Source: a virus. Taken from it: a stretch of 23,581 nucleotides of DNA. The position numbers were made by a program, and so were the translations under genes. Each line of letters opens with the position of its first letter. The first letter of the stretch is position 1. Shown here in pieces: positions 1-23,581 of the stretch. The notes under the pieces are model-generated. The model was not told the DNA's origin, searched no databases, and was given only the letters and a program-made list of their open reading frames with translations. Location: positions 1-23,581 of IMG/VR virus record IMGVR_UViG_3300009474_000015; one strand, written 5' to 3'.

Positions 1-656
1 ATCGCCCTGGTGGAATCGAGCAGGAAGTCGTACTCAGCAGGAGGAACGACACACACGAGGTCTTCGGTGGGCACGTCCTTCGTCTTGAGAGCCACCTTGA
101 TGGCGCCGATCTTGGCGGCCAGCTCATCGCCCTTGGCGTTGGCAGTAGCAGCGGCGTAACCAGCAGACAGGGTCTGGGCGTTGCCGATGCGGCCGGCGTT
201 ACCGGCTTTAGCCAGGGGTTCTGTGGTGGTCTTGGCCGCGGCGTACAGCACGCGAGCAGCACGCTTGTCCCACTCACGGGCGAGGGCCTGTCCCAGCTGA
301 TGGGTGACATCCTGACGAACGTCGTAGTAGTTCATCAGCTCCTCCAGGTCATAGATCACCTGGTCGGCAATCATCAAACCATCGAGGTTGATCAGCTGTT
401 CGTTGCGGTCGCCAGGGCTGTTGGTCGCCCCGAGGATCGGAGTGCCAGGGACGTGGTAAGCCGCATCAGCCTTGCCCGAAACCGGGAAAGCTGCGCTCTT
501 GCCGCCTTTGATGTTGCGCTCTTTGACTTTGCCCTTGAACACGCAGGTGCGGTCGAAGGCTGAAAGCAACTCGGCAATGCCGAGCTTGAGGAACAGGGCA
601 TCAACTGCACCTGTACCTTTGATCTGACCAATACGGTCGAGAGAAACGTTGGCCAT
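1..656 (-). CDS. Major capsid protein (T7 gp10-like), C-terminus beyond window
   Basis: Structural protein forming the icosahedral head shell. The open frame begins at the ATG at 656 and runs off the left edge, giving about 218 residues of N-terminal sequence. It starts MANVSLDRIGQI. It carries a stretch reading DGLMIADQVIYDLEELMNYY followed by DVRQDVTHQLGQALA, which aligns by eye with T7 gp10A (DGLLTADVLIYDIEDAMNHY, then DVRSEYTSQLGESLA). An FPVSGKADAAYHVPG segment matches the T7 FPVLGRTQAAYLAPG region. It follows the scaffold gene after a 108-nt gap that holds a hairpin, as expected for the T7 9-10 order. A purine-rich AGGAG lies about 20 nt upstream of the start, farther than usual. Whether it has a gp10B-type frameshift extension cannot be seen here. 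The family assignment is secure. Confidence 0.95.
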   Translation of the reverse strand, partial: MANVSLDRIGQIKGTGAVDALFLKLGIAELLSAFDRTCVFKGKVKERNIKGGKSAAFPVSGKADAAYHVPGTPILGATNSPGDRNEQLINLDGLMIADQVIYDLEELMNYYDVRQDVTHQLGQALAREWDKRAARVLYAAAKTTTEPLAKAGNAGRIGNAQTLSAGYAAATANAKGDELAAKIGAIKVALKTKDVPTEDLVCVVPPAEYDFLLDSTRA

Positions 657-700
657 TGGCCAAAAGGGATTGCGAGCTCCTACTCCCTTGCTTCACCAAT

Positions 701-727
701 GCGGGGTATCTCCCTAGGGAGGCCCGC
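701..727 (-). terminator. Hairpin between scaffold and capsid genes
   Basis: GCGGG at 701-705 pairs with CCCGC at 723-727, and CTCC at 710-713 pairs with GGAG at 718-721 around a CTAG loop; 710-721 is a perfect 12-bp palindrome. There is no run of T after it on the minus strand, so it may be a processing or stability hairpin and not an intrinsic terminator. On the minus strand it also contains TAGGGAGA, the initiation sequence of T7 class III promoters. It lies just before the capsid gene, where T7 has its phi10 promoter. Confidence 0.45.
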
Positions 728-764
728 TTAGTTCCACATGTGCAGAACAACTCATGCGCAAACC

Positions 765-1634
765 TTACATAAACACATTCGACCTGGAAAGGGTCTTGTC
801 GTACCACTGCCGATATTTGGGATCGGTGTCGTACAGGGCACGGCCGTTTTCGCCGCGCTTGCTGCGGGCATCGACCGCTTGCTGATCGCTGTCGAACACG
901 TCGGCCTTGACCGCGCCGCCACCGCTGATCAGCTTCGGCTCGCCGCTGCTGCTTGAGCGCACCTGCAACTGCTTGAGCGCAAAGCGGGCAGCAGCCTTGC
1001 TGCCGCTGTCGATTGCGGCGTTGTAGTCGGACAGCTCCTGCGGCTCCAGGTTGGCCACAGCCCACTGGCTGAGCTGCTGGAACTGCTGCTCGCCACCCAC
1101 CATCGCCTTGAGCTCAGTCGCGTCAGCCTCGGTGAGGCCCTCGCCCTGCTGCTGTTGGGCCGGAACCTTGGCCGGGGCCACCCCCTGCAGGTAGGTCTCC
1201 ACCACCTCCCTCGGCAAGCCGCCCTTGCTCACCAGGGCCTCGACGTAGCTACTCACGTCCTGGCCGGCGTAGACCTTCTCGGCCATCTCCAGCGGGTTGA
1301 TCTCAGCCGCCTCGATGGCCGTTGCCACCGTGTTGCCATAGAGCTGCTTGCCCATCTCAGGGGTGTACTGCTCAGGGGTGGGCGCAGGCTCAGCGGCAGC
1401 CGGCTCTGGCACCTGCTGGCCGCGGCTGCCGATCAGCTTCTGCGCTTCTAGGTAGGCACGCTCCAGATCCTCGGTGCTCTTGAACTTGCCAGCCAGCAAC
1501 TGCTGCTCCTCTGCCGGGGCAGGGGTGTTCTGTTGGGCCTGCTCTTCCTCCAGCTCCTCAAGGAAGCCGTCGATCATGTCCTCCTGGCCGGGGGCCAGCA
1601 TGTCCTGCAGCTCTGGGGCGGGGCTCATCGTCAT
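765..1634 (-). CDS. Capsid assembly scaffolding protein (T7 gp9-like)
   Basis: 289-residue acidic, helical protein expected to template procapsid assembly and then leave the head. The N-terminal part is rich in Glu and Gln (residues about 10-45) and is followed by LAGKFKSTEDLERAYLEAQK, a motif typical of podoviral scaffolds. The middle has ATAIEAAEINPLEMAEKVYAG and the C-terminus ends in YDTDPKYRQWYDKTLSRSN, the terminal region that in this family contacts the capsid protein. Its ATG overlaps the portal stop in an ATGA arrangement (1631-1634), which favours this start over the ATG six nucleotides downstream and implies translational coupling. It sits between portal and capsid as in T7. Identity rests on motif plus position and is confident. 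Confidence 0.88.
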   Translation of the reverse strand: MTMSPAPELQDMLAPGQEDMIDGFLEELEEEQAQQNTPAPAEEQQLLAGKFKSTEDLERAYLEAQKLIGSRGQQVPEPAAAEPAPTPEQYTPEMGKQLYGNTVATAIEAAEINPLEMAEKVYAGQDVSSYVEALVSKGGLPREVVETYLQGVAPAKVPAQQQQGEGLTEADATELKAMVGGEQQFQQLSQWAVANLEPQELSDYNAAIDSGSKAAARFALKQLQVRSSSSGEPKLISGGGAVKADVFDSDQQAVDARSKRGENGRALYDTDPKYRQWYDKTLSRSNVFM

Positions 1635-3262
1635 TGCGGGGCCTGTTCAGGGGGTAGTGGTTCAGCCATCTGCTGGCTGGTGGCGGCGGCATTGGCCAGC
1701 TTTTGCGGGTCGGCCATGCCGGCCGCCATTGCTTGCTGAGTCATCGCCTGCTGTTGCGCCTGCTGTTGCTCTTCAGCAAGCTGCTCTTCGGTCTTGACCA
1801 GGCCGATGATGTCCATGCCCATGGCGCTGGCCAATCGGCGGATCAGCTCGGAGGGGTTCACGTAGGTGGCAATGCCCTCGGGCCCCAGCGATTGCTGGAG
1901 GATGGTCATGAACCGGGCGGTCTTCTCCAGGTCGTTGCCGCGGCCAACTGCTGCCAGGCCCACGCTCACCACTGGCTTGACCAGCTCCTCGGGCAACTTG
2001 GGCAGCTTGCCCTTGCGGGTCAGGATCGCCAGCTTCCGCGCCACGTAGGGCTGCTGGAACTCGGTGGTGAGGATGGCGTAGATGGAGCCGAGGCTGTTCT
2101 CGATCTGCAGCGCCTGCAGCCGCACCTCCTCAGCGGTGGTCCGCTCGGAGTCGCGCACGTCGGCAAGCATGAAGGCCTGTGCCAGCCGGGCCTCGATCCG
2201 CGCCAGGCCCTGGGCCGCCACGTTCAGGTCGGCTGCCTTGTTCACCTGAATGGTGAACACGTCGTCGGGGTTGCCTGGCAGATACGCACCGTTGGGGGCC
2301 TCGGCCAACTTCTTCGGGTTGGCGATGCCGCTTGGCTTGACCAGGTGCTTCACCTGCGCTGACACCAGCGCCCCTTCAGCAATCGCCTGGCTCAGTGCTT
2401 CAGCGGTCTGCAGGTCGGCGATGCAGGCGGCCTCCACGTAGCCGGGGGAGTAGCCCTGGCCGTCAATTCGGTACATGCGCAGCGGCATCCAGGGGGATTC
2501 GCTGACGCTGGCGGTGCCGCGGGTGCCGGGGATCTCCTGATCCTTGAGCTCCTGATACCACTTGACCTTCTTCCACTCCCATTGGATGTGGGTGTAGATC
2601 CGCACGGTGCGCTCGTATTCGGGTGTGCGGTCGTCGTCGTAGATCCCCTCCACCTCACCGTCGCTGTCGTCAAGCAGCTCCCTGGCGTTCTCGGGCAAGG
2701 CCTCAACCGACAGCACCTCGCACACGATTGCCTCCAGCGGGTTGCCCATCGGGTCGCGGCGGCAGGCGTAGCGGTTCAAGTGAAAACACTTGAGCCCCTC
2801 GTCGGAGACGTACATCAGCACGTTGCCGCTGATGACCAGGTGCAGGAGCATCTCGTGGACCGCCACCCGATCGTTGGAGGTCTCGATGCTGCGCAGCACC
2901 GCTCGCTCCAGCCGGGCTAGCGCCAGGTCGAACTCGCTCTTCTGCCGGCCGATGTCCTCAGGGCTGGCACCAGCAGCAGCTTGCTCAGCCTCCCTCTTGC
3001 CCATCTCGATCTCGTCGATCGTGAAACGGAAGAAGGTTTCAGTCGGTGGCAGCAGCGCCAGCAGCAGCCGGCTGGCCAGGTTGTGAACACCGCGGGCGCC
3101 GATCCCATTCCATGGCAGAGGCCAGGTCTGGTTCTCCATCGCCGTGGGCTCATCGCTGAGCGGGATCAGATACGGCAGGGTCAGCCGCGCTGAACTGCGG
3201 GCCCTCTCCAGGTAGTAGTTGCGGTCTGACTCCAGGGCCCGGTAACGCTTGGCGCAGCTCAT
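1631..3262 (-). CDS. Portal (head-tail connector) protein, T7 gp8-like
   Basis: 543 residues, close to T7 gp8 (536). The dodecameric portal sits at one head vertex, is the docking point for terminase and is the DNA channel to the tail. Recognisable gp8 features in order: TWPLPWNGIGARGVHNLASR with LLLALLPP (T7 has TPWQAVGARGLNNLASKLML); LVISGNVLMY; MPLRMYRIDGQGYSPGYVEA; a stretch with KHLVKPSGIANPKKL; IEARLAQAFMLADVRDSERT then TAEEVRLQALQIENSLG; and PVVSVGLAAVGRGNDLEKTA. The C-terminal 60 residues are low-complexity Gln/Ala/Met-rich, also as in T7. It starts with ATG 5 nt after the preceding small virion-type gene and its stop overlaps the scaffold start by 4 nt. Confidence 0.95.
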   Translation of the reverse strand: MSCAKRYRALESDRNYYLERARSSARLTLPYLIPLSDEPTAMENQTWPLPWNGIGARGVHNLASRLLLALLPPTETFFRFTIDEIEMGKREAEQAAAGASPEDIGRQKSEFDLALARLERAVLRSIETSNDRVAVHEMLLHLVISGNVLMYVSDEGLKCFHLNRYACRRDPMGNPLEAIVCEVLSVEALPENARELLDDSDGEVEGIYDDDRTPEYERTVRIYTHIQWEWKKVKWYQELKDQEIPGTRGTASVSESPWMPLRMYRIDGQGYSPGYVEAACIADLQTAEALSQAIAEGALVSAQVKHLVKPSGIANPKKLAEAPNGAYLPGNPDDVFTIQVNKAADLNVAAQGLARIEARLAQAFMLADVRDSERTTAEEVRLQALQIENSLGSIYAILTTEFQQPYVARKLAILTRKGKLPKLPEELVKPVVSVGLAAVGRGNDLEKTARFMTILQQSLGPEGIATYVNPSELIRRLASAMGMDIIGLVKTEEQLAEEQQQAQQQAMTQQAMAAGMADPQKLANAAATSQQMAEPLPPEQAPQ

Positions 3263-3266
3263 GTGA

Positions 3267-3803
3267 TCAGACTCCGATGTTCAGGCCAGCGCCTGAGGAC
3301 TGTCCCGACGAACCCACTCGCAAACTTTCTGCTCCTGTCCCACCGCCACGGCGCCGCTTCTGATCGTCGCCTGCCACGTTTGCTCCGGTAATGGGCGCAG
3401 TAGGCCCGCTACCAGCAGGCCTTTGATTCAGCACCCGCATTGAGGTTGAAGCCGCACCAGTGGCCAGGCGTTGCGCGGCCAGCGCCCTTGCCTGCTCTGC
3501 CTGCTGCTGAGCAATTTGCGCCCGCTGCGCCTGCTGTTGCTGGTAGAGCTGCTCGGCTTGGGCCTTGGCTTGCGCCTGCATCTGCTGCTGCTGCTGGGCC
3601 GCTCTCTGTTGAGCTAGTTGCTGCTGCTGCGCTTGTTGCGCCTGCAAAGCCTTGACCTGCGCTTCGGCTGCACGTTGAGCCTCGGCAACCCTGGCTTGCT
3701 CGGCAGCTAGCTGCTGGCTTATTCGATCTGCCTCGGCTTGGCGTGCTGCTGCATCTGCGTCTGCTTGCTTCTGAGCGTTGTTGTTGCCGCCTCCTTTGCA
3801 CAT
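3267..3803 (-). CDS. Small virion/ejection-type protein, gp6.7/gp7.3-like copy 3
   Basis: 178 residues starting MCKGGG. Residues about 10-115 are an almost uninterrupted Gln/Ala coiled-coil-like helix with poly-Gln runs. The tail is basic (KRRRGGG) and ends SSGQSSGAGLNIGV. The MC start and the ending resemble, from memory, two T7 proteins ejected with the DNA: gp6.7 (starts MCF, contains GRKGLKVERDD) and gp7.3 (ends SSGGGINI). The position between exonuclease and portal is also that of T7 6.7/7.3. It follows the next copy after a 2-nt gap, and its last codons share near-identical DNA with that copy (3267-3292 versus 3806-3831), which argues for gene duplication. The role as a virion or ejected protein is inference. 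Confidence 0.72.
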   Translation of the reverse strand: MCKGGGNNNAQKQADADAAARQAEADRISQQLAAEQARVAEAQRAAEAQVKALQAQQAQQQQLAQQRAAQQQQQMQAQAKAQAEQLYQQQQAQRAQIAQQQAEQARALAAQRLATGAASTSMRVLNQRPAGSGPTAPITGANVAGDDQKRRRGGGTGAESLRVGSSGQSSGAGLNIGV

Positions 3804-3805
3804 GG

Positions 3806-4294
3806 TCAGACTCCGATGTTGAGGCCGGAGCCGGCCATGGCGGACACCGAACCCTGCGCAATTTTTAAGCTGCTGGACTGCTCTTTCTTTTTCGGTGTCA
3901 CCGGCTCAGTTGTTTGCGCGTTGGCAGGGGTTATCTGAGCTGTATTGACCCCGTAGGACGACTGGGCTATGGCTGCGTTCTCGCTGGCAGCGGCAGCAGA
4001 TTGAGCCGCCATGTCCAGCTGAGCTTTCTGCTTCTCCATGGACATGGCCTCCTGGGCTTTTTGCGCCTCAGTTTTTATGCCGCTCTCGAAGGCGGCACGC
4101 TCCTTCGCCAGGGCCGCGGCCTGCTTCTGCGCAGACTGGTTGGCTTGATCGATCTGTGCTTGCAGCGCCGCTGCAAACGTCTGCTGCTGGGCAGCTGATT
4201 GCTGCATGTAGGCCTGCATCTGCGCGTTTTGCGCCGCGATGTCCTGCTGGCTGGGCCCGCTGTAAATGATCTGAGGGGCTGCAGTACGGCACAT
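3806..4294 (-). CDS. Small virion/ejection-type protein, gp6.7/gp7.3-like copy 2
   Basis: 162 residues starting MCRTAAPQII. Residues about 15-115 form an Ala/Gln-rich predicted coiled coil. A basic PKKKEQ patch is followed by SLKIAQGSVSAMAGSGLNIGV, which keeps the pattern K-x-x-S-L-K-I ... G-S-G-L-N-I seen in the neighbouring copies and, from memory, at the end of T7 gp7.3 (KKSLSVARSSGGGINI). It starts 2 nt after the stop of the upstream copy and ends 2 nt before the next one, so the three are one translational block. A tail-associated or ejected role is inferred from T7 gene order and not shown by the sequence. Confidence 0.72.
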   Translation of the reverse strand: MCRTAAPQIIYSGPSQQDIAAQNAQMQAYMQQSAAQQQTFAAALQAQIDQANQSAQKQAAALAKERAAFESGIKTEAQKAQEAMSMEKQKAQLDMAAQSAAAASENAAIAQSSYGVNTAQITPANAQTTEPVTPKKKEQSSSLKIAQGSVSAMAGSGLNIGV

Positions 4295-4296
4295 GG

Positions 4297-4701
4297 CTAG
4301 CTTGCGGTGGTGATGTTGAGACCCGTTCCAGCGCCTTCGCTGGTGGCAGTGGCCCGGTCAACGCGATCAATCCGCAGGCCCTTTTTGCCTTTGGCCTTGA
4401 CCATGTTTTCGCGGTCGGTGCCAACCACTGGCGCCTTGGCGGTCTTCTCTGGCGGCGGGGTGCCGATCAGCGCCGCCATCCGCTGGGCATTGGCGGCAGT
4501 GTCGTTGGCCCGCTCGGTCTTGAAATCCCGCGCTGCCATAAGCCCCTGCTCCTGGTTGCGCAGCGCCTGGTTCAACTCCATCTGCTTAAGCGCCGCCACG
4601 CCCTGCTGCTGCTGCTGCATGGCATTCATCTGCATCTGGGCCATCCGGTCGTAGGCCCCGGTGTCCGGCATGGTGATGGTTGCAGCCTTGCCTCCACACA
4701 T
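4297..4701 (-). CDS. Small virion/ejection-type protein, gp6.7/gp7.3-like copy 1
   Basis: 134 residues starting MCGGKAATITMPDTGAYDRM, with a Met/Gln-rich helix at about 20-60. The C-terminal part reads KGKKGLRIDRVDRA, then GAGTGLNITTAS. GKKGLRIDRVD lines up with the GRKGLKVERDD segment recalled for T7 gp6.7, while GTGLNI matches the gp7.3-type end, so this copy links the two families. The ATG overlaps the upstream stop by one base (TGATG at 4701), indicating coupled translation. It is the first and least repetitive of the three tandem copies. Function as an ejected or tail-assembly protein is inferred from T7. Confidence 0.74.
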   Translation of the reverse strand: MCGGKAATITMPDTGAYDRMAQMQMNAMQQQQQGVAALKQMELNQALRNQEQGLMAARDFKTERANDTAANAQRMAALIGTPPPEKTAKAPVVGTDRENMVKAKGKKGLRIDRVDRATATSEGAGTGLNITTAS

Positions 4702-4931
4702 CAGAGGTTCTCCAGATTGAGCGGGTCCGACTGCTGCTCTTCTCGCAGCTTGGTCAAATAGCCGATTACCTCCTGCGTGCCAATCCAGTGGTCAATCTCC
4801 CGATGGGACATTGAGCGGCCGGGCACATCAGGGAAGATGGCCCGCAGCTTGGTGATCAACTCGTCGGTGACTATCGGCTGTAGCACTTCTGCAGTAGTGC
4901 AGATCAACCTCAGGCTACCGGTGGACTCCAT
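4701..4931 (-). CDS. Conserved-looking small phage protein, unknown function
   Basis: 76 residues, MESTGSLRLICTTAEVLQ... with a helical centre (SMSHREIDHWIGTQEVIGYL) and an acidic end. I do not recognise a domain. The ATG at 4931 is chosen because it lies just inside the end of the exonuclease gene (22-nt overlap), whereas the longer in-frame extension would run antiparallel to no signal and deep into the exonuclease. It occupies the position of T7 genes 6.5-6.7. Its stop overlaps the next start by one base. The coding sequence contains one exact copy of the 12-bp TGCACTACTGCA motif (4890-4901), so it may also host a regulatory site for the structural genes. Confidence 0.65.
   Translation of the reverse strand: MESTGSLRLICTTAEVLQPIVTDELITKLRAIFPDVPGRSMSHREIDHWIGTQEVIGYLTKLREEQQSDPLNLENL
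4890..4901 (-). promoter_or_regulatory. TGCACTACTGCA motif upstream of structural genes
   Basis: Exact 12-bp match to the motif found at 11579-11590 (before RNA polymerase) and 16204-16215 (head of the early region). It lies within the 76-aa gene just upstream of the virion gene block, where T7 phages carry promoters inside coding sequence. Function is unproven. Confidence 0.4.
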
Positions 4932-5650
4932 AACAGGGGAGTGCCGGCCGTCAAGTCGTACTCGCCAGCCCGAAGGATACGCGCACAGCGGGCCTGGGCG
5001 ATCACGTAGGGCTCGCCAAAGCCCTTCTTTGCAAAGGCCCCAAGCACCTGCCGCCACATATCCACTTCTGCAATACAACCAGCCAGCAGCTTCTCGGCGC
5101 CAACAGGCCCCACCCCAGGGCAGCCGGGGTAGTTGTCGCTGCTGTCACCAGTGAGCACCTGGCCGTAGAAGTTGCGATCGGCCTGTAGCCGGTCAACTTC
5201 CTGCACCTCGCCGTCCCGCAAATGCAGCCCCGGCAGGGTGAGCATGTCCTTGTCGATCGAGGCAATCACGTCGCCCTCCTCGTAAAGGATCCCGAGCACG
5301 TCGTCGCCCTCCACATCCGGCAGCCGCACCACCTCCCACCCGCGAGCGGGGCCAGCCTTGTCCACCCAATCGACCAGCTGCCGGTAGCCAGCCGGCTTGC
5401 GGTACTTCTTGCGGTTGGCCTTGTACTGGGGCCACACCCCATAGCGGAAGGACACCCGATCGCTGAACACCAGCACCGGCTTGTAGTCGGGGAGGGTGTC
5501 GCGGATCTCGCCAATGGCGTCCTGGAACAGGGCCTGCGCATCGCCGTGGCGGCAGAGGTAGGTCCAGTCATCCGGCGCCCACTCCGCTTCCACCTCGCAG
5601 GCCGCGGCAGCCCGGTAGAGGTACACCTCGGTGTCAATCAGGGCTTTCAT
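4910..5650 (-). CDS. 5'-3' exonuclease, T7 gp6 / FEN-like
   Basis: 246-residue flap-endonuclease-type nuclease. In T7 the homologue removes RNA primers, degrades host DNA and helps concatemer formation. Visible metal-site and family motifs: D6 in ALIDTEVYL; YKANRKKYRKPAGY at about 76-89 (T7 has YKANRKAVKKPVGY); VEGDDVLG at about 113-120; SIDKDMLTLPG at about 131-141; GDSSDNYPG at about 168-176; then a helix-hairpin-helix-like CPGVGPVGAEKLL. The C-terminus ARILRAGEYD ... PLLWSP mirrors T7 gp6 ARILRFNEYN ... IYLWRP. It starts with ATG behind a good ribosome site (GGAGG, 5 nt spacing), overlapping the upstream gene by 17 nt. Confidence 0.92.
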   Translation of the reverse strand: MKALIDTEVYLYRAAAACEVEAEWAPDDWTYLCRHGDAQALFQDAIGEIRDTLPDYKPVLVFSDRVSFRYGVWPQYKANRKKYRKPAGYRQLVDWVDKAGPARGWEVVRLPDVEGDDVLGILYEEGDVIASIDKDMLTLPGLHLRDGEVQEVDRLQADRNFYGQVLTGDSSDNYPGCPGVGPVGAEKLLAGCIAEVDMWRQVLGAFAKKGFGEPYVIAQARCARILRAGEYDLTAGTPLLWSPPVA

Positions 5651-5849
5651 AAAACCTCCAGTTGATGATCTGTCGAATCACGGGGAACAGCCCCGCCCAT
5701 ACTCCCCACCTGTCACCCATGAGCGCTGGGTTAGGGATGGCATTAACTGAGCCCCACCGCGGAAAGCCCGGGTGAACGCCGCTGTTGGTCCAGTAGATGC
5801 GACCGATGTAGCCGCCGGTGCTGGTGATCGCCATGAAGGTGGGCCTCAC
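5634..5849 (-). CDS. Small phage protein, unknown, GTG start
   Basis: 71 residues rich in Trp, Gly and Pro (for example GGYIGRIYWTNSGVHPGFPRW). No domain recognised. The GTG at 5849 is preferred over the in-frame ATG at 5834 because GGAGGTGATC, a near-perfect match to the anti-Shine-Dalgarno tail of 16S rRNA, stands 7 nt upstream of the GTG, and because GTGA overlaps the preceding stop by 4 nt. The 3' end overlaps the exonuclease start by 17 nt. Belongs to the run of tightly coupled small genes between SSB and exonuclease. Confidence 0.65.
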   Translation of the reverse strand: MRPTFMAITSTGGYIGRIYWTNSGVHPGFPRWGSVNAIPNPALMGDRWGVWAGLFPVIRQIINWRFYESPD

Positions 5850-6073
5850 TTGATCACCTCCGCAACGCAGTCCGGCCAGCGGTTGCGGCAGTACAGAAGG
5901 GCCTTGTAGCGGCTGGCGGCCAGGAGGGTGACGCGCATTGGCGGCGCCCCCACCAGCTCAACACTCAACCGATACATCCGAGTGCGCTCCTTGGGCAGCG
6001 GCCGGCTTGCACCTGGACCGAGGTTGGGTTCCGGGCCTTGAATTAGAAGGCGCTTGGGTTTCGACCAGCTCAT
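5846..6073 (-). CDS. Small basic phage protein, unknown
   Basis: 75 residues beginning MSWSKPKRLL. The N-terminal half is basic and Pro-rich; the second half (MYRLSVELVGAPPMRVTLLA) looks like a small beta domain followed by a helix. No family recognised. The ATG at 6073 shares one base with the upstream stop (TGATG), which fixes the start; a longer in-frame extension would enter the upstream gene. Its end supplies the strong ribosome site for the next gene. Confidence 0.65.
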   Translation of the reverse strand: MSWSKPKRLLIQGPEPNLGPGASRPLPKERTRMYRLSVELVGAPPMRVTLLAASRYKALLYCRNRWPDCVAEVIK

Positions 6074-6252
6074 CACTCGTTCTCCATGGCGAGCAGGTCT
6101 TCCAGCGCCCGGTAGTAACCGCCCCACCAGGTCGAGACGTAGTTGGCGCCCTCCTGCTCGGCTTCCTCCACCCGGACGCGGGCCTCCTTCATCAATCGAA
6201 GGAGAGCTGATCGCTCGACGTCGACGGTTCTTTCGTGCTTTTTGGTTGGCAT
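6073..6252 (-). CDS. Small helical charged phage protein, unknown
   Basis: 59 residues, MPTKKHERTVDVERSALLRL followed by an amphipathic, Glu/Arg-rich helix and a Trp-rich WWGGYYRALEDLL segment. No known domain. It starts inside the 3' end of the preceding gene (61-nt overlap in another frame) and is joined to the following gene by TGATG. The reading is supported by the chain of overlapping stops and starts and not by homology. Confidence 0.6.
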   Translation of the reverse strand: MPTKKHERTVDVERSALLRLMKEARVRVEEAEQEGANYVSTWWGGYYRALEDLLAMENE

Positions 6253-6422
6253 GGCTGGATGTTCCTTGGGTCGTGAATGTTTGCTGTTAGCGGCCCGCCT
6301 GATATGGCAAGGGTGACCATGCAGCTCCTGCTGCGGGTGGCGCAAACCTGCGCCAGTTGCCAGTTGCCCCGGTAAAAGACCTTGACCGGCTGGCCAAACG
6401 AGTAGGCCTCGGCCCAGCTCAA
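6192..6422 (-). CDS. Small phage protein, unknown, TTG start
   Basis: 76 residues, MSWAEAYSFGQPVKVFYRGN then WQLAQVCA..., compatible with a small SH3-like beta barrel in the first 55 residues, ending in a polar tail. The start is a TTG whose last bases form TTGA with the upstream stop (6419-6422), the same 4-nt coupling used elsewhere in this operon but with a rare codon; GGGA lies a few bases upstream. Its last 61 nt overlap the next gene in a different frame, so either the tail is real and overlapping, or one of the two starts is wrong. Confidence 0.5.
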   Translation of the reverse strand: MSWAEAYSFGQPVKVFYRGNWQLAQVCATRSRSCMVTLAISGGPLTANIHDPRNIQPCQPKSTKEPSTSSDQLSFD

Positions 6423-6634
6423 AACACATCCCGGACGTGGCCGCCGCGGTAGGCATCGAGATCCCTGAAGGCCTTGTCAAAGAACTGCGGGTGCTGGGTG
6501 AGGAACCCAGGCGCCGGCAGCACCGGCTCACCCTTGGGGCTGGTCTTGTTGAACTGGTCAATGCTCCAGAGCCCTGACTTGAGGCCCTGCTCCAATACCC
6601 GCTGGCGTTCAGCGGTGCCGATCAGCTGTTGCAT
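6419..6634 (-). CDS. Small phage protein, unknown
   Basis: 71 residues, MQQLIGTAERQRVLEQGLKS then GLWSIDQFNKTSP..., ending FRDLDAYRGGHVRDVF. No recognised domain; the first 30 residues look helical. The ATG at 6634 is chosen because GGAGGTGAC stands directly upstream, a strong ribosome site, although an in-frame extension to 6673 exists. It overlaps the end of the 185-aa gene by 13 nt. Confidence 0.68.
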   Translation of the reverse strand: MQQLIGTAERQRVLEQGLKSGLWSIDQFNKTSPKGEPVLPAPGFLTQHPQFFDKAFRDLDAYRGGHVRDVF

Positions 6635-7179
6635 GTCACCTCCTGGGGTAGTTGGGCTAGATACGCCTGCCACTCCTCCTCACTGAGCCCAGCGCCCGTC
6701 AGCAGTCGCGGCTGGTCCGCGGGCCGCAGGGGCAGGCCCCGGGCCTCGGCTTCCCCGGCGCGGCCAACCGTGCGGTAGGCGTCGAGGTTCTGCTGGTCGG
6801 GCGTCTTGGCGATTGATCGCGGGGCACTGGGCAGCAGCGCTAACTGCTCAGCCTTGAAGCGGACAAAGCCCGGCAGCTCAGCCCGTGGGCCCCAGCTGCG
6901 GTTGGCCCGCCCTGCCTCTGTCCGATACAGCGGGCCCATCAGCTCCCCCCAGGTGGGGTAGCGCAGAAAGGTGCCGGCATCGGTGGCTTGAATCCACTGC
7001 TCGGAAGCCCACATGAACTGCGTCTCGTTGATCTCCGGGAACTCGGACGTGAAGCTGTGAAACTTCAGCCGGCAGATATGCGCACTCCAGCGGTCGGACT
7101 CCTTGATGCGGAGGTGGCCGGCGATCATCTCGGCTACTGCCAAGAAGGTTTCCGGCGTCAGGCTGTTTGCTTGGGCCAT
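6622..7179 (-). CDS. Unknown 185-aa protein in the replication region
   Basis: MAQANSLTPETFLAVAEMIA..., mostly helical in the first 90 residues, with Trp and aromatic landmarks (SEFPEINETQFMWASEQWIQ at about 49-68, LRYPTWGELMGPLYRTEAGR at about 72-91, NRSWG). The layout of a helical domain ending in a YPTW motif is loosely like phage helicase-loader or lambda P-type proteins, but that is a weak impression and I would not assign it. The location between the zinc-ribbon protein and small genes, in place of the T7 primase-helicase and polymerase, makes a replication role worth testing. Its start lies 22 nt inside the preceding gene. Confidence 0.7.
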   Translation of the reverse strand: MAQANSLTPETFLAVAEMIAGHLRIKESDRWSAHICRLKFHSFTSEFPEINETQFMWASEQWIQATDAGTFLRYPTWGELMGPLYRTEAGRANRSWGPRAELPGFVRFKAEQLALLPSAPRSIAKTPDQQNLDAYRTVGRAGEAEARGLPLRPADQPRLLTGAGLSEEEWQAYLAQLPQEVTCNS

Positions 7180-7736
7180 GACTCCAGGGCGGCGAGCATT
7201 GCTGGGTCTTTGGGCATGGGCCGGCCTTGCCCTGTGGGTTTGGCCAGCTCCTCTTTGAGGTACTCAGGCTTGAGCGCCTGCCAGCCGTGCTCAACACCGG
7301 CATGGCACAGCAACACCTGCTGCCAGTGGGGCAGCCTTGCCACCCGCTGGACAGATGCCTCCCATGCCGCCTTGGTCCAGGTGGCGTTGGCGCGGTGCTT
7401 GCTCTTGCGGCTCTCGTTCCACCACTGCACCAGCAGCGGCTGGGCCTCGGCGCACACGTTCACTAGGCAGTCCTCGTCGAGGCTGGCCTGGTGGCGAGCG
7501 GTTGCCGCGACCTTCTTGGGCACCTCGACAACATGGCTTGGCACCACAGCAAGGGCCGGCACGCTCTCGGTGGGGGAGACGTAGCCATGCAGGGCTGCGT
7601 CCCACACCTCCACCCGTTCAAGGGTGTTGAACTTGTAGCCGCAAGCAGAGCAAATGCGCCCGCGCCGCAGGCCATCCGGCTTCCGCTTGATGTCAATGAC
7701 GCGGCTCTGATCGTGGCTGCATTTGGGGCAGTTCAT
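7158..7736 (-). CDS. NrdR-like zinc-ribbon protein with helical C-terminal domain
   Basis: 192 residues. The first 45 read MNCPKCSHDQSRVIDIKRKP then RRGRICSACGYKFNTLERVE, a four-cysteine zinc ribbon matching the N-terminus of NrdR (MxCPxCxxxxxxVIDSR...RRRxCxxCxxRFTTxE). The ATP-cone that follows in NrdR is missing. Instead, after a linker, residues about 105-180 form a helical domain (LVQWWNESRKSKHRANATWT, AAWEASVQRVARLPHWQQVL, VEHGWQALKPEYL) of a style I associate with C-terminal regions of phage replication proteins. Start at 7736 is set by the ATGA overlap with the upstream stop; an in-frame extension would be unnecessary. Probably DNA-binding; not a genuine NrdR. Confidence 0.75.
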   Translation of the reverse strand: MNCPKCSHDQSRVIDIKRKPDGLRRGRICSACGYKFNTLERVEVWDAALHGYVSPTESVPALAVVPSHVVEVPKKVAATARHQASLDEDCLVNVCAEAQPLLVQWWNESRKSKHRANATWTKAAWEASVQRVARLPHWQQVLLCHAGVEHGWQALKPEYLKEELAKPTGQGRPMPKDPAMLAALESWPKQTA

Positions 7737-7957
7737 TCGGACGTATCCCCCGGGGCCCACTCGCCGCACCAGAAGGCATCGAAAACAGCAGGCCACATCC
7801 CGTAGGTGGTGGCGTCGGGCCCGCTGTTGTAGTCGCCGTGCAGTTGCGGCGCATTACGGCGGCACGAAAGCACGTCATCTCTGGCCTTCAGCGGTCTGCT
7901 GTAGCGGCAGTTGGCGCAGTCCTGCCAGATGGTCGGTGGGTATCCGTAGCTAGTCAT
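7733..7957 (-). CDS. Small Cys-rich phage protein, possible zinc finger
   Basis: 74 residues, MTSYGYPPTIWQDCANCRYS then RPLKARDDVLSCRRNAPQ and a late WCGEW. Four Cys (CxxC, single C, and C in WCGEW) suggest one structural zinc site. No family name known to me. It starts 4 nt inside the end of the resolvase gene (ATGA) and its stop forms ATGA with the zinc-ribbon gene. Two adjacent small zinc-type proteins suggest a shared DNA or RNA transaction role. Confidence 0.7.
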   Translation of the reverse strand: MTSYGYPPTIWQDCANCRYSRPLKARDDVLSCRRNAPQLHGDYNSGPDATTYGMWPAVFDAFWCGEWAPGDTSE

Positions 7958-8313
7958 TCCCAGATCACCTTCATGTAGATGGATTGATTTGTTTTTGGGG
8001 TCTTTGTCCAGCGCAAGGCGAGGGTGGGCACCACACCCACCCGGTCGTCGCTCCAGATCAGGCCATTGCCGGCATCGAGCACAGCGCCTGCCATGTTGTC
8101 CAGGTCGCCACGGGCGGGCCCCCTGAACACCAGGCACAGGCAGCGCACGTCGTCGAGAGGGGGGATAGCCCACCACTCGCCAAGGATTGCCCGCACATTT
8201 GCTTTCCAGTCCATGTAGGCCTTGGGCATGTACGGCCGGCCGCCTCTCGGTGAAGACCGGGGCCGGGCCTTGGACATCAACGGAACGCGGAGCTCGAAGT
8301 CGGCGGTGCGCAT
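7954..8313 (-). CDS. RusA-like Holliday junction resolvase
   Basis: 119 residues, the usual RusA length. It contains the RusA signatures SKARPRSSPRGG and YMPKAYMDWK near the N-terminus and RGPARGDLDNMAGAVLDAGN then GLIWSDDRVGVV at about 64-95. The aspartates at about 70, 72 and 89/90 correspond to the metal-binding Asp residues of Escherichia coli RusA. The enzyme cuts four-way junctions and would replace T7 endonuclease I (gp3), which occupies this position in T7 and resolves branched concatemers before packaging. Its ATG shares a base with the SSB stop (TGATG). Confidence 0.88.
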   Translation of the reverse strand: MRTADFELRVPLMSKARPRSSPRGGRPYMPKAYMDWKANVRAILGEWWAIPPLDDVRCLCLVFRGPARGDLDNMAGAVLDAGNGLIWSDDRVGVVPTLALRWTKTPKTNQSIYMKVIWE

Positions 8314-9002
8314 CAGAAGGGCATCTCTTCTGAATCAGCCCCAGCCAGTGCAGCCGGGGCCTCGGCCCGCACCTGGGCAGCCCGTTGCTGCAACCGCTGG
8401 CTCGGGGTGAGCGCCGCCTCATTTTCCTTAACCGAATCGGTGAAGGAATCTGCGGGGGTGTCCACCACGTAGCCGTTCTCCACACCGAACACATCAGCCG
8501 GGGCGGTGCGCTCGTAGGGCACCAGGTCGAGCACCTGGAGGGCCTCAAAGCTGAGGCTCACGCCCTTCTTGCCGAACTTGTCTTCCCAGCCCCAGGCCGA
8601 GAAGGCCACCTTCACCTTGCTGCCGTTGCCGATCAGCTCGCCAGCGGGCCACAGGTTCTTGTGGCTGTCGTAGACGGCCGGGGCCTGGAGCGTTTGCCCC
8701 TTTTTGGTGGTCTCGTTCTTCTTGAAGCGGAACTCCATCAGGCCAGTGGCATTGCCTTCCCGGTCGATCTGCTCCTTGAAGGGCCAGGCGTTCTTGCTGG
8801 GCTTGGCCCCCTCCCCATGGAGGCGGGCAAACTCGGCTTCGATCGTTTGCATCAGGGCCATGGCCGCCTTGCCGCTCTGATCAGCACACCAGCTGATTGA
8901 CCAGCTGCGGGGCTTTTCTTCGTCGAAACGGTCTGGCTCGGGGTCGAAACATTTCGCCCAGCAGGCATCGCCTACGGGGGTTGTCAGCATTTGTCGCGTC
9001 AT
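8313..9002 (-). CDS. Single-stranded DNA-binding protein, T7 gp2.5-like
   Basis: 229 residues, same size as T7 gp2.5 (232). The body is a mixed beta protein consistent with an OB fold, with SKNAWPFKEQIDREGNATGL, NLWPAGELIGNGSKVKVAFS and VSLSFEALQVLDL typical of T7-type SSBs. The end is acidic with a terminal Phe (ADSEEMPF), the tail that recruits replication partners. Two starts are possible: ATG 9002 (MTRQMLTT) or ATG 8990 (MLTTPVGD); neither has a clear ribosome site. It lies directly downstream of RNA polymerase as in T7-like cyanophages. Even though no phage polymerase is in the window, this gene implies phage control of replication forks. Confidence 0.88.
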   Translation of the reverse strand: MTRQMLTTPVGDACWAKCFDPEPDRFDEEKPRSWSISWCADQSGKAAMALMQTIEAEFARLHGEGAKPSKNAWPFKEQIDREGNATGLMEFRFKKNETTKKGQTLQAPAVYDSHKNLWPAGELIGNGSKVKVAFSAWGWEDKFGKKGVSLSFEALQVLDLVPYERTAPADVFGVENGYVVDTPADSFTDSVKENEAALTPSQRLQQRAAQVRAEAPAALAGADSEEMPF

Positions 9003-9007
9003 TTGCG

Positions 9008-9021
9008 CTGCAGATCTGCAG
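9008..9021. promoter_or_regulatory. Perfect 14-bp palindrome before SSB
   Basis: CTGCAGATCTGCAG is perfectly self-complementary and sits 6 nt upstream of the SSB ATG. It may be an operator or may fold over the start region of the SSB message. Confidence 0.35.
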
Positions 9022-9041
9022 TGTACTCAGCGAACGTAAGG

Positions 9042-9081
9042 CATAGGACCATCGTACGCAAGTCCTAGGACCGTCCTAGGA
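9042..9081. promoter_or_regulatory. CCTAGGAC palindrome cluster (putative operator), SSB/RNAP junction
   Basis: GTCCTAGGACCGTCCTAGG at 9062-9080 contains two overlapping dyads, and CATAGGACC at 9042-9050 repeats the beginning of the related site at 13320. The RNA polymerase stop codon lies inside the palindrome. The same sequence recurs before a winged-helix regulator (13320-13342) and before the 78-aa gene (14578-14596), which suggests binding by a common phage protein, perhaps that regulator. Confidence 0.5.
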
Positions 9082-11523
9082 GAAGCAATAGGGGTTCTGA
9101 CCGATCTCCCCAGGGCACAGGTCACCCACCATTGGCGGTGGCGGAAGCCGCCTAACCCCTGATCTGGCCTTGATTTCAGCCGTGATCTCCGCCAGCCAGT
9201 CGGTCATATACATGGCTCGCAGCTCGTCGTGGAGCGTGTGGTGCAGCCAGTCACATCGCGCTGGGATTGCCGCAAAACAGTCGTGACTTGTCAGCAGCTG
9301 GACCTGATGCGATGCACCTCTGTGAACAACGGCGTGGACCAGGGCCCCGTCAAAGCTGTGGACCAGGTTGGCCGTGATGCTTCTGTTCGTGGCCCTGGCG
9401 CTCAACTCCCCCCGCTCTGGCTTATCCATCAAGGTCTGCCAGCTGGGTGCCCCGCTCAACAGGGTCTGAACCTTGCTGCGCGATGGCGTCAGCGAGCCCA
9501 GCCGCATCGGGAAACCCATTGGCGTGGTCCACTCGATCGACTTCTGCGCTTTCACCACTACGGCCGACACCTTCCGCAGCCAGTCCTGCACCGCCAGGCA
9601 GGGCTGCACCTCCTCCTTAAGCGTGGCCAGCAGCCGCTTGGCCAGGTATCTGCTGGGGCCCAGCAGCTTGCTCTCGTAGTCCCATGGATGCAGCAGGCCC
9701 ACCTCCTGGGTGAGCAGCTCCACCAGCCCGTCAACAATTCCCTGGTACTGGGCGCCGTAGGTGGTCGTCATCACCGGGCCCTTGGTCAGCTTCCGGTCGA
9801 TGCCCAGCTCCAGCCAGAACGCAGCGTGCCGCTGTGAGCGATCGCAACCTGCCTCCAGGTCACCTCGCAGCAACTGCTGCACCCGGGCGGCCACCACTGC
9901 GTAGAGATCACTCGGGCGATCGCCAATCAAGTTGCAGCTCTCGGCAATGCGCCGGTCCCGCACTAGGGCCGACAGGATTCCAGGCCCGCTGGTGGTCTGG
10001 TCGAAACGGATCGGCACCGTGATCGGCTGGTTCGGGTCAGCCAGCCAACTGCGAAAGGCCTGGGCCATCTGCAGGAACTGCCACGGATCCTTGGCCCCGT
10101 CCCATAGCTCCAGCTGGTCGAGGGGGTTCTCGGCCACCGCCACCAGCCGCTCGATGTTGCTGCGCCCCCACTGCAGCCGCTCCTGCCATGTGACGCGGCC
10201 CAGCCCGTAGTGCCCTGCTGCTGCCTTGAGGATCCAGTCAGCTGCGCTCTCGTCACACCGCTCACCAACGGCAAAGTTCACCGCTGCTTTCTCCCAGTCG
10301 GGGCCCTGGTGCGTGGCGTAGCGGTTCGAGCTGTAGACCCGGCCGCGGAAATCCAGGTCATAGGCAAACCAAACCGGCTGGCCCGCCACCTGCTCGCATT
10401 CCCGCAGCGCCTGCTCGATTCGTACCCGCTGCCTCTTGCCTTCCCGCTCGTCGTGCCAGGCCGCGGTCGCCTGCTTCTGCCATGCCTTCCAGGCCTTGCG
10501 GTCCTTCTCATCCTCTGGCCGCGGCGGCGCTGTCACCGGCTCGCGGCGCACCGGGAACAGGTTGGGCAGGTTGGAGTCCCAGGCCTGGCGCTGCACGTCA
10601 ACCACCCAGGGGTCGATGGCCATCTGCTGCTCTTGCAGGGTGTTGATCACCTTCAGGGCAGGGGCCAGCGCTGGCCCATCCAGGTAGCCGAGGTCTCGTG
10701 GCGCACGGCAGCCCACCAGCGGCTGGGTGTTGCTGTAGTGCCCTCCTCCATACAGGCCAGTCCATGGCCGCGGCGGCGCCAGCATCGGCAGCCGCTTGGG
10801 TGCCACAGGCCGGGCCGGGCAAGCCTTGGCCAGGGTCAGCGTTTCGAGGGTGGGCTCCACCATCGGCTGCCGTTGGGAGATATGCACCACCCGCACCAGG
10901 CTGGTCTCGCGCACCACTACATCCAGCAGCAGGGAGCCAACGGCCCTGCGGTCGCCAGCAGTCCAGGGCTCCTGGTTGAAATGCAGCTGGCCCATGACCT
11001 TGGCGCCCACCACCTCCTTCTTGTTGCCGTCTGCTCGCTTCTTCAGCAGCCGCAGCAGATCAGGGCTCCGGTCGTCGATCGCAATGGCCCGCACCTCGTC
11101 TTCTATGCGGCGGCCGATCGTGGTGGCCAGCACGCTGTACCGCAGGCGCCGGGTGAGCGTGTCCAGCACAGCCCCCAGGGCAACAGCAGCGATTGGTGCA
11201 AGTCCCTTGTCCTTGAAGTGCAGCAGCATCGGCAGCGCCTCGAAGTGGGGCCCCGCCATTGCCGGGTTGGCAGCAAACCGGGTCAGCAGGGCGTCGATGC
11301 CGATCTTCACGGCCTCCCCGCAGCAGTCGAACAGCTGCCTCCCGTACTCGGTAGCGCTCTCCTTGCCCTGGGCCACCAGCTTGGCCCGGCTGGCCTTAGC
11401 GCGGTCGCTGGCGGCCTCTATTTGGAGCTCCTCCCGGGATGCTTGGAGCTCGTTTGGAGGAGGTGGAATAAATGCCGTATGCCTGCCGTGTGCGGGAAGG
11501 TCGCTTTTTGGCAGTTTTTCCAC
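9076..11523 (-). CDS. T7-like single-subunit RNA polymerase
   Basis: 815 residues (T7: 883). Polymerase landmarks: DLDFRGRVYSS at about 389-399; FDQTTSG with catalytic Asp about 508 (T7 D537); K581-GPVMTTT-Y589-G, which keeps the K631/Y639 spacing of the T7 O-helix; VHSFDGALVHAVV at about 721; and TSHDCFAAIPA with catalytic Asp about 748 (T7 D812). The terminus YCFS resembles the T7 foot FAFA. All catalytic residues are present, so it should be active and transcribe phage middle/late genes. The start is GTG at 11523 with GAGGTG just upstream; no in-frame ATG lies near. The N-terminal region is shorter than in T7. Upstream are two TGCA-type motifs and the attP region; downstream is SSB. Confidence 0.96.
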   Translation of the reverse strand: MEKLPKSDLPAHGRHTAFIPPPPNELQASREELQIEAASDRAKASRAKLVAQGKESATEYGRQLFDCCGEAVKIGIDALLTRFAANPAMAGPHFEALPMLLHFKDKGLAPIAAVALGAVLDTLTRRLRYSVLATTIGRRIEDEVRAIAIDDRSPDLLRLLKKRADGNKKEVVGAKVMGQLHFNQEPWTAGDRRAVGSLLLDVVVRETSLVRVVHISQRQPMVEPTLETLTLAKACPARPVAPKRLPMLAPPRPWTGLYGGGHYSNTQPLVGCRAPRDLGYLDGPALAPALKVINTLQEQQMAIDPWVVDVQRQAWDSNLPNLFPVRREPVTAPPRPEDEKDRKAWKAWQKQATAAWHDEREGKRQRVRIEQALRECEQVAGQPVWFAYDLDFRGRVYSSNRYATHQGPDWEKAAVNFAVGERCDESAADWILKAAAGHYGLGRVTWQERLQWGRSNIERLVAVAENPLDQLELWDGAKDPWQFLQMAQAFRSWLADPNQPITVPIRFDQTTSGPGILSALVRDRRIAESCNLIGDRPSDLYAVVAARVQQLLRGDLEAGCDRSQRHAAFWLELGIDRKLTKGPVMTTTYGAQYQGIVDGLVELLTQEVGLLHPWDYESKLLGPSRYLAKRLLATLKEEVQPCLAVQDWLRKVSAVVVKAQKSIEWTTPMGFPMRLGSLTPSRSKVQTLLSGAPSWQTLMDKPERGELSARATNRSITANLVHSFDGALVHAVVHRGASHQVQLLTSHDCFAAIPARCDWLHHTLHDELRAMYMTDWLAEITAEIKARSGVRRLPPPPMVGDLCPGEIGQNPYCFS

Positions 11524-11535
11524 TGCACCTCTGCA
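11524..11535. promoter_or_regulatory. TGCACCTCTGCA motif at RNAP start
   Basis: A member of the TGCA-N4-TGCA family directly abutting the GTG start of the RNA polymerase gene. On the minus strand it includes GAGGTG, which can double as the ribosome site. A second copy lies 55 bp upstream. Confidence 0.4.
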
Positions 11536-11578
11536 CGGTTGGTCAGTCCCTATCTAACCGCAGGGCTGCCAAGTGTTT

Positions 11579-11590
11579 TGCAGTAGTGCA
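11579..11590 (-). promoter_or_regulatory. TGCACTACTGCA motif between attP and RNAP
   Basis: Identical 12-mer to 4890-4901 (same strand) and 16204-16215 (opposite strand). It is placed just downstream of the tRNA-Leu fragment on the minus strand, upstream of RNA polymerase. Confidence 0.45.
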
Positions 11591-11594
11591 GTAT

Positions 11595-11645
11595 GGCGAA
11601 ACGGATTTTAAGTCCGCTGCGTCTGCCAATTCCGCCATGCCCCCG
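11595..11645 (-). other. attP core candidate: 5' part of tRNA-Leu(UAA)
   Basis: The minus strand reads GGCATGGCGGAATTGGCAGA then CGCAGCGGACTTAAAATCCG, the 5' acceptor end, D-arm and anticodon arm of a bacterial tRNA-Leu with anticodon UAA (stem CGGA/TCCG, loop CTTAAAA). After the anticodon arm there is no variable arm or T-arm, so it is a fragment and not a tRNA gene. It lies between RNA polymerase and integrase. Cyanophage P-SSP7 is known to carry a similar match to part of a host tRNA-Leu next to its integrase, so this is most likely the crossover site for integration into that host gene. Confidence 0.85.
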
Positions 11646-11765
11646 CGTTGCGCTGGAAGGGATCTCGGGGTTTTCGCAGGATGCGGCGGGGTGCCGATCA
11701 AGCGAATATCCGCATCGAATCCGCATCCCAAAGCTACCCGGTGGATGCTTCCGCTTTGCATCCAC
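11646..11765. repeat. Clustered CCGCATC repeats, possible integrase arm sites
   Basis: About 120 bp without a convincing gene. It contains GGATGCGG at about 11680, two direct copies of ATCCGCATC at about 11707-11727, and GGATGC...GCATCC as an inverted pair at about 11742-11762. Repeated short sites beside an attP core are what tyrosine integrases use as arm-type binding sites; that role is inferred. Confidence 0.45.
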
Positions 11766-11969
11766 TCAATCCCAGAGCTTTGGCCGGGCCGGTTCAGCCC
11801 GCAGCCCGCTGGGTGAGAACGGGTCAATGCGCAGCCGAACCCCGTGGGGGTCGGTCTTGCTCGGCACGGTGCAGCCGGTCAGCGGCATGTTCTCCGGCGT
11901 TATCTCCATGCCGTTGTTCCACCCGCAGGCCGGCCCAGACAGCTGGGCCAGCAGCATTAGCTCAACCAT
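11766..11969 (-). CDS. Small protein downstream of integrase, unknown
   Basis: 67 residues, MVELMLLAQLSGPACGWNNG then MEITPENMPLTGCTV..., with a short hydrophobic start and two Cys. It could be a secreted or lipid-modified peptide (LSGPAC resembles a weak lipobox), but this is uncertain. It begins 3 nt after the integrase stop, in the same TGAGCCATGG junction that links 15948-15706 to 15702-15520, which supports it as a real operon member. Position next to attP hints at an excisionase or other accessory, but no HTH is visible. Confidence 0.5.
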   Translation of the reverse strand: MVELMLLAQLSGPACGWNNGMEITPENMPLTGCTVPSKTDPHGVRLRIDPFSPSGLRAEPARPKLWD

Positions 11970-11972
11970 GGC

Positions 11973-12962
11973 TCAGGCCTCCAGCGCAGCGACGCAGGCG
12001 GCCAGCGCCCCGGTCTGCAGGTGCATGTACCTCTGAACCGCTGCCAGGCTCTCCCAGCCCCCGAAGGCCATCAGCTGGCCCTGGTTCACCCCTCGGCTGG
12101 CCAGCTTGCTGGCGCAGGTGTGGCGTGTGGTGTGGATGGTCAGGGCCTCGTCATCGGCCAGCCCCAGGGCCTCCTTGCCGCTGGCGAAGTGCCGCCGATA
12201 GGTGCAGTAGCTGTAGGGCCACACCCGATGGCCCGGCACGGGCGGCAGGTGCGGCGTGATTGCGTCAATAGCGCGGCGGGTGAGTGGCACCGATCTGGGC
12301 CGCCCGTTCTTGGTGCTCCAGAACGTGACTGTGCCCTGCTTGAGGCTCACGTCCTGGCCCTTGAGCTTCTCGGCTTCACCCCAGCGGCAACAGGTCTCCA
12401 GCAGGAACACCAGCAGATCGGCCGCGGCGGGCTGGTCGATGGCCTGGAAGTAGGCGCATAGGCCGGCCACCTCCTGGTCGGAGAACACCCGGTCCTTGGT
12501 GTTGCGCTTGGTCAGCTGCCGGGGCAGCGATGGCATGACCTCCAGCCGGCCGTGGAGCACAGCGTCGGCCATCATTGCCCGCACTGCTGACACCTTCTTG
12601 TTGATGGTGTCGGGGCGGTTGCCCTTGGCCGCCAGCTTCTGGCGCCAGTCCTGAATCATCGGCGCGGTTATCTCGCCCAGCTGGGTGTCGGCGCCGAAGT
12701 AGTCGAGGGCGGACTGGCTGTAAATCTCAGCCGTGCGCTCGTAGGCCAAGCCTTTCCAGCGAATCCGCAGCGACAGCTCGCGGGCCTCTTTGAGGGTGAT
12801 CCCGTTGCCGGGGCCCGAGGGCCTGGCCAGCAGCTGCTCCAGCAGCTCTCGCTTGACGGCGAGGGCCTCGGCCTTGGTCCTGGCCTTGCGGGTGCGGCGC
12901 ACCCCGTCAACGGTTACATCAGCGATCCAGCCGTCGCTGTGTCGGCGTACTGATCCGGTCAT
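11973..12962 (-). CDS. int: Tyrosine-family site-specific integrase
   Basis: 329 residues. The N-terminal 55 residues look like an arm-binding AP2-like domain (RRHSDGWIADVTVDGVRRTR), followed by a core-binding helical domain at about 60-150 and the catalytic domain. The active-site set is complete: Arg about 193 (CCRWGEAEKL), Lys about 218 (STKNGRPRS), H277-x-x-R280 (HTTRHTCAS), Trp about 303 (GGWESLAAVQ) and nucleophile Tyr about 312 (RYMHLQTG). It should integrate and excise the phage at the tRNA-Leu site about 0.3 kb downstream. The ATG is preceded by the C/A-rich leader repeat, starting 30 nt after the regulator stop, so integrase is probably co-transcribed with the regulator. Confidence 0.95.
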   Translation of the reverse strand: MTGSVRRHSDGWIADVTVDGVRRTRKARTKAEALAVKRELLEQLLARPSGPGNGITLKEARELSLRIRWKGLAYERTAEIYSQSALDYFGADTQLGEITAPMIQDWRQKLAAKGNRPDTINKKVSAVRAMMADAVLHGRLEVMPSLPRQLTKRNTKDRVFSDQEVAGLCAYFQAIDQPAAADLLVFLLETCCRWGEAEKLKGQDVSLKQGTVTFWSTKNGRPRSVPLTRRAIDAITPHLPPVPGHRVWPYSYCTYRRHFASGKEALGLADDEALTIHTTRHTCASKLASRGVNQGQLMAFGGWESLAAVQRYMHLQTGALAACVAALEA

Positions 12963-12971
12963 GGTGGTTTT

Positions 12972-12990
12972 GGTGGTTGGTGGTTGGTGG
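12972..12990 (-). repeat. C/A-rich leader repeat before integrase
   Basis: Minus strand CCACCAACCACCAACCACC, followed by AAAACCACC and the integrase ATG. It stands where a Shine-Dalgarno sequence would be expected, and none is present. One of eight copies of this leader in the window. Confidence 0.6.
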
Positions 12991-12992
12991 CA

Positions 12993-13310
12993 TCAGAGGT
13001 TGGCGATCTGCCGGGCCAACGCCTTGCCTTTGGGGCTCAGCGTCAGCACAAACCGGCGGCCCATCGTGGCGTCGCGTTCAATGTCCACCAGGCCGTGGCC
13101 TGGCGTGCCGTGGCGGTGCGTGTCCGACAGCGATTGCGCGATGCGAGACACCGAGGAAGGCGAGACGCTTAACGCGGTGGCAATCTCCTCGTAGCTGCGG
13201 CGGCCGTGGGTCGCGACCTCCATAAACACCTGGACGTGATGGACGTAAAGGTGCGTCGGGCTGTGGACAGCAAAAGCGTCCAGAGCCCTCGAAAAGAGAG
13301 CCAGATCCAT
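12993..13310 (-). CDS. MarR-like winged-helix regulator
   Basis: 105 residues, MDLALFSRALDAFAVHSPTH..., with a helix-turn-helix at about 38-64 (RSYEEIATALSVSPSSVSRI), a wing region and an ending LTLSPKGKALARQI that matches the MarR pattern LTxKGxALxxxI. It probably controls the lysis-lysogeny decision, given its place directly upstream of integrase. I choose ATG 13310 over ATG 13322 because CCACCAACC, the leader repeat found before many starts here, immediately precedes 13310. A double palindrome (13320-13342) lies just upstream and recurs twice elsewhere, so autoregulation is likely. MarR proteins normally dimerise on such dyads. Confidence 0.8.
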   Translation of the reverse strand: MDLALFSRALDAFAVHSPTHLYVHHVQVFMEVATHGRRSYEEIATALSVSPSSVSRIAQSLSDTHRHGTPGHGLVDIERDATMGRRFVLTLSPKGKALARQIANL

Positions 13311-13319
13311 GGTTGGTGG
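13311..13319 (-). repeat. Short C/A leader before winged-helix gene
   Basis: CCACCAACC immediately before ATG 13310, a shortened copy of the leader repeat. It helps decide the start of the regulator. Confidence 0.5.
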
Positions 13320-13342
13320 CATAGGACTGTCCTAGGACTATG
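13320..13342. promoter_or_regulatory. Double CCTAGGAC palindrome, likely operator of the regulator
   Basis: CATAGGACTGTCCTAGGAC followed by TATG: two overlapping dyads, TAGGAC-T-GTCCTA and GTCCTAGGAC, with outer CATAG/CTATG also inverted. It lies 10 nt upstream of the chosen regulator start. Related to 9062-9080 and 14578-14596. Confidence 0.6.
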
Positions 13343-13492
13343 CCACCTCTGCAACACGACACGGGGCGGTCCCCCGCACTCCTCAAAGAAAACGTCCAGC
13401 TCCTGCCACTGCTGGCCCCAGGGGATCGAAACTGAAGCGATTAAGGCTATGGGCATCGTTTTTAGGTTTCAGTTGTGCAGGTATCCCCGGCA
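13343..13492. other. Intergenic region between the two winged-helix genes
   Basis: 150 bp with no convincing gene. On the minus strand ACTGAA and CGAT pair with ATCG and TTCAGT at about 13430-13473, giving a two-part hairpin with an AT-rich loop. This may be a terminator-like or promoter region for the regulator-integrase unit. Nothing else is recognisable. Confidence 0.4.
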
Positions 13493-13849
13493 CTACTTAA
13501 AGGTTTCGGCTATCAAGCCCTGGCCATCTTTGGTCAGAGATATTTGAAACCCCCTGCGGTGCGGGTGTTTCCTTAGCTCAACCAGCCCAAACGGGCTAGG
13601 CATTGATCGACCTTCCCGCCAGCGGGTGCGGCCCCGCAGCAGGGCGATGGTCCGGTTTGCTGTGCTCCGGTCCATCCCCATCGCGTCGGCCAGGTCGCTG
13701 CCGTGATCGATGCCGCCAGCGATCCACAGCAGGGCCTCGGCGGCCACCAGGGGCGGGTGCCCCACGTGCCGGCCCGTGCTCTTCATGTGGTCGCGGAACA
13801 CCCCGCGCAGCCCCTTGAGCAGGGCAGCTACATCGGTGGGCTGGGTCAT
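13493..13849 (-). CDS. Second winged-helix DNA-binding protein
   Basis: 118 residues. A helix-turn-helix is visible at about 47-70 (GIDHGSDLADAMGMDRSTAN, then RTIALLRGR), followed by a wing with SPFGLVELRKHPHRRGFQIS and an end LTKDGQGLIAETF, again MarR-like. It differs in sequence from the 105-aa regulator, so the two are not recent duplicates, but they could form opposing switch proteins. ATG overlaps the upstream stop (ATGA at 13846-13849). Predicted cytoplasmic transcription factor. Confidence 0.78.
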   Translation of the reverse strand: MTQPTDVAALLKGLRGVFRDHMKSTGRHVGHPPLVAAEALLWIAGGIDHGSDLADAMGMDRSTANRTIALLRGRTRWREGRSMPSPFGLVELRKHPHRRGFQISLTKDGQGLIAETFK

Positions 13850-14130
13850 CGCTGTGTCCCCAGCTTCAGGGCCACCAGGGCCCGGTATCTGGCGGTGTCA
13901 GGCAGCCCGTGGGCGGCCAGCTGCATCTGGATCGCAGTCTCAACGCGGCGCCGCTGCAGCTCGGCCACCGCTCTGGCCTTGCTGCGCTCTGCTGCTTTGA
14001 CCTCAGCAGGGCGGAAGCGGCGGGCAATGGCCCAGCCCAGCCCCAGCACCAGCCCCAGGGGCCAGAGGAAGGCCACCGGGATCAGAGCAAGCGGCAGGCA
14101 GACCCAACAGAGGGCTTTCAAGATGGTCAC
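13846..14130 (-). CDS. Small membrane protein with basic helical tail, unknown
   Basis: 94 residues. Residues about 4-34 are hydrophobic (ALCWVCLPLALIPVAFLWPL then GLVLGLGWAIARRF), fitting a helical hairpin or two short membrane helices, followed by a basic, Arg/Lys/Ala-rich cytoplasmic helix. The GTG at 14130 is taken as the start because GTGA overlaps the upstream stop by 4 nt; longer in-frame readings overlap upstream genes. Function unknown; membrane proteins in this position may act in superinfection exclusion, but nothing here proves it. Confidence 0.65.
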   Translation of the reverse strand: MTILKALCWVCLPLALIPVAFLWPLGLVLGLGWAIARRFRPAEVKAAERSKARAVAELQRRRVETAIQMQLAAHGLPDTARYRALVALKLGTQR

Positions 14131-14315
14131 GCGATCGCCTCCAGCTTCTGCATGGCGCCGGAGCAGAGCTCGATCGCCTCCTCGGTGTCGGCCCAGGCGG
14201 TATCTCCTGCGGGAAGGGTCTGCACCTGGGCGGCGTGGAGCTCGAGCAGGGCCTGTAGCCGCGGCCGCAGCGTTGCGGTCAGCAACAGGGCCTCGGCGGT
14301 TGTGAATCGTGTCAT
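14127..14315 (-). CDS. Small helical protein, unknown
   Basis: 62 residues, MTRFTTAEALLLTATLRPRL followed by an acidic helix; wholly alpha-helical by eye. No family recognised. It starts 8 nt after the stop of the 78-aa gene and is coupled to the next gene by GTGA. Confidence 0.62.
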   Translation of the reverse strand: MTRFTTAEALLLTATLRPRLQALLELHAAQVQTLPAGDTAWADTEEAIELCSGAMQKLEAIA

Positions 14316-14323
14316 GGCGGTTC

Positions 14324-14560
14324 TCAGTGGAATAGCGGGCCCAGCTGGGCGCCGTCGTTGAACGGCAGCACCCCCTGAGCGGCGAGTTGTTTGGGGTAGG
14401 CGCGGTCGATGGCCTGGCGGGCCTGCTGCTGGGTGCCGTACTGCCCCAGGGCAGCCCCATCGGGCTGGTACGCGGTCACCAGGGGCTGGCCCAGTAGGTC
14501 GGCGCTCTCGGCGAGCGTGTGCCCCCGGTAGATGCTTTGCAGCTGTGCAGCTTGTGTCAT
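14324..14560 (-). CDS. Small protein, unknown
   Basis: 78 residues, MTQAAQLQSIYRGHTLAESA..., with a Gln/Ala-rich middle and a helix TQQQARQAIDRAYPKQLAAQ. The sequence YRGHTL...YQPDGAALGQYGTQQQARQAID resembles small host-type proteins with a short beta hairpin and helix, but I cannot name it. It lies 17 nt downstream of a double palindrome (14578-14596), so it is likely the first gene of a regulated unit. Confidence 0.65.
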   Translation of the reverse strand: MTQAAQLQSIYRGHTLAESADLLGQPLVTAYQPDGAALGQYGTQQQARQAIDRAYPKQLAAQGVLPFNDGAQLGPLFH

Positions 14561-14577
14561 AGGTGAGTCATGGGATT

Positions 14578-14596
14578 GTCCTAGGACTGTCCTAGG
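14578..14596. promoter_or_regulatory. CCTAGGAC double palindrome (putative operator)
   Basis: GTCCTAGGACTGTCCTAGG, differing by one central base from 9062-9080 (GTCCTAGGACCGTCCTAGG). It lies just upstream of the 78-aa gene and abuts a C/A leader repeat. Confidence 0.55.
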
Positions 14597-14598
14597 TG

Positions 14599-14611
14599 GG
14601 TTGGTGGTTGG
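14599..14611 (-). repeat. C/A-rich leader repeat
   Basis: Minus strand CCAACCACCAACC, between the hairpin after the 128-aa gene and the double palindrome. Confidence 0.6.
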
Positions 14612-14628
14612 CGCTGCGAGGGCAGCAG

Positions 14629-14646
14629 GGAGGGCCGGAGCCCTCC
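14629..14646 (-). terminator. GC-rich hairpin after 128-aa gene
   Basis: GGAGGGC pairs with GCCCTCC around a 4-base loop (TCCG on the minus strand). It starts about 10 nt after the stop. No T-tract, so it is more likely an RNA-stability or processing hairpin than a classic terminator. Confidence 0.45.
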
Positions 14647-14655
14647 GGGCTGTCG

Positions 14656-15042
14656 TCAGGCCAGGCAGTCGGCACTGGCCCGCGAAAGGGCGGCCATGAG
14701 CCGCTGGGCAGCGTCCAGGGTCCAGAGCTTGGCGCTGAGGATTGGCGTAGTCCTCCCCTCGACGTAGGCCACCAGGATCCAGCCTTCACTCGAACCAGGG
14801 CGAACCCCTAAGCGGAGCAGCGGGCCGGTGTGGGCTGGCACCTGGTGGCCCTGGCCTTCGGCGTAGTCGAGCCAATAGATCTCATTGCCGTTGATGGCCA
14901 GGCCGTGCTCGGTCTGCAGGTTGAACTGAACCCAGGTGTCGATGGCGTCGATGATCTGCCGGACGGTGACCCGGTGCTTGTCGTCGGTCGGGATGGTGTG
15001 GAGCTGGTGGGAGTAGTCGCAGCGGTAGGCGGTGGCTGTCAT
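14656..15042 (-). CDS. Early-region protein, unknown
   Basis: 128 residues, MTATAYRCDYSHQLHTIPTD..., mixed alpha/beta with a beta-rich middle (HGLAINGNEIYWLDYAEGQG) and a final helix. No domain recognised. It stands as its own module: C/A leader repeat upstream (15054-15066), ATG at 15042, hairpin after the stop. The first gene product group after 16171 is likely made early by host RNA polymerase and may target host functions. Confidence 0.7.
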   Translation of the reverse strand: MTATAYRCDYSHQLHTIPTDDKHRVTVRQIIDAIDTWVQFNLQTEHGLAINGNEIYWLDYAEGQGHQVPAHTGPLLRLGVRPGSSEGWILVAYVEGRTTPILSAKLWTLDAAQRLMAALSRASADCLA

Positions 15043-15053
15043 GGTCTCGGTGG

Positions 15054-15066
15054 GGTTGGTGGTTGG
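15054..15066 (-). repeat. C/A-rich leader repeat
   Basis: Minus strand CCAACCACCAACC, 11 nt before the ATG of the 128-aa gene. Confidence 0.6.
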
Positions 15067-15085
15067 CGAGGGTGAGCCCCTCAGA

Positions 15086-15101
15086 GAGCCCCGGAGGGCT
15101 C
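15086..15101 (-). terminator. Hairpin after 112-aa gene
   Basis: GAGCCC and GGGCTC pair around CGGA (TCCG on the minus strand), the same loop as 14629-14646. A wider alternative pairing uses TGAGCCC at 15073 with GGGCTCA at 15096. Confidence 0.45.
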
Positions 15102-15111
15102 AGTGAGAGGG

Positions 15112-15450
15112 TCAGGCTTCGAGCTCGGCCACCCGGTCCAGGTAGCGGTTCACCACTCGAACCACTTGCTCAGGCGTGCTGGCCTTGCTCTTGCGGAAGG
15201 TGGGCAGCTTGTAGCTCTTGGTGATGCACTCCACGGCCCCGTCACGAACCACCAGCTGCAGGTAGCGGCTGTTGTAGAAGATTTCGTTGGGCCAGCTGTG
15301 GCGAGCCTCGAGGCTGAGATCGAGAAAGGTGGTGCCCTGGCCCTCGAGGGTGATGAGCATCTCCCGGAACCATGAGCACTGGATGCCGCTATAGGTGCCC
15401 TCGTTGAAGTGGGAGACCTGCAGGGCTGCGGTTGAAAGGTTGGTGGTCAT
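15112..15450 (-). CDS. Early-region protein, unknown
   Basis: 112 residues, MTTNLSTAALQVSHFNEGTY..., beta-rich in the first 80 residues (FLDLSLEARHSWPNEIFYNS, RYLQLVVRDGAVECI) and ending in a helix (TPEQVVRVVNRYLDRVAELE). No known family. Start ATG 15450 follows CCGCCCGCA and the C/A leader repeat, the same context as 15948 and 16171. Likely one of the early host-takeover proteins, by position only. Confidence 0.7.
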   Translation of the reverse strand: MTTNLSTAALQVSHFNEGTYSGIQCSWFREMLITLEGQGTTFLDLSLEARHSWPNEIFYNSRYLQLVVRDGAVECITKSYKLPTFRKSKASTPEQVVRVVNRYLDRVAELEA

Positions 15451-15457
15451 TGCGGGC

Positions 15458-15476
15458 GGTTGGTTGGTGGTTGGTG
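15458..15476 (-). repeat. C/A-rich leader repeat
   Basis: Minus strand CACCAACCACCAACCAACC, followed by GCCCGCA and the ATG at 15450. Confidence 0.6.
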
Positions 15477-15494
15477 CTGCTGAAGGCAGCAGGG

Positions 15495-15515
15495 AGCCCC
15501 TAGGAGCTCCGGGCT
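15495..15515 (-). terminator. Hairpin after 60-aa gene
   Basis: AGCCC at 15495-15499 pairs with GGGCT at 15511-15515 and the inside contains the self-complementary GGAGCTCC. Third member of the intergenic hairpin series in the early region. Confidence 0.4.
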
Positions 15516-15519
15516 GGCA

Positions 15520-15702
15520 TCAGTTGCCGGGGTAGCGGCTGAGGCTGCGGATGTCCCCCAGCGCTGAGGGTGCGGCCGGTGCGGCCACCAGTGGCGCGGG
15601 CGTGGTGGCTGCGGCTGGTAGCGGCTGGCGTTGGCTGGCGAGGCCCACCAGGGCCCACACGGTCAGCAGGGCGGCAGCGATCGTCGAGGCGGTGCGCTCC
15701 AT
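15520..15702 (-). CDS. Small membrane or exported peptide, unknown
   Basis: 60 residues. Residues about 5-22 (ASTIAAALLTVWALVGLA) form one hydrophobic helix, followed by a Pro/Ala-rich segment. This could be a signal-anchor peptide. It begins 3 nt after the stop of the 80-aa acidic gene, so they are co-translated. No domain beyond the membrane helix. Confidence 0.58.
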   Translation of the reverse strand: MERTASTIAAALLTVWALVGLASQRQPLPAAATTPAPLVAAPAAPSALGDIRSLSRYPGN

Positions 15703-15705
15703 GGC

Positions 15706-15948
15706 TCAGGCCCTTACGGCTTGCAGCTGGGCCTCGATGGCGTCGAGGGTGTCGGCCACCACGTCGGCCCACTCGTACCAGGGCTCACCGTCGGCGTCCC
15801 CGTAGGCGTCGGTCAGCTGGTAGCAGAGCTCGCCCTCGTCATCAGTGGCGATCTGGACCGTGTAGCCGGTGCAGTCCTCGAGCAGGCCTGAGTAGGCCCG
15901 CACGTCCATCGAGAGGTAGTCGGTAGTTGTTGCGGTTGCGCTTGTCAT
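15706..15948 (-). CDS. Small acidic protein, unknown
   Basis: 80 residues, MTSATATTTDYLSMDVRAYS..., very acidic (DDEGELCYQLTDAYGDADGE). Strongly acidic small early proteins in phages are sometimes DNA mimics, but here that is only a possibility. ATG 15948 is chosen over an upstream in-frame ATG because it follows the C/A leader and CCGTCCGCA, the same context as two neighbouring starts. Confidence 0.66.
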   Translation of the reverse strand: MTSATATTTDYLSMDVRAYSGLLEDCTGYTVQIATDDEGELCYQLTDAYGDADGEPWYEWADVVADTLDAIEAQLQAVRA

Positions 15949-15956
15949 TGCGGACG

Positions 15957-15980
15957 GGTGGTTGGCGGTTGGTGGTTGGT
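15957..15980 (-). repeat. C/A-rich leader repeat, longest copy
   Basis: Minus strand has ACCAACCACCAACCGCCAAC then CACC, a threefold unit just upstream of the ATG at 15948. Confidence 0.6.
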
Positions 15981-15985
15981 CGAGG

Positions 15986-16171
15986 TCAAGCGGCCAGCAG
16001 GCGGCCGACGGTGCGGCGGCTGCAGCCCAGGCGGTCAGCAATGGCCTGCTGGGTGAGGCCTGAGCGGCGCCAGCGGCGAGCGCGCTGTTCGCGGCTCTCA
16101 GTGGCCCACAGCAGCACCAGCACGGGCAGGAGCAGCAGGCACAGCAGCAGGCAGAAGGCGGTGGAGGTCAT
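15986..16171 (-). CDS. Membrane-anchored helix-turn-helix peptide
   Basis: 61 residues. Residues about 5-22 (AFCLLLCLLLLPVLVLLW) are one hydrophobic helix; a basic stretch (REQRARRWRR) follows; residues about 38-60 read SGLTQQAIADRLGCSRRTVG then RLL, a resolvase/sigma-4-type helix-turn-helix. The topology would place the HTH in the cytoplasm at the membrane face, or it may be a degenerate transposon-type HTH. First gene of the leftward early region, ATG at 16171 behind the C/A leader. A DNA-binding role is inferred; it could tether phage DNA or regulate early transcription. Confidence 0.62.
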   Translation of the reverse strand: MTSTAFCLLLCLLLLPVLVLLWATESREQRARRWRRSGLTQQAIADRLGCSRRTVGRLLAA

Positions 16172-16178
16172 GGCGGGC

Positions 16179-16195
16179 GGTTGGTTGGTGGTTGG
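16179..16195 (-). repeat. C/A-rich leader repeat
   Basis: Minus strand CCAACCACCAACCAACC, followed by GCCCGCC and the ATG at 16171. Confidence 0.6.
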
Positions 16196-16203
16196 CGGCT
16201 CGT

Positions 16204-16215
16204 TGCACTACTGCA
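16204..16215 (+). promoter_or_regulatory. TGCACTACTGCA motif, head of early region
   Basis: Exact 12-mer shared with 4890-4901 and 11579-11590. It lies 33 bp upstream of the first early ATG and exactly 40 bp from the next motif at 16244; both are preceded by CGT. Confidence 0.45.
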
Positions 16216-16243
16216 GCGAACCTGTAGGCATCATGGCTTGCGT

Positions 16244-16255
16244 TGCACCTGTGCA
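16244..16255 (+). promoter_or_regulatory. TGCACCTGTGCA motif
   Basis: Perfect TGCA-N4-TGCA form of the motif, 40 bp from the copy at 16204. Spacing of about four helical turns suggests a pair of protein-binding sites. Confidence 0.45.
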
Positions 16256-16351
16256 AGTGGGGTTGGGTGGGCGTTCCTACCAATCTGTAACAATTCTTAA
16301 CATTAGATTTGGGCCATAGGTGCTACCCGGTCACCGCTAGCCGTGCCGGCC

Positions 16352-16408
16352 CAGGCCCTGCAGCCTGCAAACGGATCTGAAATCCGCAGACAAGCCAGTA
16401 GGGGCCTG
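16352..16408. other. Three-way-junction-like structured element
   Basis: CAGGCCC at 16352-16358 pairs with GGGCCTG at 16402-16408, enclosing 43 nt that contain TGCAGCCTGCA and a second hairpin with CGGAT (16372-16376) and ATCCG (16382-16386). The hairpin sequence resembles the tRNA-Leu anticodon arm at attP (AAACGGATYTKAARTCCGC on the plus strand). It is not a tRNA: there is no T-arm. Possible packaging or replication signal, or a small RNA. Confidence 0.35.
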
Positions 16409-16658
16409 CCTTTCCGGCGCTCGGATGCCTGCAAGGCAGCAAGCCAACAGCCGCGCCGCCCCCTGGGCGTCGGAACCTACCCCTACGGGGGGTCTGCAGC
16501 TCGCCTAGCGCTGGGGTCTCCACCACATCGCGCGACCCAAAAACGGTCTTCAGCGCTTCGGTCCACCCCGCTCAGCGATTCCACCCCCTTGCCCCCTAAT
16601 TGCAACTCGTTCTCAATAAAGCGAAAAAAAATCACCCCGCGATCTGCCCTGCGTGCAT

Positions 16659-16668
16659 TGCAGTAGTG
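16659..16668 (-). promoter_or_regulatory. Partial TGCACTACTGCA motif before RepL-like gene
   Basis: TGCAGTAGTG on the plus strand, 10 of 12 bases of the motif, in inverted orientation to the copy at 16204. The two bound the gene-free region. Confidence 0.3.
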
Positions 16669-16948
16669 GGTGTATTGCTGGGTGGCGTCGTTGCGGCTGG
16701 GGGAAATTTCGGGTGGATCCTCTGTGGTTACCAGTAGAGAGATCAGAGTGACTTTGAAGCGGCCCAGTGAGGAAGCGGATCTATCGACAGCTGAGTTGAT
16801 TGGTGCTTAAACTAGCCCTGTCCAAATCCCTTCCAACAACAGGGTCGTTGCGAGACCTTGCTGCTGGATGAGCCAGAAGGCTCGTTGGGATCGTCAGCTG
16901 GAGACTGACTGCATGAAGTCTAAGGAAGATGGCCAGGAGGGTTTCGTC

Positions 16949-17296
16949 ATGGTTCATCAGCAAGATCTGGACAGCGCCATCAGCCTGGTTGGTGCCCGGC
17001 GACTGGAGCTCAGGGACATGGCTGTGTTCATGGCTTTGATGGCCTACATGAACTGGCGAAGCGGTCGGGTGCCAATCACAGCCAAGGCATTGGCCGAGCG
17101 GTTGCAGATCCAATTACCCACTTGCGTCAGCTCGTTGACCCGACTCAAAAAAGAGATGCTGCTGGCGCGGGTGGTGGATCGCAACACCGGCGAGAACTAC
17201 TACCTGCTCAATCCCTACGTCGCTTCGGTGGGCAGCCCTCAGCGCCGCGGCCATCTATGGACACAGTTCAAGGCGACGGTGGGTTCAGCTGATTAG
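16949..17296 (+). CDS. RepL-like winged-helix protein
   Basis: 115 residues from ATG 16949, which has an excellent ribosome site (AGGAGG, 8 nt spacing); a longer reading from ATG 16868 adds 27 residues but has no such site. Visible are a helical LELRDMAVFMALMAYMNWRS segment, a helix-turn-helix (VPITAKALAERLQIQLPTCV, then SSLTRLKKEMLLAR), a wing, and YYLLNPYVASVGSPQRR. The L-N-P ending after the wing is characteristic of RepL-type plasmid/phage initiators. It may bind the nearby structured region to start replication, or act as a regulator; the sequence does not separate these. First gene of the rightward group. Confidence 0.72.
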   Translation: MVHQQDLDSAISLVGARRLELRDMAVFMALMAYMNWRSGRVPITAKALAERLQIQLPTCVSSLTRLKKEMLLARVVDRNTGENYYLLNPYVASVGSPQRRGHLWTQFKATVGSAD

Positions 17297-17322
17297 AGCC
17301 GATAACCTGAGGTCAGATGCTT

Positions 17323-17334
17323 TGCACCTGTGTA
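17323..17334 (+). promoter_or_regulatory. TGCACCTGTGTA motif before 61-aa gene
   Basis: Same 12 bases as 19646-19657 on the other strand. It overlaps the GTG start of the small gene at 17330, so the transcript would be nearly leaderless if this is a promoter. Confidence 0.45.
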
Positions 17335-17515
17335 CCTCACGAATGACGAACGGATTCGTCTTGGGCTGCAGCACTGGGGTAGCGATGTCCCTGATTACGT
17401 GGTGCAGGTTGCAGAAGCTGCCGTAGCAGCGCCACCTGCCCCGCCGCCCCCACCGCCCAAGAAGCGCACCCGCGTTGCCAGCAACAGCCTGGCTGCACCA
17501 GCCACGGAGCTTTAG
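17330..17515 (+). CDS. Small protein, unknown
   Basis: 61 residues, MYLTNDERIRLGLQHWGSDV..., with a Pro-rich middle (eight or more prolines near 38-45), a KKRTR patch and a polar tail. The N-terminal 30 residues look like a conserved helical head. Start is GTG inside the TGCA motif; an in-frame alternative is not available nearby, so the start is uncertain. It precedes the large terminase by about 100 nt and could be a packaging accessory, but this is position only. Confidence 0.52.
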   Translation: MYLTNDERIRLGLQHWGSDVPDYVVQVAEAAVAAPPAPPPPPPKKRTRVASNSLAAPATEL

Positions 17516-17567
17516 GCTGTGCTCGTCATGGACGGGTGGTTCCGTCGTGATCCGACCGGCTCATCCT

Positions 17568-17582
17568 GGTTGGTGGTTGGTG
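17568..17582 (-). repeat. C/A-rich leader repeat in reverse orientation to terminase
   Basis: Minus strand CACCAACCACCAACC, followed by AGG and an ATG opening only a 12-codon frame (MSRSDHDGTTRP). It is the only copy in a plus-strand gene neighbourhood, so it may be a relic or mark an antisense transcript. Confidence 0.45.
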
Positions 17583-17615
17583 AAACCCCTTCTGCCTTAT
17601 CGGCGGGAGGGGTTT
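17583..17615 (+). promoter_or_regulatory. Hairpin covering terminase ribosome site
   Basis: AAACCCCT at 17583-17590 is perfectly complementary to AGGGGTTT at 17608-17615; the loop holds GCC/GGC that can extend pairing. The GGGAGG ribosome site of the large terminase lies in the 3' arm, so folding would hide it. No T-tract follows. Confidence 0.45.
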
Positions 17616-17619
17616 CCCT

Positions 17620-19389
17620 TTGAGCTGGGTTCCGATGCCACCGGAGCTGGGTGCTGGCCGGTTTGCGTACTTCGCCTGTTACGTGCTCAGGGAGCTCAAC
17701 CTGGCGGAGGAGCCCACCAAGCAGCAGCTGCGCATCTGCGACTGGCTGGAAACCGGCCCCAACCGCTCAATCACGGTTGGCTTCCGTGGCGTGGCCAAAA
17801 GCACGATCACCGCGTTCCGTGCGCTGCATCGGCTGCGCATTGATCCATTCAACGAAAAGATCCTGATTCCTGGCTCCACTGCTGAGAAGGCAATGGAGAT
17901 CACCACCTTCATGGCGCGGTGCATCCGTGACATCGACATCCTTCGGTGCCTGGAGCCCCGTGCTGATGGTCGCAGCTCCACCAAAGCCTTCGACGTGGGG
18001 CCGTCAGTGGTGGATCAGAGCCCAAGTGTCCGGGCTGTGGGGATCCTCTCGCCATCGCTGACCGGCAAGCGGGCCACGGCCATCTACCCGGATGACATCG
18101 AGACGCTTAACAACTCGATCACACCCCTGAAGCAGGAGCGTCTCTGGACTGCCACCACCGAGCTTGAGGCCATCCTCAAGCCCGATAGCGAGGAGCAGAT
18201 CCTGCCCCGGGTGATTGCGTACCTGGGCACACCGCACCTGGAAACCTCCATGTACTGGCGGCTGGTGCGGGAACGCGGCTACAAGATTCGGCTGTGGCCG
18301 TGCCGTTACCCCGACCCCACTAACCCAGAGCAGTGGGATGCGTATGAGGGCTTCCTTGATCCGTTCATGGTTGAGGAGCTTGACGAGCGCCCTGAGCTAG
18401 CCGGGCGCCCCACTGACCCGGAGCGCTTTGGCGAGGAGGAGTTGCTGCGTCGTGAGATGGGCAGCACCAAGATCAGCTGGCAGCTGCAGTTCATGCTCAA
18501 CTGCCGGCTGTCCACCCTTGATAAGTTCCCAATTCGGCTGGGCGATTTGATCGTCATGCCGCTTGACGGCAAGGCACTGCCGGAGGTGGTGGCCTGGTCC
18601 GCCAGCAGCGAACACCGCATCCAGAGCCTGCAGTGCGTGGGTATGGGTGCTGATCGCTTCTACCACTCCCCTGCTGTTGTGCAGGGCTGGGTGCCAGCAG
18701 ATGAAACCTGGCGGTGCATCCTGGCGATTGACCCCTCCGGCCGCGGCAGTGACGAGCTGGCCTGGGCTGTGATTGCTGAGCTCAACGGCAACCTGTTTGT
18801 GCTGGAGAGCGGCGGCACCACCCGCGGCTACGAGCCGGAGGTGCTCAGGTTGCTGGCTGAACGTGCCAAGCGCTGGAATGTCTCTGACGTGGTGGCAGAA
18901 AGCAACCTCGGTGACGGCATGTTCACCGCCCTGCTGCAGCCGGTTATGCAGAAACTGCATCCCTGCGGTGTCCAGGAGCGCCGTGTCAGTGGTCAGAAGG
19001 AGCGCCGCATTGTTGACACCCTGGCGCCACTGGTGCAGCAGCACCGGCTGATCTTCAACACCGAGTTGATCCAAAGCGACTGGGCTGGCGCTGAACGCGA
19101 CCCGGAGACTGGTCACCCCCGCTCGCTGCTGTACCAGATGAGCCGGATCACGATCGAGCGCGGGGCGCTGCAGTTCGATGACCGGGTTGATGCGCTCAGC
19201 CTGGGCTGCGCGTACTTCGTCGAGGCCGCCGCCCAGGACCAGGAGCGTGCCAAGGCTTCCCGGCAGGAGGAGATCGACGATGCAATCCGAGATGCCTGGT
19301 TTGACGAGACCGGCAGTCAGATCGACACGCTGGCCATGGGCTATCGCCCCAAGGTCCGCAACCAGGCCTACGGGGGTGTCAGGCGCTGA
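17620..19389 (+). CDS. terL: Terminase large subunit (T7 gp19-like)
   Basis: 589 residues (T7 gp19: 586). The motor drives DNA into the prohead and cuts concatemers. ATPase: Walker A GFRGVAKST at 54-62 and Walker B AIYPDDIE at about 154-161, followed by a coupling-type YLGTPH near 201. RNase H-like nuclease: first Asp about 371 (AIDPSGRGSDE), Glu about 427 (VVAESNLGDG) and Asp 520/521/524 (QFDDRVDALSL). The TTG at 17620 has a well-spaced GGGAGG; ATG 17635 is an alternative. It is on the plus strand, opposite to the other morphogenesis genes and to the small subunit, with which it overlaps tail-to-tail by 11 nt. Confidence 0.95.
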   Translation: MSWVPMPPELGAGRFAYFACYVLRELNLAEEPTKQQLRICDWLETGPNRSITVGFRGVAKSTITAFRALHRLRIDPFNEKILIPGSTAEKAMEITTFMARCIRDIDILRCLEPRADGRSSTKAFDVGPSVVDQSPSVRAVGILSPSLTGKRATAIYPDDIETLNNSITPLKQERLWTATTELEAILKPDSEEQILPRVIAYLGTPHLETSMYWRLVRERGYKIRLWPCRYPDPTNPEQWDAYEGFLDPFMVEELDERPELAGRPTDPERFGEEELLRREMGSTKISWQLQFMLNCRLSTLDKFPIRLGDLIVMPLDGKALPEVVAWSASSEHRIQSLQCVGMGADRFYHSPAVVQGWVPADETWRCILAIDPSGRGSDELAWAVIAELNGNLFVLESGGTTRGYEPEVLRLLAERAKRWNVSDVVAESNLGDGMFTALLQPVMQKLHPCGVQERRVSGQKERRIVDTLAPLVQQHRLIFNTELIQSDWAGAERDPETGHPRSLLYQMSRITIERGALQFDDRVDALSLGCAYFVEAAAQDQERAKASRQEEIDDAIRDAWFDETGSQIDTLAMGYRPKVRNQAYGGVRR

Positions 19390-19642
19390 GGCGCTCCTCC
19401 CGGCGCAGCGGCACCACCTTGGTCTTTTCCTCCAGGGTGGAGAAGTTGAGCTTGCCTGTCATTCGCGCTAGGTCGCTTGCGGGCGTGTCAGGCATGGCGG
19501 CAGCTGAGATGGCGTTCTGCTTCAGCAGCTGCATCGCCATTTTGAGGTCGTCGTTGCACACCTCACCGGCCTTGAGCCGGTCGCTGAGCACTTCAACCAC
19601 GTCCTCATGGAGCTGTTCGAGCTTGTCGCGGAGATCAGCCAC
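19379..19642 (-). CDS. terS: Terminase small subunit (T7 gp18-like maturase A)
   Basis: 87 residues (T7 gp18: 89). MADLRDKLEQLHEDVVEVLS then DRLKAGEVCNDDLKMAMQLL gives two amphipathic helices in the style of small terminases, followed by SAAAMPDTPASDLARM. It recognises concatemer DNA and activates the large subunit. GTG start at 19642, 3 nt after a TGCACCTGTGTA motif. Its strand is opposite to TerL; the last 11 nt overlap the end of the terL gene. Identification is by size, helical pattern and location, so slightly less certain than TerL. Confidence 0.75.
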   Translation of the reverse strand: MADLRDKLEQLHEDVVEVLSDRLKAGEVCNDDLKMAMQLLKQNAISAAAMPDTPASDLARMTGKLNFSTLEEKTKVVPLRREERLSA

Positions 19643-19645
19643 AGT

Positions 19646-19657
19646 TACACAGGTGCA
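19646..19657 (-). promoter_or_regulatory. TGCACCTGTGTA motif, terS/endolysin divergence
   Basis: Between divergent terS and endolysin. On the minus strand it reads TGCACCTGTGTA, then ACTGTGGCTGA at the terS start. The same block precedes the 90-aa gene (21491-21502). Confidence 0.5.
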
Positions 19658-19671
19658 GAGTATTCACTCCC

Positions 19672-20787
19672 ATGATCCAGCAAGTCCAGTTCAGTGACGA
19701 GCGCTGGCTCCAGTTCTGGGACAACTACAAGGGCCTGGAGCACCAGAAGAAAAGCATCATCAAGCTCGGTCAGCACATCAAGCAGGCTGACCCGTTGTTG
19801 CTTGCCGAGAACGCCGACTGGGTGAGCGATTGGCGCGGTGCTGGCGACATTGAGAACAGCTGGGCTGGAATTGAAGCAGCAGCCCGAAAGTACCGCTGCC
19901 GCTACCCAGAACTTGTTGCTGCCCAGTGGCGGCTGGAAAGCGGTTCTGGCAAGCACATGAGCGGCCGCAATAACCCCTTTGGATTGAAAGGCCCGGGCAC
20001 CGTCAAGGAGACCCAGGAGGTTGTGGACGGCCAGACAATCACGATCATGGCCTCGTTCCTTGACTTTGCCTCGCTCGACGCAGCGGTGAAGTACCTGGTG
20101 GAACGCTGGTACCTGGACTGGAAAACCCACAAAGGCGTCAACCATGCGGCGAACCGCAATGAGGCTGCCAAGGAACTGCAGCGCCAGGGCTACGCCACCT
20201 TGCCGGCCTACAGCGAGCGGCTGATCAATCTCATGGACCAGCAGCGGCCCCTCAAGCTGCCGGTGCTCCTGCGCAACCCGCTGACTGTGAAGTGGCAGAG
20301 CCAGCTCGATAACAAGAGCGGTACCGGCTACCGCGAGTGCTTCTCCAGCTCCTGCGCAATGCTCGCCATGTACTGGGGCAAGGTCGCCAATGACGATGCC
20401 TACAACCTGATCCGCGCCAAATACGGCGACACCACATCAGCAGAAGCGCAGCTGGCTGCATTGCGGTCCCTGGGGCTCAAGGCCAACTTCCACACCAGTG
20501 GCACCCCAGGGGCCCTGGAGCGGGAGATAGACGCTGGCAGGCCCGTGGCTGTTGGCTGGCTCCACAAGGGCCCTGTAGGGGCTCCTAGCGGTGGCGGCCA
20601 TTGGTCGGTGGTGATCGGCTACACCGCCGTGGCCTGGATCCACAACGACCCCAATGGCGAGGCCCTGCTGGTCCAGGGCGGTTACAGCAGCAACACCAAG
20701 GGTGCTGGGTTGATTTACAGCCGCAAAAACTGGAATCCCAGGTGGATGCCGGGTGGCTCCGGCGGCTGGTGTCTCACTTGCGGTTGA
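19672..20787 (+). CDS. Two-domain endolysin: glucosaminidase plus C39-type peptidase
   Basis: 371 residues. Residues about 60-190 form a mannosyl-glycoprotein endo-beta-N-acetylglucosaminidase (FlgJ/LYZ2-like) domain: YPELVAAQWRLESGSGKHMS with catalytic Glu about 89, NNPFGLKG, and FLDFASLDAAVKYLVERWY. Residues about 205-371 form a papain-like C39-type peptidase: TGYRECFSSSCAMLAMYWG with nucleophile Cys about 223 (or 228), a GGHWSVVIGY with His about 310, and HNDPNGE with Asp about 326. One enzyme would cut glycan strands and the other the peptide or crosslinks. No signal peptide, so it needs a holin. It is on the plus strand between minus-strand genes and overlaps the frameshift product's end by 14 nt. 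Confidence 0.85.
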   Translation: MIQQVQFSDERWLQFWDNYKGLEHQKKSIIKLGQHIKQADPLLLAENADWVSDWRGAGDIENSWAGIEAAARKYRCRYPELVAAQWRLESGSGKHMSGRNNPFGLKGPGTVKETQEVVDGQTITIMASFLDFASLDAAVKYLVERWYLDWKTHKGVNHAANRNEAAKELQRQGYATLPAYSERLINLMDQQRPLKLPVLLRNPLTVKWQSQLDNKSGTGYRECFSSSCAMLAMYWGKVANDDAYNLIRAKYGDTTSAEAQLAALRSLGLKANFHTSGTPGALEREIDAGRPVAVGWLHKGPVGAPSGGGHWSVVIGYTAVAWIHNDPNGEALLVQGGYSSNTKGAGLIYSRKNWNPRWMPGGSGGWCLTCG

Positions 20788-21037
20788 GATCACTCCACGG
20801 AGACTTGATCTCCATGGGCCCACCCAGCAACCTGCGCTCGCCGGTTTGCCGTGCGTCATCAATCGGGTGCTCGATGATCACTGGATCAGGAGCCTTTGGC
20901 TGAGCAGCATGAAAGGCGTCCACCTGCTTGTCGATGGACGCAATGGTTCTGGCCTCGGCAATGAGCTGCTTGGCTTCTGCGTCACGGGGCCTGGTGCTGA
21001 ACAGAGTCAGCGTGGCCGGGCCGATGTTCGGCCTCAG
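20774..21037 (-). CDS. Frame 2 of lysis-region cassette, probably made by -1 frameshift
   Basis: About 87 codons reading LRPNIGPATLTLFSTRPRDA then EAKQLIAEARTIASIDKQVD..., a hydrophilic helical segment ending SPWSDLNRK. No ATG, GTG or TTG precedes this stretch after the upstream stop; the first codon after overlap would be CTG, giving a CTGA overlap with the membrane gene stop. The alternative is that ribosomes shift -1 at GGGAAAG (21040-21046) and join the 46-aa membrane protein to this tail, yielding a membrane-anchored protein of about 133 residues. A longer upstream in-frame start (21148) would run wholly inside the membrane gene. No function recognised; position suggests lysis control. 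Confidence 0.6.
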   Translation of the reverse strand: MRPNIGPATLTLFSTRPRDAEAKQLIAEARTIASIDKQVDAFHAAQPKAPDPVIIEHPIDDARQTGERRLLGGPMEIKSPWSDLNRK

Positions 21038-21046
21038 CCCTTTCCC
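21019..21046 (-). promoter_or_regulatory. -1 ribosomal frameshift signal
   Basis: Reading the membrane-protein frame, the minus strand has ...CCG GGA AAG GGC TGA GGCCGA ACA TCGGCC. It is a slippery heptamer G-GGA-AAG in the correct phase (21040-21046), a 6-nt spacer containing the zero-frame stop, and a perfect 6-bp GC-rich hairpin with a 3-nt loop (21019-21033). GGGAAAG is the heptamer used by phage lambda gpG/gpGT. All parts are read directly from the sequence; function is not shown. Confidence 0.65.
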
Positions 21047-21174
21047 GGCTTGATGGCGTAGAGCGCTTGCAGGATCAGCTGCACGACCGAATTGCTTTTT
21101 AGCGAGGACAGCCCGACTAACTCGGACACTGCCGCCAGCACGATCCAAAACGCTGGATGCGATAAGAACTCCAT
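21034..21174 (-). CDS. 46-aa membrane protein, frame 1 of frameshift cassette
   Basis: MEFLSHPAFWIVLAAVSELV then GLSSLKSNSVVQLILQALYA and IKPGKG. One hydrophobic helix at about 8-22 and a second amphipathic helix at about 30-41. It is too short for most gene callers. I recall similar short proteins in cyanophages near lysis genes, but no function is established. The start ATG 21174 is preceded by CACCTGCAAC, related to the CACCTG core of the TGCA motif. Its last codons form the slippery site, so two products are expected: this short form and a longer fused form. Holin- or spanin-like roles are possibilities only. Confidence 0.72.
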   Translation of the reverse strand: MEFLSHPAFWIVLAAVSELVGLSSLKSNSVVQLILQALYAIKPGKG

Positions 21175-21214
21175 GGGGCTGTTGCAGGTGTGTCCTAAAC
21201 CTAGCGGCCCCTGC

Positions 21215-21487
21215 TCAACTATCCATGCCTGCTGTATCCCCGCCGACCTTGCCTGCTTCTAGACGGTTGATCCGGTGGTCGTGGCGGTGAAGGGTCGTAT
21301 TGACGCTCTCAAATGCGCTCTCGAAGCGCTGCAGGGTCTTGTCGATGTGTTTGACCGACGCTGACAGCTCGATTAGCGCGACGGTGGCTGCATCGTCACG
21401 GCGGCGGATGTTAGCGATCCAGTTGCTGGTGCCACCAAAGAGCACCCCTGCAAGCGCGGCCAGGATCGCGGTGTACGGCTCAGCCAC
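21215..21487 (-). CDS. Membrane-anchored coiled-coil protein, spanin/holin-accessory-like
   Basis: 90 residues. Residues about 7-26 (AILAALAGVLFGGTSNWIAN) make one membrane helix, followed by a basic IRRR stop and a long heptad-like helix (VALIELSASVKHIDKTLQRF to RLEAG, about 35-78). N-terminal anchor plus coiled coil resembles i-spanins (T7 gp18.5) or XhlA-like holin partners. GTG start at 21487 directly after a TGCACCTATGCA motif. Located between tail genes and the membrane cassette, near the endolysin; a lysis role is likely but unproven. Confidence 0.68.
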   Translation of the reverse strand: MAEPYTAILAALAGVLFGGTSNWIANIRRRDDAATVALIELSASVKHIDKTLQRFESAFESVNTTLHRHDHRINRLEAGKVGGDTAGMDS

Positions 21488-21490
21488 AGC

Positions 21491-21502
21491 TGCATAGGTG
21501 CA
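21491..21502 (-). promoter_or_regulatory. TGCACCTATGCA motif before coiled-coil gene
   Basis: On the minus strand TGCACCTATGCA, then GCTGTGGCTGA at the start codon; the terS start has TGCACCTGTGTA, then ACTGTGGCTGA. The shared block is TGCACCTRTGYARCTGTGGC. Confidence 0.5.
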
Positions 21503-21553
21503 ATGCTCTGAGCAAGGCTAACGGCTGACGGCCCGGAAGCCAGGTGGCTGCCC

Positions 21554-22051
21554 CTACGCAGCTGCCGCCAGCGCCCCGATGAACGCTTCTGGCAGGTCGT
21601 ACTCGCCGGCCACTCCCTGCACCGTGGTGATCAGCTCTTCGCTTACCAGCATCATTGCAATGGCAGCGTGCCAAGAGTTGAGAAACACGCGGCTATCGCC
21701 TTCGCTGGCATTTTGCAGGCCAACCACTAGGCCGCCATACAGGCCAGGTGCAGCTTGCAGCACAGCGCCAAGCATTACGTTGATGGCAGGCATGGCCATG
21801 ATGGCTGCGCTGAAGTCCACCCAGCGTGGTGTTGGAATTGGGGGAGGGAGTGCTTCAATTATATAGGCGCCATCTACCCATAGGAGCTGCTCAGTGGCAG
21901 GGTCGTAGGCGGGTTCGGTGTAGGCGACATAGCCAGCATCTAGGATCTCCTCAGCCGTGGGGGGTTGGTGTGCGTAGCGCGTGAAGCCATTCGACAGCCG
22001 TATGCGGTTAGGCAATGGCGCTGGGCGTTGGTTGCGGAAGGAATAGAGCAT
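21554..22051 (-). CDS. Tail-fibre-associated protein, possible assembly chaperone
   Basis: 165 residues. The N-terminal half (NRIRLSNGFTRYAHQPPTAE, then EILDAGYVAYTEPAYDPATE with QLLWVDGAY) resembles the small proteins found after cyanophage tail fibres, and the W-V-D-G-A-Y segment is typical of fibre-chaperone-like sequences. The C-terminal half is helical, hydrophobic and Ala-rich. It begins 6 nt after the LamG fibre gene stop, a usual place for a fibre chaperone. Identity is a reasoned guess. Confidence 0.58.
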   Translation of the reverse strand: MLYSFRNQRPAPLPNRIRLSNGFTRYAHQPPTAEEILDAGYVAYTEPAYDPATEQLLWVDGAYIIEALPPPIPTPRWVDFSAAIMAMPAINVMLGAVLQAAPGLYGGLVVGLQNASEGDSRVFLNSWHAAIAMMLVSEELITTVQGVAGEYDLPEAFIGALAAAA

Positions 22052-22057
22052 TATTGA

Positions 22058-22870
22058 TCAGGAATCAAAGAACGGCACTGTTGGCGGAGTAAACGTTGCG
22101 GTATAGCGGGCTACGCCTTTTGTAATCCGAACGTCATCAATGTAACCATAAAACCCTTGACTGCCTAAACCGTCCCACCCATTTCGCCCTATTAGCAAAT
22201 TGTCTTTTGAGAAATTGTAACTGTTGCTATCACTAGTGCCAGTGGCTTCTAATGTGCCGTCAACAAATACTCTAGTTGTTGTCCCGCTTCGCGTGCCCGC
22301 TACGTGATACCACTGGCCTGTTGATATTGCGCCACCAGAAACAGCAAAACCCGGCAATCCAACTTGTATTTTGTTGCTGCCATCCACAATAAAATATCCT
22401 CCATTATCCCCGAATGACGCCGAGCCACTGCATAAAATACCGGCAATGTTCCTAGGTTTAGAAATTAGATAAATCCATGCTTCCACGGTAAAATCACCAG
22501 TGCCGAACTGAAACCCTGCGTTATCGGACGTAGATAGATAGTTAGCGTAAGTGTTGGCGTCATTAAGCAAAAGACTCTGGCCAAAGCCAGCTTTAGCTTC
22601 TGCTGTGCTAATTTGAGCACTGCCTACGCCTGTTACTGTTTTAGGAGATGAGCTGGTATCAGTAAAGGTTGTGCTGCCGTTTGTGCCATTTAGGTGTAGT
22701 AGTAAAGACACACTGGAAAAGTCAGGATCTCCACCAACAACAGGCCATTGAAGCGCCAACTTTGCGTTCCTCTGCTCTGGCAACGTCCACACACCAGGCA
22801 CCGACGGCCCTACAGACGTATCACGAGCATTGGCCAATCCACCAATCAACCCGCCATTGAAACCAATCAT
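22058..22870 (-). CDS. LamG/concanavalin-like tail fibre or adhesin
   Basis: 270 residues. After a Gly-rich N-terminal attachment segment (MIGFNGGLIGGLANARDTSV) there is a LamG-type jelly roll from about 50 to 265: SVSLLLHLNGTNGSTTFTDT, FGTGDFTVEAWIYL, GQWYHVAGTRSGTTTRVFVD and YGYIDDVRITKGVARYTATF with PP. These are classic LamG_3 strand motifs, including the W-x-H-V and I-D-D-V/R-I-T-x-G elements. Likely binds host surface glycans. Its DNA is clearly richer in A+T than the rest of the phage, suggesting exchange. ATG overlaps the upstream stop (ATGA, 22867-22870). Confidence 0.82.
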   Translation of the reverse strand: MIGFNGGLIGGLANARDTSVGPSVPGVWTLPEQRNAKLALQWPVVGGDPDFSSVSLLLHLNGTNGSTTFTDTSSSPKTVTGVGSAQISTAEAKAGFGQSLLLNDANTYANYLSTSDNAGFQFGTGDFTVEAWIYLISKPRNIAGILCSGSASFGDNGGYFIVDGSNKIQVGLPGFAVSGGAISTGQWYHVAGTRSGTTTRVFVDGTLEATGTSDSNSYNFSKDNLLIGRNGWDGLGSQGFYGYIDDVRITKGVARYTATFTPPTVPFFDS

Positions 22871-23226
22871 GATATGTCCTCATAGCCGATGACAAGCTCT
22901 AGGTCGCTAGCAGCATTGGCCACTGCGCGGATGCTGTCGCCTTCTTCTAAGTAGAAATATGTTTCTTTGGTGCTGATAATTTGCGTGGCATCAGCGGGCA
23001 CAGTAATGGTCTTGGCTAGATAAAAATCAGTAGTGCCATCGTAAATACTTACGCTGATGTCAGCAGGATTCGTGCCGTCTACATTGGCGCAGAAGATACT
23101 GTTGATCTTAAGCGCCTTGCCGCTTGCTGCGCTGTTGCTCAGTGCGGCAGCCAGCGATGTGGTCACGGCATATCGCGCCGTTTTGCCGGTGATCGTGGTG
23201 GGGCTTTTAAGGTTTGGAGCAGTCAT
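22867..23226 (-). CDS. Phage structural beta protein, tail/fibre region
   Basis: 119 residues, MTAPNLKSPTTITGKTARYA then VTTSLAAALSNSA..., a beta-sandwich-like protein (ADISVSIYDGTTDFYLAKTI, SIRAVANAASDLELVIGYED). Proteins with this N-terminus (MTAPNL...TTITGKT) are, as I recall, common structural proteins in cyanophages. Coupled to the following fibre by ATGA and to the preceding gene by TAATG. Exact virion location unknown. Confidence 0.7.
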   Translation of the reverse strand: MTAPNLKSPTTITGKTARYAVTTSLAAALSNSAASGKALKINSIFCANVDGTNPADISVSIYDGTTDFYLAKTITVPADATQIISTKETYFYLEEGDSIRAVANAASDLELVIGYEDIS

Positions 23227-23423
23227 TAGAAGATCATTCCAGCGATTACAGGATCAACGTCAACACTGCCGCCGCCCCCAGCGATCTCCACCATCGTGCC
23301 AGCGGCGTTCTTGATGTACAGCTTGCCGGCAGTCTTATCCCATGCCGGCTCAGCCACATCAAAGTCGCCGGCACTAGGCGCAGTGGTGCCGTTGCGGATC
23401 AGGATCTTGGCGATCCTTGCCAT
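23226..23423 (-). CDS. Small tail structural protein (Mtd-N-like head)
   Basis: 65 residues, MARIAKILIRNGTTAPSAGD then FDVAEPAWDKTAGKLYIKN, which follows the pattern of fibre trimer-head modules (R-x-G-T-x-x-P ... G-x-L-Y-I). The end is Gly-rich. The ATG overlaps the upstream stop (TAATG). Probably a short attachment or adaptor part of the fibre assembly. Confidence 0.62.
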   Translation of the reverse strand: MARIAKILIRNGTTAPSAGDFDVAEPAWDKTAGKLYIKNAAGTMVEIAGGGGSVDVDPVIAGMIF

Positions 23424-23581
23424 TAGAAGGTGCCTCCATCGACAGTATCAACCGCGATGGTGACAAAGGCGTTGCCTGCATCCTTGGTCCAGCTCAGCGA
23501 GCTGTTCAGCCGGATAAGGCCATCTGTGCCATCAGTGCCCCAGATGTAGCCAGCCGTGCCGCCGCTGACGATTGCAACCTT
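23423..23581 (-). CDS. Tail/structural protein, C-terminal 52 residues
   Basis: Open from the right edge to a TAA at 23423. It reads KVAIVSGGTAGYIWGTDGTD then GLIRLNSSLSWTKDAGNAFV and TIAVDTVDGGTF. The short beta repeats and G/T/D-rich turns fit a phage tail or fibre protein. It ends with the TAATG coupling to the next gene. The start and most of the protein lie outside the window. Confidence 0.55.
   Translation of the reverse strand, partial: KVAIVSGGTAGYIWGTDGTDGLIRLNSSLSWTKDAGNAFVTIAVDTVDGGTF

Follow-up and report, generated by a model that had tools for sequence, protein, structure and literature searches.

A conserved CCTAGG palindrome as the putative operator of a MarR-like regulator in T7-like cyanophages

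Gene organization and palindromic sites

The window, by which we mean the whole 23,581-base IMG/VR fragment analysed, comes from a T7-like phage with an integrase and is a relative of cyanophage S-SRP02. The genes for the single-subunit RNA polymerase (phrog_414) and the gp2.5-like single-stranded DNA-binding protein (ssb; phrog_112) are adjacent, as in T7-like phages of the Autographiviridae type (Table 1); in S-SRP02, rusA- and nrdR-like genes come after ssb. A preliminary description of this DNA had assigned these two genes and a MarR-like regulator of 105 aa, and all three assignments hold. The 78-aa gene has no family match at E 0.001 in profile searches.

Table 1. Features of the window and the evidence for each
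Feature	Position	Strand	Evidence or remark
ssb (gp2.5-like ssDNA-binding protein); proposed regulated gene	8313..9002	-	phrog_112, E 2.1e-19
Predicted sigma70-like promoter of ssb	9033..9061	-	-35 TTGCGT (9061-9056), 17-bp spacer, -10 TACGTT (9038-9033)
Site 1, putative operator array at RNA polymerase-ssb junction	9040..9082	-	CCTAGG at 9064-9069 and 9075-9080
Single-subunit (T7-type) RNA polymerase	9076..11523	-	phrog_414, E 1.9e-136
5' part of tRNA-Leu(TAA), attP candidate downstream of integrase	11602..11644	-	partial Rfam tRNA match, below threshold
Tyrosine integrase	11973..12962	-	PF00589, E 7.6e-18
MarR-like regulator, 105 aa; proposed binder	12993..13310	-	phrog_9665, E 6.6e-18
Small ORF, 48 codons, containing site 2	13313..13456	-	frame stays open to 13169
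Site 2, putative operator before MarR gene	13318..13344	-	CCTAGG at 13331-13336
118-aa tandem paralogue, MarR-like fold; rival binder	13493..13849	-	predicted structure; L026 homologue matches phrog_9665
78-aa gene; proposed regulated gene of the window's lineage	14324..14560	-	gene next to site 3
Site 3, putative operator before 78-aa gene	14571..14598	-	CCTAGG at 14580-14585 and 14591-14596
Divergent RepL/DnaD-like winged-helix gene, 142 aa	16868..17296	+	weak RepL and DnaD matches; 59% identical to S-SRP02 p013

Three sites with overlapping dyads had been reported, and each is present exactly: GTCCTAGGACCGTCCTAGG at 9062-9080, CATAGGACTGTCCTAGGAC at 13320-13338 and GTCCTAGGACTGTCCTAGG at 14578-14596. 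The word TAGGACNGTCCTA has three exact copies in the window, at these sites only, and in 100 dinucleotide-preserving shuffles of the window (mean 0.00) three copies were never reached; a chance origin is not expected. With at most one mismatch, GTCCTAGGAC is found at four places, every one within the three sites (shuffle mean 0.46), and at two mismatches the count approaches background (12 in the window versus a shuffle mean of 7.55), so that the strong sites alone stand out. Judged from the sequences, the conserved unit is a CCTAGG-centred palindrome with GACTCCTAGGAGTC as its best form, and the second dyad (TAGGACNGTCCTA), earlier taken as part of an overlapping operator, is a by-product of two tandem units whose 11-bp spacing is confined to the window's lineage. 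A further, degenerate unit of site 1 (9042-9047; CCTATG in gene sense) keeps to the 11-bp period, and the RNA polymerase gene has its stop codon within this site. At site 2, CCTAGG lies 20 bp from the MarR start codon and a degenerate CCTATG unit comes next.

The units of site 1 adjoin the -35 element and occupy the 17-bp spacer of the predicted ssb promoter, a placement in which operators would be expected to sit. A promoter-like match, by consensus only, is present in 18 of 28 such junctions against 6.9 expected in shuffles, and 10 of the 28 fall short of strict promoter criteria. No clear promoter was seen at site 3 or at the site before the MarR gene.

Conservation in related phages

Three regions were compared among relatives: U, before the MarR-like gene; J, between the RNA polymerase and ssb genes; and R, before the divergent RepL/DnaD-like gene. 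Group 1 comprises 29 related records, redundant and mostly freshwater, and group 2 the marine loci; both were assigned from gene content and similarity, after U and J of a few members had been seen. The group counts leave out parts of the window (L001-L003), loci on the same contigs as L016, L017 and L025 (L005-L007), L008-L010, and L033, L048 and L074 (same records as L012-L015); L012 and L013, two parts of one phage, count as two loci in the tallies.

A motif search in related phages, proposed in the preliminary description as a check, found CCTAGG clustered in these regions, which hold 92 of the 134 copies in the group-1 records where about 0.7 would be expected. The hexamer is present in U of 24/27 loci, in J of 18/21 and in R of 15/22. 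With one record per MarR cluster, the figure is 50 of 82 copies against 0.5 expected (U, 15/18 loci; J, 10/12; R, 9/15). In 15 loci, CCTAGG at U lies exactly 20 bp from the MarR start codon, and in all 23 loci of 23 the hexamer is missing between the integrase and RNA polymerase genes. Three cyanobacterial metagenome-assembled genomes (MAGs) of 1.9, 2.4 and 3.5 Mb contain 96, 66 and 100 copies, respectively, and the sites are therefore not a host feature. Two loci (L057 and L063) have MarR and RepL-like genes and no CCTAGG at U, J or R, which counts against the operator reading.

A scan of IMG/VR for GACTCCTAGGAGTC returned 75 loci, 12 of them with a copy 16 bp before a MarR-family start and a further three with a copy in an RNA polymerase-ssb junction; among the other 60, 59 had no match to the query set and were treated as chance, and L125, whose two copies lie in a repetitive stretch that precedes a distant RNA polymerase and which has no MarR match, was not counted. 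Loci retrieved solely through the U palindrome also carry CCTAGG at R (4/4) and at J (2/2), and three retrieved through the RNA polymerase (L156, L157 and L161) have it at J. The exact 17-mer TAGGACNGTCCTAGGAC was found at three IMG/VR loci, one a relative (same contig as L005); the other two (L009 and L010) have no MarR, polymerase or ssb match and were taken as chance or other repeats.

At R, relatives carry pairs of CCTAGG and the window has none. The window, L004 and L016, which are without CCTAGG at R, have it before the 78-aa gene instead, and these are the only loci with a site of that type. On this comparison, the third target in the clade is the divergent RepL/DnaD-like gene, and use of the 78-aa gene is limited to the window's lineage. 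Of the three-site regulon drawn up earlier, the MarR-gene site and the link to the replication genes that follow the RNA polymerase gene are thus kept, and the third member is replaced for the clade at large. As side observations, ACATGT, ACCGGT and AGATCT are mildly enriched in U, J and R of group 1 (6, 8 and 6 sites, respectively), and CCTAGG is also kept at one position within the terminase gene in 8 loci.

The marine loci

In the marine loci, CCTAGG precedes the MarR gene in 0/40 with the MarR start as placed and in 1/40 with the conserved start of S31C1 (L015), which was placed in group 2 with its start as annotated and whose U holds CCCTAGGG if the conserved start is used. Absence of the sites where the regulator is conserved, named earlier as grounds for rejecting the proposal, is hence observed in part. 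Because the recognition helix of the marine MarR proteins differs from that of proteins at CCTAGG-bearing loci, we take the missing hexamer to reflect a probable change of operator, which would not refute the proposal. The marine operator itself was not found by asking for the longest word common to U and J: among group-2 loci this word clearly exceeded random windows only in L042 (fraction 0.02), in a crude test that is not uniformly significant even in group 1.

The nature of the sites and the candidate binder

Site 2 lies within a conserved small ORF that is upstream of the MarR gene and overlaps it out of frame; among the 23 loci listed, 18 have 48 codons of this ORF ahead of the MarR start. 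The hexamer before the MarR gene might accordingly be kept solely as the in-frame Pro-Arg codons of a small upstream protein, and coding conservation of CCTAGG does occur, as the terminase gene illustrates. The codons at the site are, however, far more uniform than in the rest of the ORF, with CCT used for Pro in 18/21 cases versus 12/46 elsewhere and AGG for Arg in 19/20 versus 18/131, so that codon choice appears to exceed the constraint from the protein; the hexamer also clusters at two more regions that are mostly non-coding, and we regard a purely coding origin as highly improbable. T7-type promoters are asymmetric. The palindromes recur in a handful of positions, of which one follows the RNA polymerase gene and others neighbour the integrase operon, and on that account they could be promoters of the phage RNA polymerase or arm sites of the integrase. 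Their symmetry, their overlap with a sigma70-like promoter, their clustering at just three genes and their absence between integrase and RNA polymerase speak against this explanation, which, too, has very little to recommend it. Operators of a phage protein are the preferred reading, and the question becomes which protein binds.

The AlphaFold model of the 105-aa protein (pLDDT 85.2) has the winged-helix MarR fold, and Foldseek matches it to MarR-family structures, with a best E of 4.5e-4 and a query TM of 0.50-0.72 among the 50 matches listed. Against Pfam MarR_2 it scores 22.6 bits, below the cut-off of 27, and phrog_9665 is annotated as 'transcriptional regulator'. Residues S55-R56 are invariant in 32 homologues and align with S66 and R67 of the P-SSP7 regulator pMarR, and the recognition helix includes the conserved Arg that contacts DNA in the MarR family. 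The CCTAGG sites could instead be occupied by the 118-aa paralogue, either by itself or in a heterodimer with the 105-aa protein: its predicted structure is MarR-like, its L026 homologue matches phrog_9665 at 8e-5, and it is found in nearly all CCTAGG loci. Since nearly all of these carry both genes, presence or absence does not tell the two apart; L057 has neither paralogue nor CCTAGG, but its MarR is of the marine type as well, so this locus does not discriminate. The recognition helices do differ. That of the 105-aa protein is conserved (VSR core) wherever CCTAGG occurs, whereas the corresponding region of the 118-aa protein varies widely among phages with the same sites, and for this reason the 105-aa MarR protein is the best candidate binder and the paralogue an improbable one. 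The RepL-like protein is a less likely binder, as the window, L004 and L016 have its gene with no CCTAGG before it and L057 has the gene with none in U, J or R.

Proposed mechanism

From the positions and conservation of the sites we infer that the 105-aa MarR-like protein encoded by the phage probably uses the palindromes as its operators, acting on replication genes and on its own synthesis. A dimer would bind the CCTAGG-centred palindrome, with cooperativity through tandem units on one helix face or through two units about 23 bp apart. Because the J sites overlap a predicted host sigma70 promoter, bound protein would deny host RNA polymerase access to ssb and to the replication genes downstream. 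In most relatives the second CCTAGG pair would do likewise for the divergent RepL/DnaD-like gene, for which the array before the 78-aa gene would stand in within the window's lineage, and the site before the MarR gene would provide autoregulation. The targets of such a switch would be the replication genes and its own synthesis, and the RNA polymerase gene would not be under direct control.

The regulator might also be an activator that recruits host RNA polymerase to these sites, in the manner reported for P-SSP7 pMarR, and the sites would then time early and middle gene expression. In PMC9692554, pMarR is described as binding downstream of the start site, contacting host RpoA and raising expression, and the want of a clear promoter at the U site and site 3 is compatible with such a role. 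At the ssb promoter, on the other hand, one site fills the -35/-10 spacer, which at 17 bp is of normal length, and its neighbour adjoins the -35, an occluding arrangement; activation is therefore unlikely, though it is the alternative we take most seriously, and repression by the 105-aa protein remains the favoured reading.

Integration and the lysis decision

The tRNA-Leu fragment downstream of the integrase gene matches tRNA-Leu(taa) of one of the three cyanobacterial MAGs at 41 of 43 bases. The 105-aa protein had been termed a lysogeny regulator; comparison supports the regulator-operator part of that description, and the lysogeny part is hypothetical: a search of 300 host-family genomes yielded no integrated prophage of the clade. 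An RNA polymerase match is present in 25 of the 300, the close ones (G001, G002 and G050) on short contigs, and the other polymerase loci examined are 22-26% identical, with no MarR or integrase match in the short stretch covered.

Integrase-bearing T7-like phages are common in picocyanobacteria and face a choice between lysis and integration. Marine T7-like cyanophages are reported to integrate without stable lysogeny, and a search there for homologues of known repressors found none (PMC8776855). We tentatively suggest, as a possibility short of an expectation, that freshwater T7-like cyanophages may possess an undescribed repressor-operator switch that spares the RNA polymerase gene, regulates itself and acts by way of host sigma70 promoters to shut replication (the ssb operon and the RepL/DnaD-like loader). 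If so, the switch would work by arresting replication, as would suit a phage in a transient integrated or carrier state, and would supply a type of lytic-gene repressor that the homologue search in marine phages did not turn up (PMC8776855). A switch on replication and not on the phage RNA polymerase gene would differ from the current proposal. With a candidate operator and its promoter (that of ssb) defined and a relative available as an isolate (S-SRP02), the idea is open to a direct bench test.

Relation to known systems

The closest characterized protein is pMarR (PSSP7_011, gp0.7) of the Prochlorococcus T7-like cyanophage P-SSP7, a member of the same family (phrog_9665, E 1.9e-48) that is 33% identical to the 105-aa protein, has the Ser-Arg pair needed for DNA binding in common with it and is encoded at the corresponding position, ahead of the integrase and RNA polymerase genes. 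It differs in that it is reported to activate a host gene and to give multiple footprints, and the text of PMC9692554 at hand gives no description of P-SSP7's own operators. In the T7-like Pseudomonas phage LUZ100, which has temperate features, a MarR-like gene shares an operon with an integrase ahead of the RNA polymerase gene, and its product was proposed to control lysis versus lysogeny; repression is hypothesised there at the RNA polymerase gene promoter, with no binding sequence given in the part of PMC10134795 available, whereas the sites described here are at the ssb, RepL-like and MarR genes. For temperate T7-like phages of Agrobacterium (Boeckman et al. 2022, as cited in that part of PMC10134795), MarR binding sites that flank a promoter, there that of the RNA polymerase, have been proposed. 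The MarR-family pairs of SlyA, MarR and OhrR combine a winged-helix fold with a short palindromic operator, as is proposed here; the 12-bp SlyA site, TTAGCAAGCTAA as quoted in PMC9692554, differs in sequence from that of the window.

The closest named relative is Synechococcus phage S-SRP02 (MW822601), whose RNA polymerase and MarR protein are 49% and 47% identical to those of the window and whose gene order is the same. The main text of its description, as far as available (PMC8790148), does not contain the terms promoter, repressor or palindrom. Like other relatives, S-SRP02 carries CCTAGG at U, J and R, with the R site present and nothing like site 3 of the window, and its operator flanks read ACTCCTAGGAGT, unlike those of the window.

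Conserved CCTAGG arrays

All three site sequences reported as overlapping palindromes in the preliminary description are present where it placed them (3 found vs 0.00 in shuffled sequences). Read in gene sense, the sites consist of repeated units that start with CCTA and keep an 11-bp register, and the dyad TAGGACNGTCCTA is the product of two adjacent units at this spacing.

Features of the window and their unit composition
Feature	Position	Strand	Composition or remark
Site 1, RNA polymerase-ssb junction		minus	two exact CCTAGG, then CCTATG two periods on
Site 2, before MarR-like gene		minus	CCTAGG, then CCTATG
Site 3, before 78-aa gene		minus	two CCTAGG
105-aa MarR-like protein	12993-13310	minus	
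Small ORF, 48 codons	13313-13456	minus	contains site 2
118-aa paralogue	13493-13849	minus	
Divergent gene	16868-17296	plus	weak RepL and DnaD-like matches
TGCA-N4-TGCA inverted repeats	4890, 9009, 11524, 11579, 14538, 16204, 16244, 21491		
GGTTGGTGG	12975-17568		10 copies

The window, a viral IMG/VR record 23581 bases long, has genes for a T7-type RNA polymerase, a gp2.5-like ssDNA-binding protein, a tyrosine integrase, and the MarR-like protein. Its nearest named relative is Synechococcus phage S-SRP02 (49% identity in RNA polymerase, 47% in MarR), with the MarR, integrase, RNA polymerase, ssb, rusA, and nrdR genes in identical order. Short contigs of Cyanobium and Synechococcaceae MAGs carry relatives as well, which makes a picocyanobacterial host likely.

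Relatives were gathered by a profile search of IMG/VR with nine MarR homologues, giving 66 loci in which the RepL-like, 118-aa, MarR, integrase, RNA polymerase, and ssb genes were mapped. Loci with the RepL-like and 118-aa genes, or closely resembling such loci, were assigned to group 1, which comprises 29 records, the window, S-SRP02, and the two parts of S38C3 among them; the remaining 40 records, mostly marine as judged by likeness to MedDCM phages, form group 2. Three regions were compared: U, the 80 bp before the MarR gene; J, from the end of the RNA polymerase gene to the ssb start; and R, the 110 bp before the RepL-like gene. In group 1, 92 of 134 CCTAGG copies fall inside these regions (6263 of 401338 bases) against 0.7 expected, and CCTAGG is unrivalled there among the 64 palindromic hexamers. 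It occurs at U in 24/27 loci, at J in 18/21, and at R in 15/22. Its commonest position upstream of the MarR start is at exactly 20 bp (15 loci); in seven loci of the L026 type the distance is 3 bp. Group 2 has none at U (0/40, or 1/40 with the conserved MarR start of its member S31C1) or at J (0/34). As the records are redundant, they were clustered on MarR identity (85%); the 18 group-1 clusters retain 50 of 82 copies in the three regions vs 0.5 expected (U 15/18, J 10/12, R 9/15), an enrichment whose P value overstates independence because the clusters share ancestry. Group-2 clusters have CCTAGG at U in 0/12 and at J in 0/11.

Independently of the protein, IMG/VR was scanned for the exact 14-mer GACTCCTAGGAGTC, which returned 75 loci. 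In 12 of these a MarR-family gene starts 16 bp downstream of it, three being contigs already counted in group 1 (L093, L122, and L128), and in three more it lies in the RNA polymerase-ssb junction (L092, L099, and L107). In loci retrieved solely by the U palindrome, CCTAGG is present at R (4/4) and J (2/2) wherever the contig reaches those regions; three loci retrieved through RNA polymerase alone (L156, L157, and L161) carry it at J.

Site 2 lies within the small ORF, which is conserved before the MarR gene. This ORF is unannotated and enters the MarR gene out of frame; its S-SRP02 equivalent precedes p020. At site 2, Pro is encoded by CCT in 18/21 cases and Arg by AGG in 19/20; elsewhere in the small ORFs of 23 loci the counts are 12/46 and 18/131. 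Some caution is needed, as eight closely related loci all retain CCTAGG at a single position within the terminase gene, showing that coding conservation can be enough to maintain it. That copy (7063 in L011, with equivalents in seven relatives), whose distance to the start of the RepL-like gene is ∼1345 bp, may reflect either coding conservation or a further site.

Candidate binding protein and mode of control

Structure prediction and comparison assign a MarR fold to the 105-aa protein, which keeps the Ser-Arg pair that PMC9692554 describes as required by pMarR of cyanophage P-SSP7. Its homologues in CCTAGG loci have a recognition helix ending in VSR, and an H/N-R-x-G motif usually comes next; the majority of group-2 proteins carry ASR, and their loop differs. 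The operator is not set by the helix core alone, since group-2 proteins of the L045 type share VSR yet their loci lack CCTAGG. For the 118-aa paralogue, too, the predicted model is MarR-like, but the helix of this protein varies among phages with the same sites, making it a less probable binder; for this reason the 105-aa protein is favoured as the putative binder.

A sigma70-like match (−35 resembling TTGACA, −10 TAnnnT, spacing 16–18 bp) occurs in 18 of 28 RNA polymerase-ssb junctions vs 6.9 expected from mononucleotide shuffles, and all 18 offer a 17-bp spacing. The ten failing this strict criterion show, by eye, TTG at the equivalent position and a poorer −10. In matching junctions that carry CCTAGG, the centre of one site mostly falls 5 to 8 bp ahead of the first −35 base; if there is a second site, its centre is usually in the spacer, 15 to 17 bp past that base. 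Bound protein would thereby exclude host RNA polymerase, and repression is the likeliest effect at ssb since the sites abut the −35 and fill the normal spacer. Activation from the sites is a less likely possibility, suggested by P-SSP7 pMarR, an activator according to PMC9692554.

Alongside repression of ssb, the U site would let the 105-aa protein control its own gene, and the R site would restrain the RepL/DnaD-like gene. No clear promoter was found at U or site 3. The window's lineage has no R site, either lost or never present, and instead has the array before the 78-aa gene; the genes that follow the 78-aa gene lead on to those for the 118-aa protein, MarR, and integrase. The divergent gene is 59% identical to S-SRP02 p013, annotated as hypothetical; from its weak matches, its product is possibly a replication initiator or helicase loader. 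The integrase-RNA polymerase interval contains CCTAGG in 0/23 loci.

Relation to lysogeny

The integrase and a tRNA-Leu fragment suggest integration. Among 300 host-family genomes, no integrated prophage of the window's clade was found, close RNA polymerase matches being all on short contigs; other RNA polymerase loci examined there were 22–26% identical, with no MarR or integrase match in the short stretch covered around them. T7-type RNA polymerase genes at this level of identity (L162-L178) occur in many cyanobacterial-family genomes, some on long contigs, and possibly represent other prophage lineages. PMC8776855 describes marine T7-like cyanophages as integrating without stable lysogens, and as yielding no homologues of known repressors when these were sought. 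Given this behaviour and the lack of a prophage in our search, the proposed CCTAGG switch may serve a transient state. The kind of system is known, since MarR control has been proposed for temperate T7-like phages (PMC10134795); new are the putative operator, which we did not find described for these phages among the open-access papers listed by our searches, its proposed targets, and the RNA polymerase gene's apparent exemption from control.

Other repeats

Several TGCA-N4-TGCA repeats lie directly at gene starts (ssb, RNA polymerase). Across 20 group-1 loci, a spacing of 4 is commonest (59 vs 0–37 for other spacings from 0 to 12), and the repeat may act as another operator or form an RNA hairpin at start codons. 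The GGTTGGTGG repeat, which reads CCACCAACC in gene sense, precedes many early genes in the window; among relatives, L016 has 9 copies, L027 10, S-SRP02 1, and L024 and L032 none. An unrelated 51-kb viral contig (L010) contains, at 8564-8744, a dense run of TCCTTAAGGA-like and TCCTAGGA palindromes.

Follow-up and report, generated by a model that had tools for sequence, protein, structure and literature searches.

How the reading frame beyond the stop codon of a small viral membrane gene comes to be translated is the question raised by a locus on the minus strand of the DNA analyzed here (23,581 nt of viral sequence, hereafter the window). A preliminary description of the locus had listed a 46-aa membrane gene, a GGGAAAG heptamer in −1 phase, a TGA stop, a 6-nt spacer, and a perfect hairpin, and all of these elements are present. 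The holin-like membrane ORF (21034..21174, minus strand; phrog_22542, E=1.8e-19) runs from an ATG at 21174 to a TGA at 21034..21036, its last codons being CCG-GGA-AAG-GGC-TGA. The slippery heptamer, in the phase G_GGA_AAG, occupies 21040..21046 and ends one codon 5′ of the stop. A −1 shift after AAG leads to GGG CTG AGG ... and opens a tail of 88 codons, counted from the GGG at 21040, with a stop at 20774 (20774..21040, minus strand; C-terminal end ...RRLLGGPMEIKSPWSDLNRK). The predicted frameshift product (20774..21174, minus strand) would be 133 aa long and join membrane residues 1–45 (...KPGK) to GLRPNIG....

The mechanism we propose is as follows. Ribosomes would make the 46-aa membrane protein from the 0 frame, and a fraction of them, on reaching G_GGA_AAG a single codon short of the stop, would slip back by one base and read 88 more codons, yielding a minor 133-aa form in which the same membrane segment carries a cytoplasmic tail. 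The slippage would thus be ribosomal, and both products would accumulate. The short form would act as the holin-like membrane protein of a lysis cassette and the long form would modulate it, either in the manner of an antiholin or by anchoring a partner, with the slip rate fixing the ratio of short to long form. We have good confidence in this account taken as a whole, that is, a frameshift pair with a short form and a minor long form, whose function in a lysis cassette we infer.

Relatives were sought by tblastn of the membrane protein and the tail, separately, against GenBank phages. Matches to the two adjoin in Synechococcus phage S-EIVl and others. In S-EIVl the overlap is a single base, exactly that of a −1 junction, and its heptamer matches the one in the window letter for letter; the arrangement recurs, with A_AAA_AAG as the heptamer, in S-CBS3, KBS-S-2A, S-CBS1, S-B28, WH11-B, and 7B11-B. 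None of the GenBank records examined annotates the joined gene: in some, the membrane gene or the tail has been left out, and in others, such as S-EIVl, S-CBS1, and S-CBS3, the tail is made to begin at an internal start. IMG/VR was then scanned with membrane and tail alignments, and the set grew to 253 loci with 173 distinct membrane ORFs. Wherever a tail match accompanied a membrane ORF (234/234 loci of the redundant set), the tail lay in the −1 frame; no ORF among these loci matched both models, and hence no in-frame fusion was seen. A genome scan also placed the membrane gene on contigs of non-cyanobacterial bacterial MAGs from several groups (L261-L265), which are probably viral contamination, cyanophage contigs having been mis-binned.

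The significance of the heptamer derives from its conservation among relatives rather than from the single instance in the window. We defined 157 distinct loci by a −1 frame that stays open for 30 codons or more and an in-phase heptamer; the loci are related and their counts are not independent. The heptamer is A_AAA_AAG in 137 of them, G_GGA_AAG in 12, C_CCA_AAG in five, and A_AAA_AAC in three, and it ends 3 or 0 nt (one or no codon) 5′ of the stop. Phase and distance to the stop thus hold steady although the first triplet may consist of A, G, or C. When synonymous codons were drawn from local usage, an in-phase heptamer was expected in 29 of the 157 loci, against the 157 observed; after thinning to 94 representatives, the expectation from synonymous randomization was 18. 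Within the last seven codons, the heptamer occurs in phase in 157 loci, compared with nine and five in the other two phases. Since this set was chosen for having the heptamer, retrieval by the tail only is the fairer test, and it returned the heptamer in 51 of 52 distinct junctions (75/77 loci). The −1 programmed frameshift put forward in the preliminary description is supported: the check proposed there, a conserved heptamer and no normal start for the second frame, holds in 157 distinct loci, which belong to several phage groups.

Exceptions occur in both directions. Three loci (L063, L030, and L168) have the heptamer with no recognizable tail, and a tail without the heptamer is found in two types, S-CBS2 and the pair L051/L222, a natural variant in which A_AAG_AAG replaces A_AAA_AAG. 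Relatives without a tail, on the other hand, count in favor of the frameshift: the heptamer is absent from L006, L123, L130, L131, and L147 (...CCA AAG AAA CAG/AAG...) and likewise from L014-L016. Three further loci (L046, L047, and L052) have neither tail nor heptamer, and there the ATG of an endolysin-like ORF overlaps the TGA stop of the membrane gene.

The prevalence of A_AAA_AAG would also be expected if RNA polymerase slipped at the A run, placing part of the mRNA in the other frame. The run, however, usually comprises only six A residues followed by G, and G_GGA_AAG (as in the window) and C_CCA_AAG take its place in relatives. A run this short, together with the G and C variants of the heptamer, makes slippage by the polymerase most unlikely.

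If ribosomes enter the tail by frameshifting, selection on the −1 reading frame should be visible from its first codons. Over the whole tail, the median dN/dS was 0.13 (49 independent pairs of relatives). For codons 1–11 after the stop, where the analysis was restricted to loci having no ATG, GTG, or TTG in this interval, dN/dS for the −1 frame was 0.14, as against 1.4 for frame 0 and 1.8 for the +1 frame (43 pairs). By this comparison purifying selection acts on the −1 frame already in the first codons past the stop, and translation most likely enters that frame at or before the stop.

These values bear on the idea that the tail is an independent gene with its own start, either downstream of the junction or inside the membrane gene. 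Deposited annotations do place such starts, an ATG, GTG, or TTG occurs somewhere in the first half of most tails, and the ORF list of the window includes a TTG for the −1 frame at 21148, within the membrane gene. Yet 46 of 154 tails have no ATG, GTG, or TTG in their first half and five have none at all, while protein-level conservation in the −1 frame covers codons that precede any start. Moreover, the −1 frame is closed 3–7 codons 5′ of the junction in about 40 of the 157 loci. In S-EIVl, for instance, a stop closes it four codons upstream, and because the frame is closed in such relatives, the TTG at 21148 is not a conserved start. We consider an independent tail gene about as improbable as slippage by the polymerase. 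As a minor correction to the preliminary description, in which the second frame has no usual start codon past the heptamer, a TTG for this frame does exist, although inside the membrane gene.

The other route into the tail named in the preliminary description was a rare CTG start. Under such termination-reinitiation, ribosomes would restart at the codon overlapping the stop (CTG in CTGA), and the tail would be a separate protein. A 4-nt overlap likewise produces a −1 relation, and CTG does overlap the stop in 93 of the 157 loci. In 57/157, however, the overlapping codon is CTA, TTA, or GTA while the heptamer is kept, so an overlapping restart codon is not general. CTG reinitiation was rejected as the general mechanism on this ground, loci with TAG or TAA stops offering no usable codon at the overlap. 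Restarting also leaves unexplained why the heptamer stays in phase when its first triplet changes, whereas the CTG, CTA, TTA, and TTG codons are accounted for by a conserved leucine at the junction. Overall, we judge reinitiation very improbable, if slightly less so than the two preceding alternatives. A relative that fits it is S-CBS2 (L004, 2866-3180), where the same gene pair has a GTG start overlapping a TAG stop and the heptamer is absent; for these reasons S-CBS2 probably restarts, an apparent switch between frameshifting and restart.

We also considered elements that might stimulate the shift. Six nucleotides 3′ of the heptamer, the window has a perfect 6-bp hairpin, GGCCGA-ACA-TCGGCC (21019..21033, minus strand). 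The chance of finding a perfect stem of 6 bp or more in this slot is about 1.2% in the window, and the folding z of 37 nt from the heptamer is −3.6. The hairpin is kept in L021 and in L017, where the outer pair is altered on both sides; L020 has a shortened version, and S-EIVl, L018, and L025 have none. Among the 94 representatives, folding downstream of the slip site exceeded that of a control stretch by a small margin only (mean z of −0.97 vs −0.53). The relatives showed no general downstream structure and no obvious Shine-Dalgarno-like stimulator upstream, and a search of Rfam gave nothing meaningful. The hairpin is therefore best described as a possible local stimulator confined to close relatives: of the elements whose conservation the preliminary description wished to see checked, the heptamer is conserved across the 157 loci and the hairpin is not conserved beyond close relatives.

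Taken together, comparison of the relatives gives strong support to the reading frames, to the slip site with its position, and to the view that the tail is translated in the −1 frame from its first codons past the stop. We conclude that conserved −1 ribosomal frameshifting very probably takes place at this junction, and many cyanobacterial viruses seem to produce two versions of a tiny membrane protein from a single gene.

Next, we asked what the two proteins look like. AlphaFold models the membrane protein, with moderate confidence (mean pLDDT 75), as a helix (residues 7–22; hydropathy 1.84), a loop, and a second helix (29–41); its C terminus is basic. Small size, a transmembrane helix, and a charged C terminus give it the predicted anatomy of a holin. 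Besides phrog_22542 it matches phrog_15106 (E=3.5e-6), and both families are of unknown function. Pfam returned no match to the membrane protein and NCBIfam no meaningful match to a close relative; as none of Pfam, NCBIfam, and PHROG linked its sequence to a named holin family, we call it holin-like and do not file it as a holin. The tail, modeled alone (mean pLDDT 78, pTM 0.39), forms one long helix (17–45) and a small compact C-terminal part, and a C-terminal motif, LLGG-x-M-x-I-x-APW, is conserved. It had no significant match in PHROG or Pfam, and its model had no credible match in the PDB. Against a viral structure library, the model retrieved two matches at 54–55% identity, which, judged by length, are probably the tail ORFs of S-EIVl and S-CBS3, and one S-PM2 protein.

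A lysis role is suggested by the position of the pair. An ORF of an endolysin-containing cluster lies nearby in 73 of the 94 representatives, mostly just downstream and on the same strand, and lysozyme, glucosaminidase, or peptidase domains were found in 5/7 cluster ORFs checked, in differing architectures. In the window, the endolysin gene (19672..20787, plus strand; glucosaminidase and C39 peptidase-like; phrog_10051, E=5e-122) adjoins the tail on the opposite strand, and the two convergent reading frames overlap by 14 bp at their 3′ ends. On the other side of the pair, a 90-aa protein (21215..21487, minus strand), a possible lysis accessory, has a short hydrophobic N terminus followed by a coiled-coil-like C terminus and a weak match to phrog_26178. 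Membrane relatives without a tail directly adjoin lysozyme genes in S-CBS4, S-SRP01, and DSL-LC07, and in S-CBP42 and S-CBP2 they lie just 5′ of the small terminase gene. In the T7 gene order, the holin gene stands just before the small terminase gene. Two points weigh against a lysis role: the endolysin of the window lies on the opposite strand, and the membrane family carries no annotated function. From the position beside endolysin genes and the holin-like anatomy and size, we give a lysis role a little better than an even chance.

The frameshift may be real without the pair regulating lysis; it might, for example, provide a membrane anchor for a partner that binds the tail, or a superinfection-exclusion protein. 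Some relatives have no endolysin-cluster neighbor, and the tail weakly resembles stand-alone cyanomyovirus proteins without lysis neighbors: the S-B28 tail matches phrog_6464 (cyanomyovirus T4-GC 410 proteins) at E=6.6e-4 in an HMM comparison, and the tail matches the S-PM2 model at a Foldseek E of 0.028. With an hhalign probability of 1% against T4-GC 410 profiles, this link stays only a lead. Against a role outside lysis stand the endolysin genes of varying architecture that adjoin most loci and the tail-less relatives at the T7 holin position, and we regard such a role as a substantial possibility that falls somewhat short of an even chance. Control of lysis timing, as suggested in the preliminary description, is only partly right, drawing as it does on gene position and protein anatomy. 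The stand-alone soluble T4-GC 410 proteins of P-HM1, P-RSM1, and P-SSM4 (L254, L255, and L256) carry a GDEGWSI motif that resembles the end of the S-B28 tail.

Elsewhere in the window, three adjacent ORFs of 178, 162, and 134 aa (3267-4701, minus strand) all start with MC, are glutamine-rich, and end in GLNIGV, GLNIGV, and GLNITTAS, respectively; they had no PHROG match at E 0.01 and look like tandem relatives. A phage integrase (11973-12962, minus strand; phrog_1, E=4.7e-48) is encoded on a contig that also has a T7-like connector and RNA polymerase, which makes a temperate podovirus a possibility. The window yielded no tRNA gene.

Frameshifted pairs of a short and an extended product have precedents among phages. 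The lambda gpG/gpGT heptamer is GGGAAAG, as in the window. The gpG and gpGT proteins are soluble chaperones whose coding region is flanked by the major tail gene and the tape measure gene; in the present case, by contrast, the short product is a 46-aa membrane protein encoded near an endolysin, and the cyanophage gene pair occurs in phage groups that include T7-like podoviruses. A tail assembly chaperone was rejected as an identity for the pair, which encodes a membrane protein and lies in the wrong place, beside an endolysin gene in a window with a T7-like connector. Phage tail chaperones are a well-known case of −1 frameshifting that yields a short and an extended form (PMC3483164, PMC3556154, PMC12846349); passages of PMC3483164 and PMC3556154 cite Xu, Hendrix and Duda 2004 for these frameshifts and include GGGAAAC and AAAAAAC among the heptamers. 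In Privateer, a phiEco32-like phage, the capsid frameshift takes place at GGGAAAG and both bands were seen (PMC7881722). T7 gene 10A/10B and phiEco32-like capsids use a −1 shift to make a minor, C-terminally extended form, as proposed here, but the products of T7 10A/10B and of Privateer are capsid proteins unrelated to our membrane protein.

Among lysis proteins, S105 and S107 of lambda are a holin and an antiholin made from one gene by dual starts. These are two forms of one membrane protein at a set ratio, which in our case is only inferred, and they differ at the N terminus through an alternative start, whereas the forms described here would differ by a C-terminal frameshift extension. T7 gp17.5 is a holin encoded between the fiber and small terminase genes, and in some relatives the membrane gene takes that position. 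Holins range from 49 to 210 aa (PMC12843271), and the membrane protein at 46 aa is just below this. Like the holin-like protein ORF70 of MaMV-DC (PMC12843271) and other holins, it is a small helical membrane protein with a charged C terminus encoded near an endolysin; unlike phage holins, it matches no named family in sequence, and a −1 frameshift extension was not found in any holin. A literature search, which covered few subscription papers, returned no account of a frameshift in a cyanophage lysis cassette or in a gene for a holin-like protein.

Because the deposited genomes examined either carry no annotation for the tail or for the membrane gene, or start the tail internally, the long protein is missing from databases. 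Picocyanobacteria are major primary producers, and the pair adds a conserved frameshift gene family to the phages that infect them. A broader reading, in which widespread cyanophage lysis cassettes set the ratio of holin to antiholin by −1 frameshifting and the slippery site encodes the timing of lysis, is one that we put forward tentatively and rate below an even chance. Should the lysis role hold, these phages would fix the ratio of two forms of a lysis protein at the level of translation.
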